In this document: positions 1 to 64,000 of the stretch, one piece after another
How the letters are laid out: every line of letters begins with the position of its first letter
Position numbering within the stretch: position 1 is the first letter of the stretch
From: Phycisphaerales bacterium
Lineage (GTDB): Bacteria > Planctomycetota > Phycisphaerae > Phycisphaerales > UBA1924
Direction: 5' to 3'
DNA length: 64,000 nt
NCBI GenBank assembly: GCA_029260495.1
Contig: JAJDDD010000020.1
Coordinates: 248,001-312,000 of the forward strand
The notes under the pieces: generated by a model
The model's input: the letters and a program-made list of their open reading frames with translations, nothing else
Told to the model about the DNA's origin: nothing
The model's database searches: none
Made by a program: the position numbers and the translations under genes

Positions 1-1
1 C

Positions 2-988
2 ACACCCAGTTTTGCAGTAAGCATCCTCAGTGAGTTGAAGCAGACCGTCATCCACCATCACCATCCCGCAAGCGAACAAGAAAATGGCGCTACACTGGAT
101 GTCGTCACCACAGATGGGAGTTATCACTTTACCGATCCCAACGCTGAGCCATTCATACAATCAAACTCGCCGCCTCGCGTTAACATTGCGTTTCCAGGTG
201 GAACCATCAATGACTTCGTGCAACTCATTAAGCGCGCCCGGGATGACGTCAACATCGTTGTCATGCCCGAAGCCGCAAACTTCCCCGTCCCCTCGCTTGA
301 GCTTCATGATGTCACCGTCTCAGCCGCTCTTCAAATTATCGACGGCACATTGCGCCCTGGTGAAAGCGGACACTTTCAGAAACTCAATGCTCGCTCATTC
401 CAATCCCACCGCGGCCTGTTCCGCATCGAAGTCGACCGCCCGATGCGCAACGAAAAGACCAACGTCTGGAGCGTCGCTGAAATGCTCCTCGCCAATAACA
501 ACCCCGACGTCAGCGCCGACCAACTCCTCGCGGGCATCCAGGCTGCTCTCTCCCTCTACCAAAACCCCGCCAAAGTCCTCTACCACGAACAACTCGCCCT
601 CATCATCATCCGTGGACCCCAGGAGCAAATCAATGTCGCAGATTTGGTCATCGATCGTTCATTTGAAAGCGCCAATCACCGTTCCCAATCCGACAATCGG
701 TTCCAGAACGAACTCGCGATGCTCGAACACCAGATGCGCGTCGCTGAAAGTCAGAATCGCGTCCATGAGAAAGAGCTCCAGATTGCGCAAAACCAAATCG
801 CTCTACTCGAACAAGTCGAAGATTCATCTGGGAACCTCCAGTTTCAGCTCGCCGAAGCAGAGCTGCGCGTTGTGAAAGCCGAAGCGGAACTTACAAATTC
901 TCGCAGCGAACTACAGCTTCTTCAACAAGAGCACAGCCGGATTCTCCAGCGCATCACCGCCTCCAAAAACATCAACGACAAACAATAA
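2..988 (+). CDS. STN/secretin-N-like protein with C-terminal coiled coil (5' end missing)
   Basis: The reading frame is open to the left edge of the window. A TTG at 35 could start it, but no ribosome binding site is visible and the codons upstream are uninterrupted, so I treat the gene as 5'-truncated. About 40-100 residues in, the segment from VNIAFPGGTINDFVQ to VTVSAALQIIDGTL has the beta-alpha-beta look of an STN or secretin N-type domain (small domains found in secretins and in TonB-dependent receptors). The last ~100 residues are Gln/Glu/Leu-rich heptads, predicted coiled coil. The specific function is unknown. An ECF sigma gene follows 93 bp downstream on the same strand, so a link to envelope signalling is possible but unproven. 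Confidence 0.6.
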   Translation, partial: TPSFAVSILSELKQTVIHHHHPASEQENGATLDVVTTDGSYHFTDPNAEPFIQSNSPPRVNIAFPGGTINDFVQLIKRARDDVNIVVMPEAANFPVPSLELHDVTVSAALQIIDGTLRPGESGHFQKLNARSFQSHRGLFRIEVDRPMRNEKTNVWSVAEMLLANNNPDVSADQLLAGIQAALSLYQNPAKVLYHEQLALIIIRGPQEQINVADLVIDRSFESANHRSQSDNRFQNELAMLEHQMRVAESQNRVHEKELQIAQNQIALLEQVEDSSGNLQFQLAEAELRVVKAEAELTNSRSELQLLQQEHSRILQRITASKNINDKQ

Positions 989-1081
989 TCGCAGTCGCTG
1001 CCCATCTCTCCACGCCAAACTCCGCGTCATGCGCCATCTGTTCACAATCCATGTCCTCCCGCAGCCGCCTACTCTTATCCA

Positions 1082-1675
1082 ATGCCTTCCCCGCCTCTCG
1101 ACGCCCGAATGCTGACGCGCGAGATCATCGCGGGGAATACCGACGCCTTTGCTGCACTTTATGAAGCGAAGTTCGACATGCTCTACACCGCAATCAAACA
1201 TTCCACCGGCTTCGATGAGTCTCGCTCGCTTGATATTGTGCAGGACGCCATGCTCCGCGCCATCCGCAAGATGAAACCTATTGACACCACCGCCGAACTC
1301 GATGCATGGCTCCTCCGTGTCGCGCGGACAACGGCGCTTGATTCACTTCGCCAGGAGCGCCGCCGGCGCGCGCGCGAACGCGGCGCAGCGCAGGGACTGG
1401 TGCGCACAGATTCCTCGAATTCGCGCACAAACGCTTCGGTTTCGCGCACACAAGTGGATGATCTAGAGGGCCGATCAGCCTGGCTTGTGCGCACCATGTC
1501 GGGCCTTGATCGAACGTCCGTCGAACTCCTCGAACTCCGATTCCGCGCCGGTCTGACTCTCGAAGAAACCGGCCGCCGACTTGGAATCAAACCCGGCGCC
1601 GTTCACGGGAGGCTTGCGCGGCTGCTCACCCGTTTGCGCGCGCAGGCGGAGAAGGAGGAGAGCCATGACGCATGA
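1082..1675 (+). CDS. RNA polymerase sigma factor, ECF (sigma-70) family
   Basis: At 197 residues this has the usual ECF sigma length. The N-terminal half has region 2 (FDMLYTAIKHSTGFDESRS, then DIVQDAMLRAIRKM and LDAWLLRVARTTALDSLR), which recognises the -10 element and melts DNA. The C-terminal half has region 4, a helix-turn-helix (LTLEETGRRLGIKPGAVHGR) for -35 recognition. The linker is rich in Arg and Ser. The next gene starts inside this one (11-bp overlap) and encodes a membrane protein, the usual arrangement for a sigma factor and its membrane partner. The target regulon cannot be deduced from the window. Confidence 0.88.
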   Translation: MPSPPLDARMLTREIIAGNTDAFAALYEAKFDMLYTAIKHSTGFDESRSLDIVQDAMLRAIRKMKPIDTTAELDAWLLRVARTTALDSLRQERRRRARERGAAQGLVRTDSSNSRTNASVSRTQVDDLEGRSAWLVRTMSGLDRTSVELLELRFRAGLTLEETGRRLGIKPGAVHGRLARLLTRLRAQAEKEESHDA

Positions 1676-2279
1676 TGATGCGCACGAATCTGGCGCATAT
1701 GAGCAGCTTTCATCCGCTGGCTGCGCGCGCCGGGAGGCGATGCTCGATGATCTGCGCGCGGAAGTTGTCACACGGGGAGCGCAGAGACGGCGGGCGCGCG
1801 CTCGAAACCGCGCGATCGGCGTGAGCTCGCTCGGGCTGGTCATCATCGCAGCGGCCGTGGTCGCGCTCACAGTGCGCACGCCGGCGCCCGGGCCCGGCGC
1901 TCCGATCAACGAACCACGCGCGCACAACGATCCCCTGCCCACCGACGAAGCCGCGCCGCCGCGCCCAACGCACCAGCGTTCACAAGTCTTGATTCTACAG
2001 TTGGTTATCGATCCAGATCGCACGCCGATTCGGATTGTTCAAGTCGAACCTGGCGTCGCGCGCCGATTTTCAACAGCCACCCGCGCGCGCTCAGGCGCGC
2101 TGCCGCAAATTTTGTATCTGAATGACGCCGAACTCCTCACCACACTCGCCGCCGCCGGCCGCCCAACCGGCCTCGTGCGCAGCGAAGGCCGCGTCTGGCT
2201 GACCGCGTCCGTGACGGACGCAGCTTTGGAGAAAGAGCACGAATCGCCAAATAACAAGACTGATGAAGAGCTTGGATGA
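1665..2279 (+). CDS. Single-pass membrane protein, candidate anti-sigma partner
   Basis: The start is set at ATG 1665 because a strong ribosome binding site (GGAGGAG) lies just upstream inside the sigma gene; the 11-bp overlap implies translational coupling. The 204-residue product has an N-terminal cytoplasmic part of ~60 residues, one membrane segment (GVSSLGLVIIAAAVVALTV), a Pro/Ala-rich linker and a C-terminal domain of ~110 residues outside the membrane. This is anti-sigma topology, but the zinc anti-sigma motif (HxxxCxxC) is absent: there is only one Cys in the N-terminal part. The anti-sigma role therefore rests on gene order and topology, not on a recognised domain. Confidence 0.65.
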   Translation: MTHDDAHESGAYEQLSSAGCARREAMLDDLRAEVVTRGAQRRRARARNRAIGVSSLGLVIIAAAVVALTVRTPAPGPGAPINEPRAHNDPLPTDEAAPPRPTHQRSQVLILQLVIDPDRTPIRIVQVEPGVARRFSTATRARSGALPQILYLNDAELLTTLAAAGRPTGLVRSEGRVWLTASVTDAALEKEHESPNNKTDEELG

Positions 2280-2352
2280 CGGCGACTTCTTATGACTGCC
2301 AGTTCTTACTAAGTGCGTTCGAGCATAAAGAGTTCCTGCGAGGCACGCCCAC

Positions 2353-2634
2353 TCACAAGAAACGCACCATCAGCACAACAACGGCAGCGAGCATCGCATA
2401 TATGAGAAAATATATGCGGTTGGCGCGGTGCATCTTTTGATCCGTTGTGCTGACTATGGCGCCGAATATACCGAAAACGGCACTTCCCAGCAGCCCCATG
2501 ACAGCATAATACGCGACGGCCCAAATTGTTGCTTCGTCTGTCGTACGGCGTACATAGTCAGCCATGATGATCGTATACATTAATATCATTATTCCAATGA
2601 TAAAGAGACTATGGCTGATAATTTTAGCGCCCAT
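2353..2634 (-). CDS. Small membrane protein, unknown function
   Basis: The 93-residue product is mostly hydrophobic, with three likely membrane segments (around 8-25, 38-62 and 72-92) and a short basic loop containing DQKMHRANR. I do not recognise the family. It lies in a short, relatively AT-rich patch compared with the rest of the window. The next minus-strand gene upstream, encoding a lipoprotein, ends 50 bp away, so the two could be co-transcribed. The ribosome binding site is weak. Confidence 0.5.
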   Translation of the reverse strand: MGAKIISHSLFIIGIMILMYTIIMADYVRRTTDEATIWAVAYYAVMGLLGSAVFGIFGAIVSTTDQKMHRANRIYFLIYAMLAAVVVLMVRFL

Positions 2635-2686
2635 GCTGTGACTCGATTATCAATACGCTAACTATACAAAGGCGGCGTTCAACCAT

Positions 2687-3418
2687 TCAGTCACTTTGCT
2701 CCGCTATGACCTGGAACAAATCGCCGGAAGGCACAAGCCGAAGCATGCCCCATGGCACCAAGATACGACCTTCGCTATTCGGCCCGAACTGAATGGGCGT
2801 CGGTTCAATGTTCAAATCTGGCGATGCCCATAGAAGATCCGAGGAGTACGGGACTTGTTGCCCGTAGACGATGCCACCAGGCAGGCCGACGACGATTAAT
2901 TTATTTAGCTCCGGTTCATCTTCAGCAACGAGATCGGGCGCATAAAAATGCGCAGGAAATCCATTTAATGCCTTACCCCAATAAAATGTCCCAATAGGTA
3001 TGGGCGCGATTACGACAACAATCGGATCAATACAACAAACAACGACTGTTGATTGAAATATGTGATGAGCGCGCTCTATAGACAATGGATTTTGTGCAGC
3101 ATCATCCAACAATTCTTTACGATTTTCATCATCCCGCGGAACCTCTTCAAACGAGTATCCAAAAGGTTTCAGGAAGCGAATCGTTTTTTTCACAACACGC
3201 GATGCTGAAACACACACTCGATCGAATCCCGGCTTGGTCCATGTGACGCTCCCTCGCATATCGAAAAGAAGGTAAGATGTGATTCTAGCTTCAGCAATCG
3301 CTACATCAGACCCACCATAATACGGCTGCGAAGGCCAGGCATCTCGACCAGATGTGGTGCGATAGCAACCAGACAACATAGCCAGCAACAAGAGCGCCAA
3401 AGTTCGGATGATGATCAT
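2687..3418 (-). CDS. Putative lipoprotein, unknown function
   Basis: The start is placed at ATG 3418, preceded by GGAGAGAAG at good spacing; a longer reading from 3454 would run into the GNAT gene. The 243-residue product begins MIIIRTLALLLLAMLSGC, a signal peptide with a lipobox (LSGC), so it should be lipid-anchored. The remainder has no motif I recognise; it contains a hydrophobic stretch (VVVCCIDPIVVVIAPIPIG) that might touch the membrane. It lies 16 bp after the acetyltransferase gene on the same strand, consistent with a shared transcript. Base composition is lower in GC than its neighbours, which may indicate recent acquisition. Confidence 0.6.
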   Translation of the reverse strand: MIIIRTLALLLLAMLSGCYRTTSGRDAWPSQPYYGGSDVAIAEARITSYLLFDMRGSVTWTKPGFDRVCVSASRVVKKTIRFLKPFGYSFEEVPRDDENRKELLDDAAQNPLSIERAHHIFQSTVVVCCIDPIVVVIAPIPIGTFYWGKALNGFPAHFYAPDLVAEDEPELNKLIVVGLPGGIVYGQQVPYSSDLLWASPDLNIEPTPIQFGPNSEGRILVPWGMLRLVPSGDLFQVIAEQSD

Positions 3419-3434
3419 GATTCTTCTCTCCGAA

Positions 3435-4265
3435 TCAAGATTGCGTTTTCTCAAGTCGCCACTTCGTGCGTGTGTAGGCGAGACGGAAGCCGTTGCGTTC
3501 GGCGTTGCGTTGGGAGCTGGAGCCGGGTTCGGCGACGATCATGACGAGATCGCAGCCGCGCTGGCGGGCGTATTGCAATCGGTGATTGAAGAGGGCGAGC
3601 TGCGCGCCTTGTCGGCGGGCTTCGGGGATGGTGCAGGCGCCGGCGAGGAGGGCGACGCCTTCAACCATGAGCAGTTCGCCGGCGGCGATGGGCTTGCCTT
3701 CTGATTCGACAAGAAACTCCTGCGCGTCGTCGCGGGTCGCATTGACGCGGACGACGTTGTGCATGAGTTCGCGCAGGTCGCCGAAGTCGGCCCAGCCTTG
3801 CGTCGCGGTTTCCGCCCAGAGCGTGCCTTCGTCGGCGTTGATGGGGCGGACGGAGAGGTTGGTGTCTTTTTCGCTGTGAAATACGGTCTTATCAGAGAGG
3901 GTGCGATAGAGGACGCTGCCCAATTCGATGGGGCGGTAGCCGCGCTCGACGAGTTTGGCAGTCAGTTTGACACCCGCGAGGGGGCAGATTTCTTGATCGA
4001 CATGGGCGGATCGCTCGCGGAAAAAGGTTTCGATGGCGTCGAGATGTTCATCGCGGGTTTCTTCCAACACGCCAAGGCCGAAGGTTTGCGTGAGCAAGGA
4101 ATCAGCGCCATCGAACATGGCGAGAGCGCCGGCGACTTCGAGGACGGCAGTTCCGCTGTTGGGATCAAGTTTACCGCGGGTCGCGACGAACTCTGCGCTG
4201 GCGCGCCCTTCGGCGCCTTCCAGACGGCGCGCGAGAGCGAGATCGGCAAAGGGCGTTCCAGGCAT
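3435..4265 (-). CDS. GNAT family N-acetyltransferase
   Basis: The 276-residue protein has its acetyltransferase fold in the C-terminal half. EGVALLAGACTIPEARRQGA carries the acetyl-CoA-binding motif A with the pyrophosphate loop (ARRQGAQ), and PGSSSQRNAERNGFRLAYTR is a typical motif B (Asn-rich helix, then G-F). The N-terminal ~130 residues look like a second, degenerate GNAT-like half (LEEYR-like segments and GVKLTAKLVERGYRPIELGS), as in two-domain GNATs. The substrate is not predictable. It sits 6 bp after the carboxypeptidase gene and 16 bp before the lipoprotein gene, all on the minus strand, so the three probably form one transcription unit. Confidence 0.8.
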   Translation of the reverse strand: MPGTPFADLALARRLEGAEGRASAEFVATRGKLDPNSGTAVLEVAGALAMFDGADSLLTQTFGLGVLEETRDEHLDAIETFFRERSAHVDQEICPLAGVKLTAKLVERGYRPIELGSVLYRTLSDKTVFHSEKDTNLSVRPINADEGTLWAETATQGWADFGDLRELMHNVVRVNATRDDAQEFLVESEGKPIAAGELLMVEGVALLAGACTIPEARRQGAQLALFNHRLQYARQRGCDLVMIVAEPGSSSQRNAERNGFRLAYTRTKWRLEKTQS

Positions 4266-4271
4266 TTGGGT

Positions 4272-5810
4272 TCACTCGACGTTGGCGCTGTTTTCGATGA
4301 ATTGTTTGATGTCGCTATGCAGGCGGCGGAGGGATGACTCCTGGATGTACATCATGTGGCCGGCGGGGAAGTAGCTGGTGGTGATGTTGTTTTGGAGGTG
4401 GGGTTCAAGGCCGAGATGGTTGACGGTGTAATCAGTTGCGAAGTAGGGAGTGGCGAGGTCGTAGTGGCCACTTGCGATGAAGACGCGGAGTGATTCGTTT
4501 TTGGTCATTGCTTCGCGCAAGGTTTTAGCGACGTTGACATAACTGTTTTCATAGGATGAATAGGACCAGGGGTGGACTCTGCCGGTGAGGATTTCGTAGG
4601 GGAGTTCATTTTCATATTCCAACTCCCTGCGGACGTAGTCGTTCAACATCGCGGTGTATGGGCCCATGATTGCGGTCATGCTGGGGTCGTGGTCGAAGGT
4701 TTCGCCGGCGGCGTCGGCGTCAATGCCGGTGAAGCGGCTGTCGAGCCTGCCGACGGAGCGGCGCTGGTCGCGCATGAGTTCTTTGGTGAAGCGCATGATG
4801 TGGATGCGCATGTTTGATTCACGGACGTACTCTTCGCTGAGGCCGGTGTAGCGGGCGAGTGTGTGTGTTATTTCCTGCTGACGCTGGCCAGGGAGGTCAT
4901 CACCCTGGGCGAGGGCGGTGAGATAGTCGGTGAGGGCCCAGGCTTCGACTTCGCGAAGGAGTTCCTCGAGTGGGCGGCGCTGGAGGTCGGCGGGGAGTCT
5001 GTTGTGGAAGTGTGCGGTGGCGGTGTAGGTGGGAAGGAAGAGGATGTAGGGGAGATCGTTGCCTTCATCGAAGCGGGCGGTTTGGAAGTTAAGGATGGCG
5101 GAGATGAGCATGATGCCGTTGAGATACATGCCGTGCCGGTTTTGGAGATAGCCGGAGAGGCCCGCGGCGCGGGTGGTGCCATAGCTTTCGCCGGCGAGGA
5201 ACTTGGGGCTGGCCCAGCGCTCGTAGCGAGTGACATATTTATGGATGAAGTCGCCGACGGAGCGGACGTCTTCGTTGAGGCCTGAGAACTCTTTTTGTTC
5301 GTGGTCTTCTGCGGGGCGGGAGTAGCCGGTGCCGACGGGGTCGATGAAGACGAGGTCGGTGGCGTCGAGCCAGGTGCTGGAGTTGTTGACGAGTTTATAG
5401 GGAGGTTGCGCAGTGAACCCTTCGGGGCCCATTTGCGTGCGGCGGGGGCCGGCGGTTCCAAGATGGAGCCAGACGGAGGAGGAGCCGGGGCCGCCGTTGA
5501 AGACGAAGGTGATGGGTCTTTCGGCAGGGTCGAGCGCGCCGTCGAGTGTGTAGGCGACGAAGAAGACATTGGCGAGGAGTTCGGTTTTTTCGTTGGTCAG
5601 CGGCATGTAGCCGGTGGTGACGGTGTAGTTGAGCGCGCCAGCCTGGGCAGAGACGGACTTGTGGACGACGGAGAGATCGTCTTTTTCATCTGCGCTGGCA
5701 GTTTCGGCTGTTGGCTCCGACTCTGATTCGGGCTGGGCGAGAGTGCTTGGGGCGATGTAGAGGAATGAGATGAGAAGCGTCAGCAGGAGGCATGGGCGGA
5801 TGTGCATCAT
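4272..5810 (-). CDS. Secreted serine carboxypeptidase, peptidase family S10
   Basis: The start is chosen at ATG 5810, directly followed by a signal peptide (MMHIRPCLLLTLLISFLYIA, cleavage after ...STLA). The longer open frame upstream has no signal-like sequence and would overlap the terminator of the gene before it. The 512-residue product shows S10 hallmarks: the oxyanion segment VFNGGPGSSSVWLHLG, the nucleophile in GESYG (about Ser209), the acid in SGHYDLATPY (about Asp451) and the base in FPAGHMMY (about His485). It should remove C-terminal residues from peptides outside the cytoplasm. An Asp/Glu-rich stretch follows the signal peptide. It leads a probable three-gene unit with the GNAT and lipoprotein genes. 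Confidence 0.9.
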   Translation of the reverse strand: MMHIRPCLLLTLLISFLYIAPSTLAQPESESEPTAETASADEKDDLSVVHKSVSAQAGALNYTVTTGYMPLTNEKTELLANVFFVAYTLDGALDPAERPITFVFNGGPGSSSVWLHLGTAGPRRTQMGPEGFTAQPPYKLVNNSSTWLDATDLVFIDPVGTGYSRPAEDHEQKEFSGLNEDVRSVGDFIHKYVTRYERWASPKFLAGESYGTTRAAGLSGYLQNRHGMYLNGIMLISAILNFQTARFDEGNDLPYILFLPTYTATAHFHNRLPADLQRRPLEELLREVEAWALTDYLTALAQGDDLPGQRQQEITHTLARYTGLSEEYVRESNMRIHIMRFTKELMRDQRRSVGRLDSRFTGIDADAAGETFDHDPSMTAIMGPYTAMLNDYVRRELEYENELPYEILTGRVHPWSYSSYENSYVNVAKTLREAMTKNESLRVFIASGHYDLATPYFATDYTVNHLGLEPHLQNNITTSYFPAGHMMYIQESSLRRLHSDIKQFIENSANVE

Positions 5811-5882
5811 TGGAGCCTTTTTGTTCCCAGGGTTGGATGTTTGGAAGCCGGATGTTGCAGTTTTCCATTCTAACGTATGCCC

Positions 5883-5920
5883 AAAAAAAGAACGGGCGGG
5901 CTCCATTTGGAACCCGCCCG
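5883..5920 (-). terminator. Intrinsic terminator of the coiled-coil lipoprotein gene
   Basis: Arms 5893-5904 and 5909-5920 form a 12-bp stem (one G-T wobble) with a 4-nt loop. On the minus strand the stem is followed by a run of T (complement of the A tract at 5883-5889). It lies 42 bp past the stop of the lipoprotein gene. Confidence 0.85.
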
Positions 5921-5961
5921 GTCGCATTCACATATGAGCCAGAGGCTGTTTCAACGAACGA

Positions 5962-8727
5962 TTATTCGTCGTCGAAGTTATCGATGAAGGTTCCAATGAG
6001 GAACTGATCGGTTTCGGCCTCGGTGTAGGCCTGCTCGAAGCTCTGGGGGAAGTACTGAGCGGGTTGAGCGAGTCGCTTGTCCCAGTTGTGGCGGGCGGCG
6101 ACTTCAAAGGCCCGGGCTTTGTCCTGCAGATTGGCGAGGGCTTCGGTGCTCATCGCACGGTATGCGTCGGCGGCGGCGACGGCCTGCTGGACGCGGGCTT
6201 TCGTCTGCTGCTTGCTGAGATACTCGGTGGCGAAGGCCTTGTTGCGGTCAGCGATGACTGAAGCGATGCGGGCGTCGAAACGAGCACGAACGACATCATC
6301 CTGCGCATCTGCAGCGGCGAACTTGGTAGAGATCCTGGCGTCGTCGATTTGCGAGCGAGCGAAGACGGTCGCACGCTGGGCGGTGTCGTAGGACTCAGCG
6401 ATTTCGCGATCGGCTTCGGCGTAGGCGAGCATGCGCTCGACCTCGGCCTGGCCGGACAGTTGCTGGGCGTCTGTGACGTTGCGGAGGTGAGCGATCTCAG
6501 CCTCGGCGACGAGACGGCGGGAATCATTGGACGTGTGGAGCTGCGCGATTTCGATTTCGGTCATCGTTGCGATGGTTTCGCTGATGGCCTGCATTTCCTC
6601 GAAGTTGGCGCGGGCGATTTCGGAGAATGTCGCTGCGGCCTGATCGAGGCGGGTCAGCTCGGCGTAGTGGATTTGCTTGGCGGAGTTGATTTCCTGGGCC
6701 ATCTGTGCGGCGAGCGCGCTTTGGCTGCGGCTGAACGAATCTGCCTGTGCCCGAAGCTCTGAGACCTTGGCGGTCCCGCGGCGATGGGTGGCGTCGCGCT
6801 TGGCTTCGAGTGTGCGCACCTGAGCGGCGCCGCCACGATCGACGGCTTCCGCTTGGGCAAGGAGACCGGTGACCTGGGCATCGGCCTTGGTTTCGAGAGC
6901 GTCGAGCTCAGCGCGGAGACTGAGAATCTGGGCTTCGACCTCCTTGAGGGAGGCTTCTGCTTCGACTTGTGAACGGCTGAAGTTGGCTTCGCCGATGCGA
7001 AGGTGCGTTTCGGCCTTGGCGCGAAGGTCGTCGACCTGGGCGATCATTTTTTGCTCGAAGGCGGTGGCCTGGGCGAGGCTCTCGTTGTAGCGAGCCTGTT
7101 GCTGGCTCCACCATGCGTCGAGTTGAGCGGTGCGCTCTTCATAGGTTGCGGTCCGGGTCTTCTCGAAAGCGTCCGCTTCGCTGCGCATGCGCATGACATC
7201 GGCGAGCTTGGTTTTGAACTCGGCGACGTGGTTGGGCTCGAGCTTCGACTCGCGTGCGGGCACGGAGCTAACTTCGGGAGCTGCGTCATCGGGAGAGAGC
7301 GAGAGGATCTGGTCGTCGACCCAGTTGAACTCGACGCTGCCTGCTTGAAGCTGGGTAGCGAGGGTCTGCATGATCTCGGCTTTGATGGCTGAGGCTTCTG
7401 CCTCGGCGCTGGCGCGAATCTGCTCGAACTGCGCATCGGAGAGGGCGACCTGGTGGTCGGCTTCAGCTTGGAAGGCGCGGGCCTGGGCGCGAGCCTGCGC
7501 CATCACGAACTGGGCGCGGGCTTCTTCTTCAAAGCGGTCGGCGCGAGCGCGGAGCACGAAACTTTCTGCTTCGGCGTCCGAGAGGAACTTTTCGATGGAA
7601 GAGCGCTGATGCTCGTAATCAGCTTCTGAGATAGCGATGAATTTTTCGGATTCGGCGCGTTGGCGCTGGGCCTGGGCTTCGGACTCGGTGAGCATCGCCT
7701 CGGACTGTGCGTGCATCGCGTTGACGTCGGCGGAGATCTGCTGATGCTGGAGGTCAGCCTGCTGAACGGCGAGTTGATGGCCGTTCAAGGCGTCTGCCTC
7801 TTCAAGCGCGACGATCTGGGCGGCGATCTCAGCGGCGCGGGCGCCGGCCTGCTCGCGCATCGAATTTGCCTGGGCGCGAAGGTTCATGCTTTGGGCGGCG
7901 ACGCTTTGCGTGAGCGTTGAGATTTGCTGACCGAGATCCTGAACTTCGGCGCTGTGCTGCTGTCGCAGAGCGTCAGCGGTTTCGCGAAGCTCGCGGACCT
8001 TGCTGGCGGCGCGGAGTTCGGTCATCTCAGCGATTTTCATCATTTGCTGGACCTGGGCGGCGCCGCGCTCTGCGACGGCTTGGCGGTCAGCCAACATGCC
8101 TTGATGCTGGGCTTTGGCCTGCTCCCATTCGCTGACGCCCTGCGAGCGTACTTTTTCGTACTGGGCCATGCGGTCCTTGCGGAGCGCGGTGACCATGGCG
8201 TCGTCGAGCCTGAACTGACTATTGCCGGCGGCTTCCTTGGCGCTCACGCGGACGGAAAACTCATCGAGCTGCGCTGTGAAGACATCGCGCGCTTCAGCGG
8301 CCTGGGCGAGTGCGATCTGCTCGCGTGTGAGCGCACGGTGAAGATCTGCGTCGGCGAGGGCCATCGCTTCTGACTGGCGTGCGTCGCGGTTGACTCGGGC
8401 TGCCTGAGCGTGGGCGCGGAGGGCTTCGATTTCTGCGGTGGCGCCGCGCGCTTCGCTGACCCACAACTCGGGAAGCGAAACTTCCTGCCCGCGGGACTGA
8501 TACCACTGCTCGTCATATCTGCCGGAGGTTTCGAGCGGGTCAATCTGCGCACTGGCCATGGAGGCGTGGCGATCGGCGCTGTAGTTGCGGGTGTAGGTTT
8601 TGTTCTTCGCGTTGAAGGCGCCACAGCCGCTGAGTGACATGGCGGCGAGGCCTGCGACGCAAGCGGTGATAAAAATTGGCCTGCGCGAGAGTGCGCTGGC
8701 GAGCGTTCTGTTGTGATGCGTGTTCAT
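5962..8727 (-). CDS. Giant Ala/Gln-rich coiled-coil lipoprotein, unknown function
   Basis: The start is set at ATG 8727, preceded by GAGGAGG. The 921-residue product begins with a signal peptide ending in a lipobox (SLSGC, Cys35), so it should be lipid-anchored outside the inner membrane. After a short Tyr/Ser-rich linker nearly all of residues ~90-890 is predicted coiled coil with Ala at many core positions and recurring blocks such as RAQARAFQAEAD and LRAQADSFSRSQSALAA. The short break near residues ~450-490 (DDQILSLSPDDAAPEVSSVP) is non-helical and could be a hinge. At a full helical rise it could span more than 100 nm. I recognise no enzyme domain; a structural, envelope-spanning role is only inference. 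It is monocistronic: own terminator, and a 452-bp gap upstream. Confidence 0.75.
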   Translation of the reverse strand: MNTHHNRTLASALSRRPIFITACVAGLAAMSLSGCGAFNAKNKTYTRNYSADRHASMASAQIDPLETSGRYDEQWYQSRGQEVSLPELWVSEARGATAEIEALRAHAQAARVNRDARQSEAMALADADLHRALTREQIALAQAAEARDVFTAQLDEFSVRVSAKEAAGNSQFRLDDAMVTALRKDRMAQYEKVRSQGVSEWEQAKAQHQGMLADRQAVAERGAAQVQQMMKIAEMTELRAASKVRELRETADALRQQHSAEVQDLGQQISTLTQSVAAQSMNLRAQANSMREQAGARAAEIAAQIVALEEADALNGHQLAVQQADLQHQQISADVNAMHAQSEAMLTESEAQAQRQRAESEKFIAISEADYEHQRSSIEKFLSDAEAESFVLRARADRFEEEARAQFVMAQARAQARAFQAEADHQVALSDAQFEQIRASAEAEASAIKAEIMQTLATQLQAGSVEFNWVDDQILSLSPDDAAPEVSSVPARESKLEPNHVAEFKTKLADVMRMRSEADAFEKTRTATYEERTAQLDAWWSQQQARYNESLAQATAFEQKMIAQVDDLRAKAETHLRIGEANFSRSQVEAEASLKEVEAQILSLRAELDALETKADAQVTGLLAQAEAVDRGGAAQVRTLEAKRDATHRRGTAKVSELRAQADSFSRSQSALAAQMAQEINSAKQIHYAELTRLDQAAATFSEIARANFEEMQAISETIATMTEIEIAQLHTSNDSRRLVAEAEIAHLRNVTDAQQLSGQAEVERMLAYAEADREIAESYDTAQRATVFARSQIDDARISTKFAAADAQDDVVRARFDARIASVIADRNKAFATEYLSKQQTKARVQQAVAAADAYRAMSTEALANLQDKARAFEVAARHNWDKRLAQPAQYFPQSFEQAYTEAETDQFLIGTFIDNFDDE

Positions 8728-9179
8728 GCCTGCCTCCTCAGTTCGCCGGTGGTATTGGCCGGCGCTCAATGCCATATTGGTGAATGCGATTTCAATCAGA
8801 CGGCTGACTCGTCCCATCTCACGCGCTCTCTTGCGACCGCACGACACGGGGCGACGCCAGCGTCCTTTCAATCGTCACGCGCGGCCCAACCCTGAACGGT
8901 GCGCCCATGCTTTGGCCTCCCGTTCTTCACCCCGGAGGAGGTCCGCGCGGGTGTTCTCTCGCTACGGCCGGCTCAAACAGCACAGCCGTCAAAGCTGCAC
9001 GGTGCATATAGAACGACCACCGACAATCGCTTGCAGGCTGACACAATCAGTTGTGACCCCGATAACCCTTCGGCCGCTCGGCGCTGCGGCGAGTTAGAAG
9101 GGTGAGTGGCGCACGATAGCGCGCATGCGCGACGGCGCATTGAACAACGTGGAGCTAGAGATGGTGGGATCCGATCAGA
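8728..9179. other. Intergenic region between acnA and the coiled-coil lipoprotein gene
   Basis: This stretch of 452 bp has no convincing gene. It must hold the end of the acnA transcript and the promoter of the lipoprotein gene. A stem-loop with 7-bp outer arms (9065-9071 and 9097-9103) lies 76 bp past the acnA stop, without a T run; it could stabilise or end the acnA mRNA. A perfect 12-bp palindrome CGCGCATGCGCG sits at about 9119-9130. No clear -35/-10 pair was found. Confidence 0.4.
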
Positions 9180-11984
9180 TCAGACACTTGCGCCCTGTCT
9201 GGATTCGTCGAGCATGCGGCGGAGAACGGTGTGCAGAATGCCGCCGTTGCGGTAGTACTCCACTTCGACGGGCGTGTCGATCCTGCATTTGGTGGTGAAG
9301 TTGGTAGTCTTGCCTGTTGTTGGATGGACAGCGGTGACAGGGATGTCGGCGCCGGGGCCGAGCGGATCGGGCACGAGGATGTCGAAGCTCTCGGTTCCGT
9401 CGAAGCCGAGGGTGTCGGCGTCAGCGCCTTGCGCAAACTGCAACGGGAGCACGCCCATGCCGACGAGGTTTGATCGATGGATGCGCTCAAAGCTCTTGAC
9501 AATGACGGCGCGCACGCCGAGCAGGAAAGTGCCTTTGGCGGCCCAGTCGCGGCTGGAGCCCATGCCGTAATCAATGCCTGCGAGGACAATGAGCGGGACA
9601 TCTTCCTGCTGATAGTGCAACGCGGCGTCATAGATTGATTTGACTTCCCCATCGAGCAGATCGCGTGTCCAGCCGCCTTCGGTTCCCGGGGCGAGTTGGT
9701 TGCGAATGCGGATGTTTGCGAATGTGCCGCGCGTCATGACGCGGTCGTTGCCTCGGCGCGAGCCGAAACTATTAAACATGGACACCGGAACGTTGTTGTC
9801 CGTGAGATACTTCCCAGCCGGTCCGTCTGCGGGGATAGCGCCGGCGGGGGAGATGTGATCGGTGGTGACGGAGTCGCCCAGGAGGCAGAGGACACGGGCG
9901 GAGCGGATGGGTTTTATCTCGGCGGGCTCTTCAGTCATGCCGACGAAGAAGGGCGGTTCCTGGATGTAGGTTGACTTGTCGCTCCAGTTGTAGATGTCGC
10001 CGCCGGAGACGGGAACCTGGTTCCATGTTTCGTTGCCGGTGTAGACCTCGGCGTAGAGCTTTTTGAACTGATCGGGTCCGATGCAGGCTTGCTTGACTTT
10101 GAACACCTCGTCATGCGTCGGCCAGATGTCACGGAGGTAGACATCTTTGCCGTCTTCGGTCTGGGTAATGGGATCATTGGCGAGATCAATATCCACCGTG
10201 CCCGCGAGCGCGTAGGCGACGACGAGCGGCGGGCTGGCGAGGTAGTTGGCGCGGATGTCAGGGCTGATGCGCCCTTCGAAGTTTCGATTACCGCTGAGCA
10301 CGGAGGCGGAGACTATGTCGTGTTCGTTAATTGCTTTTGAAATGGGTTCGGGGAGCGGGCCGGAGTTCCCGATGCAGGTCGTGCAGCCATACCCGACGAC
10401 GTAGAACCCGAGCGCCTCGAGATGTTCGAGCAAACCAGCTTTGGTGTAGTAGTCGGTGACGACCTTTGAGCCTGGAGCGAGCGATGTTTTGACCCACGGC
10501 TTGGATTTGAGCCCGAGGGCATGAGCTTTTTGGGCGAGCAGGCCGGCGGCAATCATGACATCGGGGTTGCTGGTGTTGGTGCAGCTTGTGATGGCGGCGA
10601 TGACGACGTCGCCATGATGAAGAGAGAAAGTGCGATCGTTGTAGGCGATGGTTGGAGAGGATTCGCCATCGCAGTTCTTCGCCTGGTTGACGGTGTTCTG
10701 TGAGTTAGCGCCGCCTTCATTCGTCCAACGATCGATGCGCACAATTTCGCATTCTGATTTCTTGCCGAAGGTGTTGACGAGATCCTTGCGCCACTGGGCT
10801 TTCATGTTGCTGAGGAGGATGCGGTCCTGCGGGCGTTTGGGGCCGGCAAGTGAAGGCTGAACGGTTCCCATGTCGAGTTCGAGCAGGTCAGTGAAGACGG
10901 GCTCGGGGGCGTCGGGCGTCCAGAAGAGACCATTGGCTTTGCAATAGGTTTCAACAAGCTCGATGTCGGACTCATCACGGGCGGTGAGGCGAAGATAGTC
11001 AAGTGTTCTGGCGTCGATGGGGAAGAAGCCCATGGTGGCGCCATACTCGGGAGCCATGTTGGCGATGGTGGCGCGGTCGGGGACGTTCATGGTTTCGATG
11101 CCGCGCCCAAAGAACTCGACAAACTTTCCAACGACGCCGTGGGCGCGCAGCATTTGGGTGATGGTGAGAACGAGGTCGGTCGCGGTGGCGCCTTCGGGGA
11201 GCCTCCCTGTGAGGCGGAATCCGACAACATCGGGCGTGAGCATATAGACAGGCTGGCCGAGCATGACTGCTTCTGCTTCGATCCCGCCGACGCCCCAGCC
11301 GACGACGCCGAGACCGTTAATCATGGTGGTGTGGCTGTCGGTTCCGACGAGAGAATCGGGGTAGGCGACGGTGGCGCCTTGTGCATCCTTCTTCGTGAGG
11401 ACGCAGGAGGCGAGGTATTCGAGGTTGACCTGATGCACGATTCCCGTCGCGGGTGGGACGACCGTGAAGTTATCGAATGCGGTCTGGCCCCATTTGAGGA
11501 ACTCGTAGCGCTCCTGGTTGCGCTCGAACTCTTTTTCAGCGTTGATGGTGAGCGCGATGCCGGAGCCGAAGGCGTCGACCTGCACTGAGTGATCGATGAC
11601 AAGATCGCAGAGGACCTGTGGATTGACGGCGGCGGACTGGCCTCCCATGCGCGCCATGGCGGAGCGCATCGCGGCGAGATCGACGACGGCGGGGACGCCG
11701 GTGAAATCCTGCAGGACGACGCGGCCGGGCATGAAAGGAAGCTCGCTGCGAGCAGGGCTCTTGGCGTCCCAGCTCGCGAGGCCGGCGATATCGTCTGCGG
11801 TGACGATGAAACCGTCCACATTGCGGAGCATTGCTTCAAGCAGCACCTTGATCGAGTAGGGGAGCTTGTCGACGTGCCCGACGCCCTGGCGCGTGAGAGC
11901 GCCGAGGTCGTAATAGATGAACTCCCCGGCGCTGGTTTTGAGCGTCGCGCGGGCGTTGAAGGGATTGCTTTGACTGGCAGGCAT
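9180..11984 (-). CDS. acnA: Aconitate hydratase (aconitase A type)
   Basis: The product interconverts citrate and isocitrate through cis-aconitate in the TCA cycle, in the cytoplasm, using a [4Fe-4S] cluster. The start is ATG 11984, preceded by GAGGAGA; 934 residues is slightly long for AcnA (~890-900). Cluster ligands are visible in [10 protein letters not shown] and in [13 protein letters not shown]. Substrate-site blocks are present ([59 protein letters not shown]). The order of domains 1-3, linker and swivel domain 4 is normal. It is transcribed divergently from the DUF58 gene, with 182 bp between the two starts. Confidence 0.96.
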
Positions 11985-12166
11985 GACCGTGTCTCCTCGT
12001 GGCTGTGGAGGGGATGCGAAGTGGATGAGTCGAATCGGCCACAGCTCGACGCATCGACGCTTAAGAAGGTTGGGAATACACAATAGAGCGGGTATCGGCT
12101 CCCGCCAAGAAATGGGGAAAAATCGTTCGAGATTCACGGGCGATATTCTTGGAATAGGATTGGTGG

Positions 12167-13135
12167 ATGGCGCAGCGATTTCATTCCAGACAAGCTCGCA
12201 GCGAGGCGCCGCTGGCGGGTCGGGCTTCAGAGTTGGCGGCGGGGGCCCGCGATCTTGCTGTGATCGCCCGGAAGCTGGCGGACGGGCTTTTTCAGGGAAA
12301 GCACGCGACAGGTCGGCGGGGTGAGTCGGCGGAGTTTTACGACTACCGCGCGTATGCGCCGGGCGATCCCATCGGCAGGATCGACTGGCGGGTCTTCGGA
12401 AGGACGGATCGGCATTACGTCCGGCGATTCACACATGAGTCACAGCTCACAGTGATGATTGCGCTGGACGCCTCTGCCTCGATGGGCTTTGCAAGTGTGA
12501 CGGGCGAGGGTGAGACAAAGCTCCGGCGAGCGAAGGAGATTGCGGCGGGATTGTGTTATCTGACGGTGCGACAGGGAGATCGGATGGGTTTGGTCGCGGC
12601 GCGTGGGACGGGGGAGCCGGTGGTGATTCAGCCCGGAGGGACATGGGCTCGGGCGCGTGAGATTCTTGTCGGGCTGGATGGATTGCAGGCGGACGGGGAG
12701 GGGGGCTTGGCGCAGGCTGTTCGCGCGAGCGCTGATGTGCGCACTGGGCGATGCCTGGAGGTCATTCTTGGTGATGGTTTAGAAGATCCGGGTGCGCTTG
12801 AGGAAGAACTACATCGTGCGAGGAAAGGCGCGGCGACGGTGTCGTTTGCCCGGCGAGCGGGCGGGACGGGGCGAGAGATCGTGATGATTCAGATTCTTGC
12901 GGATGATGAGCTTGATATTTCTGGGGTCGGCGCCGGGCGATTTGTTGATCCCGAGACAGGCCTTGCTGTTCATTCATTTGGAAAGGAAGCAGCGAGCGAG
13001 TACGCCCGAGTGATGCGCGAGCACATCGCAGCGATTCGCTGCGTCGTCCTTCGGGCGGGCGGGCGGCATATCCTCGCGCGAACGAGTGAGGATCCGGCGA
13101 TCGCGCTCAGGCGCCTGCTCACGGGCCCCGAATAG
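12167..13135 (+). CDS. DUF58 family protein (vWA-like)
   Basis: The 322-residue protein shows the DUF58 signature: [20 protein letters not shown] followed by [18 protein letters not shown], then a vWA-like strand with a MIDAS-type motif ([11 protein letters not shown]). Members of this family are usually encoded with a MoxR AAA+ ATPase and transglutaminase-like proteins and are thought to act in assembling or activating envelope complexes. No MoxR gene is in the window, so this copy is solitary here. Start ATG 12167 follows GGAATAGGA. The gene diverges from acnA; an ABC-F gene follows 38 bp downstream on the same strand. Confidence 0.85.
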
Positions 13136-13173
13136 CGCTGTCGGCGGTTGACTCAGCCCCTATCATCACCACC

Positions 13174-15186
13174 ATGCCTCTCCTTTCCGCGATCAATATT
13201 AAGCACAGCTACGGAACTGACGTGATCCTCAGCGGCGCGACGCTGGTCATTGAGCCCGGGGAGCGCGTTGGCTTTGTCGGGCGCAACGGGGCGGGAAAAT
13301 CCACGCTGACGCGGGCCATCGCCGGCCTGCTCACGCCTGATTCCGGTGATATTCAGGTGGCTCGGGGGCGTCGGGCGGGCTATCTGCAACAAGATCCGCA
13401 GTTTGATCCGGAAGAGACGCTGCGCGGTGAAGCTGAGGCTGCGTTTGCGGAACTGCACGCGCTGCACCAGAGGCTTGATGGTGTCTTTGAAGAGATGGCG
13501 ACGGCGCAGGGGGATGACCTTGACAAGCTGCTTCGACGACAAGATCGGCTTGAGAGCGACATTGAAGCGGCTGGCGGGTACACGATCGACCATAAGATCG
13601 ACGCGACGCTTCACGGGCTTGGCTTCACTGACGAGCAGTTTGCTATTTCATGCAAGGATTTGTCCGGCGGTCAGCGGGCCCGGCTGGCGCTGGCGAAGCT
13701 GCTCCTTGAGGAGCCGGACATTTTGCTTCTCGATGAGCCGACAAACCACCTTGACATCAATGGGAGAATTTGGCTTGAGGAGTTTTTGACCAATGAATAT
13801 GGCGGCGCCGTGCTGATGATCACGCACGATCGGCGGATGCTTGATCGCGTAGTGAACAGAATCGTCGAGATCGAGCAGGGGCGGTTAATTGAGTACCCCG
13901 GGGCGTACGAAGCCTATCGCAGCACACGGCGCCTGCGCAGGGAAACGATGCTGCGATCCTATGAAAAGCAACAAACGGATTTTCGCAAGCAGGAAGAGTA
14001 CATCCGCAAGTATAAGACCGGTCAGCGCGCCAAAGAGGCGCGTGGAAGGCAGTCCAAGCTGGCGCGGGCCCGGGATGGGGCGCTCGAGCGGCCGCTTGAG
14101 CTTGATACATTTCGCCTGAAGCTTCCCAAGGCGCCTCGTTCGGGTGATCTTGTGCTTTCGGCGCGGAACATCAGCAAGAAGTACGACAACATTGACGCTC
14201 GCACCGGCGAGAACGCTGGTGAAAAAGTTTTGTTTGATCAACTCGATTTTTCAATTGGCCGGGGTGAGCGATGGGGAATCATCGGGCCCAACGGGGCTGG
14301 TAAGACAACGCTGGTCCGCACGTTGCTCGGTGAGATCGCGCCTGACGAAGGCGTGACGAAGGTGGGGGCAAATGTATTAGTCGGGCACTTTCGCCAAACT
14401 GATGAAGGCATTGATCCTGAGCAGGTTGTGTACAGGTTCTTGCAGGATGCGATCAAGAAAGAGAATCCTGAGGTGGAAGTCTCAGAGCAGATCGCGCGCG
14501 ATCTCGCGGGTGCGTTTCTTTTTTCAGGTGATGATCAGGACAAGGAGATGGGGGATCTTTCCGGAGGCGAGCGCAGCCGGGCGCGGCTGGCGACGATCCT
14601 TGCGAGTGGGAAGAACCTGCTGATTCTCGATGAGCCGACGAATCATCTTGACATCCCCAGCGCAGAGCGCCTTGAAGAAGCGCTGACGGCTGACGCAAAG
14701 CGCGGCGGGTACGAAGGCTCACTGCTGCTTATTAGCCATGATCGGGCTCTGATTGACGCTGCGTGCGATCATCTGCTGGTGCTGGACGGAGAAGGCGGAG
14801 CTGAGGTCTTCATCGGGAGCTATTCGGACTGGAACGATCGGGAAAAGTCGCGGGCCGGCGAACAAGCTCGCCTGGATGAGGAAGCGAAGCGATCAGCTCG
14901 CCTACAAGAGAAGCAACTGCGAGCTGAGAAAGAGAAACGCAAGCTGGCTGAGGCGAAGTCGCGCGGACCATCGCGCAACGGCATGGAGCGGATGTCCACG
15001 AACAAGCTTGAGAATCGCATTGAAGCAATTCAGTTGCGCGTGAAGAAGATTGACAGCGAGCTTACGAATCCTGATGTGTGGCGCGATGGGGCGCGATCGG
15101 GAAAGCTGAGCGTAGAGCGACAGACACTGATGGACGAACTGGAGCCGCTGGAGTTTGAATGGTCCCGGCGGGCGGAGGACGTGTGA
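13174..15186 (+). CDS. ABC-F family ATPase (Uup/EttA-like ribosome-associated type)
   Basis: The 670-residue soluble protein has two ABC cassettes in tandem and no membrane domain. Cassette 1: Walker A GRNGAGKST (residues ~35), signature LSGGQRARLALAKLL, Walker B LLLDEPTNHLD. Cassette 2: GPNGAGKTT, LSGGERSRARLATIL, LLILDEPTNHLD. Between them is the P-site tRNA-interaction-type linker (residues ~245-310, rich in Arg/Lys), and a C-terminal coiled coil (from ~565, EEAKRSARLQEKQLRAEKEK) as in Uup. ABC-F proteins act on translating ribosomes or in tolerance to ribosome-targeting antibiotics. The C-terminal coiled coil favours Uup over EttA, but the exact subfamily needs a tree. Confidence 0.92.
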   Translation: MPLLSAINIKHSYGTDVILSGATLVIEPGERVGFVGRNGAGKSTLTRAIAGLLTPDSGDIQVARGRRAGYLQQDPQFDPEETLRGEAEAAFAELHALHQRLDGVFEEMATAQGDDLDKLLRRQDRLESDIEAAGGYTIDHKIDATLHGLGFTDEQFAISCKDLSGGQRARLALAKLLLEEPDILLLDEPTNHLDINGRIWLEEFLTNEYGGAVLMITHDRRMLDRVVNRIVEIEQGRLIEYPGAYEAYRSTRRLRRETMLRSYEKQQTDFRKQEEYIRKYKTGQRAKEARGRQSKLARARDGALERPLELDTFRLKLPKAPRSGDLVLSARNISKKYDNIDARTGENAGEKVLFDQLDFSIGRGERWGIIGPNGAGKTTLVRTLLGEIAPDEGVTKVGANVLVGHFRQTDEGIDPEQVVYRFLQDAIKKENPEVEVSEQIARDLAGAFLFSGDDQDKEMGDLSGGERSRARLATILASGKNLLILDEPTNHLDIPSAERLEEALTADAKRGGYEGSLLLISHDRALIDAACDHLLVLDGEGGAEVFIGSYSDWNDREKSRAGEQARLDEEAKRSARLQEKQLRAEKEKRKLAEAKSRGPSRNGMERMSTNKLENRIEAIQLRVKKIDSELTNPDVWRDGARSGKLSVERQTLMDELEPLEFEWSRRAEDV

Positions 15187-15747
15187 AGGCGGGGCTGACG
15201 CCGCTGGCTCACTTGGAGCATTTTTCTACGCTCGGCGTCGAGTTTGAACACATGCGCCTGTTCTGCGGGGAAGCGAAAGTCACAAAACCAGATTTATTTT
15301 TGTGCATGTAAAACTGGACTGCTGTGCGCGCAAACTGTGGCGTGTCCGCACGATCGCTGCGCAGCCGTATTGTGAACATTGCATATAGCAGCGCAACAAG
15401 AAATCCTTGATTCAATGCAAAATTGTCATAATTTCGTGCTATTCGATCGAAATTTGATCCAACATTATGGACTCGTGTTCGATCTATTGAAATTTACAAC
15501 ATAGATTTGAGGGCAGGCTGCCGCCAAGTTCGAGCAGGGACACGCCAGAGCACACGCCGCCTCCCCACAATATTAGGGGGTTGACTGCGACTGTAAAGTT
15601 ATTCCTGAAGCACCGTTTGTACGCCAACCCCCTCAAAGGGGATTGCAACCAACCGATAAACCGAAGATGTTCGCTTGGCTTATGAGTCTCGATCGTAAAG
15701 GCGACAGGTTGGCTGAATAGAGATGTGGAGCAGTTGAGACAGGCGTC
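15187..15747. other. Long intergenic region upstream of the LuxR-type regulator gene
   Basis: This 561-bp stretch has no supportable gene. The segment 15400-15500 is clearly AT-rich for this genome and includes a 10-bp palindrome TTCGATCGAA at about 15442-15451 and an ATTTCG/CGAAAT inverted pair around it, which may be regulatory. A small stem (CCCCT-CAA-AGGGG) lies near 15630. No confident -35/-10 pair. Confidence 0.35.
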
Positions 15748-16569
15748 ATGTGTACTGCGAGAAAGAAAGCGTGTTCGTCTGAGGCTGTTACAGATGTGGA
15801 GGCGTGGATGGGCGCCCTGCATCGGGCCTGCATCATTGCAGAAAAAATTGCCCAACTTAACAACAATATTGCAGACGCTTGGCTTGAAGCGGCAAGCGAG
15901 ATTGTTGGCGAAACCTTAGCTGATGTTCCACTATTTACACAGACGCTGATTGTCACGCCGGCTGACGATGGGGTGAGCGCTGTTGAGCATGCCGGCTGCG
16001 CTGGAGCGCAGCACGACCCGCTCCGACAGCAACTGCTTGAGTTCACCGTCAGTGAATACAACGTTGCGGCGACGGAGCGCCCACGGCGCCCGGGGGTTGG
16101 GAAGCCAGATGAGCGTCGACGTGGATTGGGCGCGCATTATTCAGTGACCGCCGACGCGAGTTTTCTTGGCGCTGACAGCGAGGCGCATGTGCTTGCGCTT
16201 CGAGTTGACAGTTTGAGCAAATCCTGGCGTCCGACATGCGCTGATGTTTGTGTGCTGGAGACTGGCGCGATCTTTATTGCGCGCGCCTTTGATCGGCAGA
16301 TCCTCGCGCGGCGCGCGCTTCAGCAACGTTTGCTGCGTCAGGTGAGCCCTGCGCAGCGGATGGTGGCGCCGTTGTTGGCGGAGGGGCTGGGGGAGATCGA
16401 AATCGCGAAGCGACTCGACCGGAGCAAGCACACCATTCACGATCACATTAAGGCGATTTATCGCGCGTGGGGTGTGCGGTCGCGCCACGAGTTGCTCGAA
16501 GTGTGGACGGGTCGGCGGGTTGTGGAAGTGAAGAATCTTCGATCAGATTCACAACATACAAATCGCTAG
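15748..16569 (+). CDS. LuxR-type helix-turn-helix transcriptional regulator
   Basis: The 273-residue protein ends in a GerE/LuxR-type DNA-binding domain: SPAQRMVAPLLAEGLGEIEI followed by AKRLDRSKHTIHDHIKAIYR, with the G-x-x-x-x-E-I-A-x-x-L pattern and a recognition helix rich in His and Lys. The N-terminal ~200 residues do not match a response-regulator receiver (no phospho-acceptor Asp context) or an autoinducer domain that I recognise; they include a helical stretch (RACIIAEKIAQLNNNIADAW). The input signal is therefore unknown. The gene stands alone: 561 bp of empty sequence upstream and a hairpin after it. No strong ribosome binding site precedes ATG 15748. Confidence 0.75.
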   Translation: MCTARKKACSSEAVTDVEAWMGALHRACIIAEKIAQLNNNIADAWLEAASEIVGETLADVPLFTQTLIVTPADDGVSAVEHAGCAGAQHDPLRQQLLEFTVSEYNVAATERPRRPGVGKPDERRRGLGAHYSVTADASFLGADSEAHVLALRVDSLSKSWRPTCADVCVLETGAIFIARAFDRQILARRALQQRLLRQVSPAQRMVAPLLAEGLGEIEIAKRLDRSKHTIHDHIKAIYRAWGVRSRHELLEVWTGRRVVEVKNLRSDSQHTNR

Positions 16570-16861
16570 GAAGAAGCCCTGGGTGAGAGTTGGCGACAGG
16601 CCGATGGCGGGCTAATTTCGAGATGGTGAAGGCGGGCCGCCATTAATGCGGCCTGTTTTGTGCGCATGACCGATCGCCTCCAGAAGGCGAGCTGGCCCAC
16701 GCGATGGCGTGATTGGTGTTCGTGTGGGAGTGGGCATAGAGTCCTGTTGTCGGCGATTGGTGTGGAATCTGCCGGGCGTCGTCCGAAGAAAGGGCGTGGC
16801 CCGGGGGTTTTGGCCTGCGTTTTTTGGTTATGCGGACTCTTCCGGAGGCTGATCCAGGTTT
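16570..16861. other. Intergenic region between the LuxR-type gene and the DUF502 gene
   Basis: This stretch of 292 bp contains a weak hairpin (16635-16659) but no supportable gene. Short open frames exist on both strands, but none has a ribosome binding site or recognisable sequence. Confidence 0.35.
16635..16659 (+). terminator. Possible terminator after the LuxR-type gene
   Basis: A 6-bp stem GGCCGC/GCGGCC with a 7-nt loop is followed by TGTTTT, 65 bp past the stop codon. The stem is short and the T run is interrupted, so this is weak. Confidence 0.35.
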
Positions 16862-17776
16862 ATGTCTCGTCATACGAAGGCCGCCGCTGGCGGCGAGGTT
16901 CATCCGAAGACTTTTTGGCAGGATTTCAAGCTCTTCTTTTGGAGAGGGCTTGTGATTCTGCTGCCGACGGTGTTGACGCTGTGGATTCTCGTCCAGGCGT
17001 ATCGGTTTGTGTACGCGAATGTGGCTGAGCCGATTAACTCGGGTATTCGTCAGGTGATTATCAAGGCGGCGCCGGCGCTGTTTTCGGATGATGAGTTGCC
17101 GACGTGGTTTGTCGTGAACCCCGAGCAGGTTGCGTTGGCGAAGCGCGAACGGACTGCTCAGGCTTCGAGACCGCTCTCAGGTGAGGCGCTGCGGGCGGAA
17201 ATTCGGGAGCGGAACCTGCGGGAATGGTGGAACGATCACTATTTGGGGTTGATCGGGCTGGTGGTGGCGGTGGTTTTGATCTATCTCGCAGGCCTTTTGC
17301 TTGGCGGGCTGATTGGTCGGCGTGTGTACGGGCGGATTGAGAAATTTTTTCGCAGGCTGCCTGTCATCAGGAGTGTGTATCCGCATGTGAAGCAGGTGGT
17401 GGAGTTCTTGCTGGGTGAGGAGCAGAAGGCGGCTTTTAATAAGGTAGTGCTGGTGGAATATCCCCGGAAGGGGATTTGGACGGTTGGATTGATGACGGGG
17501 ACTTCGATGCGGGCGATCGAGAGTGTTGCGGCAGACGGCTGCATCACTGTGTTTATTCCTTCGAGCCCGACGCCATTTACGGGGTACACGATCACGGTGA
17601 AGAAGGAGGACGCGGTGGACCTGCCGATTTCGATCGACGAGGCGCTGCGTTTTGTGATTTCAGGGGGTGTTTTGGTGCCTGAAAGGCAGCAGATTGAGCC
17701 AAACGAGTTGGCGGAGCGGTTCAAGGCGGCGCAGTTGACGGCGACGGCGCAGGACAGGCCGAAGGAAGATGAGTAA
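16862..17776 (+). CDS. DUF502 family membrane protein
   Basis: The 304-residue protein has two strong membrane segments (residues ~25-50, GLVILLPTVLTLWILVQAYR, and ~135-160, GLIGLVVAVVLIYLAGLLLG). It ends with the conserved DUF502 region: FFRRLPVIRSVYPHVKQVVE, PRKGIWTVGLMTG, VFIPSSPTPFTGYTITV and ISIDEALRFVISGGVLVP. Between the two membrane segments lies an insertion of ~80 residues rich in charged residues. The biochemical role of DUF502 is not established. It is encoded just before hpf-ptsN-ptsH but is separated from them by a likely terminator. Confidence 0.87.
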   Translation: MSRHTKAAAGGEVHPKTFWQDFKLFFWRGLVILLPTVLTLWILVQAYRFVYANVAEPINSGIRQVIIKAAPALFSDDELPTWFVVNPEQVALAKRERTAQASRPLSGEALRAEIRERNLREWWNDHYLGLIGLVVAVVLIYLAGLLLGGLIGRRVYGRIEKFFRRLPVIRSVYPHVKQVVEFLLGEEQKAAFNKVVLVEYPRKGIWTVGLMTGTSMRAIESVAADGCITVFIPSSPTPFTGYTITVKKEDAVDLPISIDEALRFVISGGVLVPERQQIEPNELAERFKAAQLTATAQDRPKEDE

Positions 17777-17790
17777 ACTGCTGTGAGAGA

Positions 17791-17816
17791 CGGGGATGAA
17801 TGCCCCGGCGTTTTTT
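17791..17816 (+). terminator. Probable intrinsic terminator between DUF502 and hpf
   Basis: A 5-bp GC-only stem (17791-17795 with 17803-17807) and 7-nt loop is followed after three bases by six T residues. It begins 14 bp past the DUF502 stop and would separate that gene from the hpf operon. Confidence 0.5.
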
Positions 17817-17885
17817 GAACGGATTGATGAGTGACGTTGGCGGGACGGGCGATGGCATGTCCGTCAGGCGCGAGTAGGAGCACCG

Positions 17886-18179
17886 ATGCGAATTGAAGTG
17901 ACCGGGAAGAAGCTGGACCTGACAGACGTGTTGGTTTCGCATGTGAATACAAAATGCGAGAAGTTGCCTCAATATTTTGATGGTGTGATGGAAATCGATG
18001 TTGTGCTGGAACAGGCAGAGCACGGAGAGTTTGCGACAGAGGTGGTGGTGGACGTTGTGAAGCATGATCGGTTTGTGTCGCACGGCCGGGATCACAGCAT
18101 TTATGTGTCGATTGATCAGGCAGTCGATAAGATGACGAGGCAGCTCAGGGATTTTAAGGAAAAGCTGCGAAAACATTGA
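17886..18179 (+). CDS. hpf: Ribosome hibernation promoting factor, short form
   Basis: At 97 residues this is the short HPF/YfiA type, lacking the C-terminal dimerisation domain of long HPF. The pattern is standard: RIEVTGKKLDLTDVLVSHVN for the first strand and helix, VVVDVVKHDRFVSHGRDHSI for the core strands, YVSIDQAVDKMTRQLRDFKE for the last helix. It binds the 30S decoding region and holds ribosomes inactive under stress or starvation. ATG 17886 is preceded by TAGGAG. ptsN follows after 50 bp and then ptsH, resembling the rpoN-hpf-ptsN arrangement of proteobacteria without rpoN. Confidence 0.9.
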   Translation: MRIEVTGKKLDLTDVLVSHVNTKCEKLPQYFDGVMEIDVVLEQAEHGEFATEVVVDVVKHDRFVSHGRDHSIYVSIDQAVDKMTRQLRDFKEKLRKH

Positions 18180-18229
18180 GTGTGGCGAAAAGGAGTTGTC
18201 GCCTGCTTGGTAGCGAGTCGAGGACAGGT

Positions 18230-18706
18230 ATGAAGCTGATTGAGATTGTTCATGAGAAAGCGATTGTTCCGGAGCTCGAGGCGGCGGGGCGCGAGGAGTT
18301 GGTTGCGGAGCTTGTGGACGCGTTAATCGCGGCGGGGTCGGCGACAAAAAAATTGCGTGAAGAGTTGATTTCGCGTGTGATGGAGCGCGAAAATCGCGGA
18401 TCAACGGGATTCGGGCGAGGGGTGGCGGTGCCTCATGTGAAGCACCCATCGGTGAAGAAAATTTCGGCGGCGATTGGCCTGAGTTCGCGAGGGATTGATT
18501 TCAACTCGCTGGACAAGCAGCCGGTGTATTCGGTGTTCCTGCTGTTGAGCCCGGAGGACAATCCCGAGGAGCATCTGAAAGCGATGGAAGTTGTGTTCAG
18601 CCACCTGAGCAAGGACACATTCCGGCGGTTTCTGCGGCAGGCGTCGACGGTGAAGGACGTGGTGACGCTGCTTGAAGACGCAGACGCGCAGCAGCTTGCC
18701 ACCTGA
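18230..18706 (+). CDS. ptsN: Nitrogen-type PTS protein EIIA(Ntr)
   Basis: The product is a PTS EIIA domain of the fructose/mannitol/nitrogen class. The phospho-accepting His lies in GVAVPHVKHP; ENRGSTGFGRGVAVPH is the conserved block. The start MKLIEIV at ATG 18230, with AGGACAGG upstream, fits family length (158 residues); a TTG at 18176 overlapping the hpf stop is possible but would add a non-conserved extension. With HPr encoded next and EI at 54-56 kb, it would take phosphate from PEP. Members of this class regulate rather than transport sugars; the target here is unknown. No EIIB or EIIC gene lies in the window. Confidence 0.9.
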   Translation: MKLIEIVHEKAIVPELEAAGREELVAELVDALIAAGSATKKLREELISRVMERENRGSTGFGRGVAVPHVKHPSVKKISAAIGLSSRGIDFNSLDKQPVYSVFLLLSPEDNPEEHLKAMEVVFSHLSKDTFRRFLRQASTVKDVVTLLEDADAQQLAT

Positions 18707-18818
18707 GACTCGCGGTCCCTATTCTTTGTCGTCCGCCCGGGACGTGTGGAGTTGGTGGGAACGTCGACGGGTGGCGATCTGAGTCTTTTTGTTTGCCCTG
18801 TATGGAGAGTTTTTGAGG

Positions 18819-19094
18819 GTGTCGCAGCGCGCATCAATCCACGTGAAAGTGTTGAACCGGCTTGGGCTGCATGCGCGGCCCGCGATGAGCCTGGTGGACG
18901 CTGCGAGTGCGTGCAAAAGCACGATTCTGATCCGGAAAGGGGGTCAGGAGGTTGATGGGAAATCGATCATGCAGGTGTTGATGCTGGGCGCCATCAAGGG
19001 CGCAGAGCTGGAAATTATCGCGGAGGGCGCCGACGCGGAAGCAGCGGTCAAGACGCTAAGTGAGCTTTTTCAGTCACGATTCGGGGAGGACTGA
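18819..19094 (+). CDS. ptsH: Phosphocarrier protein HPr
   Basis: The 91-residue product carries the active-site His in RLGLHARPAMSLVDAAS and the regulatory-site region GKSIMQVLMLGAIKG, where Ser of GKS corresponds to Ser46 of classical HPr. The start is placed at GTG 18819, with GGAGAG nine bases upstream; a TTG at 18789 would give an atypical 10-residue extension. It carries phosphate from EI to EIIA. It is the last gene of the hpf-ptsN-ptsH run and converges with the tRNA-binding protein gene 32 bp later. The Ser suggests a possible HPr kinase target, but no hprK is visible. Confidence 0.92.
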   Translation: MSQRASIHVKVLNRLGLHARPAMSLVDAASACKSTILIRKGGQEVDGKSIMQVLMLGAIKGAELEIIAEGADAEAAVKTLSELFQSRFGED

Positions 19095-19126
19095 TCCGCG
19101 TCCACGCAGTCGCTGGGAGACAGGGT

Positions 19127-19510
19127 TCAACTGACGATTGAGCCGGGGGCGATGTCCGTGATCGGGGTGACGACGACGACATTGCGTTCGGCCTCTGGGT
19201 CGCCCTTGGGAGCGTCGGAAGCGGCGAGGATCATGCCCCGGCTTTCTTCTCCGCGAATTTTGCGGGAAGCGAGGTTGGCGACGATGACAACGAGTTTTCC
19301 TTCGAGGTCTTCCGAGGCGTAGTAGGCTTTGATGCCGGCGCAGACCTGCCGGGGGACGCCGGAGCCGTCATCGACCTGGAGTCGAAGGAGACGGTCAGCA
19401 TCCGGGTGGAGCTCTGCTTTGACGACGCGGGCGACGCGGAGGTCGAGCTTGACGAAGTCTTCGTAGGATATTTCAGGTTTCTGCTGCACCGCAGTTGGGC
19501 TCTCAGTCAT
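19127..19510 (-). CDS. Stand-alone tRNA-binding domain protein (MetG C-terminal / CsaA type)
   Basis: The start is ATG 19510, preceded by AAGGA; the product has 127 residues. From residue ~16 it is a single EMAPII-like OB-fold tRNA-binding domain: [64 protein letters not shown] and MILAAS. This matches both the C-terminal domain of methionyl-tRNA synthetase (free beta subunit in some bacteria) and the export chaperone CsaA; the [13 protein letters not shown] block is shared. MetG-beta versus CsaA cannot be decided without a tree. It is transcribed divergently from dacB, with 162 bp between the starts. Confidence 0.85.
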
Positions 19511-19672
19511 TTTCAGCGTCCTTAGGAGGGTTAGGCGGCGCCCGATCGGGGGCGTTGCGATGAGTGTACCGGCGAGCGGGCATCGTGGAGACGATCGGGC
19601 CCGGTTCCCGATACCTTGAGACTGGATGAGATATCGGCAGATGGAAGGCACGGGCGAAGCAAGGAGGCTCGC

Positions 19673-21193
19673 ATGTACAGGATGAACTCGCATTCACGTC
19701 GCTCCGGCGCATTAAGTTTGGCGCATGCACTGGGGCTGATGTGGGCGTTGGCGGTTGCGTTTGGATCGGCTGCGACGGCGCAGGATATCTCGCAGCGGAT
19801 AGACAGCTTGCTGGCCAACGCGCGGATTGGTGGTGCGCGGGTAGGCGTCTACATCATGGACGCAGAAACGGGGCATGTGCTGGCGGACGTGGTGACGGGA
19901 AAGTCAGCCTCTTTTATTCCAGCGTCGAACATGAAGGTAGTGACGAGCGGCGCCGCCCTATTGAGCTTTGGGGCTGAGTATTCATTCCGCACCGAGCTCA
20001 CGCATGCTGATGGGAAGCTCATCATCACCGGCGGAGGGGATCCGGGATTGGCGGACCCGAAGCTGCTGGAGGAGATGAATCTGTCGGTGGATGATTTTTT
20101 TGATCAGTGGGTGCTCGCTATTGAGCAAGCGGGGATTGAAGAGATTGACGAGTTGATCGTTGACGATCGGCTCTTCGATCGTGAATCGGTGCATGAAAGC
20201 TGGCCGAAGGATCAGCTGAATCGGTGGTACTGCGCGGAGGTGTCCGGCCTGAACTTCCATGCGAACGTGCTGAGTGTGTATGCCTATCCGACAAACGCGG
20301 GGATGGCGCCGACCGTGCGCACAGAGCCCGAAACGGACTGGCTCAATATTGACAACACCGCGCGGTCGGTGAGTCACGGGTCGAACACGCTCTGGGTGGC
20401 GCGGCCGCCGGGGACGAATGCGATGCGTCTTGCGGGAAACGTGCGGTGGGCGACGGAGGAGGCGGTGGAGGTGACGGTGCATGATTCGCCAATGATTCTT
20501 GCCCGACTCTTTGCGGAAAAGCTTGAGCGGGCGGGCTTCGGGCGAGTGCGCTATCGGCGGGCGGGGGATGAGGAGACGCTCCCGGAGAGCGAGTTGATCG
20601 CTGCTGTGGTGACGCCGATGGAAACGGCGCTGGAGCGGTGCAATCAGGATTCGCACAACTTGTACGCTGAGTGCATGATCAAGCTTCTCGGCGCGAAGCT
20701 GACGGGGCAGCCCGGCTCGTGGGCGACGGGGGCGGCGGCGATTCGGATGCAGATTCAGGAGTTGCTCGGGCCGCGCTATGCGTCGGAAATTGTGATTTCG
20801 GATGGCTCGGGGATGAGCCGGGGAAATCGAGTTTCGCCGGCGCTGCTTGCGAAGTGGCTCGCCGTGATGCTTGAAGCGGATGATGACGTGCGGGATGTAT
20901 TTCTCGCGACGTTGGCGCAGCCCGGGGAGACGGGGACACTGCGCAAGCGGTTTACTCAGCGGACGCCTCAGAATGAAGTGCGGGCGAAGTCGGGGTACCT
21001 CAACGGCGTATCGTGCTTGTCGGGGTATCTGGGTGATCCTGAAAATGGAAATATGGTGGCGTTCAGTATTTTGGTCAATGAAATTCCGCCATCGGTCCCC
21101 GTGCGTTCGGTGAAGGAGCTGCAGGAAAAAATTGTCATGCTGGCGGATAAATGGCTGACTGAGCGACAGTTTGCAGCCGTTCGCTCCAACTGA
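19673..21193 (+). CDS. dacB: D-alanyl-D-alanine carboxypeptidase/endopeptidase, PBP4 type (peptidase S13)
   Basis: ATG 19673 follows AAGGAGG at ideal spacing. The 506-residue product has a signal peptide ([19 protein letters not shown]) and the three penicillin-binding motifs of S13 peptidases: SNMK (Ser85 nucleophile, Lys88), SHN in [13 protein letters not shown], and KSG in [18 protein letters not shown]. The S13-specific insert between the first two motifs (residues ~115-270) is present, including [11 protein letters not shown] and [15 protein letters not shown]. It trims or cleaves peptidoglycan cross-links in the periplasm, implying a peptidoglycan wall. No partner gene is adjacent. Confidence 0.93.
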
Positions 21194-21364
21194 GCGAGGC
21201 TTGACGGGGGGCGGCTGACTATCGAGCGATGGATTCTCGGGAGCAAGCCCTGGAAAATTGCTTGGAGATCATGGATTCAGCGCTATACGATGGTGGAGAG
21301 CGCGCTGGAGGCGAGTCCGGCGGTCGCCAACTCATAACGACGAATCAGATCAGAGGAGCGAGGA

Positions 21365-22783
21365 ATGACTGGCAAGCAGGTTCTGCAGGTGACGGGAGCA
21401 GCGCTGGGCGTGATTGGGTGCGCTATGGCGGCGACAGTTGATCATGCGCCGAACGCATTGGATGAGCTGGCGCCGGAAGGTGTGTGGATGCCTCCGCTCT
21501 CGCTGTGCTTTGAGCCTGGAACAAGTCCCGAAGTGATGGCTGCGGCTCAGGAGAAGTATGCAGCGATTGCGCAGGCAAACGGCATGGGAGCGCGGTTCTT
21601 CGTCGGAGCGCCCTGGCTTGGCGTGGACCATACGCCGGTTGTGTTGGCATACAGCTTCGCGCCTGATGGAATTGGACTCAACGGTCAGGGCGGCGGGAAC
21701 AATGTGCTGAACGCGGAGATGAACTCACTGTTTCAGAATCTTGGCGGAGAAGCGACCTGGAAAGCGCTCTTTGCGCAGTCGTTTGCACGCTGGGCGGAAC
21801 TGACGGGCAACGCCTACGGTGAGGTGCCCGACGATGGTGTGCAGTGGCCATTTAATGATGGGCCTGCGACATCGCCGGGGGCGCCGCGCGGAGATTTGCG
21901 CATCGTCATGGGGATTCTGGACAACAACGTTTTGGCGGCGAACTTCTTCCCCGAAAACGGCGACATGATTCTGGACTTCGGCCGAAACTGGAACTCGCAG
22001 GGAAGCAACTTCCGATTCCTGCGCAATGTGCTCATGCACGAACACGGGCATGGTTTGGGCCTGGCGCATTCGTGCCCGCAGACTTCCTCGAAGCTGATGG
22101 AGCCGGCGATTAATCTGAACTTTGACGGGCCGCAACTGGATGACATCCGCGGCGGGCAAAGCCTCTATGGAGACTTCTTCGAGCCGGCGACTCCTGATCT
22201 TGAGGACTTCGGATTTGTTGAGGGAGCACCGTTTACGCTGACCGATCTAAGCCTGCACGACACAGATGATGTTGACACATACCGGTTCACGGCGACGACG
22301 CCTTCATCGCTGTCGGCGTCCGTGACACCGACAGGGTTCAGCTATCCGAACGCAGCGCAGCAGGGGCAGAGTTGTCCCAGCGGGCCGACCGTCAACGCGC
22401 TTTCGATGCAGGATCTGCGCCTTGAAGTGCGGGATCCGAGCAACCAGGTGATTGCGTTCGTTGATGACAATGGGCTTGGCGCTGGTGAAACGCTGCCAGA
22501 GATGGCATTAATGATGTCCGGGCCGCACCGCGTGATCATCACTTCAGCAGGCGGGACGGCGGGGGAGCCGCAAATGTATGACGTGACGATCACGTTTACG
22601 GATTTGTCACAGGTGGGCGATCTGAACGGCGATGCGCTTGTGAACTCAACCGACTTTGCGATTCTGCTTGGAAGCTGGGGACCCTGCCCGGCGCCGCCAA
22701 CTCCGTGCATCGCTGATCTGAATGGAGACGGCATCGTTTCCAGCGGAGATCTGGCGATTCTGCTGGGCAACTGGACGGTGTGA
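21365..22783 (+). CDS. Secreted matrixin-like zinc metalloprotease with C-terminal dockerin repeats
   Basis: The 472-residue product has a signal peptide (LQVTGAALGVIGCAMAA), then a metzincin catalytic domain with zinc motif HEHGHGLGLAH (about residue 224) and a downstream Met-turn candidate (SKLMEPAINL). Residues ~285-410 resemble a pre-peptidase C-terminal (PPC) beta domain (DVDTYRFTATTPSSLSASV). The C-terminus holds two dockerin-type calcium loops, DLNGDALVNSTDFAILLGSW and DLNGDGIVSSGDLAILLGNW, separated by a Cys/Pro linker (GPCPAPPTPC). ATG 21365 is preceded by GAGGAGC. It probably works outside the cell; the dockerin could anchor or target it, though no cohesin gene is in the window. Confidence 0.85.
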   Translation: MTGKQVLQVTGAALGVIGCAMAATVDHAPNALDELAPEGVWMPPLSLCFEPGTSPEVMAAAQEKYAAIAQANGMGARFFVGAPWLGVDHTPVVLAYSFAPDGIGLNGQGGGNNVLNAEMNSLFQNLGGEATWKALFAQSFARWAELTGNAYGEVPDDGVQWPFNDGPATSPGAPRGDLRIVMGILDNNVLAANFFPENGDMILDFGRNWNSQGSNFRFLRNVLMHEHGHGLGLAHSCPQTSSKLMEPAINLNFDGPQLDDIRGGQSLYGDFFEPATPDLEDFGFVEGAPFTLTDLSLHDTDDVDTYRFTATTPSSLSASVTPTGFSYPNAAQQGQSCPSGPTVNALSMQDLRLEVRDPSNQVIAFVDDNGLGAGETLPEMALMMSGPHRVIITSAGGTAGEPQMYDVTITFTDLSQVGDLNGDALVNSTDFAILLGSWGPCPAPPTPCIADLNGDGIVSSGDLAILLGNWTV

Positions 22784-22840
22784 AGCGCCAAGTAGCTTGA
22801 ACGATGGCGATGCTGCGCCGTGCGTCAGACGTTGCATGCG

Positions 22841-25360
22841 CTATTCAGCGATGTTGATCTGGAGTGACGTGACCTCTTCAACAGGAGGCTGGCAGGCGCG
22901 GTCGTCGCAGGCCTGGTGGCGATGGAGGACATTGATAGTTGCGGAGCCGGGCGTCGTGGATTGATCGAAGTGAACAATGGCGCGAATCTGCGTCGTGCCT
23001 TCATACACCGCGACAGGCGTCGGATAAAGGGCGCCTTCGAGTGTGGTCGGCTCGGGATAGATCATGCGCTCGACCGCCAGGGGTGTCTCAGAGCGCACCG
23101 CGACGGACGTGGGGATAAGCGACTCACTTTGAACGCCGTTGGCGTAAATATGCCAGCCCTCTCGGATATCGAGCGTGAGTGTGACCTCAAACGATTCGCC
23201 TGGCGCGACGGCGTCTTTAGAACTGCTGGCTGAAACTGTGACGGTTGCTGGCTGAGCGATTTCATCAGCGTCGTTGAGCGCTGTCGCTGTTTGACGAATG
23301 GGGTCAAAGAGGGCGGCGTGATCCGCTTCGGGCTGATTGGCGAGAAGCGTCGCGTAGCGTTCGATCGCGTGGGCCATGTGTTCAAGGCGTCCCGGCTGTT
23401 CATCTAACATGCCTGAAAATGCAGCGAGAAGCTGTTTGGCGCGAGTCAGGTGTGTTTCATCGCTCGTGATTTCGTAGAGACTAATGAGATTGTGCGCAGC
23501 GACGGAGTTTCCCGAGGGGATGGCGCCGTCGCTCGGGCTTTTTGTGCGCGCAATGAGGTAGGGGTCGGGCTCGGAGAGGAAGTAGGCGCCGGCCTGTTCA
23601 TCCCAGAAGAGCGTGTTCATCGTGTCATTAAGAGCGAGCGCTTCGGTGAGCCAGCGGTCTTCATTGGTGGCGCGGTGAAGGGAGATCAGCCCGCGAATGA
23701 GGAAGGAGTAGTCTTCCTGTGTCGCACTGATTTCGGGTTTGCCGTCGCGCCAGACGCGATAGAGACGTGCGTCCTCCGTTTTGAGTTCTGTGAGAGCAAA
23801 GTCGGCGGCCCGTTTGGCGGCGCTCACATAATCAGGACGGTTCAAAGCGACGCCAACGTGCGCAAAAGCGTCGATCATCAGACCGCTCCACGCGGTGATG
23901 ACTTTGTCATCAAGGCGCGGCTGATCTCGTTGATCGCGGACTGCGCGGAGGTCGGCATGGATCGCCTGGAGTTTTTTCAGTGTCTCTTCAAATGAAACGA
24001 GCTCGCGCATGGGGAGTGTCTTGTAGAGAGCGCGGGGCGAATCCTTCATGTACAGAGCTTGCCCAACGGGATGGGCGTGGCCGGGAATGAGAGGGACGTC
24101 GGCGAGCGCATAGAAGTGGAAGAAAAGTTTCTGCTCAGCGTCATCGAGGATGCTGCGCAGCTCTGCAGCAGTCCAAAGGTACGTTTGGCCTTCCTTGGCG
24201 TCGGTTTCCGCATCGAGCGCGCTGAGGAACTGCCCGCTATCGCCGGTCATTGTGGTGAGGACAAAATCAAGCACACCTTCGGCGGTGTTTCGGAAAAGTA
24301 AGTCTTCAGATTGCGTGTAGGCGTCGGCGTAGGCGATCGCGAGCTGGGCCTGGTTGTAGAGCATCTTCTCGAAATGAGGAATGCGCCACAGGCCGTCGGT
24401 GGAGTAGCGATGAAAGCCGCCCGCGACGTGATCGTAAATGCCGCCCTGAGCCATGTGATGGAGCGAGTTGGTGATGATGTTGAGCAGCGCGTCGTCTTGC
24501 GTGCGTGTATAGACATCCAGGAGATATGGAAAATAGAACCCCTGCGGGAACTTCGGCGCCTGGCCGAAGCCGCCCTGGTTGGGGTCATAGCCCTGACGAA
24601 TCGCAGCGACGGCGCGATCCGAAAGCGCATGGTCGAGCGCAATAGGAATGTACTGGTCGAAGTTGCCGCCGAGATTCTCTTTCATCGCGCTAGTGAGTCG
24701 ATCAGCAGCATCTTCGAGGTCAGGCCGGCGATTCTTCCAGGCGCCAGAAAGCGCATCGAGAATTCGCGGGAAGCCGGGACGGCCGTGCTGATCCGTCGGG
24801 CCGAAGTAGGTGCCAGCGAAGAAGGGCTTGAGATCGGTGGTGAGGAAGACGCTGTTGGGCCAGCCACCGCCCTGGGTGACGAGACGCGTCGCCATCATGT
24901 AGATCTCATCGACATCGGGTCGTTGTTCGCGATCAACCTTGATGCAGACGAAGAGCTCGTTCATCTGGGCTGCAATTTCGGGGTCTTCGAAAACCTGCCG
25001 CTCCATGACGTGGCACCAATAGCACGTTGAATAGCCGACACTGAGAAAGATGGGCTTATCCAGGAGGCGGGCTTCTTCGATGGCGTCGGCCCCCCACTCG
25101 CGCCAATCGACGGGGTTGTGGGCGTGCTGGAGGAGGTAGGGGCTGGAGGAGCTGACAAGGGCGTTGGTGTATTTCCAGGAGCCGTCGGGATTTTTGGCTT
25201 CGTGATGGATCATGTGTTCTTCGATGGGAGGTTGGAGTTGCTGGGAGATGGCGCGGGGCGCGAGGCGGGCTGCTGCGAGGAGGCCGGCGACGGCGCCGAG
25301 GCTGACGCCGACAAGTTTGAGAGAGCGGCGGAGGCGTGAGGCGGAGCGGGGATGTTTCAT
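22841..25360 (-). CDS. DUF255/YyaL-type thioredoxin-like protein fused to a DsbD-alpha-like domain
   Basis: The 839-residue protein starts with a membrane anchor or signal segment (LVGVSLGAVAGLLAAARLA). Residues ~65-200 are the DUF255 thioredoxin-like domain with NPVDWREWGADAIEEAR and a CxxC site (STCYWCHVM, Cys113 and Cys116). Residues ~250-700 form the (alpha/alpha)6-barrel part of the YyaL/spermatogenesis-associated-20 family (GGIYDHVAGGFHRYSTDGLW, PHFEKMLYNQAQLA). The last ~120 residues match the DsbD N-terminal (DsbC-interacting) type, with HQACDDRACQPPVEEV containing its own Cys pair. That tail is unusual on this family and points to an extracytoplasmic thiol-exchange role. It diverges from parA. 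Confidence 0.85.
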   Translation of the reverse strand: MKHPRSASRLRRSLKLVGVSLGAVAGLLAAARLAPRAISQQLQPPIEEHMIHHEAKNPDGSWKYTNALVSSSSPYLLQHAHNPVDWREWGADAIEEARLLDKPIFLSVGYSTCYWCHVMERQVFEDPEIAAQMNELFVCIKVDREQRPDVDEIYMMATRLVTQGGGWPNSVFLTTDLKPFFAGTYFGPTDQHGRPGFPRILDALSGAWKNRRPDLEDAADRLTSAMKENLGGNFDQYIPIALDHALSDRAVAAIRQGYDPNQGGFGQAPKFPQGFYFPYLLDVYTRTQDDALLNIITNSLHHMAQGGIYDHVAGGFHRYSTDGLWRIPHFEKMLYNQAQLAIAYADAYTQSEDLLFRNTAEGVLDFVLTTMTGDSGQFLSALDAETDAKEGQTYLWTAAELRSILDDAEQKLFFHFYALADVPLIPGHAHPVGQALYMKDSPRALYKTLPMRELVSFEETLKKLQAIHADLRAVRDQRDQPRLDDKVITAWSGLMIDAFAHVGVALNRPDYVSAAKRAADFALTELKTEDARLYRVWRDGKPEISATQEDYSFLIRGLISLHRATNEDRWLTEALALNDTMNTLFWDEQAGAYFLSEPDPYLIARTKSPSDGAIPSGNSVAAHNLISLYEITSDETHLTRAKQLLAAFSGMLDEQPGRLEHMAHAIERYATLLANQPEADHAALFDPIRQTATALNDADEIAQPATVTVSASSSKDAVAPGESFEVTLTLDIREGWHIYANGVQSESLIPTSVAVRSETPLAVERMIYPEPTTLEGALYPTPVAVYEGTTQIRAIVHFDQSTTPGSATINVLHRHQACDDRACQPPVEEVTSLQINIAE

Positions 25361-25550
25361 GGGATGGCTCGAATGTGGCGAGGAAATCCTGGGATGGGTT
25401 GGACCCGTCGGGCGCGATACACTAGGTCAACGGATCAGCCTATGAAGGCAGAACGGGCGTCAGGCGGCGTAAAAGCGGGATGGAATCTCGCCCGAGAGGT
25501 TTGAGCAGGGGCGTTGAGCAGCGCCGCCGGAAAAGCATGGAGGCGAACAA

Positions 25551-26513
25551 ATGGCTGGGAAGAGCGCGAGCGGAACAGTGCAGCAGAACTCGGCGCAGCG
25601 GGATTCAGCCGGGCGAGGACGGCGGATTGCGCTGATGAATCAGAAGGGCGGCGTGGGAAAGACGACCGCCGCTGTAAATTTGGCGGCCGGCATCGCTGAG
25701 CAGGGCCGGCGGACGCTCTTGATCGATCTGGACCCACAAGCCCACGCGACGCTGCATCTCGGGATTGATCCGGGCGCGCTTGAGCGGAGCGTGTACGACG
25801 TTTTGCTAGATCCTGATGATGATCCGCGCGCGAGCGTGGTGGAGGGGCGTCCATTTTTGGATGTGCTCCCTGCGGAGGTGGACCTCGCGGGAGCGGAGAC
25901 GGAGCTTGCTGGGATGGAAGGGGCGCAGCGACGGCTGGCGCGGGCGCTGGAAACACTTGGACCGAAATATGAGTTTGTGTTGATGGATTGCCCGCCGTCG
26001 CTGGGAATGTTGACGATCAATGCGTTGTCTGCAGCGCGAGAGGTGATGATTCCGATGCAGGCGCATTTCCTGGCGCTGCAGGGCGTGGGAAAGCTGCTTG
26101 AAACAGTGAGTTTGGTGGCGCAGCGTGTGAATCCGGTGCTGCGCGTGATGGGCGTTTTGCTTTCGATGCATGATGAAAATACAAATCATGCGCGGGAGGT
26201 TGTGGCTGATCTGGAAGCGTTCTTGGAGTCGGCCGAGGGGGGGGAAGCGCCCTGGAGCGGGGCGAAGGTGTATCGGCCTGCGATCCGGCGGAATATCAAA
26301 CTGGCGGAGTGTCCAAGCTTCGGGAAGACTGTTTTTGAATATGCGCCGTGGGCGCCTGGCGCGCTGGATTTCCGAAAACTCGCAGAAGGATTGGTGGCGG
26401 AGTCGGACGCGCGCAGCAGTGAACTCGCTGAACGTGAACAAGAGGAAGAGGAAAGCGCAGCGGCGCCCGAGGTTGTCGTAGAGCTCAAGCCGACGGCTGA
26501 GCGGTCGGCGTGA
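25551..26513 (+). CDS. ParA/Soj family ATPase
   Basis: The 320-residue protein begins with a Ser/Gln-rich segment of ~25 residues, then the deviant Walker A of ParA-type ATPases (MNQKGGVGKTTAAVNLA), Walker A' DLDPQAHATLHLG, Walker B VLMDCPPSLGMLTINAL and the C-terminal block SFGKTVFEYAPWAPGALDFR. ATG 25551 follows GGAGG. ParA ATPases position DNA or protein complexes; no ParB gene is adjacent, so it may place another cargo instead. The C-terminal ~40 residues are acidic (EREQEEEESAAAPE). The VanZ-like gene starts at the stop codon (GTGA overlap), suggesting coupling. Confidence 0.88.
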   Translation: MAGKSASGTVQQNSAQRDSAGRGRRIALMNQKGGVGKTTAAVNLAAGIAEQGRRTLLIDLDPQAHATLHLGIDPGALERSVYDVLLDPDDDPRASVVEGRPFLDVLPAEVDLAGAETELAGMEGAQRRLARALETLGPKYEFVLMDCPPSLGMLTINALSAAREVMIPMQAHFLALQGVGKLLETVSLVAQRVNPVLRVMGVLLSMHDENTNHAREVVADLEAFLESAEGGEAPWSGAKVYRPAIRRNIKLAECPSFGKTVFEYAPWAPGALDFRKLAEGLVAESDARSSELAEREQEEEESAAAPEVVVELKPTAERSA

Positions 26514-26920
26514 ATCACGGCGCGGGTTCCGAGAACATGAAAACATGTGAACCCCGCTCTGCAAAGCGTATGTGGTTATGGCGCGTGTGCTTTGGCGCGT
26601 ACACCGCCCTGCTGTTCACGCTGACGCACATTCCGATCGCGAACCTTGGTCCGACGCCCTTCGTGTGGTTCGACAAGGTCGAGCATGTCGTCGCGTACTG
26701 CGTATGGACGGTGCTGCTGCTGGCGGCGTGGCCGGCGGGAATGCGGGCTTGGTGGGTGGTGATGGCTCTCGGGCTTGTGTGGGGCGGCTTTGATGAGTGG
26801 ACGCAACAGTTTGTCGGGCGATCTGCGGAGTTATGGGACTGGGCGGCTGACGCGGTGGGGGTCGGCCTGGGGCTCGGAATGAGCCAGTTGGTGTGGAACT
26901 TGGCAAAGAGGGGGAAATAG
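26510..26920 (+). CDS. VanZ-like family membrane protein
   Basis: The 136-residue product has four membrane segments and the VanZ-like pattern (WFDKVEHVVAYCVWTVLLLA, then WGGFDEWTQQFVGRSAELWD and AADAVGVGLG, with conserved D-K-x-x-H and D-E-x-x-Q residues). GTG 26510 overlaps the parA stop; ATG 26537 is an alternative start giving 127 residues, and neither has a strong ribosome binding site. The function of VanZ-like proteins is mostly unknown outside teicoplanin resistance. It is likely co-transcribed with parA. Confidence 0.82.
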   Translation: MNHGAGSENMKTCEPRSAKRMWLWRVCFGAYTALLFTLTHIPIANLGPTPFVWFDKVEHVVAYCVWTVLLLAAWPAGMRAWWVVMALGLVWGGFDEWTQQFVGRSAELWDWAADAVGVGLGLGMSQLVWNLAKRGK

Positions 26921-27166
26921 GGAACGAGAGGGGACGCGGGAAGCTGCGCCGGTGGGAGGGGTTGAAGCCCCAGTTTTAGCGGAATACAGCGAAAAGGCTT
27001 GACGGGGTGTTGAGAACGTGATATTTCTACATCTGCATACAGGGAGTCTCGCGGAACGCCTGCACAGCGTTCGTGAGCAAAGGAGTCTTTAACGCCGTTC
27101 CGAAATTCGGCACGCAACAGGGAAGTGGTGGTCGTTTTGTCGCGCCGCCCAAGGAGAGATATTCAA

Positions 27167-27817
27167 ATGAAGAACAGTACTCGCAAGATTGTTTTGTTCG
27201 CGGGTTTGGCAGTGGCGGGGGTTGGCCTTTCGGCTTCCGCGCACGCTGACGACCTTGTGTTCACGAGTCAGCCGAGCCAGTTCGGTGTGATGGATCGTGC
27301 AAATCTGGATAGCACCGGAAATGCAACGAATCTGATTCAGACCTTTACGCTGCCTACGGCTTCTGAAATTAGTTCACTTTCGTACTTCGGACTCGCATCC
27401 GAAGTCGACGTCTACATTACCGATGAGGTTGGCGCTGGCGCGTCGGACCTCTCGAACGTGATGTGGGAAACGCACGGTTATTCAGCCAGCGGTGGTCGGG
27501 CGTGGCACGCCTTGGACACCGAAGGCCTGGTTCTCGACGCCGGAACGTACTACGTCGTCATGGCGTCGAACGATCTGAGCGGCGGTCGGTGGTCGCGCGT
27601 TGATCGCTCTGACGCGCTCAACCTGCTGGCACGCGGCAACACAACGTATGGCAAGTCCGGCTCCCAGCGAGTCGCGGACCTGGAATACACCTTCCACGAG
27701 GGTGAGTTTGACGCGGGCTACGCGCTTCGGATCGACGGAACCGCGGTTCCGGCGCCCGGGACGCTCGCCATCGCTGCGACGGGCGGCGTTCTCTGCCTCC
27801 GTCGTCGCCGGCGCTGA
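27167..27817 (+). CDS. Secreted protein with PEP-CTERM-like sorting tail
   Basis: ATG 27167 follows AAGGAGAG. The 216-residue product has a signal peptide (KIVLFAGLAVAGVGLSASAHA) and a Gly/Ser/Asp-rich body of beta type. The C-terminus has VPAPGTLAIAATGGVLCLRR followed by further Arg, i.e. a PEP-CTERM-like signal: Pro motif, hydrophobic segment, basic tail. Such proteins are sorted to the surface by an exosortase; none is in the window. The Pro motif reads VPAPG rather than VPEP, a common variant in this phylum. A strong terminator follows, so it is probably a single-gene unit. Confidence 0.75.
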   Translation: MKNSTRKIVLFAGLAVAGVGLSASAHADDLVFTSQPSQFGVMDRANLDSTGNATNLIQTFTLPTASEISSLSYFGLASEVDVYITDEVGAGASDLSNVMWETHGYSASGGRAWHALDTEGLVLDAGTYYVVMASNDLSGGRWSRVDRSDALNLLARGNTTYGKSGSQRVADLEYTFHEGEFDAGYALRIDGTAVPAPGTLAIAATGGVLCLRRRRR

Positions 27818-27859
27818 TCAAAAGCGCGAATACGGCGCACAACCGGAACGATAAGACTC

Positions 27860-27895
27860 ACGACCCTGCTTTTCACGAAGCGGGGTCGTTTTTTT
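27860..27895 (+). terminator. Intrinsic terminator of the PEP-CTERM-like gene
   Basis: A 12-bp stem (27860-27871 with 27878-27889, one wobble) and 6-nt loop runs directly into seven T residues (27889-27895), 42 bp past the stop. Confidence 0.88.
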
Positions 27896-27968
27896 GTTTG
27901 AGTGTGAAAGAGATGCCCGCACGACGAGGCCAGAGAGGACGCTGCCCCTGTCAGATCGTGCGGGGAAA

Positions 27969-28042
27969 TCAGGGTGACAGGAGTTGAACCTGCGACCTCC
28001 GCCACCCAAAGACGGCGCTCTACCAAGCTGAGCTACACCCTG
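27969..28042 (-). tRNA. tRNA-Pro (anticodon UGG)
   Basis: The reverse strand folds into a complete 74-nt cloverleaf. The acceptor stem CAGGGTG/CACCCTG has the C1-G72 pair typical of bacterial tRNA-Pro; D stem GCTC/GAGC; anticodon stem CCGTC/GGCGG around the loop TTTGGGT (anticodon TGG, read UGG); T arm GCAGG-TTCAACT-CCTGT; discriminator A. The 3' CCA is not encoded (TTT follows), so it must be added by the CCA enzyme. A GC-rich hairpin (28046-28067) lies directly upstream of the 5' end. Confidence 0.95.
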
Positions 28043-28270
28043 CAGCCGCCCGCCGGAGGGCGGGCGAGCAGAAGAGAGTCTAGCCGAGATCCAGGGCGTT
28101 TTCCTGCGTGGACCCCTTGCCAGCAGACTCGCTAGACTCCAGACTGTCCATTGATAGAAAAGAGAGCCCTGCGGGTCGTCAGAAGGCGGAGGCTGAAAAG
28201 TGAAACCGTCCTCCGCTGGACATATCCGCTCTTGTTGAAACTGCCTTCACAAAGGGAATGAATCCACACG

Positions 28271-28663
28271 ATGCTGCTCGCTGTCTCTGATCTTTCGGTG
28301 TATGTTCCGATCGGCATTCTGGTGCTGATGGCGGTCGGTTTCGCAGTGGCGAATATCGCGTTGACGCTCATCATTGGCCCATCGCGCGAGGGCGCGGTGA
28401 AGGGGCAGGCCTATGAGTCGGGGATGAACCCCCTGATGTCCGCCAGGAAACGGTTCAACGTGCGTTTCTACATTCTGGCGATGATCTTCCTGCTCTTCGA
28501 CGTTGAGGTGATTTTCCTCTATCCGTGGGCGGCGACGTTTGGGCAGATGTCCCCCCAGACGCCGGAGGGCGCTGTCTTTCTCGGACGGATTATGTTCTTC
28601 CTGTTCACGACGGTGGTCGCGTTCATCTATGCCTATCGCAAGGGCGTCTTCCGGTTCGATTGA
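28271..28663 (+). CDS. nuoA: NADH-quinone oxidoreductase subunit A
   Basis: The 130-residue protein has three membrane segments and the NuoA signature: GQAYESGMNPLMSARKRFNV, FYILAMIFLLFDVEVIFLYP, and a last segment ending in YRKGVFRFD. It is a membrane-arm subunit of complex I near the quinone site. In most bacteria nuoA heads the nuo operon; here the next gene is an EAL-domain protein and no other nuo gene is within 28 kb upstream or 35 kb downstream. The key acidic residues (FDVE) and the loop Cys position (here Ser in YESG, as in many species) look functional. Confidence 0.92.
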   Translation: MLLAVSDLSVYVPIGILVLMAVGFAVANIALTLIIGPSREGAVKGQAYESGMNPLMSARKRFNVRFYILAMIFLLFDVEVIFLYPWAATFGQMSPQTPEGAVFLGRIMFFLFTTVVAFIYAYRKGVFRFD

Positions 28664-28786
28664 GCGTCCGGAAACACATGAGGCGATTCAGAAAACGGCC
28701 TGAGAAGCCGATCTAACCTACTCACGAGGTCGTTGCGCGATTATCGGTTTATCGTGCGCGCAGTTGGGGAAGGATAGTCGGCACGG

Positions 28787-30616
28787 ATGAGCAATGAGGC
28801 AGATCAAGCAGCCCGGCAGTCGTGGCTTGCCAGCGCTGAGGCGGCGGCGTCGTTGCGTTCACTCATTGATGATCGCGCGATTCACCCTGTGTATCAGCCG
28901 TTGGTCGATTTGACCGCTGGAGAACTGCTCGGCTGCGAGGGGCTCACTCGCCCTGCGACCGACTACGGATTTGCGCACGTGGGCGAGTTGTTTGACGCCG
29001 CCGGCGCGCACGGCATGCTCTGGGATCTTGAGGTGGTGACCCGGGGAGCGTGTTTGGCGCAGGCGGGCGAGTCAATCTCTGGCGGGATGCTGTTCATGAA
29101 CTGCACGCCGCTCGTCGTGACAGACGCTCGGTTCCTGGAAGCGATCGCTGGTCAGGTCGGCGAGTGTGGGTCGCTCAGCCCCGGGCGGATCGTCCTTGAG
29201 ATTACGGAGCGAGCGGAGATTGCGGATCAGGGACTACTTGAAAATCGAGTGCTGGAGCTGCGTGAAGCTGGGTTCCGGGTGGCGATTGATGATGTTGGCG
29301 CCGGGACGAGCGGCCTGAACCGAATCATGACGATTAAGCCCGACTGGCTGAAGCTTGATCGCGAGTTGATTGACCACATCGATATTGAGCCATTCAAGCA
29401 GAACCTGATTGAGTTCTTCGTGCGCTTTGCGCGGTTTAGCGGCGTAGAACTGATTGCTGAGGGAATCGAACGGGCTGAGGAACTTGAGACGCTGATTGAG
29501 CTTGGAGTTGGCGTTGGACAGGGCTTCTTGCTCGGGAGGCCAGCGGAGCGCGCGCCGGATCTTGACTCTGACCTGGGTGAGTGGCTGCGTGAGTGCTCTG
29601 CGTCAATGCAGCGAGCGCTGCGTCAGCATCCGCATGCGATCACCGTCGCGGATGTCATGAGCCCGGCGCTGTCGCGCGGAGCGCATGAGCAGGCGGATAT
29701 TGTCTCGCAGGAGATTGACCATCCACGGATCGAAGGCGTGGCGGTCGTTGACGGGAAACAGATCGTTGGCTGGCGCTGGCGGCGGGAAATTGATGAGCTT
29801 GCTTCTACAGACCCCACAGCGCTCATTGGCTGCGGTGTTCGGCCCAACGCGCTGGTGATGGATCCGCATACACCTTTGATTGATGCGATTCGCGCCGTTT
29901 CCACTCGATCGTCAGGCGTGTTGATGGAGCCGATTATCGTTGCGGCGGGGGGCGATGTGATCGGCGCCTTGACGCCACGCGAAATGTTGCGCGCCAGTGT
30001 GCGTGTGGCATCAGGATCGGCGGCGCATGGGGTTCCAATTACGGGTCTGGCGGGCCGGGTGGATTGTGATCAGCGTTTGAGTTCACTTCTTAAGGGCGAC
30101 GGCCAGATCGACGCTGCGTTTATCGACATTGTTGATTTTCACTTGTTCAACAATCGCTTCGGCTTCGAAATGGGCGACATGCTGCTAAGGATCTTGGCGG
30201 GTTTGATCGCTTCGCTGGTGGGCGGGGATGAAGACAGCCTGGATCATGTCGCAGCCCATCTCGGAGACGATAAGTTCCTGGTGGTGCGCACCGGCGAGAA
30301 TATGAAGCTATCACTTCAGAAGCTTGTTGATGAGTTTGAGCAGTCATCGGCAAGGTTTCTCGGTGTAGCGATGCGCGGCGCCCAGCCCTCCGGAGGCGCT
30401 GTTCAACGAGATGGGGATTCGGCGCCGGCATGGGGACTGCGGATCGCGCTCGCGCCAGACATCGGAACGGCCGCGAGTTCCGCCCATGATGTGCACGGGA
30501 TCGGGTGGCAGCTTCGGTGGGCAGAGGGCGAGCCGATCGGGCTGCGCTCGCAAATGAGCGTGAATCAGCGAAGCGAGTTTCGAGATCAGGTGCGACGCCG
30601 ACGGCGATCAGCATAA
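28787..30616 (+). CDS. EAL phosphodiesterase with CBS pair and degenerate GGDEF domain
   Basis: The 609-residue protein has an N-terminal EAL domain (residues ~28-260) with the main catalytic residues in place: EGLTRP, FMNCTP, LEITERAEI, DDVGAGTSGL, KLDRELI, AEGIE and GQGFLLGRP, so c-di-GMP hydrolysis is likely. Residues ~285-405 look like a CBS pair (ITVADVMSPAL..., ALVMDPHTPLIDAIRAVS), which often binds adenosyl ligands. Residues ~430-560 are GGDEF-like (DAAFIDIVDFHLFNNRFGF, MGDMLLRIL), but the active loop reads LGDDKF, so synthesis is unlikely. No membrane segment: a cytoplasmic c-di-GMP regulator. Not obviously in an operon. Confidence 0.87.
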   Translation: MSNEADQAARQSWLASAEAAASLRSLIDDRAIHPVYQPLVDLTAGELLGCEGLTRPATDYGFAHVGELFDAAGAHGMLWDLEVVTRGACLAQAGESISGGMLFMNCTPLVVTDARFLEAIAGQVGECGSLSPGRIVLEITERAEIADQGLLENRVLELREAGFRVAIDDVGAGTSGLNRIMTIKPDWLKLDRELIDHIDIEPFKQNLIEFFVRFARFSGVELIAEGIERAEELETLIELGVGVGQGFLLGRPAERAPDLDSDLGEWLRECSASMQRALRQHPHAITVADVMSPALSRGAHEQADIVSQEIDHPRIEGVAVVDGKQIVGWRWRREIDELASTDPTALIGCGVRPNALVMDPHTPLIDAIRAVSTRSSGVLMEPIIVAAGGDVIGALTPREMLRASVRVASGSAAHGVPITGLAGRVDCDQRLSSLLKGDGQIDAAFIDIVDFHLFNNRFGFEMGDMLLRILAGLIASLVGGDEDSLDHVAAHLGDDKFLVVRTGENMKLSLQKLVDEFEQSSARFLGVAMRGAQPSGGAVQRDGDSAPAWGLRIALAPDIGTAASSAHDVHGIGWQLRWAEGEPIGLRSQMSVNQRSEFRDQVRRRRRSA

Positions 30617-30688
30617 ACATCCCGTCTCGATCAGCTCACTGACGGCGCCACTGAAATCCAAACGGGAAATGCCGTATAACTGGACGCC

Positions 30689-31576
30689 ATGATCCACGTC
30701 CAAGGCCTTGTCAAGAGCTTCGGCGCCCTTCGCGCTGTCAATGACGTTTCATTTGAGATCGAACGCGGCATGACATTCGGTCTCCTCGGGCCCAACGGCG
30801 CGGGAAAGTCCACAACGATCAACATGATTGTCGGGGTGCTCGCGCCTGACGCCGGCTCGATCAACATTGATGGCGCCAGCTCGCGAATCGAAGCGCGCCG
30901 GTGCATCGGCGTCTCGCCGCAATCAATCGCGCTGTATCCGGAGTTCACCGGCCTCGAGAATCTTCGCTTCTTTGCTTCTCTTTACGGCTTCAAGGGGAAG
31001 TTGCTCGCGAGGCGCGTCGACTGGGCGTTGGAGTTTTCCGGCCTGGCTGACCGCGCTCGTGATCGAGTTTCAGAATATTCCGGCGGGATGCAGCGCCGGC
31101 TGAACCTCGCGGTCGCCTTGATCCACGAGCCGCGTATTCTGCTTCTTGATGAGCCGACCGTCGGCGTTGATCCGCAGTCGCGCAATCACCTCTTTGAGTG
31201 CATCGAACAGCTCCGGGCCGAAGGGCTCACGATCATCTACACAACGCATTACATGGAAGAAGCTCAGCGGCTGTGCGACCTCGTCGCGATTATGGACAAC
31301 GGGCGCGTGCTGGATATGGATACGGTCGACGGGTTGATCCAGAGTCACGGCGGCGCGTCGGTCATCCAGGTGGATCTCGAACACCCGCCCCCGCCCGGCG
31401 CCAACCTGCCCGGCACCATCGACGGCGCGACACTCCGCATCGAAACTGACGATCCCGTTGCCCAAATCAACTCGCTGCATGACCAAAACATTGCGTTCAA
31501 AACACTCGAGCTGCACAATCCCAATCTCGAAACCGTATTCCTCACACTCACCGGCCGACGCCTGCGCGACGAATAG
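30689..31576 (+). CDS. ABC exporter ATP-binding protein
   Basis: The 295-residue protein is a single ABC cassette of the CcmA/DrrA class: Walker A GPNGAGKSTTI (residue ~33), Q-loop SPQSIALYPEF, signature YSGGMQRRLNLAVALI, Walker B LLLDEPTVGVDPQSR, switch His in YTTHYMEE. A C-terminal extension of ~80 residues is typical of ABC-2 exporter ATPases. It pairs with the permease gene that starts 10 bp downstream and would energise export of an unknown substrate. Confidence 0.92.
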   Translation: MIHVQGLVKSFGALRAVNDVSFEIERGMTFGLLGPNGAGKSTTINMIVGVLAPDAGSINIDGASSRIEARRCIGVSPQSIALYPEFTGLENLRFFASLYGFKGKLLARRVDWALEFSGLADRARDRVSEYSGGMQRRLNLAVALIHEPRILLLDEPTVGVDPQSRNHLFECIEQLRAEGLTIIYTTHYMEEAQRLCDLVAIMDNGRVLDMDTVDGLIQSHGGASVIQVDLEHPPPPGANLPGTIDGATLRIETDDPVAQINSLHDQNIAFKTLELHNPNLETVFLTLTGRRLRDE

Positions 31577-31586
31577 GAGCCCCACC

Positions 31587-32906
31587 GTGAACAACATTCT
31601 CACGATGGCGAAAAAGGATCTCCTCCTGCTGTGGCGCGACAAGTTCGGCGTCTTCTGGATTCTCCTCTTTCCGCTGATGTTTGCGCTCTTCTTCGGATCC
31701 ATCTTCGGCGGTGGAAATGGCGGAGGCAGCTCCGGGATGGATGTCGCATTCGTCGATCTCGACAACACGGAGCACTCGCGCCGGTTCATCACGCTGCTTG
31801 GCGAAAAGGACGCGATCGACCTTGAGCAACCGCCCGAAGGCGCGCCCTGGACCGTCGAAACCGCAAAGGAGGCGGTGCTCTCGGGTGATGCGGTCGCGTA
31901 CGTCGTCCTGCCTGAAGGGTTCGGCGGCGCGGGCGGCATGGCGATGTTCACCGGGAATACACCCGAGGTTGAAGTCGGCGTGGACCCATCACGAACAGCG
32001 GAGAAGGGGTTTCTCGAAGGCCTGCTCATGGAGGCTTCGTTCAGGCGCCTTCAGGATTCCTTCGCTGATCCCGTTTCGATGCGCCCTGACATTGCGCAGA
32101 TGAAGCAGGATGTTCTCGCGGATCAAGACATGGGCGATCAGTGGCGCTCCACACTCATGACATTTTTCGATTCACTCGACACCTTCGCCGGCATGGCAGA
32201 CGAAGCGATTCAAACAGAGGAGGAATCTGGCGGTGATGCGAGCGAGGCGCCGGACATGTCGCCGATCAAAATCCGCCATGAAGATGTCGTCAAGCGAAGC
32301 AGTGGTCCGCTCAACGCATATGAAATTTCCTTCCCGCAGGCGATCATCTGGGGCATCATTGGCGCCGCTGCCGGTCTGGCGATGATGCTTGTGCAGGAGA
32401 AGACGCGCGGCACATGGGTCCGGCTTCGCCTTGGTCCCCACACCACGGCGCAGATTCTCGCGAGCAAGGGCCTTTCCTGTTTCGCTGCCTGCATCATCAC
32501 GATCGTGCTGCTCCTGTTTGTGGGCCATCTGGTGCTGGGGGTGCGCGTCGGCTCATGGATCGGCCTCGCGATGGCGGTGGCGAGCAGCGCTGCGTGCTTC
32601 ACCGGGCTCATGATGATCTTCGCAACGCTGGGCAAGACCGAGCAGGCCGTCGCCGGCTGGGCGTGGGGAGGCATGATGCCCATGGCGATGCTCGGCGGCG
32701 GCATGGTCCCGCTCATGATGATGCCCTCGTGGATGCAGACCATGAGCAATATCTCGCCCGTGAAATGGGCGGTGTACTCGATGGAGGGGGCGATCTGGCG
32801 CGGCTTCACACTCGAGAAGATGCTCCTGCCGTGTTTCATATTGCTTGCGATCGGGCTGGCGGGCTTCCTCTTCGGTGTCGTCGTCCTCAGCCGGCGCGAG
32901 GGCTGA
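31587..32906 (+). CDS. ABC-2 type exporter permease
   Basis: The start is GTG 31587, preceded by AGGAG and only 10 bp after the ATPase stop. The 439-residue product has an N-terminal membrane segment (FWILLFPLMFALFFGSIFGG), then an extracytoplasmic domain of ~200 residues (MDVAFVDLDNTEHSRRF onward), then five or six membrane segments in the C-terminal half (IIWGIIGAAAGLAMMLVQE, and others). This is the ABC2_membrane_3 (YhgE/YbhR-like) layout used for drug, lipid or sodium export. The substrate is not predictable. Confidence 0.88.
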   Translation: MNNILTMAKKDLLLLWRDKFGVFWILLFPLMFALFFGSIFGGGNGGGSSGMDVAFVDLDNTEHSRRFITLLGEKDAIDLEQPPEGAPWTVETAKEAVLSGDAVAYVVLPEGFGGAGGMAMFTGNTPEVEVGVDPSRTAEKGFLEGLLMEASFRRLQDSFADPVSMRPDIAQMKQDVLADQDMGDQWRSTLMTFFDSLDTFAGMADEAIQTEEESGGDASEAPDMSPIKIRHEDVVKRSSGPLNAYEISFPQAIIWGIIGAAAGLAMMLVQEKTRGTWVRLRLGPHTTAQILASKGLSCFAACIITIVLLLFVGHLVLGVRVGSWIGLAMAVASSAACFTGLMMIFATLGKTEQAVAGWAWGGMMPMAMLGGGMVPLMMMPSWMQTMSNISPVKWAVYSMEGAIWRGFTLEKMLLPCFILLAIGLAGFLFGVVVLSRREG

Positions 32907-32964
32907 TCATGCTCACCTTCAACAAAGCGATCTGACCAGAAGAGCCATGCAAACCGAGGCCCTG

Positions 32965-32979
32965 GGCTGGAAACCAGCC
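32965..32979 (+). other. Small hairpin after the ABC exporter operon
   Basis: A 6-bp stem GGCTGG/CCAGCC with an AAA loop lies 58 bp past the permease stop. There is no T run, so it is a weak terminator at most. Confidence 0.25.
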
Positions 32980-33096
32980 TGTCGCTGTCCATTACAGAGC
33001 CGGAATCAGGCAGTTTGATTCTGAATTACCCGGGCCCTTCCTCGCCTCTCATGGCCATCCTGCTGAGAAAAAGCTGGCAAGTGTGAAATCCAGAGT

Positions 33097-33118
33097 GTAT
33101 AGTTAGTAAATACTATAC
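33097..33118. promoter_or_regulatory. Operator-like inverted repeat upstream of the DUF2339 gene
   Basis: GTATAGT (33097-33103) and ACTATAC (33112-33118) are perfect inverted 7-mers 8 bp apart, AT-rich in a GC-rich setting, ending 23 bp before the start codon. The left arm contains TATAGT, a possible -10 box, so a repressor bound here could block transcription. The regulator is unknown. Confidence 0.45.
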
Positions 33119-33141
33119 AAGACGTCCTGGAGAAACCGGCC

Positions 33142-35436
33142 ATGCCTCACGATCACGCCAGCGAAGACCGTTTTGCGGAACTCGAAGATCGCCTCGCTCA
33201 GATCGAGAAGAAGCTGGGCCTGACCTGGCGCCCCGTAGCGCCGAAATCGCCCGAGCTGCCGGAAACCCCACCCGCGCCCACGATGTTGTCCGTGCCGAAA
33301 GCGCCGCCGCTGGCTCCCCCAACGACCGCCGCAGTGCCAGACGACAAGCAGACTGCCCTCGCGGATGTATTTCCCCCGCGCCGGGTCAAGAAAGAACCCT
33401 TCTCGACGGAGCAGCTCATCGGCGGCAAGACATTCGCTGCTCTCGGCGCGATCGTCGTCGTCATCGCGGTGGGCTTGCTCTTCAAGCTCGCCTGGGATCG
33501 GGGCTGGTTCGCCAACATGAGCCCGGAGATGAAAATCGGCGCCGGCGTGCTCTTCGGATTTGTGCTGCTCGGCGCCGGCGAGTGGGCCCTGCGCCGCATC
33601 AACGCAGCCGCCTCGGCAGGACTCAGCGCCGCAGGCATCGGCGTGATCTACACGTCCGTCTATGTCTCCATGACGCTTTTCAACCTCTTCACTCTACCGA
33701 CGACGTTTATGCTGCTCGCAGCGACTGCGTTTCTCGGCATCGCCGTCTCCGTGCGCTCTCGTCTCGCGGCCGTCGCGATCATATCACTCATTGGCGGCTA
33801 CCTCGCGCCCGTTCTTGTGCCAACGAACACGCCGCATCCATATTTCTTCACGTCCTACCTGGTGACGCTGCTCCTCATCTCGCTCGTGCTCTCCTCGTGG
33901 ATAGGGCGCACGATTCCCAGCTTCCGCGCGATTCGCTCATTCGGATGGTGGGGCACGATCCTTCTCGGCCAAATGTGGGTGCTTAAGGAGGGGTTGCAAA
34001 CTCCACAGTGGGCTCTCCTCTTCCTCAGCGTCGTTTGGGCCGCCGTGCACGCGGAGCGCTTCGCTGCATCACGCCAACTCTTCGCAACAGACAACCCGTC
34101 TGAGGACACCGACGATCGGCCCCTTCGCGCAGACCTCCTCCGCCCTTCGCCGGCGACTGCGTCCGACCCACAACCGATGGAGGTCGCTGCCTCAATCTCA
34201 ACCACCGCCTGGGTCACCGCGCTCGGCTGGTTCATCGCTGAGAAAACCGCCGTCGTCGAGCCATGGCTCATCCCCGCGGCGCTCGGCGCTCTGTGCCTGA
34301 CCATTTCATCTGTCTTTGCAGGCCATCTGCGGATCATGCGCGATCTCCCGCGCACAGAGCCCGAGCGCGTCGGCGCCGGCCTGCTCGTGCAATCCGGCTC
34401 GCTCTTTTTGCTCGCGATTGGGCTTGGATTCTCGGATTGGCCGCAAGTTATCGCGTGGCTCTCACTGGGCCTGGCTGCGATCGCCGGCGGTCGATGGATC
34501 AACTCACGAGGACTCGACTATTACGGCGTTGTCACGCTCACCATCGCCACGGCGCATCTCGCCGTCTTCGGCGCCAACGCTACGCCCTGGCCCGCGGGAT
34601 TCGAAACGCTCGGAATCTTTGTCACCGACTGGCAGCTTCGCTTCTTTATCGCCGCGGCAGTCTGGATCGCCGCAGGAGTGCTCATGCTCATTCGCAACGC
34701 AGACGAACTCCCCATCCGCGCCGTCAGCAGCGCCGGCATCGGCATCATCATACTCGGCGCCTTCATCGCCCACCCGCGCTCGCTCGCCCCAAGTGTGCTC
34801 ATCGCGTGGATGGGCATCGCCGGAATCCTTGCAGCAGCGCACTACTTCATCCCGCGATTACACTTGCGAGCTATGGGGCTTGCGCTGTGCGGCGCGTCAT
34901 TGGTCTACTGGGTTGCGCACTATCCGCTTGAAGGATGGTCAAATATCCCCGCGCCCATCGGGCTGCATCCCGGCTTGTGGCTTGCATTCGCAATCATCAG
35001 CGTCTCGCTCGCTGTCACATACATCCGCGCCTGGATCACCGACGACGCTATTCGCAAGCAGATTTTCACTGCGGTCGCCGCGGTAACGACGGGTCTCTTC
35101 TTCACCGCGACGTCGTTTGAAGTCGCCCGTGGCGCTGCGGAGCTCGCGTCAGACGACACCGTCCGCCTCGCCGCGCTCTCCATCTATTGGGGCCTGTTCG
35201 GCGTCGCGATGATCGCTGTCGGCTTCCGCGCGCGACAGCCGGCTGTGCGCTACATCGGCCTCGCTCTCATTCTTGTTTCGACCGCCAAGGCGCTCGTCGT
35301 GGACCTCGCAGAAGTCCCCGCGGGATGGCGCATCGCGAGCTTCTTCGGGCTCGGCATGTTAATGCTCGGCGTGGCGGTCGCCTACGCCAAAATCGCAGCC
35401 AAAGGTGAGCAAACGACCGAGCCTATCCTGGAATAG
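33142..35436 (+). CDS. DUF2339 family polytopic membrane protein
   Basis: The 764-residue protein begins with a short helix (DRFAELEDRLAQIEKKLGLT) and a Pro-rich linker, then ~20 or more membrane segments. The DUF2339 start is recognisable: EQLIGGKTFAALGAIVVVIA, LLFKLAWDRGWF, MKIGAGVLFGFVLLGAGEWA and AAGIGVIYTSVYVSMTLFNL. The function is not known; the family occurs widely in bacteria. ATG 33142 is preceded by GGAGA, and just before that is an operator-like inverted repeat. The DUF2752 gene follows 80 bp downstream. Confidence 0.87.
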   Translation: MPHDHASEDRFAELEDRLAQIEKKLGLTWRPVAPKSPELPETPPAPTMLSVPKAPPLAPPTTAAVPDDKQTALADVFPPRRVKKEPFSTEQLIGGKTFAALGAIVVVIAVGLLFKLAWDRGWFANMSPEMKIGAGVLFGFVLLGAGEWALRRINAAASAGLSAAGIGVIYTSVYVSMTLFNLFTLPTTFMLLAATAFLGIAVSVRSRLAAVAIISLIGGYLAPVLVPTNTPHPYFFTSYLVTLLLISLVLSSWIGRTIPSFRAIRSFGWWGTILLGQMWVLKEGLQTPQWALLFLSVVWAAVHAERFAASRQLFATDNPSEDTDDRPLRADLLRPSPATASDPQPMEVAASISTTAWVTALGWFIAEKTAVVEPWLIPAALGALCLTISSVFAGHLRIMRDLPRTEPERVGAGLLVQSGSLFLLAIGLGFSDWPQVIAWLSLGLAAIAGGRWINSRGLDYYGVVTLTIATAHLAVFGANATPWPAGFETLGIFVTDWQLRFFIAAAVWIAAGVLMLIRNADELPIRAVSSAGIGIIILGAFIAHPRSLAPSVLIAWMGIAGILAAAHYFIPRLHLRAMGLALCGASLVYWVAHYPLEGWSNIPAPIGLHPGLWLAFAIISVSLAVTYIRAWITDDAIRKQIFTAVAAVTTGLFFTATSFEVARGAAELASDDTVRLAALSIYWGLFGVAMIAVGFRARQPAVRYIGLALILVSTAKALVVDLAEVPAGWRIASFFGLGMLMLGVAVAYAKIAAKGEQTTEPILE

Positions 35437-35516
35437 ACCTCTCTCTTTCCTCGTTGGATTTGAGTCAGCAGCAACACGCCGAAGAAAAATTAGAAAGAGA
35501 ATGCTACGGTCTACCT

Positions 35517-36014
35517 ATGTCACGAGTAGTCATTGGCGAGCCTGATCGGAACGCCGAGCCGTCAGCGGCGCGGGCGCGCACGCCGCGACGGACAGGGATT
35601 GGCGGGCGCCTAACCGCTGGCGCCGTGGCTCTGGGTTGCCTGTCCGTGCTCGCTCTCGCAGCGTATCTACACGCTGACGGTCGCGGTCACGGCACCCATG
35701 AACAACTCGGCCTCATGAAATGCGCCTGGCCCATGCTCTTTGACAAGCCTTGCCCGACCTGCGGGATGACGACGTCGTTTACTCATGCTGCAAATGCCGA
35801 CCTGCTCAGCGCAGTGCAGACGCAGCCATTCGGAGCGGCGCTGGCGATCGGAACATCGGTGATGTTCTGGATGGGGCTCTACGTTGCGCTGACGGGCTCC
35901 CGGATTTGGGCGGTCGGAATGCGCATGCTCAACGGCCGAACGATCGCGGTGCTCGGACTTCTTGCGCTCGCAGCCTGGGTCTACAAAGTTCTCACCTGGC
36001 ACAGCGCCGGTTAA
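35517..36014 (+). CDS. DUF2752 family membrane protein
   Basis: ATG 35517 gives a 165-residue product; the longer frame from TTG 35454 has no ribosome binding site. The DUF2752 motif is clear: MLFDKPCPTCGMTTSFTHAA, with the CPxCGMT core between membrane segments. Three or four membrane segments (AVALGCLSVLALAAYLHA, AALAIGTSVMFWMGLYVAL, IAVLGLLALAAWVYKVL). The conserved Cys pair suggests metal or redox chemistry, but no function has been established for the family. It follows the DUF2339 gene on the same strand. Confidence 0.8.
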   Translation: MSRVVIGEPDRNAEPSAARARTPRRTGIGGRLTAGAVALGCLSVLALAAYLHADGRGHGTHEQLGLMKCAWPMLFDKPCPTCGMTTSFTHAANADLLSAVQTQPFGAALAIGTSVMFWMGLYVALTGSRIWAVGMRMLNGRTIAVLGLLALAAWVYKVLTWHSAG

Positions 36015-36039
36015 AGCAGGAAAAACGCATCGCCATTCT

Positions 36040-36461
36040 TACGATCCGAACCTGCCGGCAATCAACATAACTGCTCCAGCCGGCGCGCCATCGCCTTTTC
36101 TCAAGAGCACGCCATATCTGAACCGCCTACAACCCCGTCGCCGTCAAGATCAGCCAGACTTCCAGCCCCGCCCCTCTCGCCGAGCAAGCCAGCCAATTCA
36201 CTCGCGCCGACGACGCCATCACCGTCGATGCCCCCTAAGAGACTCCGCGAGCGAGGACACATACAACAGATCGTCAATCAGAAACTCACCCCTTTGCAGG
36301 ATGCCGTCGCCATCCTGCGTGAAGTCAAGCGTTGAGTGAACGCGCGCCTCAAAGTAGTCCGGTCCGACCACTTGCACTGTTGGCTCGCCGCCGCCCGCCG
36401 CAGCGCGTGTCCCCAAAAATAATGCTGTTACGCACAGAGTCAGTGCAATGTTCATAGTCAT
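36040..36461 (-). pseudogene. Decayed paralogue of the adjacent dockerin-tailed secreted protein
   Basis: The frame from ATG 36461 encodes a signal peptide (MTMNIALTLCVTALFLGTRA) and VQVVGPDYFEARVHSTLDFT, parallel to VRLVGQSQFKGHRSRLLDFT in the next gene. It then jumps straight to GEFLIDDLLYVSSL, which matches GDFLMDDLVYIPTP far downstream in that gene: about 150 residues are missing. After a run of five G the frame ends early at 36219, but the other frame continues GIDGDGVVGASELAGLLGER and LADLDGDGVVGGSDMA, a dockerin pair. A second shift near 36110 is needed to reach the final LLRKGDG. So it carries one internal deletion and two frameshifts. The G-run shift could also be a sequencing error. 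Confidence 0.65.
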
Positions 36462-36576
36462 GCCTCGGGCTTATTTGCTCCGAGAGATCATGACTCGAGT
36501 ACGATGCCGATAAGATCGACATGTACTGATGAGTTTATTATTTCTGGCACACGATTGCCTTTCAGACAACCGTTCA

Positions 36577-37353
36577 TCAGGGACAGTCTGCACACATGTG
36601 CCTGACGAGAATCCCAATATCATTGCTGTCAATCCGGCCGTCGTCATTTAAATCGGCAAACTCAGCGTCGGTCCCCAGCGCGCCCAGCACAAGAACAAGG
36701 TCGCCAGAGTCAACAGCGCCGTCGCTATTGATATCGCCCGGCCCAACGTCGGGCGTCGGTATGTAGACCAGGTCGTCCATCAGGAAGTCGCCGCCCTGAG
36801 GGATGCCAAACGTAAACAACGTAAACGGTTCATTTGAAGCCACGCCAAGAAAGAATGCGTTATATGTCACACCGTTGATTTTTTCTGTCGCAATGATGAA
36901 CGAATCGTCAACATCAAATGTTCCACCCGCACCCGAAACAAACAGGTTCGGCGTCATGTCCTCAAGGATGACTGTAATTCCCGCGGCCCGAACAGGCGTG
37001 GCGAAATGGACTGCGGTAAACCCGAAGGTGCTCACCACCACCGGCTTCGAGATCGCCTCCCGAATAGAGCCGCTGACCTGCGGCAGGTTCTCCACAAAAA
37101 TCCAGTTAAACGTCACCGCACTATTGTCAAACTCAATGCCAATCGGTTGATATTCAGTAATCATGTCAAACGTACCACCGGGACTCTGCACCGGGCTGCC
37201 ATTGCCATCCAAAGTGAAGTCCAGCAGCCTGCTTCGGTGGCCTTTGAACTGTGATTGACCCACCAATCGCACCACTGCCTGATTTGAAATCGCCGGCTCC
37301 GCCTCGCCGACACCCAACATTGATGCGAACAACGCAATAATAATTGACATCAT
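36577..37353 (-). CDS. Secreted protein with C-terminal dockerin repeats
   Basis: The start is set at ATG 37353 (MMSIIIALFASMLGVGEAEP), preceded by GGAG; upstream ATG codons exist but lack that spacing. The 258-residue product has a signal peptide, a beta-rich body of ~180 residues (FDNSAVTFNWIFVENLPQV, PVRAAGITVILEDMTPN) that I cannot assign but that resembles jelly-roll-type surface domains, and two dockerin calcium loops (GDINSDGAVDSGDLVLVLGA and DLNDDGRIDSNDIGILVRHM). It is the intact sister of the decayed copy 115 bp downstream. Role unknown; presumably surface-associated or released. Confidence 0.75.
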   Translation of the reverse strand: MMSIIIALFASMLGVGEAEPAISNQAVVRLVGQSQFKGHRSRLLDFTLDGNGSPVQSPGGTFDMITEYQPIGIEFDNSAVTFNWIFVENLPQVSGSIREAISKPVVVSTFGFTAVHFATPVRAAGITVILEDMTPNLFVSGAGGTFDVDDSFIIATEKINGVTYNAFFLGVASNEPFTLFTFGIPQGGDFLMDDLVYIPTPDVGPGDINSDGAVDSGDLVLVLGALGTDAEFADLNDDGRIDSNDIGILVRHMCADCP

Positions 37354-37565
37354 CAAGCTCCACATGGCAGGGTGTTGAAAGCCTACATCATAGCAATATA
37401 CTGCCTGCGTACAAGAAAAACACAACGACTTTCAACCACTTGGTGTAGACCAATACCGCCCAAGCGATCAAGTGTCAGTTGAACACCCTGTTGAGAGTGA
37501 ATCGCGCCCTCACCAGGCTCGATGGCCTGAGAAACCCCACCGGACGCTTTGTGAGATCGCCGCCC

Positions 37566-37739
37566 CTATGTTTTGGGCGCACGGCGAACCAGACCAAGAA
37601 TCAGCGAAACCAAAAACACGATCAAGAAGATCACGAACAGAATTTTCGCAATGGAAGCCGCGCCTGCAGCGATACCGGTAAAGCCGAAGACTGCTGCCAC
37701 GATCGCGACAATAAAGAAGACAAGCGCCCAATAAAGCAT
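37566..37739 (-). CDS. DUF1328 small membrane protein
   Basis: This 57-residue gene has ATG 37739, preceded by GGAGA. It encodes [20 protein letters not shown], then [20 protein letters not shown] and a short basic end (LVRRAPKT). This matches the DUF1328 (YtjA-like) family: two membrane helices joined by a Gly/Ala-rich turn. Such proteins are often stress-induced, but their role is undefined. It lies 111 bp after the zinc-ribbon membrane protein gene on the same strand and could belong to the same unit. Confidence 0.85.
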
Positions 37740-37850
37740 GAATAATCTCCATTTCTAGGTGTAATCAGCAATTGAGGCTTTGCAGAAGAATCAATGCAGG
37801 CGGCGGCCTTCCTGCAACACCGACAATGGTAGCATGGCTGCAGCGCTCAG

Positions 37851-38951
37851 TTATGCGAGTTGTTTCGCAATCAATGCAATCACCACGAGTGCGATTACTC
37901 CCGCAACGACTGCGCCGATGATCTTCCACGCGCTCTTGGGATAATCCCCGCTCGTTGCGCCTGTATATCCATTAATAACGACTTGAAACGATCGCTGACC
38001 AAACGTGTACGTCATAAGCCATACCGGCACAAGGATGTGCTTGAACGACTGCCCGTCATACGATGCATCAACGTTGAGATTGCGATGCGTATCGCCGGGG
38101 ATATCACGAATGCACATATTGCGCAGCGCCGCATCCATTGCGTTCCGGGCTTGCGCCGCAGCGTCAATCAGAACAACCTGATAATGCTCAACGACGAACC
38201 CTGACAGATACGCGGTGTCATACGGAACAAGATCATTGGTTGGAAATGGCTCGACAGCCTTGAGATGCTTGCTGTGAATCCCAACGCTTGCTGGCACCGG
38301 CGCGTCATCAAAGAAATGATCCACCGAGCCCGACGCAGGAAACCAGCGTGTCTTGCGATCTTGAACTGTGCGCGTCTTCCCGTTGGAGTCCCGCACCGTC
38401 CGCGATACGTAATAATATTCGCCCGCTGTCGCGGTCCAGTCCGCGTGCGCCTGCGCATCGAACGTCCAGTAGGGAATATACACGCCGCGAAGCGTATCAA
38501 CCAGCGCCATGCGCCTGAGTGTGTTCGGTGCGAACCATCGCTTCGCAAACCACTGACGCATTGATTCACGAACGCGAGTTTCATCTATTTTAAAGGGCAA
38601 AAGACTCAACGGGCGAATGGGCGACTTCACCTCGTCATAATCAACCAGCGCCGGTGATCCACAAAAATCGCAATGCTGCGCAACTCGTTCAGAATCAAAG
38701 ACTGTCACTGCTTTGCAGTGTCTGCAGCGAACCGTCTTCTTCTCCGCTCGCCACCCGCGCAAATCCTCAGGCATGTCGCGCAGCGTTGCAACCAGATCGA
38801 TCTCCTGAATCTCACCCGTATCCCTGTTGAGTTCACCCGGAGACTCCGTGCCGCAGTATGTGCATACAAGAGCCTGCGCCTTGGGCTGCCACTCAGCCTG
38901 CCCTCCGCAGGCTGGGCACGTGTCGCGCTTGATGGCGGTGAGGTCTACCAT
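37851..38951 (-). CDS. Zinc-ribbon membrane protein (TFIIB-type ribbon, YdjG-like)
   Basis: The start is ATG 38951; the longer open frame overlaps the SPFH gene and has no support. The 366-residue product has two N-terminal zinc ribbons, CPACGG with CTYCG and then CRHC with CDFCG (residues ~10-80). A long middle domain follows (FKIDETRVRESMRQWFAKRW, YIPYWTFDAQAHADWTATAG, HILVPVWLMTYTFGQRSFQV), and the protein ends in one C-terminal membrane segment (IIGAVVAGVIALVVIALIA). This is the layout of Bacillus YdjG-type proteins, which are encoded beside an SPFH/virion-core-like protein, as here. It is probably anchored facing the cytoplasm and part of a complex with its neighbours. Confidence 0.78.
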   Translation of the reverse strand: MVDLTAIKRDTCPACGGQAEWQPKAQALVCTYCGTESPGELNRDTGEIQEIDLVATLRDMPEDLRGWRAEKKTVRCRHCKAVTVFDSERVAQHCDFCGSPALVDYDEVKSPIRPLSLLPFKIDETRVRESMRQWFAKRWFAPNTLRRMALVDTLRGVYIPYWTFDAQAHADWTATAGEYYYVSRTVRDSNGKTRTVQDRKTRWFPASGSVDHFFDDAPVPASVGIHSKHLKAVEPFPTNDLVPYDTAYLSGFVVEHYQVVLIDAAAQARNAMDAALRNMCIRDIPGDTHRNLNVDASYDGQSFKHILVPVWLMTYTFGQRSFQVVINGYTGATSGDYPKSAWKIIGAVVAGVIALVVIALIAKQLA

Positions 38952-38970
38952 AACTCCGAGCACTACCAAC

Positions 38971-40047
38971 TCAGCTCGCAAGGTACGCGCGAAGATCGTC
39001 CTGTTTAATCCGAACGCTGGAGCCGATGCGCTTCGCCTGCAGTTCACCATTCTCAACAATCGCCAACACATCGTCTTCAGAAACGCCGATCGCCTTGGCA
39101 ACCTCTGCGGGCGTAAGCAGTTCCGGAAGCCCAGAAGGCGCTGGTGAAGAAGCCGGAGTTGAAGCCGCCGCAACCTGCCCGGGAGGCGCCCCGCCGGGCA
39201 GCCCGCCCTGTTGCATCATCTGCTGCGCAATCGCTAGCCCGACAGCCATCTCTGTCGCCATGCCACCCGCTCCACCCCCGCCCCGCGACATGCCTTCTGC
39301 CATCTGGAACTTCACATAGTCGTTCAAATCGCCAACCGCCGCCATACCCGAGCGCTTGTCGATTGCCTCCTCGACCTCCTTGGGAACCGAGACATTCTCA
39401 ACAATGAAACTAGCAATCTCCAGCCCGTACTTTGCCCGCGTCAAGGGGTTAATCAATGGCAGCAGCGCATCTCCGAGCTCCGAATACTTTGTCGCCACAT
39501 CCAGCACCGGAACATTGGATGTCGCCAAAGCCTCGCTAAAAATACTCACAATGCGTGAGCGCATCGTCTCGGCAAACTCATCCAAGCGAAACGTATGATC
39601 CGACCCCGCAACTTCTTTCAGAAATGTCTGAACGTTGACAATGCGAAAATCATATGTCCCAAACGCCCGTGCCCGCACAATGCCAAAATCATCATCGCGC
39701 ATCATGATCGGGTTGGAAGTGCCCCACTTGTTGCCTGTAAAAAGCCGCGTATTGATGAAGTACACATCGCATTTGAACGGCGATTGAAACCCATACTTCC
39801 ACCCTTCCAAACGAGTCAGAACGGGAATATTCTCCGTTTCGAGCCTGTGCTTGCCAGGCCCGAACGCGTCGCCGAACTGACCCACATACACAAACTGAGC
39901 TACCTGAGATTCACGAACGATGAGCTGCGCCCCGCGCTTGATCGCCTTGTCCTCATCAGCAAATCGATGGGAAAGAACATCGCGGGAGTCGTCCGTCCAC
40001 TCGATGATTTCGAGCAGTTCGCCTTTAATAAAATCAAGAATGCCCAT
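38971..40047 (-). CDS. SPFH / virion-core-like protein with C-terminal helix-turn-helix (YdjI-like)
   Basis: The 358-residue protein begins MGILDFIKGELLEIIEW and has the SPFH-type core of YdjI relatives: GAQLIVRESQVAQFVYVGQF, GPGKHRLETENIPVL, NPIMMRDDDFGIVRARAFGT, then a helical part (RSRIVSIFSEALATSNVPVL, GLEIASFIVENVSVPKEVEE). A Gly/Met/Gln/Pro-rich linker (residues ~250-305) leads to a helix-turn-helix of the excisionase/MerR-like HTH_17 type (LTPAEVAKAIGVSEDDVLAI, then RIGSSVRIKQDDLRAYL). That tail replaces the zinc ribbon common in this family. ATG 40047 follows AGGAG. SPFH proteins form membrane-bound rings or scaffolds. The zinc-ribbon gene follows after 19 bp. Confidence 0.82.
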   Translation of the reverse strand: MGILDFIKGELLEIIEWTDDSRDVLSHRFADEDKAIKRGAQLIVRESQVAQFVYVGQFGDAFGPGKHRLETENIPVLTRLEGWKYGFQSPFKCDVYFINTRLFTGNKWGTSNPIMMRDDDFGIVRARAFGTYDFRIVNVQTFLKEVAGSDHTFRLDEFAETMRSRIVSIFSEALATSNVPVLDVATKYSELGDALLPLINPLTRAKYGLEIASFIVENVSVPKEVEEAIDKRSGMAAVGDLNDYVKFQMAEGMSRGGGGAGGMATEMAVGLAIAQQMMQQGGLPGGAPPGQVAAASTPASSPAPSGLPELLTPAEVAKAIGVSEDDVLAIVENGELQAKRIGSSVRIKQDDLRAYLAS

Positions 40048-40155
40048 TGTCTTCGCGCTCCTGTTTCAAGCCCTCACACCAACGATCGCCACCCACCAGC
40101 ATAGCCGGCTCGCGCTGGATTCGTCTGTCGAACCCCCACACATCAACTCTACAAT

Positions 40156-42609
40156 TCACTCAAGCCCCGGCGATGCAGGCCGCGCGATTCCAGTCGGATC
40201 AACAACATAGGGCGCCCAGACCAGATCCGCCCGACTGATCGTCGTGTCCGCCTTGCGCGGGCGAACAACGATGCGTTCTATTTCAACGTCGTTGACGCCG
40301 TCCCCATCTCGAACGCGCCCAAGCTCATCCTGAAACTCACGCTCCAGCGCCTCCAGTTGTGCGCGCAGAGCTTCTTCCGTCTCCTCGGCCCGCGCGATGT
40401 CCCCGCGCTCGCGCGCCGTCCTGCCCACGCCGCGCGCCGCCGTCGCTGCCCTGCCCACCGTCCCCGTGCTTACCTTTTTGCGCCCAAGAATCGCCCCGAG
40501 CAGCGTCGCCCCGAATGAAATCGCCGTCTGGAATCCCTGCTGCTTCGCCTGCTCTTTCTCGCGCTCCACCCGCTGCTCGGATCGGCGCACACGCTCCACA
40601 AGCGTGCGCATTTTTGGCGCATACTTCTTCTTGATCTTCTCGATCTGCAAATCTCGCTTCTCACGCGCCAAGTGTCGCAACTGCGCCCGGAACTCATCTT
40701 CCGATTCGTTCGGCGCCGACTGCGCTTTCAGCTCCTTGCACTTGAGCACCGTCACCTCGTGGGTTCGATACAAATGACTCTTGAGCATTCGCTCCCAGCG
40801 CGTATGCGTTGTCTTGCGTGACGCCTCAGCGGGAAGTTTCCCATACTGCGCATCTTCAACCGGCGATAACGCCACCCCCGGCTCCGCCCCAAGCGCATCC
40901 GCCTCCGCCCATGGATTCGCCACCGATCCGCCCAGGCGCGCAAGCAATGTCACATGCTTCCATTCATCAACCCCCACCGACGTGCGCACGTGATGAATCA
41001 CCGCACACCCAAGCAGCGCCGGTTGATACACCAGCGAATACCCAACCCGCGTCTGCGCATTCGCATACAGATACTGATGCTTCATCCCCGCAGGAAGAGG
41101 CGGCGGAGTGGCTGACCCCTTGCCCGCCCCTTTCCTCCGAGCGCCCCCGCCTGTCTTTGAGCCCGTGGCCTTCTCTGCTTTGGCTGTCGCCTGGGCTAAT
41201 TGCTGACGTTTGTCATTCATCAGTGAACTGATCTGTGCGCTCGTCAACGGCCCGCGCAAGTACGACATCGCCCAGCGCGTGTGAAACAGCGTGGGCCCGT
41301 CATCATGCACGTTGTTCATCAGAAAGACCCGGCTATCAAGCCCAGAGATCATCTTTTCAAGCTCGGGGCGATCCATTCCCCCAGCGCCGGCTGTCTCAAG
41401 ACCGTCCAGCAAGCGTCGCTTATCCCGCTCGGTTTGCAGCCGGCCAATGAACCACGTCCCCGTGTTGGAAAGGCCTTTGTAATCAAGGTCCGCCGGATTC
41501 TGCGTCGCCAACACCACGCCCAGCCCATACGCCCGCGCCTGCTTCAGGAGCGTCAACATCGGCGTCTTTGATGGCGGATTGGCGACCGGCGGAAAGAACC
41601 CGAAAATCTCATCCATATACAAAATCGCGCGCAAACTCCCCGTCCCGGGCTGACGCCGCATCCACGAGATAATCTCACCCAGCAGAATCGTCACGAAGAA
41701 CATCCGCTCAGCGTCCGAAAGATGCGCAATCGAAAGCACACTCACGCGCGGCTTGCCCTCGGCGCTGTGCAGCAGCTTCCCAATATCAAGAGGCTCGCCA
41801 TGTCGCCACCCTTCAAACTGCGGCGAAGCCAGTAGTGAGTTCAGCGACATCGCCAGCTTGTTTCGGTCCTTCGCAGGAAAGAACGATTCAACATCCATCA
41901 CGCCAAGCCGATCAAAAGGCGGCGACTGTGTTTGCATAATCAACCCCGCGATGTCGAGGTCCTCCCCTCGACGCCACGCCCGATCAACAATGCTGGTGAG
42001 CAAAATATGCTCGCGACTCTGCGTCGGATCCGCCTCGATCCCAACCAGCGCTAACAGCCCCGCAACCGTCGCGCTTACGCGCTCGCGCACTGCGTCCGCG
42101 TCATCCGCAACAGCGCTCTCCGGCGCGCGCAAACTGCGCAGCACGCTGATCGGCAACCCCGCCGACCCGCCCGGCGTGTAGATCGAAACCTCCGCCGACT
42201 CGCGCAATCGCGCAATCCGCTCTCCATCCTCTCCCCACTGCCCCAACCCCCACTTCCACAGCTTCGCTCGGTCAGCGGCGTATTCATCCGCTGTCATCCC
42301 GTTGCGCGCCGCTTCCGCGTCGTCAACCCACGGACGAAAGTCGCCCGGCCGCAACTCCGGGAACGTCAACATCAGATTCCCAAGATCACCCTTGGGATCA
42401 ATCGCAATCGTCGGCACGCCGTCGATCGCCGCCTCTTCAAGAAGGGAGACGCACAGCCCCGTCTTCCCGCTCCCGGTCATCCCCACGCAGATGGCATGGG
42501 TCGTTAGATCTTTGGAGTCATAGAGCAAAAGCTCATCCGTCGGCTCGCCCGCTCCGACGTCATAGGTCTTGCCAAGATAAAATGAGCCCAGTTTTTCGAA
42601 GTCAGACAT
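40156..42609 (-). CDS. HerA-like (DUF87/FtsK-HerA superfamily) ATPase
   Basis: The start is ATG 42609 with GGAG upstream. The 817-residue protein has an N-terminal HerA-type ATPase domain: Walker A GMTGSGKTGL (residues ~43-52), IAIDPKGDLGN, Walker B ILYMDEIFGFFPP, a sensor Gln in LGVVLATQNPADLDYKG, and the Arg-rich segment WFIGRLQTERDKRRLLDGLE. Residues ~495-535 are a Lys/Gly-rich linker; the last ~280 residues include a long charged coiled coil (REKRDLQIEKIKKKYAPKMR) with a short hydrophobic stretch (FQTAISFGATLLGAILG) that may contact the membrane. HerA ATPases form hexameric pumps for DNA or other cargo. It heads a unit with the SPFH-HTH and zinc-ribbon genes. Confidence 0.85.
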   Translation of the reverse strand: MSDFEKLGSFYLGKTYDVGAGEPTDELLLYDSKDLTTHAICVGMTGSGKTGLCVSLLEEAAIDGVPTIAIDPKGDLGNLMLTFPELRPGDFRPWVDDAEAARNGMTADEYAADRAKLWKWGLGQWGEDGERIARLRESAEVSIYTPGGSAGLPISVLRSLRAPESAVADDADAVRERVSATVAGLLALVGIEADPTQSREHILLTSIVDRAWRRGEDLDIAGLIMQTQSPPFDRLGVMDVESFFPAKDRNKLAMSLNSLLASPQFEGWRHGEPLDIGKLLHSAEGKPRVSVLSIAHLSDAERMFFVTILLGEIISWMRRQPGTGSLRAILYMDEIFGFFPPVANPPSKTPMLTLLKQARAYGLGVVLATQNPADLDYKGLSNTGTWFIGRLQTERDKRRLLDGLETAGAGGMDRPELEKMISGLDSRVFLMNNVHDDGPTLFHTRWAMSYLRGPLTSAQISSLMNDKRQQLAQATAKAEKATGSKTGGGARRKGAGKGSATPPPLPAGMKHQYLYANAQTRVGYSLVYQPALLGCAVIHHVRTSVGVDEWKHVTLLARLGGSVANPWAEADALGAEPGVALSPVEDAQYGKLPAEASRKTTHTRWERMLKSHLYRTHEVTVLKCKELKAQSAPNESEDEFRAQLRHLAREKRDLQIEKIKKKYAPKMRTLVERVRRSEQRVEREKEQAKQQGFQTAISFGATLLGAILGRKKVSTGTVGRAATAARGVGRTARERGDIARAEETEEALRAQLEALEREFQDELGRVRDGDGVNDVEIERIVVRPRKADTTISRADLVWAPYVVDPTGIARPASPGLE

Positions 42610-42769
42610 GTAAGAACACTCCGCGAATGCGTCGCGATAGCGTACGCGCTCCTCCACCTGGCGCCACATCGCTCGTCGCGCCCCTCTGATCGGTCTGTGT
42701 TTGGCGTCAGACGATCATGCCGATCCCGACTTGTCATAATGGCCCATCCAGCCCGCCAAGGAGAATCCC

Positions 42770-43276
42770 ATGACCGAGCAATGCGACGGCCCCGCCTCCA
42801 CTGTCACCGATGAACACATGAAGCTCACCCCATTCGCCGGCGTCTTCGCCGCAGAGGTCAAACTCTGGATGGGCCCCGGCGATCCCCATATCTCCACCGG
42901 CGTCATGGTGAACGAATGGGACCTCGGCGGCGCCTTCCTCAAACAAACCTACACCGGCGATCAGCAGGAAGGCCCCTTCTTAAACTTCGAGGGACGCGGC
43001 TACTGGGGCTACAACACCGACATCGGCAAGTACGAAGGCTTCTGGATCGACACCGCTTGCACCTCGATCCAAACCGAAACCGGCGATGTCGATCCCTCAG
43101 GCAAGGCCTGGACCATGGTTGGCCAACTCGTAAACCCCCAAACAGGCCAGCCCATGTCCAAACGCTCGCTCTACACCGTCATCAGCGACGACGAACATCT
43201 CATGGAGAGCTTCTTCGCCGGCCCTGATGGCGCCGAGTTCAAAGCCATGGAGATTCGCTTCAAACGCAAAAAGTAG
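42770..43276 (+). CDS. DUF1579 family protein
   Basis: The 168-residue protein matches DUF1579: HMKLTPFAGVFAAEVKLWMG at the N-terminus, GDPHISTGVMVNEWDLGGAF, FEGRGYWGYNTDIGKYEGFW, and MESFFAGPDGAEFKAMEIRF at the end. It is a small beta-barrel-like cytoplasmic protein of unknown role, frequent in planctomycetes. ATG 42770 follows AAGGAG. It diverges from the HerA-like gene. Confidence 0.8.
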   Translation: MTEQCDGPASTVTDEHMKLTPFAGVFAAEVKLWMGPGDPHISTGVMVNEWDLGGAFLKQTYTGDQQEGPFLNFEGRGYWGYNTDIGKYEGFWIDTACTSIQTETGDVDPSGKAWTMVGQLVNPQTGQPMSKRSLYTVISDDEHLMESFFAGPDGAEFKAMEIRFKRKK

Positions 43277-43421
43277 GCAGCCAAAACCTGATCGCCACCC
43301 TTGCCGATCCAACTGGACCCCGCCTCTCCTCTTCGGTACCATTTCCGATTCGCCGCTGATGGCCCACGGGGCTCCACAGCTGTTCCTGAATCAGAATCCA
43401 CGCGACCGCAGAGAAGACGCT

Positions 43422-43676
43422 ATGAAAACCGATATCCACCCCAAATATTACCCGAACTGCAAGGTCTTCTACAACGGTGAAGTCGTCATGGAGGTCGGCG
43501 CGACCGTTCCTGAGATGCACGTCGAAGTCTGGTCCGGCTCCCACCCCTTCTTCACCGGCAAGCAGTCTTTCGTCGACGCCGCCGGCCGGGTCGAGAAGTT
43601 CCAGCGCAAGTTTGGTGGGAACTACTTCCAGAGCAGCAAGAAAAAGAAGCAAGCCGCCGACGCCAACGACGGCTGA
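43422..43676 (+). CDS. rpmE: 50S ribosomal protein L31, zinc-free form
   Basis: The start is ATG 43422, giving MKTDIHPKYYPNCKVFYNGE and 84 residues. HPFFTGKQSFVDAAGRVEKF is the L31 signature. The zinc-binding form has a CxC near residue 16 and a CxxC just before HPFFTG; here only Cys13 remains and SGS stands before HPFFTG, so this is a C-minus (zinc-independent) L31. The C-terminus is extended and Lys-rich. prfA follows 71 bp downstream, a pairing seen in many bacteria. Confidence 0.92.
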   Translation: MKTDIHPKYYPNCKVFYNGEVVMEVGATVPEMHVEVWSGSHPFFTGKQSFVDAAGRVEKFQRKFGGNYFQSSKKKKQAADANDG

Positions 43677-43747
43677 CGCCAGGCTATCGGCTGCGCTTCC
43701 AGGTCCTCTCCCGCGGACGCCTGCTCCAACACTGATAAGCTCTCTGA

Positions 43748-44854
43748 GTGAGCAGCGAATCCCCCTCCATCCCGGAATCAGTGCTCCTCCGCCTTGAGGA
43801 GATGGCCTCTCACCGGGACGCGATGGCGCGCGATCTTTCCAATCCCGACATCCTCGCTGACCACCGCAAAGTGCGCGATCTCTCCATCAAGAAGGCTGCC
43901 CTCGATCCTGTTGTGGATCATTACCAGAAGCTTCAATCCCTTCGTGCCGAAGCTGCAGACCTGCAACAAGCCCTCGACGCCGGCGACGATCCGGAACTCG
44001 CTGAGCTGGCTCGCGAAGAACTGCCCAGCCTCGAATCACAAACGAGCGAACTCGAGCGCCAACTCCTCGAATCACTCGTCACTGCTGACGACGCTGCCAT
44101 TGGCTCCGTTATCCTCGAATTGCGCGCCGGTGTCGGCGGCGACGAAGCCGGCCTCTGGGCCCGCGACATCCTCGAAATGTATAACCGCCTCGCAGCCCGG
44201 CGCCGTTGGACCGTCGAATCCCTCGACTTCTCCGAATCCATCTCGGGCGCGGCGGGGGGCGGCATTAAGAGCGCCGTCATTACACTCTCGGGCGAAGGCG
44301 TCTGGACAGACCTCGCCCACGAAGCCGGCGTCCACTGCGTTAAACGCGTCCCCGCGACCGAAGCCCAGGGACGAGTGCACACCTCAACCGCCACCGTCGC
44401 GGTCCTCCCCGAGCCTGACGAAGTGCAAATCGAAATCGACGCCAGCGACGTTGAAGAGCACATCACAACCGCCCAAGGCCCCGGCGGCCAAAATGTCAAC
44501 AAGGTTGCGACCGCGGTCCACCTCGTCCACAAGCCAACCGGCATCGAAGTGCGCATGCAGGAAGCCAAAAGCCAGCGCCAAAACCGCGACAAAGCCTGGC
44601 GCCTGCTCCGCGCTCGCCTCTACGACATGGAGCTCGCCCGCCAGCGCGCCGAACGCGCCAAAGAGCGCAGCGCCCAGATCGGCGCCGGCGGTCGCGCCGA
44701 ACGCATCCGCACCTATCGATATAAAGAAAGCATCGTAGTCGATCACCGCCTTGGCGAATCATTCAACCTCGAAAAAACACTTGCCGGCGATCTTGATGAT
44801 CTGCTCAGCGCGCTCAAGAAACAGGACGTCGCAGAGCGATTAGCCGCGCTCTGA
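43748..44854 (+). CDS. prfA: Peptide chain release factor 1
   Basis: The 368-residue protein ends translation at UAA and UAG. It has the peptidyl-hydrolysis motif GGQ in TAQGPGGQNVNKVATAVHLV and, in the stop-codon recognition region, KRVPATEAQGRVHTSTATVA, where PxT (PAT) marks RF1; RF2 would have SPF. The helical N-terminal domain and C-terminal RIRTYRYKESIVVDHR segment are complete. GTG 43748 is the likely start; its ribosome binding site is weak. The prmC methylase that modifies the GGQ Gln does not follow here, unlike in many genomes. Confidence 0.95.
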   Translation: MSSESPSIPESVLLRLEEMASHRDAMARDLSNPDILADHRKVRDLSIKKAALDPVVDHYQKLQSLRAEAADLQQALDAGDDPELAELAREELPSLESQTSELERQLLESLVTADDAAIGSVILELRAGVGGDEAGLWARDILEMYNRLAARRRWTVESLDFSESISGAAGGGIKSAVITLSGEGVWTDLAHEAGVHCVKRVPATEAQGRVHTSTATVAVLPEPDEVQIEIDASDVEEHITTAQGPGGQNVNKVATAVHLVHKPTGIEVRMQEAKSQRQNRDKAWRLLRARLYDMELARQRAERAKERSAQIGAGGRAERIRTYRYKESIVVDHRLGESFNLEKTLAGDLDDLLSALKKQDVAERLAAL

Positions 44855-44908
44855 AACCGTCACCATCAGCAGCGCGGCGTCGCAAACACACTCAAAATGC
44901 GCTCGCGC

Positions 44909-46465
44909 CTACAACTGCGCCGCCGCCAGCGACGCCAGTGCGCTGCGTTCACTCTTCGCCAGCGTCACATGCCCCACCAGCGATTCGCCCCGCAAATGCT
45001 CGATGCAATACGACAATCCATTGGATGATTCATCCAGATACGCATGATCGATCTGCCCGATATCACCCGTCAAAATCAGCTTTGTTCCTTCGCCAACCCG
45101 CGAGACAATCGTCTTCACTTCGTGCGGCGACAGATTCTGCGCCTCATCCACAATCATGAACTGATGCGGAATCGAGCGACCGCGAATATATGTGAGAGGC
45201 TCCAGAATCAACTTGCCATCTGAAAGTAGTCGCTCGATGCGCTGCTCGGTTGATTGTGAGTCAGCGTTCTGCATATGCGAACCGCGCGTCGAAAGCAGGT
45301 AATCAAGATTGTCAAAAATCGGCTGCATCCACGCCGCAAGCTTTTCATCCTTGTCACCAGGCAAGTATCCAATATCCCGCCCCATCGGAATGACAGGCCG
45401 CGCCACCAAAAGTCGCTCGTAAAGCTTCTCCTGAAAAACCTTCTGCATCCCCGCAGCCAGCGCAAGGAGCGTCTTGCCCGTGCCAGCGCCGCCCGTCAGC
45501 GTCACCAGCTTCACTTCATCATCAAGCAGCAAATCCATCGCCATCGTCTGCTCAAGATTGCGCGCCATGATTCCAAAAATCGGCTTGCGCGGCGCGGTCA
45601 CCGGCACAAGATGGTCCGTATCCCCAATGCGCCGCCCAACACCCGAGTGCGATTCATCCAGCGAATCATTCATCACGACAAACTGATTGGGCTCCGGCGT
45701 GCGATCAATCGTCTGCCCATCTTCTTTTTCAATCCGCAGATTGTCCGCGATACGATCAATCGCAATCATGCGCTCGCTATACAACTCATCAATCAACTCA
45801 CCCGACGCATCAATCCGCAGCATTCCCGTGTACAGCCGATCCGCATCAATCTTGTGTGATTCATAATCCTCCGCCTGCAACCCCAGCGCATCGGCCTTCA
45901 CCCGCGCGTTGATGTCCTTGGACACGAAAATCGCATGCAGCCCCTCTTCCATCAGCATATGCGCGACTGAAATAATCCGGTTGTCCGGCGAATCGGAGCG
46001 AATCGCGTGCGGCCTCTCATCAGGCGAAACCACAATCCGCACCAGCCCCGTCTCTTCACTGGTCACACGCTCCTCGAATGCGTCGCTCCATGATACGCCC
46101 TCTTCGAGCTTTCCCGCCTCACGCAGCGCATCGAAATATCGAATCACCGTCCGCGCGCTTCGGCTCAGATCAGAGTTCCCCGACTTAAAATCATCCAACT
46201 CCTCAAGCACCGCAAACGGAACCACAACGTCATGTTTCTTAAATGCGAAAATCGATTCCGGATCGTGCAGCAGCACATTGGTGTCCAGCACAAAGTGCTT
46301 CACACCCCTGCGATTGGCGGCTGTCTTGCTCACTTGCGACTTCGTCCGCTTTTCCTGTTCCAACTCGTGCGTCCTCGCGCTCACGGTGTTGGCCGGACTC
46401 GCGCCGTCACGCTGCTTGGCTCGTTGTGGTGATGTCGCTGGCGTCGTTGTTTTGCTGGCGGGCAT
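44909..46465 (-). CDS. PhoH2-type protein (PIN ribonuclease domain plus PhoH ATPase)
   Basis: ATG 46465 gives 518 residues; a TTG at 46486 is also possible. After a Lys/Thr-rich N-terminal stretch of ~60 residues comes a PIN domain (FVLDTNVLLHDPESIFAFKK, VVVPFAVLEELDDFK, with acidic residues for metal binding). Residues ~290-500 are a PhoH/RecA-like ATPase: Walker A GGAGTGKTLLAL, VARPVIPMGRDIGYLPG, Walker B FMIVDEAQNLSPHEV, and LTGDIGQID. This fusion is YlaK-type PhoH2, an ATP-dependent RNA helicase and ribonuclease, and may act in RNA turnover. It converges with prfA and diverges from the Nif3 gene. Confidence 0.9.
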   Translation of the reverse strand: MPASKTTTPATSPQRAKQRDGASPANTVSARTHELEQEKRTKSQVSKTAANRRGVKHFVLDTNVLLHDPESIFAFKKHDVVVPFAVLEELDDFKSGNSDLSRSARTVIRYFDALREAGKLEEGVSWSDAFEERVTSEETGLVRIVVSPDERPHAIRSDSPDNRIISVAHMLMEEGLHAIFVSKDINARVKADALGLQAEDYESHKIDADRLYTGMLRIDASGELIDELYSERMIAIDRIADNLRIEKEDGQTIDRTPEPNQFVVMNDSLDESHSGVGRRIGDTDHLVPVTAPRKPIFGIMARNLEQTMAMDLLLDDEVKLVTLTGGAGTGKTLLALAAGMQKVFQEKLYERLLVARPVIPMGRDIGYLPGDKDEKLAAWMQPIFDNLDYLLSTRGSHMQNADSQSTEQRIERLLSDGKLILEPLTYIRGRSIPHQFMIVDEAQNLSPHEVKTIVSRVGEGTKLILTGDIGQIDHAYLDESSNGLSYCIEHLRGESLVGHVTLAKSERSALASLAAAQL

Positions 46466-46684
46466 GAGTAGTTGGCGCTCTCCCAAAGGTAATTGGCTCT
46501 CATCCTCATGAAACTCTTATCAATAGTCTATCGGCTCACTCGCCCAGGCTGAACAGTTCGTGCGAAAAACGTCCCACTGGTTATCATCGCCTGCACCCCG
46601 TTTTCACAGCCCGAAGGCAACAAACTTGCGGAATATTCACATCGAAACAGCGAAGACGGGGTGTTTGCGGAGGAGGGTGCGCTC

Positions 46685-47830
46685 GTGATCGTTGCTGATC
46701 TCATCGAAACGCTGGAGACAATCGCTCCCACCCGCTGCGCCGAGGAGTGGGACAATGTCGGCCTGCTCGTGGGTGACTGCGAAAAACACCTCGCCGGCCC
46801 CACGCTGCTCACCATCGACTTCACCGAAAATGTCCTCGCCGAAGCAAGGAACTTGAACGCCGGGATGATCCTCGCCTATCACCCCCCCATCTTCCAGGCG
46901 CTCAATCGCGTCACCGCAGACCACCCCAAGTCGCGCACGCTGCTCGGCGCCATCGAAGCCGGGATGGCGATCTACTCACCCCACACCGCCCTCGATGCAG
47001 CCCCCGGCGGCCTCACCGATTGGCTCTGCGACATGCTCGCCCCCGATGATGACCTCGCCAAAAGCCAATCATTCAGCGACCGCGCCGCGCTCTCACCCTT
47101 CGCTGCCCTCGACCCCAGACAAACACACAAGCTCATCGTCTTCGTTCCTGAAGATCATCTGGACCGCCTGCGTGAAGCCCTCGCCTCTGTCGGCGCCGGC
47201 GTCATCGGCGAATACAAACTCTGCTCATTCAATCTCCCCGGTCGCGGCACATTCTTCGGCTCCGACGCCGCCGCGCCCACCGTTGGCGCCACTGGCAAAC
47301 TTGAAACTGTCCCCGAGGTCCGACTTGAAATGGTCTGCCCCGGCGCTGCCCTCGGACTTGTTCGTGAAATTCTCAAACAGTTCCATCCATATGAAGAACC
47401 CGCGTGGGATGCCTATCCCCTCGCCGCCAAGCCCGATCGCTCCGTCGGCGCCGGCCGCAGGCTTCACCTCGATCAGCCCGCCACTCCAATGGAGCTCGCG
47501 CAAAGACTCAAACGCCATCTCGGCGTCGACGCTGTCAAAGTCGCACTCGCTTTTGATGAGCCCATCGAGCGCGTTGGCGTCTGTCCCGGGGCCGGCGCAA
47601 GCCTCCTTAAACCAGCACTCGCTGAAGGCTGCGGCGCCTTTGTCACTGGTGAAATGCGCCATCATGAAGCGATCGAAGCCGTCGCGCGCGGCTGCTCCGT
47701 CATCCTCGCCGGACACACCAACACCGAGCGCGGATTTCTCCCAACCTACGCCCGCCGGATCAACAAACTCGCGCCGAGTGCAGACGCCCGCGTCAGCGCA
47801 GCAGACCAAACACTATTCAAAACCATTTGA
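46685..47830 (+). CDS. Nif3-like dinuclear metal centre protein
   Basis: GTG 46685 follows AGGAGG; a GTG at 46661 would add eight residues. The 381-residue protein has the two Nif3 halves: VADLIETLETIAPTRCAEEW and DNVGLLVGD, metal ligands in ILAYHPPIFQ and SPHTALDAAPGG, and the C-terminal VGVCPGAGASL, FVTGEMRHHEAIEAV and LAGHTNTERGFLP with the last His and Glu ligands. Between the halves (residues ~125-255) is the CutA/PII-like insert (HKLIVFVPEDHLDRLREALA) seen in longer members. It is called GTP cyclohydrolase 1 type 2 in some databases, but this activity is not firmly established. Confidence 0.88.
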   Translation: MIVADLIETLETIAPTRCAEEWDNVGLLVGDCEKHLAGPTLLTIDFTENVLAEARNLNAGMILAYHPPIFQALNRVTADHPKSRTLLGAIEAGMAIYSPHTALDAAPGGLTDWLCDMLAPDDDLAKSQSFSDRAALSPFAALDPRQTHKLIVFVPEDHLDRLREALASVGAGVIGEYKLCSFNLPGRGTFFGSDAAAPTVGATGKLETVPEVRLEMVCPGAALGLVREILKQFHPYEEPAWDAYPLAAKPDRSVGAGRRLHLDQPATPMELAQRLKRHLGVDAVKVALAFDEPIERVGVCPGAGASLLKPALAEGCGAFVTGEMRHHEAIEAVARGCSVILAGHTNTERGFLPTYARRINKLAPSADARVSAADQTLFKTI

Positions 47831-47878
47831 TCTTCGTACTAATAGTGACCGACTCACCCGCATCGCCGCAGCGCGCAA

Positions 47879-50014
47879 TCACAACCCAAACACCGCTTTG
47901 AGGTCGTTGAAGGTCACAATCAGAAAGACCGAGCCCAGCAGCACCAGTCCTAAGACCGTCGCCGCATTCTGCACCGCTACCGATACAGGCCGGCGCGTGA
48001 TCCACTCGATCAGCAAAAACACAACATGCCCGCCATCAACAATCGGCAGCGGCAAGAAGTTCAGCACCGCCAGATTGGCGCTGATAATCGCTAGAAAGAA
48101 CAGAAGGTGCGTCGCGCCCTGATCCACAAACTGCGTCCCAATGTGCGCAATCCCCACCGGTCCCTTCAAATGTTCAACCTTCACGCTCCCCTGCGCCAGT
48201 CGCAGCAGCGTCACATACGTCATCACAATCACGCGCTTCGTCTCAGCATGTCCCATCGCGAGCGCGCGGACTGGATTCTCCGCCTTCAAGACAATCGACT
48301 CCAACTGAAAAAGCCCCGCCGGCAGCGGCGTGCTCCAGCCGAGCTCATGCAGCGCGCTCACACTCGACGAAGCAAGCGCCCAGTCAAGCTCAACCTCTGC
48401 TCCTTGCCCAAACTCACCGGAAATCGGCAGCCGCACCCGCAAGGACACACTCGCGCCCGCGCCCGATTCCGCCGCCTGCTGCGTCGCCCGCCGAAGCTCC
48501 GCTCGAATTTCCCCAAAATCCTGCACCGGCCTCCCCGCAACTTCCAGGATCACCGCGCCCGGAAGCAACGCCAATTCCACAGCTGCGACTTCTTCGTCTG
48601 CTTCATCCTTCCCGACCGCCGGAGGGCGCGTCACCAACGCCATCTCCTCAAGCGTCGTATCAATGTTGAAACCGACAGTCCCCTGACCTGTCACACTGAG
48701 CTGGCCAAGATCAACGTATTTTCCATCGCGCACAACCACGACCCCGACGCTTGCTCCCGCGGACCTGCTGATCTCACGCACAACATCCGCCTCGTTCGGC
48801 CACTCCAGTCCGTTTACCTGCGCAATAATGTCTTCGGCTTTGAGTCCCTGCCTCTCAGCGCGTCGCGTCACGCTGCCAACCCGCACCGCAGGCGCCAGAC
48901 CAAGCAAATGCCTCGCGAAAAGTTGACGATCTTTATCGATGACAACCGCAGCCTGTTGGAACTCAGGCCTCGGCGCCAACTCAAACTCTCGCTCTTCCCC
49001 CTCCGGCGTCTGCAACGTAAATCGCATCGTCCGGGTCGGCTCAAACTCCGCCCCCGAAACAAACGCGTCAATCTCGTGATGATGCGCCACCGCGTGACCA
49101 TCAACCGCAACCACCGTCATCCCCGGCTCAAGCTCGGACGCCCCAACACGCTCAGCAAGCAAGGCAAACTGCTCGCGTTCCTGCTCATTGCGAACGTCCC
49201 AAAGGCGCGTCGAAATCGCCGGCCCCACACCAAGCTGCAGCAGCCTCGTCTCTTCATTCTTCCTCGGCTCCACCGAGAACTCCAACACCCCGTCCACCCC
49301 GGGACGCTCGACACGAATGTCTACCGGCCTGCCCTTGCGCGCCATCGCTGCGCCGGCACGCACATAATTAAATGTCGGCGTCGCCTCATCACCGATCGAA
49401 AGCACCCGATCGCCCGGCGCAAAGCCCACCTCCGTCACGCCAAGCTCTTTCGCATTCGTCGCGACTGCGGTCGCAGCAGAGCTCTCTCTTAGCACGCTCC
49501 CCACAATCGGCGCCGGCTGCTCGAGCCCTGCCATGAACACAACGACGAACAAAATCGCAGCCAGAATCACATTCATCACAACGCCAGCGGAAATCACCAC
49601 CAGCCGCTTCCACACCGGCTTCGCGCCATACGAATCAGGCAGACTCGATGTCGCATCCGGATTCAGATCCTCCTGCCCCAGCATCTTCACATACCCGCCA
49701 AGCGGCAGCCAGTTCAGGCGATACTCGGTCGCGCTCACGCCGCGCGGCAGCCGCAACGCCTCCGGCTCATCTGAATCCGCCGCTCCCTCTTGCTTCAGTT
49801 TCGCGCTCACTGCGGGAACAGTGGAGCCCATGCGAAACCCAATCCCGCGACGCCACGAAAAAATCGGCGGCCCAAACCCGATCGCAAACTCATGCACACG
49901 AATCCCAGCCCACTTTGCAGCCAGGAAATGCCCGAGTTCGTGAATAAAAATCACAGCGCCGAAGCCAATCACAACGGCAACCAAGTTCCACGCGCTATTG
50001 AGAAGATCAAACAT
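47879..50014 (-). CDS. rseP: RseP-type site-2 zinc protease (peptidase M50)
   Basis: The 711-residue membrane protease has the zinc motif HELGH in its first membrane segment (VIGFGAVIFIHELGHFLAAK) and the second metal site LPLPIVDGGH near the end, with LPLGGYVKMLGQED as in the family. It is longer than typical RseP (~450), with an extended central part holding two PDZ-like domains (QEDLNPD... to ~330 and AVRVGSVTRRAERQGLKAED) plus insertions. It cleaves within the membrane, classically anti-sigma factors or signal-peptide remnants; the single-pass sigma partner at 1.7-2.3 kb would be a natural type of substrate. It follows dxr by 33 bp, a common pair. Confidence 0.92.
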   Translation of the reverse strand: MFDLLNSAWNLVAVVIGFGAVIFIHELGHFLAAKWAGIRVHEFAIGFGPPIFSWRRGIGFRMGSTVPAVSAKLKQEGAADSDEPEALRLPRGVSATEYRLNWLPLGGYVKMLGQEDLNPDATSSLPDSYGAKPVWKRLVVISAGVVMNVILAAILFVVVFMAGLEQPAPIVGSVLRESSAATAVATNAKELGVTEVGFAPGDRVLSIGDEATPTFNYVRAGAAMARKGRPVDIRVERPGVDGVLEFSVEPRKNEETRLLQLGVGPAISTRLWDVRNEQEREQFALLAERVGASELEPGMTVVAVDGHAVAHHHEIDAFVSGAEFEPTRTMRFTLQTPEGEEREFELAPRPEFQQAAVVIDKDRQLFARHLLGLAPAVRVGSVTRRAERQGLKAEDIIAQVNGLEWPNEADVVREISRSAGASVGVVVVRDGKYVDLGQLSVTGQGTVGFNIDTTLEEMALVTRPPAVGKDEADEEVAAVELALLPGAVILEVAGRPVQDFGEIRAELRRATQQAAESGAGASVSLRVRLPISGEFGQGAEVELDWALASSSVSALHELGWSTPLPAGLFQLESIVLKAENPVRALAMGHAETKRVIVMTYVTLLRLAQGSVKVEHLKGPVGIAHIGTQFVDQGATHLLFFLAIISANLAVLNFLPLPIVDGGHVVFLLIEWITRRPVSVAVQNAATVLGLVLLGSVFLIVTFNDLKAVFGL

Positions 50015-50047
50015 GCGCTCATCCTAGGACGGGCATCGCCCGCAGTG

Positions 50048-51271
50048 TTATCGACCTTTAAGGGAGCCTGCGACAGCCCGCGCCGGCCTCAAACTCGCTT
50101 CAACAAATCGCCGCCCCTCCGCGTCCGCAGCCATAATCTGCTCCAAGCTCGGCGCCTCACCCTCACCCCTCGCCACAAGCGAGCGCACAGCAGACCCAGT
50201 CAACCCGGAAACTTCTCCAAATGGAATCTCTCCCGCCAGGAAAGCCTCAACCGCCCGCTCGTTCGCCGCATTCAAAATCGCACCCGCAACGCCCCCCGCT
50301 TCAATCGCTTCATACGCAAGCCCCAGCGCCGGGAACCGATCCAAATCCGGCGGCTCAAAATCCAATGCGCTCAACGTCGACCAGTCCACCCGATCCGAAC
50401 ACCCCCCAGCCCGCTCAGGCCAGGTGAGCGCAAGCTGGATCGGTGTGCGCATGTCTGGTGCGCCAAGCTGCGCGACGATCGAACCATCCACAAACTCCAC
50501 CAGCGAATGAACAATCGACTGCGGATGCACCATCACATCAATCCGCTCGCCAGGCACGCCGAAAAGCCAATGTGCCTCAATCACTTCCAACGCCTTATTC
50601 GTCAGCGACGCAGAGTCCACCGTCACCTTCGCACCCATGCTCCACGTCGGGTGCGCAAGCGCCTGTTCAACCGTAGCGCTCTCGATCGCTTCCTTGCTCC
50701 AAGTCCGAAACGGCCCGCCCGAAGCTGTCAGCAAAATCCGCCCAATCGCGCCCAACGCCTGACAAGGCGGGCAGTGATCCTCCGGCAAACACTGCCACAC
50801 CGCAGAATGCTCCGAATCCACAGGCAGCAGCCGAACACCCTTCTCCCGCGCCATGGGAATCACCAGCGCTCCCGCAGCCACCAGCGTCTCTTTATTCGCA
50901 AGCGCAATATCCATCCCGCGCTCAATCGCAGCAAGCGTCGCCGGCAAACCCGCAGATCCCACAATCGCCCCGACTACCATATCCGCATCAACACTGCGCA
51001 CGAGCTGCTCCGCTGCGTCAGCCCCGCGAAACACCTTCGCCCCCGCCGGCGCCTCAAACGTTGCGCTTGCATCACACAACCCAAGAAACTTCACACCAAG
51101 CTCACGCGCCTGCGACGCAAGCAACTCTCCATTAGCTCCCGCCGACAAGCCAACAACCTCAATCCGGCGTGAAGACTCCCCGCGCCCGTGCAATTCATTC
51201 AAATGCTGCGCCACCTCGATCGTCTGCCGACCAATCGAACCCGTCGATCCAAGCACAATCACCCGAAGCAC
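50048..51271 (-). CDS. dxr: 1-deoxy-D-xylulose 5-phosphate reductoisomerase
   Basis: The product converts DXP to MEP with NADPH in the non-mevalonate isoprenoid pathway. GTG 51271 gives MLRVIVLGSTGSIGRQTIEV, the usual spacing to the NADPH loop; a TTG at 51292 overlapping the rne stop is an alternative with a fair ribosome binding site. Signatures: IALANKETLVAAG (metal-site Lys-Glu), LPVDSEHSAVWQCL (metal Asp and Glu), TASGGPFR (substrate loop) and SMGAKVTVDSASLTNKALEV. The 407 residues are full length. It lies between rne and rseP, all minus strand. Confidence 0.95.
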   Translation of the reverse strand: MLRVIVLGSTGSIGRQTIEVAQHLNELHGRGESSRRIEVVGLSAGANGELLASQARELGVKFLGLCDASATFEAPAGAKVFRGADAAEQLVRSVDADMVVGAIVGSAGLPATLAAIERGMDIALANKETLVAAGALVIPMAREKGVRLLPVDSEHSAVWQCLPEDHCPPCQALGAIGRILLTASGGPFRTWSKEAIESATVEQALAHPTWSMGAKVTVDSASLTNKALEVIEAHWLFGVPGERIDVMVHPQSIVHSLVEFVDGSIVAQLGAPDMRTPIQLALTWPERAGGCSDRVDWSTLSALDFEPPDLDRFPALGLAYEAIEAGGVAGAILNAANERAVEAFLAGEIPFGEVSGLTGSAVRSLVARGEGEAPSLEQIMAADAEGRRFVEASLRPARAVAGSLKGR

Positions 51272-51288
51272 ATTGGAATCACCCCCGG

Positions 51289-53901
51289 TCAACTCTTCTT
51301 ATCCTTTGATGTGGCGCTCTTCTTAGCGGATTTCTTGTTCGTCTTCCGCTTCGCCTTCTTCTTGGCTTTCTTCTTTGATTCGCTCGTCACAGCAGGCTCA
51401 GCCTTGCTTTCCGTCTTCACTTCAACCGTATTCGCCGAATTCTGCGCCTTCTTCGACCTCTTTTTCCCACCTCGTCGACGCGTCTTCCGCTTCGCCGGCT
51501 CCTCCGTTGACTCCGCTACCGGATCGATATCCCACGAATCCCCCCGATCTCCGCTCTCCCCGGCTGGCGAGTTCTCCTTCTTCCCCGCACGCGCCCGCGA
51601 AGCATTCAACTCCTCAGGCGCAGCGTCCCAGGAATCTTCCCGCGACACTGACTCCTCCGACGTGGGCGCCGGCTTCGGCGAACTACTTGATGCAGCCTTC
51701 CCAGCAGAACCTGAGCGAACGACCTTCTTCGGCTGACTGTTCGCCCGCGGCGCCGGAAGATCCGCAGGATCAAGATCCCATGAATCCCCGCGCGGCGCTA
51801 AGCGATCCTCTTCGCCAGCCGACCTCTCAACTTTCTTCCGAGGCGCCCGCTTCTCAGGCGCCTCCTCCTCACGCGACTCTGGCCGCGCCCGCTCATCTCG
51901 CGCGCTCGACTCCGCTCGATCGTCGCCCGCCTCTTCACCCGCAGCGCGCCGTTTCGATGAGTTCCGCCCGCGCCCGCCGCGCCGACCGCGCCTCTTCTTC
52001 GATCTCGGCGCCTCCTCACGATCATCACCGTCATCGCGCCCAGCCGGAGCCTCTGTCACTGAATCCACCGACTCCGCAGACTCCGAAGGCTCCTCGTCGC
52101 GCGACCCTTCCCGTCGCCGACCCCGACCGCCGCGCCTTCCGCGCCGACGACGCTTCTTCCCCGCCCGCTCCCCGCTCTCATCTTTCTCTTCACGATCAAG
52201 CTCAGCAAGCTCATCATCAAACTCATCCAGGAACTCCGCCTCGACCCGCTCTTCCTCCTCAGCGATGTCAGCCGGCTCCTCGATCAGCGGATCAACCGCC
52301 CAATCACCATTGTCGTTCTTCCCCGCGCTCCATTCCCGCAAATCCGCCGGCGCCTTTAGCTGCGGCAAACGATCAACATCAATGTCTGCCCCGCGCTCGT
52401 CATATGCATACAGATCAATCCGCCCCACGCGAATATCCTCGGAAACACGCACATCAATCCCCTTGCGCGTCGTCCGCTCCAGCCGGCTGATCCCCTGCCG
52501 CTTCACCGAAAGCAGCTCCCCCGCCAGCCTCGGCGAAACCACCAACTGCACCCGCGCCACACGCTCATGCGCCAACACATACGAAAGCTCACGCATTACA
52601 TCATTGGCAAGCGAATCCGGCTTCTGCACCAGCCCGCGCCCCTCGCACGCCCTGCAGGACATGAAGTGAACACTCTGATGGCTCCCGCGCATCCGCTGCC
52701 GCGTCATCTCCACAATCCCAAACTGTGAAATCGCCAGCGTCTTTGCTCGGGCTCGATCCTTCTTCAAGTTCGTCTTGAACAAGTTTTCAATTTCCCGACG
52801 ATGCGAACGCATCCTCATATCAATCAGGTCGCAGATCACAAGCCCGCCAAGATCGCGCAGCCGAAGCTGCCGGCAAATCTCATCCACCGCTTCAAGGTTC
52901 GTCTTGTACGCCGTTGTCTCCGCGTCCCCATGATGGCGCATCTTCCCCGAGTTCACATCAATCGCCACCAGCGCCTCAGCTTCATCGAACACCAACGACC
53001 CGCCCGAAGGCAAAGGCACCTCGCGCGAGTGAATCCGCTGAATCTGCTCCTCCACACCAAACGTATGGAAAATCGGCGCCCCGCCCTCATAGTGCTGCAG
53101 CTTCGTCGAACCGCGCGGCGAAACAATCTTGATGAACTTCGCCGCCCGGCTCAGCGCCGCTGGATCGTCAATCACCACCGAGTCAAAATCATTCGTAAGG
53201 ACATCCCGCAACGCGCGAACCAGAAGATCGCTCTCCGCATACAGGAGCCGCGGCTTCGTCCCCGCCTTGCGCCGTCGCTCCATGTCCTTCCAAAGCCGCT
53301 GCAAGTACGCGAGATCTCGCTTCAGTTCCGTCTTGTTCCGCTCCATTCCCGCTGTGCGCAGGATGAACCCAAACCCCTCCGGCAAATCAAGCTGCCCCAA
53401 GGTGTCCCGCATCTTCCGCCGAAGCTCTTCATCCTCAACCTTCCGGCTCATCCCCACCGCATCCATCTGCGGCATCATCACCAGATACCGCCCTGGAATA
53501 GAAAGATAGCTCGTCAGCGTCGGCCCCTTCGTCCCGATGCCCTCCTTGGTCACCTGGACAATCACCTCCTGCCCGCGCTTCAGCGCGTTCTGAATCGGCG
53601 GCCGGCTCCGGCGCGGCGTCTTGCGCCCCACCTGCTCCATCTTCCCATTCTCGCCACCTGGAAAATAGTTCGGATGCAGATCCGAAATATGCAGAAACCC
53701 GTTGTGATCGAGTCCGAAGTCAATGAACGCTGCCTGAATCGAAGGCTCAACGTTCATCACCTTTCCGACGTAAATATTGTTGACGTGACTGACCGCATTC
53801 AATCGCTCAGCATGCAACTCTTCAAGCTTGCCGTCAGTTGTCACCGCAACCCGGCATTCCTCACCGGGCACGTAGTTAATCAGCATCTGTGTCTTTGGCA
53901 C
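51289..53901 (-). CDS. rne: Ribonuclease E/G family endoribonuclease with long disordered tail
   Basis: GTG 53901 follows AGAGG. The 870-residue protein has the full catalytic half: S1 domain (NNIYVGKVMNVEPSIQAAFI, FIDFGLDHNGFLHISDLH), the 5'-sensor/RNase H-like part, DNase I-like site with catalytic acids in ALVAIDVNSGK and LVICDLIDMR, and the zinc link CRACEGRG. From residue ~570 the tail is low-complexity: Arg-rich RNA-binding blocks ([16 protein letters not shown] and [17 protein letters not shown]), acidic Ser/Glu stretches, and three copies of a DSWD motif (residues ~706, 756 and 788). The tail probably scaffolds a degradosome-like complex. First gene of the rne-dxr-rseP run. Confidence 0.93.
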   Translation of the reverse strand: MPKTQMLINYVPGEECRVAVTTDGKLEELHAERLNAVSHVNNIYVGKVMNVEPSIQAAFIDFGLDHNGFLHISDLHPNYFPGGENGKMEQVGRKTPRRSRPPIQNALKRGQEVIVQVTKEGIGTKGPTLTSYLSIPGRYLVMMPQMDAVGMSRKVEDEELRRKMRDTLGQLDLPEGFGFILRTAGMERNKTELKRDLAYLQRLWKDMERRRKAGTKPRLLYAESDLLVRALRDVLTNDFDSVVIDDPAALSRAAKFIKIVSPRGSTKLQHYEGGAPIFHTFGVEEQIQRIHSREVPLPSGGSLVFDEAEALVAIDVNSGKMRHHGDAETTAYKTNLEAVDEICRQLRLRDLGGLVICDLIDMRMRSHRREIENLFKTNLKKDRARAKTLAISQFGIVEMTRQRMRGSHQSVHFMSCRACEGRGLVQKPDSLANDVMRELSYVLAHERVARVQLVVSPRLAGELLSVKRQGISRLERTTRKGIDVRVSEDIRVGRIDLYAYDERGADIDVDRLPQLKAPADLREWSAGKNDNGDWAVDPLIEEPADIAEEEERVEAEFLDEFDDELAELDREEKDESGERAGKKRRRRGRRGGRGRRREGSRDEEPSESAESVDSVTEAPAGRDDGDDREEAPRSKKRRGRRGGRGRNSSKRRAAGEEAGDDRAESSARDERARPESREEEAPEKRAPRKKVERSAGEEDRLAPRGDSWDLDPADLPAPRANSQPKKVVRSGSAGKAASSSSPKPAPTSEESVSREDSWDAAPEELNASRARAGKKENSPAGESGDRGDSWDIDPVAESTEEPAKRKTRRRGGKKRSKKAQNSANTVEVKTESKAEPAVTSESKKKAKKKAKRKTNKKSAKKSATSKDKKS

Positions 53902-54317
53902 ATGAACCTCTAAAAGTAAAATGGTTCGCCAAGTCTTCGCGCCAGCGCATGCATATCACACACGCAATCTCTGCGTAGTTCCTGTGAGAGCGGGCTGTTG
54001 AGCCAACAGGCATGCACGGGCGAAGTCGCTCGGCGTCGTTCGCGGCTGCAAAGGGCTTGCTTGTCCACGTCGCAAACAATCCAACACTTCCCGTGCCCAT
54101 CACGGCGCCGAAGCGCCGCTCGCACATCAAAGCTCCCCATCTCTCTCGCACACCCGCGACGCGCCAGAGCGCATTCAAGCGGGATTCGCGGCGCTCGCCC
54201 CAGCGTGTCGCCGGGCAAGCTCAGGGGGTCGAATCATCTGCGGAGGGCGAAAACTGCAATCGCCTCGCGTCCGCGATGGTGGTCTGTCTCAGCGTTCCCA
54301 ACCGAACACTCGGATGG
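53902..54317. other. Intergenic region between ptsI and rne (probable long rne leader)
   Basis: This stretch of 416 bp has no supportable gene; open frames on both strands lack ribosome binding sites. It lies just upstream of rne. A perfect hairpin CTGTTG-AGC-CAACAG is at 53995-54009. RNase E genes in enterobacteria have long, self-regulating leaders, so the gap may be a leader here too; that is inference. Confidence 0.35.
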
Positions 54318-56072
54318 TTAGTCGACGGAACGCCCGTCGAACGCCTCGGGGATAATCTCCCGCGCCTGCTCTCGCAGAAACGCGGTCACTTGCCGCTCTG
54401 AGTCGAACGACCCGACTCGCCTCGCCAGCCGCTCACACTGCGGTACATCGACGCTCCGGACGATCCGCTTGATCGCCGGTATCGAAGATGGCGTCACAGA
54501 TAGGCTACGCAGCCCCAGCCCGATGAGCAACATCGTGAACTCAGGCTCCCCCGCCGCCTCACCGCACACCGAAACTTCGATCTTGTGCTTTCGCGCCGTC
54601 CGCACCACATCCTTAATCAGCCGATTGATCGCAGGATGGGCCGCCGAAAACAGGCTCGCCACTCGCTCATTCGTCCGGTCCACCGCCAAGGTGAACTGCA
54701 CCAGATCATTCGTCCCGATCGAGAAAAAATCCACATCCCGGGCAAAAGTCGAAGCCATCACCGCCGCTGCAGGCGTCTCCACCATGATCCCCACCGGAAG
54801 ATTTCGATCAAATGCCACCCCATCCTCTTCCAAATCCTCTTTCACGTCCGTCAGCAGCATCTTCGCCTGCCGAAGCTCCAGCGCGTCCGTCACCAAAGGA
54901 AACATCACCCGCAACGGCCCCAGCGCCGACGCACGCAAAATCGCGCGAAGCTGACGCTTGAACATCGGAATATTCTGCAAACAATACCGAATGCTCCTGC
55001 ACCCCAACGCCGGATTCCGCTCGGGCGCCTCCGCCCGCTCCTGCGTCTGCTTGTCCGATCCAAGATCAAACGTGCGCACTGTCATGGGCTTACCGCCAAG
55101 ATTCTCGATCGCCCGCCCATACGCCTCAAACTGCTGTTCTTCGGAAGGCTCTTTTTCCTGCGTCAGATACACAAACTCCGTCCGAAACAGCCCAACCCCA
55201 TCCCCCCCGTATCGAACCACCGACGCCGCCTCCTCAGGAAACTCAATATTCCCAAGCAGCGATATCCGCACGCCATCGCTCGTCTCCGCTGGACGATCCA
55301 CATCCTCCGAAAGCGAAGCCCGAAACACCCGCATTCGCTCGTTGTATGTCCGATGCTGCTCCAGCGTTTCAGCGTCAGGATTCACAATGACAATCCCCCG
55401 ATCGCCATCCACAATCACCGCCGCCCCGTCCTGCGCGCTCCCTGAAAGATCGCCCAACCCAACCACCGCAGGAATCCCGATCGCCCGCGCCATAATCGCC
55501 GTATGGCTCGTCCGCCCACCCGCGTCCGTCGCAAACCCAATCACCTTGTTCCGGTCAAACGAAGCCGTCTGCGTCGGCGTCAGATCAGGCGCCACCACGA
55601 TCGCCTTCTCATGCATCTCACGCAGTGCGCTCATGTGCTCGCCAATCAACTGGCGCAACACCCGCCGATCCAAATCCCAAACATCATCCACCTTCGTCTT
55701 GAAAGCGTCATCCATCCCCGACAGCATCGAAGCCAGCCTGCGAAACTCCGTCGAAACAGCATATTCCGCCGTCACTCGCTCCGATTCAATCATGTCGTGG
55801 ATCGGCTGGATCACCGTCGGATCGCGCAGCATCCCAAGATGAAACGCAAACACCTTCGCCGGCTCCACCCCAAGCGATTCCTCCGCCCTCTCCCGCGTCG
55901 CCTCAAGCTCCGCGATCGAATCCGCAAGCGCTTTTCTCAGCCGCGCATGCTCGCGCTCTACGTGCGCAGCCCGCACCGTCCGCCGCGGTATCCGCCGACG
56001 CTCATCATCAAGCGTGAAGATCGATCCGATCACCACACCCGACGAAACCGGGATGCCCTTAAAGACTTCCAT
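54318..56072 (-). CDS. ptsI: PEP-protein phosphotransferase (PTS enzyme I)
   Basis: ATG 56072 gives MEVFKGIPVSSGVVIGSIFT and 584 residues, the usual EI length (~575); a GTG at 56087 is possible. Domains: helical HPr-binding region, the phospho-His loop GGRTSHTAIMARAIGIPAVV, and the PEP-binding TIM barrel with GGDGVGLFRTEFVYL, RTFDLGSDK, NPALGCRSIR, IMVETPAA and VDFFSIGTNDLVQFTLAVDR. It starts the PTS phosphate chain, passing it to HPr and EIIA(Ntr), both encoded at 18-19 kb. It has no GAF sensor domain, so it is EI and not the proteobacterial EI(Ntr). It diverges from rho. Confidence 0.95.
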   Translation of the reverse strand: MEVFKGIPVSSGVVIGSIFTLDDERRRIPRRTVRAAHVEREHARLRKALADSIAELEATRERAEESLGVEPAKVFAFHLGMLRDPTVIQPIHDMIESERVTAEYAVSTEFRRLASMLSGMDDAFKTKVDDVWDLDRRVLRQLIGEHMSALREMHEKAIVVAPDLTPTQTASFDRNKVIGFATDAGGRTSHTAIMARAIGIPAVVGLGDLSGSAQDGAAVIVDGDRGIVIVNPDAETLEQHRTYNERMRVFRASLSEDVDRPAETSDGVRISLLGNIEFPEEAASVVRYGGDGVGLFRTEFVYLTQEKEPSEEQQFEAYGRAIENLGGKPMTVRTFDLGSDKQTQERAEAPERNPALGCRSIRYCLQNIPMFKRQLRAILRASALGPLRVMFPLVTDALELRQAKMLLTDVKEDLEEDGVAFDRNLPVGIMVETPAAAVMASTFARDVDFFSIGTNDLVQFTLAVDRTNERVASLFSAAHPAINRLIKDVVRTARKHKIEVSVCGEAAGEPEFTMLLIGLGLRSLSVTPSSIPAIKRIVRSVDVPQCERLARRVGSFDSERQVTAFLREQAREIIPEAFDGRSVD

Positions 56073-56487
56073 GCCATGAATGAACACAAGCGAAACACAC
56101 CTGCGTCCGAAAAACCAAGACGACCTTTATTCAAAGTGGGGCGATCAACCCTCCCTCGTCGCCCCAGCTTCTCCATGCTACCGCGCAAAGACGCCCTTCG
56201 CCCCCCATCGCCCCTCCAAACAACAACACGTCGAAACCTCGCCCTCGATCTGCCGATAGACTCCACGGAAGACCCCCGCCCCCTTCACGGCGAATAGCGG
56301 GTGTCAAAAATGTGGGGCTGAGCCAGCGCCACGTCAGCATTCAAGACTCGCTGACGAACCCGCGCTTGACTTCACCCCGTTGCGCTGCTCCAATCTAAAT
56401 GTACGAGGCGGACGTGTGCTCACGGGCTGAGAAAGACCCAGCGGGCCCCGAAGCGTCCCCTAGGAAACTATTGAAAAAACGAACCAC
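56073..56487. other. Intergenic region between ptsI and rho
   Basis: 415 bp separates the divergent genes, with no supportable gene. It contains the candidate rho promoter (56366-56394) and a leader of about 85 nt with a small GGG-CTGAGAAAGA-CCC hairpin near 56424-56439. Rho genes are often controlled by termination in the leader, but nothing here proves it. Confidence 0.35.
56366..56394 (+). promoter_or_regulatory. Candidate sigma-70-type promoter of rho
   Basis: TTGACT (56366-56371), 17-bp spacer, TCCAAT (56389-56394). The -35 is good and the -10 is poor (4 of 6). The predicted leader is ~85 nt. Confidence 0.4.
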
Positions 56488-57675
56488 ATGATGACCGTCA
56501 CAGGCATTCTCGAGTGGCCTGAGCGCGCTGAAGGACGAATCCGACAGTTCGCCAATGGCTTGGTGCTCAACGAAAACGACCCCTTCGTCCCACTGGCGCT
56601 CGGGCAGCAATATCGCCTCCGCAACGGACAGGAGCTCACCGTCGAGGTCGTCGAGCGACGCCCACGTCGCCGCAGACGCAGGCGCGGTGGCCCCAACAAC
56701 AGCCCAAACAACGGCGCCGCAAGCAATGGCGCCGCCAGCGACGCTCGCCCTGTTGTCGATTCCATCGTCACCATCGACGGCCTCGATCCCGCCGAATACG
56801 CCGACCGCCTCCCCTTCGAAGACCTCACCGTCATCGACCCCCAACCCCGACTCACACTCGAACACCCCGGCTGCGCCCCCTCCTGCCGCCTCATCGACCT
56901 CTTCTGCCCCATCGGCAAAGGCCAGCGCGCCCTCATCGTCTCACCACCCAAAGCAGGCAAAACCACACTCCTGCACAACATCGCCGTCGGCCTCAAAGCC
57001 AACTACCCCGATCTCACCGTCATCGCTCTCCTCATCGACGAACGCCCCGAAGAGGTCACCGACTTCCGCCGCAACACACCCTGCCAGGTCATCGCCTCCA
57101 GCAACGACCAATCCGTCGAAGAGCACATCAAGCTCTGCGTCATCACCCTTGACCGCGCCCGCCGCATGGTCGAAGCCGGCAAGGATGTCGTCATCCTCCT
57201 CGACTCCCTCACCCGTGTCGGCAGAGCCTTCAACAACTCCCGCAAGCACGCCAACTCCGGACGCACACTCTCCGGCGGCCTCGACTCAAAAGCCCTTACC
57301 ATCCCCAAGCAACTCTTCGGCGCCGCTCGCAACACTGAAGAAGCCGGCTCACTCACCGTCATCGCCACCTGCCTCGTCGACACCGGCAGCCAGGGCGATC
57401 AAGTCATCTTCGAAGAGTTCAAAGGCACCGGCAACATGGAGCTCATCCTCGATCGCAAGATCTCCGAGCAGCGCCTCTTCCCCGCCATCAACCTCGCCGC
57501 ATCAGGCACACGCAAGGACGACCTCCTCCTCTCACCCCAAACCGAGCAAACCATCACCGCTCTGCGCCGACGCCTGCTCAACATGCCCCCGCCACAGCAG
57601 ATCGAACAACTCCTCGCCGCCATGCAGCGCTTCAAAACCAACGACGAAATGGTCGGCGCCGTCGCCGGCGGCTGA
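56488..57675 (+). CDS. rho: Transcription termination factor Rho, short form
   Basis: The 395-residue protein is a hexameric RNA translocase that ends transcription. The ATPase core is normal: Walker [31 protein letters not shown], Walker [19 protein letters not shown]-loop [32 protein letters not shown] and [16 protein letters not shown]. It lacks the N-terminal Rho_N helix bundle and starts almost directly with the OB fold. There the RNA-binding GFGFLR motif appears as AEGRIR (residues ~13-18), and an Arg-rich insert ([10 protein letters not shown]) follows at ~58-67. The primary RNA site is thus altered. ATG 56488 or 56491 could start it; there is no strong ribosome binding site. Confidence 0.93.
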
Positions 57676-57679
57676 GCGT

Positions 57680-57708
57680 TTCGCGTGAAAGCGCTGCGCT
57701 TACGCGAA
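57680..57708 (+). terminator. Hairpin just after rho, possible transcript end
   Basis: A 7-bp outer stem TTCGCGT/ACGCGAA and a 5-bp inner stem AAGCG/CGCTT, with a CTG loop, begins 5 bp after the rho stop. No T run follows directly, so it may protect the 3' end rather than terminate. Confidence 0.35.
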
Positions 57709-57768
57709 CAAAGAACAGGCCCGCCGCCACAGCCTGCCTTCTTTTATAAGTAATACACAAGTAAAATC

Positions 57769-57797
57769 TTGACTGGCCCAGCGTTCCGGCCTGTAAT
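57769..57797 (+). promoter_or_regulatory. Strong sigma-70-type promoter of the dockerin beta-propeller gene
   Basis: TTGACT (57769-57774), exactly 17 bp, then TGTAAT (57792-57797). The usual start point would be within a few bases of the ATG at 57806, so the mRNA may have almost no leader; no Shine-Dalgarno sequence is present. Confidence 0.55.
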
Positions 57798-57805
57798 TGA
57801 CTGTC

Positions 57806-58975
57806 ATGAATCTCCGCCACCTCCAAACAGCAGCAGGCCTCTGTTGCGCTGTGCTCGGGGTTCAAACCAGCTCAGCTCAGTTGGCGACAGGCGACATTCT
57901 CGTCGCGGATTTGGGCGGCGCTGTTGGCAATCCGCTTTCCAAGGTCGTCCTCATCGACCCCGTCACCGGCGCCCAGACCATTCTCTCCTCAGGAGGGTTG
58001 CTCGCGTCACCGACAGGCATCGCCGTTGACTGCGACGGATCGATTCTCGTCGGCGACATTGATTTCAACTCCAATGATGAGAGTCGTCTGATTCGCATCG
58101 ACCCGGAGACTGGACAACAGACGATTGTTTCTACCGGCCAGCTTCTCTCATCGCCGCTCGTCGTCTCAGACATCACGCTTTCCAGGTGCGGCACGGTGCT
58201 CTTCGCGATGAAGAACCGCGATCTCACCACCGGCGCCGTCATCGAAGTGGATGCTCACACAGGCGCCCAACGTTTGATTGCTAGTCTGGAAGGAGTCGGC
58301 GCCGGTGAAGATCTCGTCGTCGACCGGAATGGGACTCTGTTCATGACCGTATTTAGCGTAGATGAGTCGGGGAACATCCTCGATGGCGTTGGCAAGGTCA
58401 TTGCCATTGATCTCGCGACGGGAGAGCACAGCCTGATCACCTCAGGCAATTTGCTCTTTTCGGCGGACGCTGTCGCCCTCCGGAAAAATGGTGAGCTTCT
58501 CGTGGCAGACTTTCTTTATGGCGGTCTTATTGGGGTGAACACCGAAGACGGCCGCCAGTTTCAGCGTACGTCGCCGCTCATGCTGCCTCCATCCCCTTCG
58601 TTCTCTCGTGATATCGCGATGGAACAATCAGGCGCTGCGATCGTTATTCAGAACTTCTTTCAAACGGACCAACAGGGAACAACCTTTCACTCTGAAGTGC
58701 TTCGTGTGGAAAGCTTCTCTCCGAATGCAGTAGCGACCGTTCTCTCCAATAATGGCGCTCTTGGCTTCACCGCGGCAGTCACAGTGGTTGACCTCTGCGT
58801 CGCGGACCTCAACGGCGACGGCGCTGTGAGTAACGTCGACCTGGGCGTCCTCCTCGGCTCATGGGGCCCGTGCCAGGCGCCTCCGTCCGAGTGCGGCGCA
58901 GAACTGACGAAAGATGGCGCCGTCAACAGCGCCGACCTCGCTGCTCTGCTGGGCGCTTGGGGCGCGTGCCAGTAA
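57806..58975 (+). CDS. Secreted beta-propeller (NHL/SMP-30-like) protein with dockerin tail
   Basis: ATG 57806 gives 389 residues starting with a signal peptide (LQTAAGLCCAVLGVQTSSA). The body repeats units such as ILVADLGG, VLIDPVTGAQTILSSGG, GIAVDCDGSILVGD, RIDPETGQQTIVSTGQ and AIDLATGEHSLITSGNLL, spaced ~45-50 residues apart: blades of an NHL/SMP-30-type propeller. The C-terminus holds a full calcium loop DLNGDGAVSNVDLGVLLGSW and a degenerate second one (ELTKDGAVNSADLAALLGAW), with the linker GPCQAPPSEC. The start lacks a ribosome binding site but sits right behind a good promoter. Ligand unknown. Confidence 0.8.
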   Translation: MNLRHLQTAAGLCCAVLGVQTSSAQLATGDILVADLGGAVGNPLSKVVLIDPVTGAQTILSSGGLLASPTGIAVDCDGSILVGDIDFNSNDESRLIRIDPETGQQTIVSTGQLLSSPLVVSDITLSRCGTVLFAMKNRDLTTGAVIEVDAHTGAQRLIASLEGVGAGEDLVVDRNGTLFMTVFSVDESGNILDGVGKVIAIDLATGEHSLITSGNLLFSADAVALRKNGELLVADFLYGGLIGVNTEDGRQFQRTSPLMLPPSPSFSRDIAMEQSGAAIVIQNFFQTDQQGTTFHSEVLRVESFSPNAVATVLSNNGALGFTAAVTVVDLCVADLNGDGAVSNVDLGVLLGSWGPCQAPPSECGAELTKDGAVNSADLAALLGAWGACQ

Positions 58976-59038
58976 AGCTATTGCGTGTGTGTGATTGCAA
59001 GCGACGAATTGCGCGGCGCGCATGAGCCGCACGAACTC

Positions 59039-59695
59039 TCAATGAAACATCGCCACCGTCGCGTCATGCCCTTCCGGGATGTAGTCCTGTCGAAACGCCA
59101 CGCGAGGCGTGCGTGACAGCGCCCACTCAATCACGCGCAACGTGTCCAGCCGCTGCGCCGGGCCCCGATCCGTTGGCGCCTCCTTCTTCCGATGCCGATC
59201 TGAAAGAAAGTTAAACACAACCGCCTCGCTGCACGCCTCAAACGCCCGCCCCAGCACGCGCAGCGCCCCATCCGTATCCAGTGTGTTGAGTGATCCCGAA
59301 AACACAATCACATCCGCAGGCTTTTTCGTAAACCGCATAAACGCGCGCTCGTCCGCCACAAAATCCGCTGCGTAAAACTCCGATTTCGGTATCGCCAGCT
59401 CCCCCGCAGACCGCGCCATCTCCTCCACACCCTCAAGACCAACATACCGCCCATACGCAATCCCCTGCGCAGTCATAAACCGCGCAAAGTCCCCCTGCCC
59501 CGCCCCCGCATCAAGAACAACCTGCCCAACAAACGGCGCCATCTCACACATCACACGAAACCGCGCCTCTTGCCATTTCCTGCTGTTCCAAAGCGTCGCC
59601 TCAAACGAAGGCCCAAACCGCTCCACCGCCTCCCGATATGGCTCCAGATAAGGCGAACTCGCCGGCAGCTTCGGCTCATCCCGCTCCTTGCTCAT
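59039..59695 (-). CDS. Class I SAM-dependent methyltransferase
   Basis: The 218-residue protein has the SAM-binding motif I QVVLDAGAGQGDFARFM (residues ~58-74), motif II-like YVGLEGVEEM, an acidic residue in FYAADFVADE and motif IV-like ADVIVFSGSLNTLD. The substrate is not identifiable. Its ATG overlaps the ribBA stop by 4 bp (ATGA), so it is translationally coupled to ribBA. The pairing may be functional or just economical. Confidence 0.82.
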   Translation of the reverse strand: MSKERDEPKLPASSPYLEPYREAVERFGPSFEATLWNSRKWQEARFRVMCEMAPFVGQVVLDAGAGQGDFARFMTAQGIAYGRYVGLEGVEEMARSAGELAIPKSEFYAADFVADERAFMRFTKKPADVIVFSGSLNTLDTDGALRVLGRAFEACSEAVVFNFLSDRHRKKEAPTDRGPAQRLDTLRVIEWALSRTPRVAFRQDYIPEGHDATVAMFH

Positions 59696-60915
59696 CGCGC
59701 CCCGCCCGATCCACCCGCCTCCACCGGCACATGCTCAACAATCTCAAGCCCAAACGCCTCCAGCCCCGGCAAATCCTTCGGATGGTTCGATATCAAACGC
59801 AGCTTGCGCAACCCCAGCTCCCGCAAAATCTGCCCCCCAATCCCATACTCGCGCAAAGGCATCGGCGCCGCCTTCGCCCCAATCCCATCAGGCGCCGTCA
59901 GGTCAGGCGCCTCACTCTCAACGCGCGCGCTACGCCGAATCGCCGTCAACCGCTGCGATAGCTGATCCCCAACCCCCTCCGGCCTCAAATACACAATCGC
60001 CCCCGCCCCCTCACGCTGAATCATCTCCATCGAACGCAAAAGCACACTCCCCGTCGTCAGTTCGCCGTTCCCCGCGCGCTCGTGAAATATATCCCCCAAT
60101 AAACTCCGCCGATGCATGCGCACAAGCGTCGCCCCCTCCCGCACCCGCACACCACCGCGATCATCAAGCGCTCCAACCCCCCCCACAGTCAGCGCCAAAT
60201 GAGGCTGCGGATCCACCACACTGTCAAACGCAATCAAATTAAACTCACCCGCCTCCGTCGAGATCACCTCCCCACACTCAGGCGTCCCCCGCTTCACCAA
60301 CAACTGCTCCGCCAGCCGATGCTCAATAACCTGCGCCACCGAAAAAATCTTCAACTTGTGCTCCGCCGCGATCCGCTCAAGATCAGGCATCCGCGCCATC
60401 TCACCATCCTCGCGCATGATCTCAATAATCACCGCGCTCGGATGCAGCCCCGCAAGCCGGCATAAATCAACCGACCCCTCCGTCTGCCCCATGCGCACAA
60501 GCACCCCGCCATCACGCGAGCGCAGCGGATTAATATGCCCCGGCCGCACAAAATCATCAGGCGTCGACCCGGGATCAATCGCAAGCTGAATCGACTTCGC
60601 TCGATCAAGCGCTGACACACCCGTCCCCACACCATGCGCCGGCGAACCATCAATCGAAACTGTAAAAGGCGTCCCCCGCAAACTCGTATTCATCGCCGCC
60701 TGCGGATGCAGCGCCAGCCGATCACAATCCGCCTCCGTCAACGACAAACACATATACCCCCGCGCTGCAGACAACATGAAGTTAATCGCCTCCGGCGTCA
60801 CCTTCTCCGCCGCAAGCACAAGATCGCCTTCGTTCTCACGATCTTCATCGTCAACGAGAATCACCATCCGCCCCGCGCGAAGTTCATCCAAAATGTCAGC
60901 GATCGGCGACAGCAT
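59692..60915 (-). CDS. ribBA: RibBA-type riboflavin protein: intact DHBP synthase, degenerate GTP cyclohydrolase II half
   Basis: ATG 60915 gives MLSPIADILDEL and 407 residues. The N-terminal RibB part (residues 1-200) is intact: VDDEDRENEGDLVLAAEKVT, DGSPAHGVGTGVSALDRAKS, RPGHINPLRSRDGGVLVRMG and ESAVIIEIM-like HPSAVIIEIMREDGEMARM. It makes 3,4-dihydroxy-2-butanone 4-phosphate. The C-terminal half aligns with RibA but the zinc block SECLTGD...RCDC is replaced by HRRSLLGDIFHERAGN: all three zinc Cys are gone. The final block YGIGGQILRELGLRKLRLIS is kept. So it is a RibBX-like protein, and a separate GTP cyclohydrolase II is needed. Confidence 0.9.
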   Translation of the reverse strand: MLSPIADILDELRAGRMVILVDDEDRENEGDLVLAAEKVTPEAINFMLSAARGYMCLSLTEADCDRLALHPQAAMNTSLRGTPFTVSIDGSPAHGVGTGVSALDRAKSIQLAIDPGSTPDDFVRPGHINPLRSRDGGVLVRMGQTEGSVDLCRLAGLHPSAVIIEIMREDGEMARMPDLERIAAEHKLKIFSVAQVIEHRLAEQLLVKRGTPECGEVISTEAGEFNLIAFDSVVDPQPHLALTVGGVGALDDRGGVRVREGATLVRMHRRSLLGDIFHERAGNGELTTGSVLLRSMEMIQREGAGAIVYLRPEGVGDQLSQRLTAIRRSARVESEAPDLTAPDGIGAKAAPMPLREYGIGGQILRELGLRKLRLISNHPKDLPGLEAFGLEIVEHVPVEAGGSGGAR

Positions 60916-61059
60916 CAATGCCCCGATACTACGCCATCCTGCGCTCCCCAGCACGCGCCCCGTCGCCAAACGCCCAAACCCTGCGCCGCCCCCGCCTCAC
61001 ACCGGTATCCTCAACATATTCACCCCGTCGCCACGTCATTTTCAAGGAGCGAGCGCGCC

Positions 61060-62883
61060 ATGAACAAATCTATTTTCCTCACACTCATCCTCGCCGCGCT
61101 CACACTCCTCGCGCTCTCACCCCAGTCGCTCGCCAACTCCGTCACCGCGCCGACACCCACTGACACCCGTTTGCTCAAGCTGCTCCAGCAAGACCTCGAC
61201 GCACGCCGCGCCTACAACCCCGTCGAAGCCTCAATCGCTGGCGACCGCCGCTTCGACCACCTCCTCCCCGATCGCAGCCCCGAATCAATCAACAACTACC
61301 TCGCCGGCGTCCGCGCCCGCCTCGCCCAGGTCCGTTCAATCAAACGTGACCACCTCTCCCCAGCCAACCGCGTCAACGCCGACCTCCTCGAATACGAACT
61401 CTCCCGCGCCCTCTCTTCCGCAAACTTCCACCCCGAACACACTCCCATTTCCCAGCAGTCCGGCCCCCACATCAACCTCCCCCAACTCACCGAACAACTC
61501 AGCTTCACCACACCCCAGCACTACGAAGACTATCTCGCCCGCCTCGCCGCCGTCGCGCCTTACATCGACCGCGCCATCGCCAACATGCGCGCCGGCCTCG
61601 AAGCAGGACGCACGCCCCCCGCCGTCGTCATGCGCGATGTCGTCAACCAAACCTCCGCACTCCTCACCATGCACGCCGCCGACCCCAAAACCCATCCCAT
61701 GTATTCCCCCTTCCTCACTCCCAACGTCGACCCCAAGCAAAAAGACCGCGCCGCCCAAACCATCCGCGCCGCCATCACCCCCGCCTTCACAAATCTCCGC
61801 GATTTCCTCCGCGATGAATACGTCCCAAACTGCCGCAAAACCATCGCCGCCAGCGACGGCCCCGACGGCCTCCCCTACTACGAAGACCGCGCCCAAAGCT
61901 ACACCACCACCAAACTCACACCGCAACAAATCCACTCCATCGGCCTCACCGAAGTCGCCCGCATCCGCAGCGAAATGATGCAAACCATCGCCCGCTCAGA
62001 CTTCCCCAACAAAGATTCCCTCAAAGGTGATGAACTCTTCAAAGCATTCATCCACTACCTCCGCACCGACCCCCGATTCTACCACCAAACACCAGAAGAA
62101 CTCCTCACCGGCTACCGCGACATCTGCAAACGCATGGACGCCGAGCTCCCCAAACTCTTCGGCAAACTCCCCCGCCTCCCATACGGCGTCCGCGAAATGC
62201 CCTCCTTCATCGCCCGCTCCGCCCCCACCGCCTACTACTACCCCGGCTCAATCAAAAACGGCGTCTCCGGAACATTCATCGCCAACACACACCGCCTCGA
62301 CATGCGCCCCAAATATGAAATGATCCCCCTCGCCCTCCACGAAGCAATGCCCGGCCATCACCTCCAAATCGCACTCGCCCAGGAGCTCGAAGAAGAAGGC
62401 CTCCCCGAATGGCGCACCGAGCTCGGCTACACCGCATTCGTCGAAGGCTGGGGGCTCTACTCCGAACGCCTCGGCCTCGAAGTCGGCGGCCCGCCCGGCG
62501 GACGCGGCTTCTACCAAAACCCCTACGACGACTTCGGCAGACTCTCCTACGAAATGTGGCGCGCCATGCGCCTCGTCGTCGACACCGGCATGCACGCCCT
62601 CGGCTGGTCACGCCAACAAGCAATCGACTACATGCTCGAAAACAGCGCCCTCTCAGAAGCAAACATCATCAGCGAAGTCGACCGCTACATCGCCTGGCCC
62701 GGCCAGGCACTCGGCTACAAAATCGGCGAACTCAAAATCCGAGAACTCCGCGCCCACGCCGAACAACAACTCGCCGACAAATTCAACATCCGCGCCTTCC
62801 ACGACACACTCCTCGCCGCCGGCGCCGTGCCCCTGCCAATCCTCGAAACACGGATTGATGAGTGGATTGAAGAAACGAAGTGA
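61060..62883 (+). CDS. Secreted DUF885 family zinc-peptidase-like protein
   Basis: ATG 61060 follows AAGGAG; the open frame upstream belongs to the antisense of ribBA. The 607-residue product has a signal peptide (FLTLILAALTLLALSPQSLA) and the DUF885 fold throughout. The metal motif HEAMPGHHLQ is near residue 425, with ELGYTAFVEGWGLYSERLGL providing the downstream Glu, and YMLENSALSEANIISEVDRY and YIAWPGQALGYKIGELKI close by. The family is distantly related to M2/M3-type metallopeptidases; a peptidase role is likely but substrates are unknown. It diverges from ribBA. Confidence 0.87.
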   Translation: MNKSIFLTLILAALTLLALSPQSLANSVTAPTPTDTRLLKLLQQDLDARRAYNPVEASIAGDRRFDHLLPDRSPESINNYLAGVRARLAQVRSIKRDHLSPANRVNADLLEYELSRALSSANFHPEHTPISQQSGPHINLPQLTEQLSFTTPQHYEDYLARLAAVAPYIDRAIANMRAGLEAGRTPPAVVMRDVVNQTSALLTMHAADPKTHPMYSPFLTPNVDPKQKDRAAQTIRAAITPAFTNLRDFLRDEYVPNCRKTIAASDGPDGLPYYEDRAQSYTTTKLTPQQIHSIGLTEVARIRSEMMQTIARSDFPNKDSLKGDELFKAFIHYLRTDPRFYHQTPEELLTGYRDICKRMDAELPKLFGKLPRLPYGVREMPSFIARSAPTAYYYPGSIKNGVSGTFIANTHRLDMRPKYEMIPLALHEAMPGHHLQIALAQELEEEGLPEWRTELGYTAFVEGWGLYSERLGLEVGGPPGGRGFYQNPYDDFGRLSYEMWRAMRLVVDTGMHALGWSRQQAIDYMLENSALSEANIISEVDRYIAWPGQALGYKIGELKIRELRAHAEQQLADKFNIRAFHDTLLAAGAVPLPILETRIDEWIEETK

Positions 62884-62910
62884 CGATTACCGAAGTGTGA
62901 CAGACGTACA

Positions 62911-64000
62911 CTAGGTGTCGTTTTTGCGCTCGATATATGCAATCGCAGGTTCATGTGCTGCCTTCCAGTTTCTGGAAAGCTGGTCCTCGCCATCAAGTTC
63001 GAACGGCTCAGTGTCGGCAAGAATGCGCATCAATCGTTCAAAGTTGAACAACCGCCGTGCCGCTTCCTCATCAAATTCATCAACCCGTTCATGACGATCC
63101 TCGGGCTCACCGAACTCATCGGATTTGCGCTCGTTGAGACGCTTGCTTCTGCTCATCACAAATGGCACGATCAGAGGAACGCCGCGCTGGGGGTCTTTTT
63201 CTGCCGCATCAAGTAAGACGTCAGCCATGACTTCCCATCCCTTCCACGGTTGGCCTTGAGTTTGATTGGATCCCTCCCATCCAAGTACCCGGCAAATCTC
63301 GATAACGATGTAAGGCGTTCCATCGCGGATAGCAGCAAGAAGACGCTCGCTCGAGCCACGCAGAAACGACGACCGGAAGGTTTCAAAAAAAGCAGCATCA
63401 ACTTGCTTCCTAGTTCCTTCATCGAGTAGCCGAGGGACATCGCCTTCCGAAGCTGTAAAGTAGTGGTGAAGGATATGTGCGAGAGGAAGGTGGTTTGGTG
63501 TGACTTTCTGGATAAGCTCGTTGAGCACTTTAGCAAGGGCATCAGAGCGGGGGCGGTACCGATCCATCATGCGCCAAATAGATTCAATTGCGGGCGGATA
63601 GCCTTCGTCTGCCCAAGTCTTCGCTGATTGGTTGAGTAAAACATCAACCGTCTCCTTCAAAAGTCGAAGTAGATCGGCAGCGCTGAACTGCCCAACAAAC
63701 GTCTCAATTTGCCTGGATTTGTCGCCATCAAGCAATCGAGCAACGAGCTCGTTTTTCTCTCCATTCTTCCACGCAGCGATTGTTCTGAGAGCTACCTGGT
63801 CCCTTGCGTCTTCAATATTGTCAGAAAGAGTGAGATATCGCTGCCAATAGTTCACATGCCTGTTCACACTGAGACCTTGAGGGCATTGGATATATTCATG
63901 CGAGTCCGTATTGCGGAATTCCCTGAGCGCCGCCGGAAAAACAAATGTAATCACTCGCTGAATCGCAGCGCGCATCCGCTCAGTTTCAGTTTCAAGTATC
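62911..64000 (-). CDS. C-terminal part of a KAP-like P-loop NTPase family protein (gene runs off the right edge)
   Basis: The frame is open to the window edge, so the start (and any Walker A) lies outside; ATG 63975 is internal. At least 363 residues are visible. The segment ITFVFPAALREFRN, then NRHVNYWQRYLTLSDNIEDA, resembles the region that follows the ATPase in KAP-type P-loop NTPases (FP... then a Y-F/Y-L element and charged helices). The rest is helical with DLLRLLKETVDVLLNQSAKT and a Lys/Arg/Glu-rich end. The GC content is lower than that of its neighbours. KAP NTPases occur in membrane-associated and phage-defence contexts, but the function is open. Confidence 0.55.
   Translation of the reverse strand, partial: ILETETERMRAAIQRVITFVFPAALREFRNTDSHEYIQCPQGLSVNRHVNYWQRYLTLSDNIEDARDQVALRTIAAWKNGEKNELVARLLDGDKSRQIETFVGQFSAADLLRLLKETVDVLLNQSAKTWADEGYPPAIESIWRMMDRYRPRSDALAKVLNELIQKVTPNHLPLAHILHHYFTASEGDVPRLLDEGTRKQVDAAFFETFRSSFLRGSSERLLAAIRDGTPYIVIEICRVLGWEGSNQTQGQPWKGWEVMADVLLDAAEKDPQRGVPLIVPFVMSRSKRLNERKSDEFGEPEDRHERVDEFDEEAARRLFNFERLMRILADTEPFELDGEDQLSRNWKAAHEPAIAYIERKNDT

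Follow-up and report, generated by a model that had tools for sequence, protein, structure and literature searches.

Within the window, that is, the whole stretch of 64,000 nucleotides analysed here, three genes follow one another on the minus strand: a gene for an ATPase of the HerA/FtsK superfamily (42609-40156, minus strand, 817 aa, with the Pfam domains HerA_C and DUF87), a gene for an SPFH (Band_7_1) protein with a C-terminal HTH_17/excisionase-like domain (40047-38971, minus strand, 358 aa), and a gene for its partner, a double zinc-ribbon protein (ZnR) with a C-terminal transmembrane helix (38951-37851, minus strand, 366 aa). Their downstream neighbour (37739-37566, minus strand) codes for a small membrane protein of 57 aa that belongs to DUF1328 (Pfam 52.8 bits versus a cut-off of 27). 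The open reading frames and Pfam scores confirm the places and domains that a preliminary description had given to these genes, including the DUF1328 membrane gene after the cluster. The intergenic gaps measure 108 bp (HerA–SPFH), 19 bp (SPFH–ZnR), and 111 bp (ZnR–DUF1328). In the 108-bp gap no minus-strand terminator-like site was seen, the RNA folding of positions 40040-40180 was as stable as that of shuffles (z 0.13), and an Rfam search of positions 34000-46000 gave no match. The GC content is 0.61 in the HerA gene versus 0.55 in both the SPFH and ZnR genes. No evidence was found to support DUF1328 as a member of the SPFH–ZnR pair. The flanking DUF1579 gene has also been followed elsewhere: in the 10 stretches holding its best matches, none of 11 other window proteins sought alongside adjoined it, and therefore no empty site can be named; one of these stretches carries a DUF1328 gene 4-5 kb away.

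The SPFH protein and its exchangeable tail

The Band_7_1 domain covers residues 27-236 of the SPFH protein (269.6 bits), and the tail matches both HTH_17 (residues 310-357, 39.7 bits, cut-off 27) and the excisionase model TIGR01764 (41.9 bits, cut-off 28.8). The protein lacks a membrane segment of its own (best hydrophobic 19-mer 1.29), a sequence search against solved structures gave no match, and phage records yielded six weak, unannotated matches of at most 28.9% identity. Its tail is an exchangeable module. In fact, GYF_2, SHOCT-like or zinc-ribbon modules fill this slot in relatives, with GYF_2 in 54 of 63 rows, a count in which three HTH, one SHOCT-like, and seven GYF_2-like tails were assigned by eye and two rows (L075 and L234) are one identical protein. 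Four members with the HTH form are known, one each in this genome, in Comamonas, and in two of the gammaproteobacterial genomes sampled, and in all of them HTH_17 scores above the Pfam cut-off. In the SPFH tree, from which two truncated rows (L236 and L252) were excluded, these four proteins form a single clade with 100/100 support, and this genome is nested within it. The proposal that the HTH tail had been gained in place of a zinc ribbon is not supported, given that relatives carry mostly GYF_2 and that the HTH form occurs in proteobacteria. A local invention of the tail is likewise rejected, as the HTH form together with its ZnR partner is already present in proteobacteria, in one clade.

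The HTH domain invites a regulatory explanation, according to which the SPFH-HTH and ZnR proteins would constitute a membrane-anchored transcription regulator whose HTH tails, gathered by oligomerization, would bind to DNA, with membrane stress releasing or exposing them. The HTH_17 scores of the four members and the TIGR01764 score of the window protein argue for it; on the other hand, the same slot is occupied by quite different modules in relatives, and the four HTH tails have a net charge of 0 to -2, which is unusual for DNA binding, so this explanation is judged unlikely. It is also unlikely that the HTH-tailed clade as a whole acts as a membrane-anchored oligomeric regulator, that is, a flotillin-like scaffold with a DNA-binding tail by which the state of the membrane would be read on DNA without PspA or a two-component system.

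Pairing of the SPFH and zinc-ribbon proteins

The ZnR protein contains four CxxC pairs (C12/15, C30/33, C76/79, and C94/97), and an alignment of 13 rows, the window protein among them, shows all eight cysteines to be invariant; the Pfam zinc-ribbon matches fall under their cut-offs. A C-terminal hydrophobic segment starts around residue 344 (Kyte-Doolittle 3.12), and a sequence search against solved structures gave no match. The link between both families is strong. For example, in a phylum sample of 199 genomes SPFH was present in 79, ZnR in 73, and both in 69 (Fisher 3e-37), and among 81 genomes of relatives SPFH was present in 22, ZnR in 23, and both in 22 (6e-19), these p values being based on the best match per genome and ignoring shared descent. 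Both genes lie less than 5 kb apart in 31 of the 69 phylum genomes (not within 5 kb in the remaining 38) and in 19 of the relatives, and the co-occurrence holds also where the genes are not neighbours. The preliminary description proposed to check whether the three families co-occur within 5 kb, and held that the cluster would be chance if they did not co-occur in related genomes; SPFH and ZnR hold together in this check, while HerA fails it as a neighbour, as detailed below. In addition, the pair is adjacent on plasmids of Comamonas, Paracoccus, and Vibrio, and two of the sampled gammaproteobacterial genomes have adjacent SPFH-HTH and ZnR genes, with no HerA seen nearby. SPFH–ZnR is a widespread bacterial membrane-scaffold pair that has probably spread horizontally.

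A search of the window genome (96.8% complete) with PF04012 (PspA_IM30) at E 0.001 gave no match, the same search giving a match in 9 of 14 control genomes, and for this genome an assignment of the pair to Psp is rejected. It has been considered that the pair might be a Psp-type envelope stress module acting via PspA, like ydjGHI in Bacillus. Both protein families match the Bacillus operon by description, as far as passages of PMC11237479 and PMC9239133 go, and the SPFH–PspA association is positive in the phylum, where a PspA match occurs in 35 of 79 SPFH genomes (p 5e-4); however, the other 44 lack one, as does the window genome, and this explanation is improbable.

The HerA-type ATPase

Both Pfam matches of the ATPase pass their cut-offs, HerA_C with 27.3 versus 22 bits and DUF87 with 26 versus 23.2 bits. 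Its core (residues 1-458) carries the Walker A and B motifs of the FtsK-HerA superfamily, with Walker A (GMTGSGKT, residues 43-50) and D333-E334 invariant in alignments of 27 and 40 rows, and is followed by a C-terminal beta domain and a long helical hairpin (around residues 500-817). Among solved structures, six weak matches of the HerA/coupling-protein kind were found by sequence. For the C-terminal part, fold searches of the PDB and BFVD were without a match at E 0.001, and VIA-align gave coiled-coil matches with Z 9.8-11.1 that barely cover the beta part, values within the range that helical hairpins can reach without kinship. The ATPase family is widely scattered, and its C-terminal part is without a clear structural match. 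Membership in the HerA antiphage and MADS families is rejected: the antiphage family NF042943 scored 21.2 bits versus a cut-off of 800, the PADLOC HerA models, which state no cut-off, reached no more than 31.8 bits on short segments, and mads_8 (44.7 bits, ATPase residues 24-402) and mads_1 (16.3 bits, confined to the HTH tail of the SPFH protein) were single-gene matches. A plasmid search with the ATPase returned three weak matches. Hydrophobicity was also used to look for a segment of membrane-anchor strength in the ATPase, and none was found (best 19-residue mean 1.43); the "membrane-tethered ATPase" of the preliminary description is therefore without direct basis.

Co-occurrence of the ATPase with the pair is weakly positive, without correction for descent. 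In the phylum, 19 of 52 genomes were dropped for the distance of their ATPases (no more than 146 bits), and SPFH and ZnR were each present in 19 of the 33 kept HerA genomes (p 0.03 and 0.01, respectively); in relatives, with 2 of 12 dropped (G200 and G251), each was present in 6 of 10 (p 0.02 and 0.03). Adjacency tells otherwise, in that HerA lies less than 5 kb from SPFH in 1 of 19 phylum genomes and in 1 of 6 relatives with both, this genome in each case, although adjacency may be missed owing to the number of draft genomes and short flanks. In 7 phylum genomes both genes lie far apart on one contig. Neither SPFH nor ZnR was found in the examined stretches of other HerA-type loci (0 of 47 and 0 of 86, sets that share some contigs), and the HerA genomes reached via public loci had an SPFH match in 19 of 50 at 1e-20, a share no higher than in the phylum sample (79 of 199 at a looser 1e-10). 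The neighbours of 131 HerA-type loci (window included) comprise large generic families, among them, as assigned by eye, ABC ATPases (12 loci) and sensor-kinase-like proteins (23 loci), as well as clade-level synteny; DUF4332 was one weak lead. The suggestion that HerA stands in for PspA is contradicted by a PspA match in 15 of 33 phylum HerA genomes (p 0.06). The idea that a single operon encodes a membrane-linked ATPase complex in which HerA replaces PspA is compatible with co-transcription (same strand, short gaps, and no terminator-like site between HerA and SPFH), with the weak co-occurrence, and with the lack of a PspA match in the window genome, but it is very improbable given the adjacency in a single genome, the other loci devoid of SPFH and ZnR, the background-level SPFH frequency, the HerA genomes with PspA, and an ATPase devoid of a membrane segment. 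A HerA–SPFH–ZnR complex is accordingly rejected, and the ATPase is judged to be a unit separate from the pair.

Two probably unrelated units side by side

The explanation that we favour, with good though not complete confidence, is that two neighbouring but unrelated units make up the locus: a YdjI/YdjG-like scaffold pair of SPFH-HTH and ZnR, and a solitary pump of the HerA/FtsK type. The first unit has the layout that YdjI and YdjG/H show in Bacillus, except that no PspA is detectable. The C-terminal helix of ZnR would anchor it in the inner membrane, the ribbons and middle domain presumably lying in the cytoplasm, and ZnR would recruit the soluble SPFH protein to the membrane. SPFH may then oligomerize into a membrane scaffold displaying many copies of the C-terminal tail, which could bind a putative client, either protein or DNA. 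The second unit would be a pump of a patchily spread family, probably a hexamer. As the ATPase appears to be a neighbour without relation to the pair, there is no support for the three genes as a single machine, and the locus is for the most part ordinary. A tempting three-gene system thereby drops out. In the sampled phylum genomes, SPFH and zinc-ribbon proteins are tightly coupled, often without PspA, and the tail is exchangeable; the pair therefore merits study beyond the phage-shock context, and a tail swap offers a simple route to asking what the SPFH scaffold binds.

Comparison with known systems

Comparison with HerA proper (Thermococcus, Sulfolobus, and Deinococcus; SIR2-/DUF4297-linked) rests, for the core fold, on Thermococcus HerA, to which the model of the window ATPase is alike (Z 27.7, rmsd 3.9, 350 residues aligned). 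The N-terminal barrel preceding the HerA ATPase core is known as the HAS barrel. Thermococcus HerA has such a barrel domain, whereas the window ATPase does not (residue 4 of the model aligns to HerA 117-151), with its open frame allowing at most about 35 extra N-terminal residues (852 aa), and it bears an extra C-terminal beta and helical-hairpin part. With regard to the pair, a plasmid of Comamonas odontotermitis shows the domain order and two-gene arrangement of the window (the SPFH and helix-turn-helix protein WP_224153175.1 and the TFIIB-type zinc-ribbon protein WP_224153207.1), with 62% identity for SPFH and 47% for ZnR; the gap is 291 bp in the plasmid and 19 bp in the window, and 18.7 kb around the plasmid pair contain no HerA match, whereas in the window the HerA gene adjoins.

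YdjI and YdjG of B. subtilis (pspA-ydjGHI) are likewise among the closest known systems; there, in passages of PMC8581546 and PMC11237479, a likely soluble SPFH protein is accompanied by a membrane-segment protein that bears two zinc ribbons, as in the window, a likeness by description. According to passages of PMC8581546, YdjI forms membrane foci that require YdjG and YdjH, and its two-hybrid contacts are PspA and YdjH, a protein with a TPM domain; these contacts count against the favoured explanation. The Bacillus operon includes PspA, whereas the window genome has no PspA match, and a HerA gene adjoins the window pair. In the part of PMC11237479 that deals with the Bacillus band-7 protein (there written YdjL), its tail is a zinc ribbon, in contrast to the HTH_17 of the window; since the tail varies across relatives, a zinc-ribbon tail is not defining for the wider family. 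Three features of the YdjI/YdjG type are present, namely a Band_7_1 protein without a membrane segment, a two-ribbon membrane partner, and genes travelling together, so that the proposed likeness of the pair to YdjI/YdjG is borne out by domain layout and co-occurrence. The locus holds an SPFH–ZnR pair akin to YdjI/YdjG, with an HTH tail that is also found in proteobacteria.

Genes and genomic setting

Gene calls and domain searches bear out the existence and the preliminary description of three minus-strand genes, which encode a HerA/FtsK-type ATPase (HerA; 42609–40156, 817 aa), a Band_7_1 protein with a C-terminal HTH_17 tail (SPFH; 40047–38971, 358 aa) and a double zinc-ribbon protein with a C-terminal membrane helix (ZnR; 38951–37851, 366 aa), the start codon of the last most likely being 38951 rather than the ORF start at 39173. 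The genes are real, and SPFH and ZnR are a real pair of a known kind; the proposed three-gene HerA–SPFH–ZnR system is without support. The source genome (3.2 Mb in 22 contigs, 96.8% complete) provides an ordinary chromosomal context, with DUF2339, DUF2752 and dockerin protein genes on one flank and DUF1579, ribosomal protein L31, prfA, PhoH and NIF3 genes on the other. By eye, two short ORFs overlapping in different frames at 36101–36461 (minus strand) look like what is left, after a frameshift, of a paralogue of the neighbouring dockerin gene (36577–37425).

Co-occurrence and proximity of the three families

Each of the three proteins was searched in 199 genomes of the phylum and in 81 relatives, and the positions of the best match per genome were then compared. 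In the phylum sample, SPFH was found in 79 genomes, ZnR in 73 and both in 69, in 31 of which they lie within 5 kb of each other; among the relatives the corresponding figures are 22, 23, 22 and 19. The co-occurrence of SPFH and ZnR in the phylum sample is about one to one, distant placements included. Of the genomes with a HerA match, 33 of 52 in the phylum sample and 10 of 12 among the relatives were retained. HerA and SPFH are both present in 19 phylum genomes and in six relatives, and in each sample they lie within 5 kb in one genome, that of the window; in seven phylum genomes they are separated by 0.23–4.5 Mb on the same contig. Co-occurrence within 5 kb, expected of all three families under the three-gene proposal, holds for SPFH with ZnR and, outside the window genome, fails for HerA with SPFH. 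Co-occurrence of HerA anywhere in the genome is weakly positive both with SPFH (p = 0.03 for the phylum, 0.02 for the relatives) and with ZnR (p = 0.01 and 0.03; Fisher values uncorrected for descent), which is mild counter-evidence to the reading of HerA and the pair as separate units. Neither SPFH nor ZnR was found in flanks of up to about 8–9 kb on each side in 47 HerA-type loci besides the window, a set that includes some distant ATPases and some contigs that end early. The same was true of 86 further HerA loci, many with short flanks and a few on contigs of the former set: 80 retained from at least 441 relatives in a scan of public genomes, and six from viral contigs. An SPFH match at 1e-20 is present anywhere in the genome in 19 of the 50 HerA genomes considered (50 of the 80 retained loci). 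The GC content of SPFH and ZnR (37851–40047) is 0.55 vs 0.61 for HerA, a gap compatible with separate origins.

The HerA-like ATPase

The full AlphaFold model of the ATPase (mean pLDDT 82.2) has no domain ahead of the HerA core, which occupies residues 1–458 and resembles Thermococcus HerA (Z 27.7, rmsd 3.9, 350 aligned). For the C-terminal part, a beta plus helical-hairpin structure (pLDDT 87.5 when modelled alone), a fold search against PDB and BFVD yielded nothing at E 0.001. The family is scattered across many phyla, with 46–60% identity among the 80 retained loci (L131–L210). No ATPase-specific neighbour family recurs in 131 loci, except for one lead: nine of them (L053, L054, L056, L057, L059, L148, L158, L183 and L199) have a gene for a DUF4332 (helix-hairpin-helix) protein at a distance of 17–3135 bp from HerA, downstream and convergent in seven. 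Four of the nine come from one bacterial family and have synteny in common. DUF4332 is present in 0 of 30 control loci, a set so small that the enrichment is not significant; the DUF4332 protein is a possible partner of the HerA family.

The HTH_17 tail of SPFH

Among 63 SPFH relatives, 54 carry a GYF_2-like tail (47 by script, seven by eye; one protein counted twice), the others having zinc ribbons (three), HTH_17 (three), a SHOCT-like tail (one) or a truncated end (two). These labels were borne out by Pfam in eight relatives, with HTH_17 in three, GYF_2 in two and zinc ribbons in two, all above the cut-off, and the SHOCT-like tail below it. The HTH_17 tail, previously taken as a gain in the window protein, has three further representatives. 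One is encoded on a plasmid of Comamonas odontotermitis and bears the existing annotation 'SPFH and helix-turn-helix domain-containing protein'; the other two come from a sample of 369 genomes, drawn from the class to which a gammaproteobacterial MAG belongs, in which 22 genomes have an SPFH match at 1e-60. In all three loci a ZnR gene follows SPFH, and no HerA match was found in the surrounding stretches (one extending only 2.4 kb on one side). Over the full length, the window proteins are 59–62% (SPFH) and 47–50% (ZnR) identical to these forms; identity of the window SPFH to the other rows of one alignment is 37–42%, and to relatives over the SPFH part up to 51%. The four HTH-tailed proteins form one clade on a long branch (support 100/100, 62-row tree), and the simplest reading of these sequences is a transfer of the pair between phyla, in either direction. 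No account of an HTH-tailed SPFH/ZnR pair was found in the open-access literature surveyed. The tail may bind DNA; across the four members it carries a net charge between 0 and -2, which lends this no support. SHOCT, a C-terminal module, is reported to be most commonly associated with the SPFH family PF13421 (PMC3581485), which fits the SPFH tail being an exchangeable binding module.

Comparison with known systems

In Firmicutes, PspA has been described as coupled to a band-7 and zinc-ribbon protein and to a two-zinc-ribbon protein with a membrane segment (PMC11237479). In B. subtilis, YdjI contacts PspA and YdjH in two-hybrid assays, and deletion of ydjI lowers membrane fluidity (PMC8581546). 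The window genome has no PspA match, and the same holds for 44 of the 79 genomes with SPFH in the phylum sample (n = 199). The window SPFH is assumed to form an oligomer because a distant bacterial SPFH homologue forms a 24-mer (PMC10936438). YdjG, a zinc-ribbon membrane protein, and YdjI, a band-7 protein, belong to one interaction network (PMC9239133), and YdjI is likely soluble, its membrane foci depending on YdjG and YdjH (PMC8581546). The window pair has this layout in common, and its membrane-anchored ZnR and soluble SPFH would most likely work as YdjG and YdjI do.
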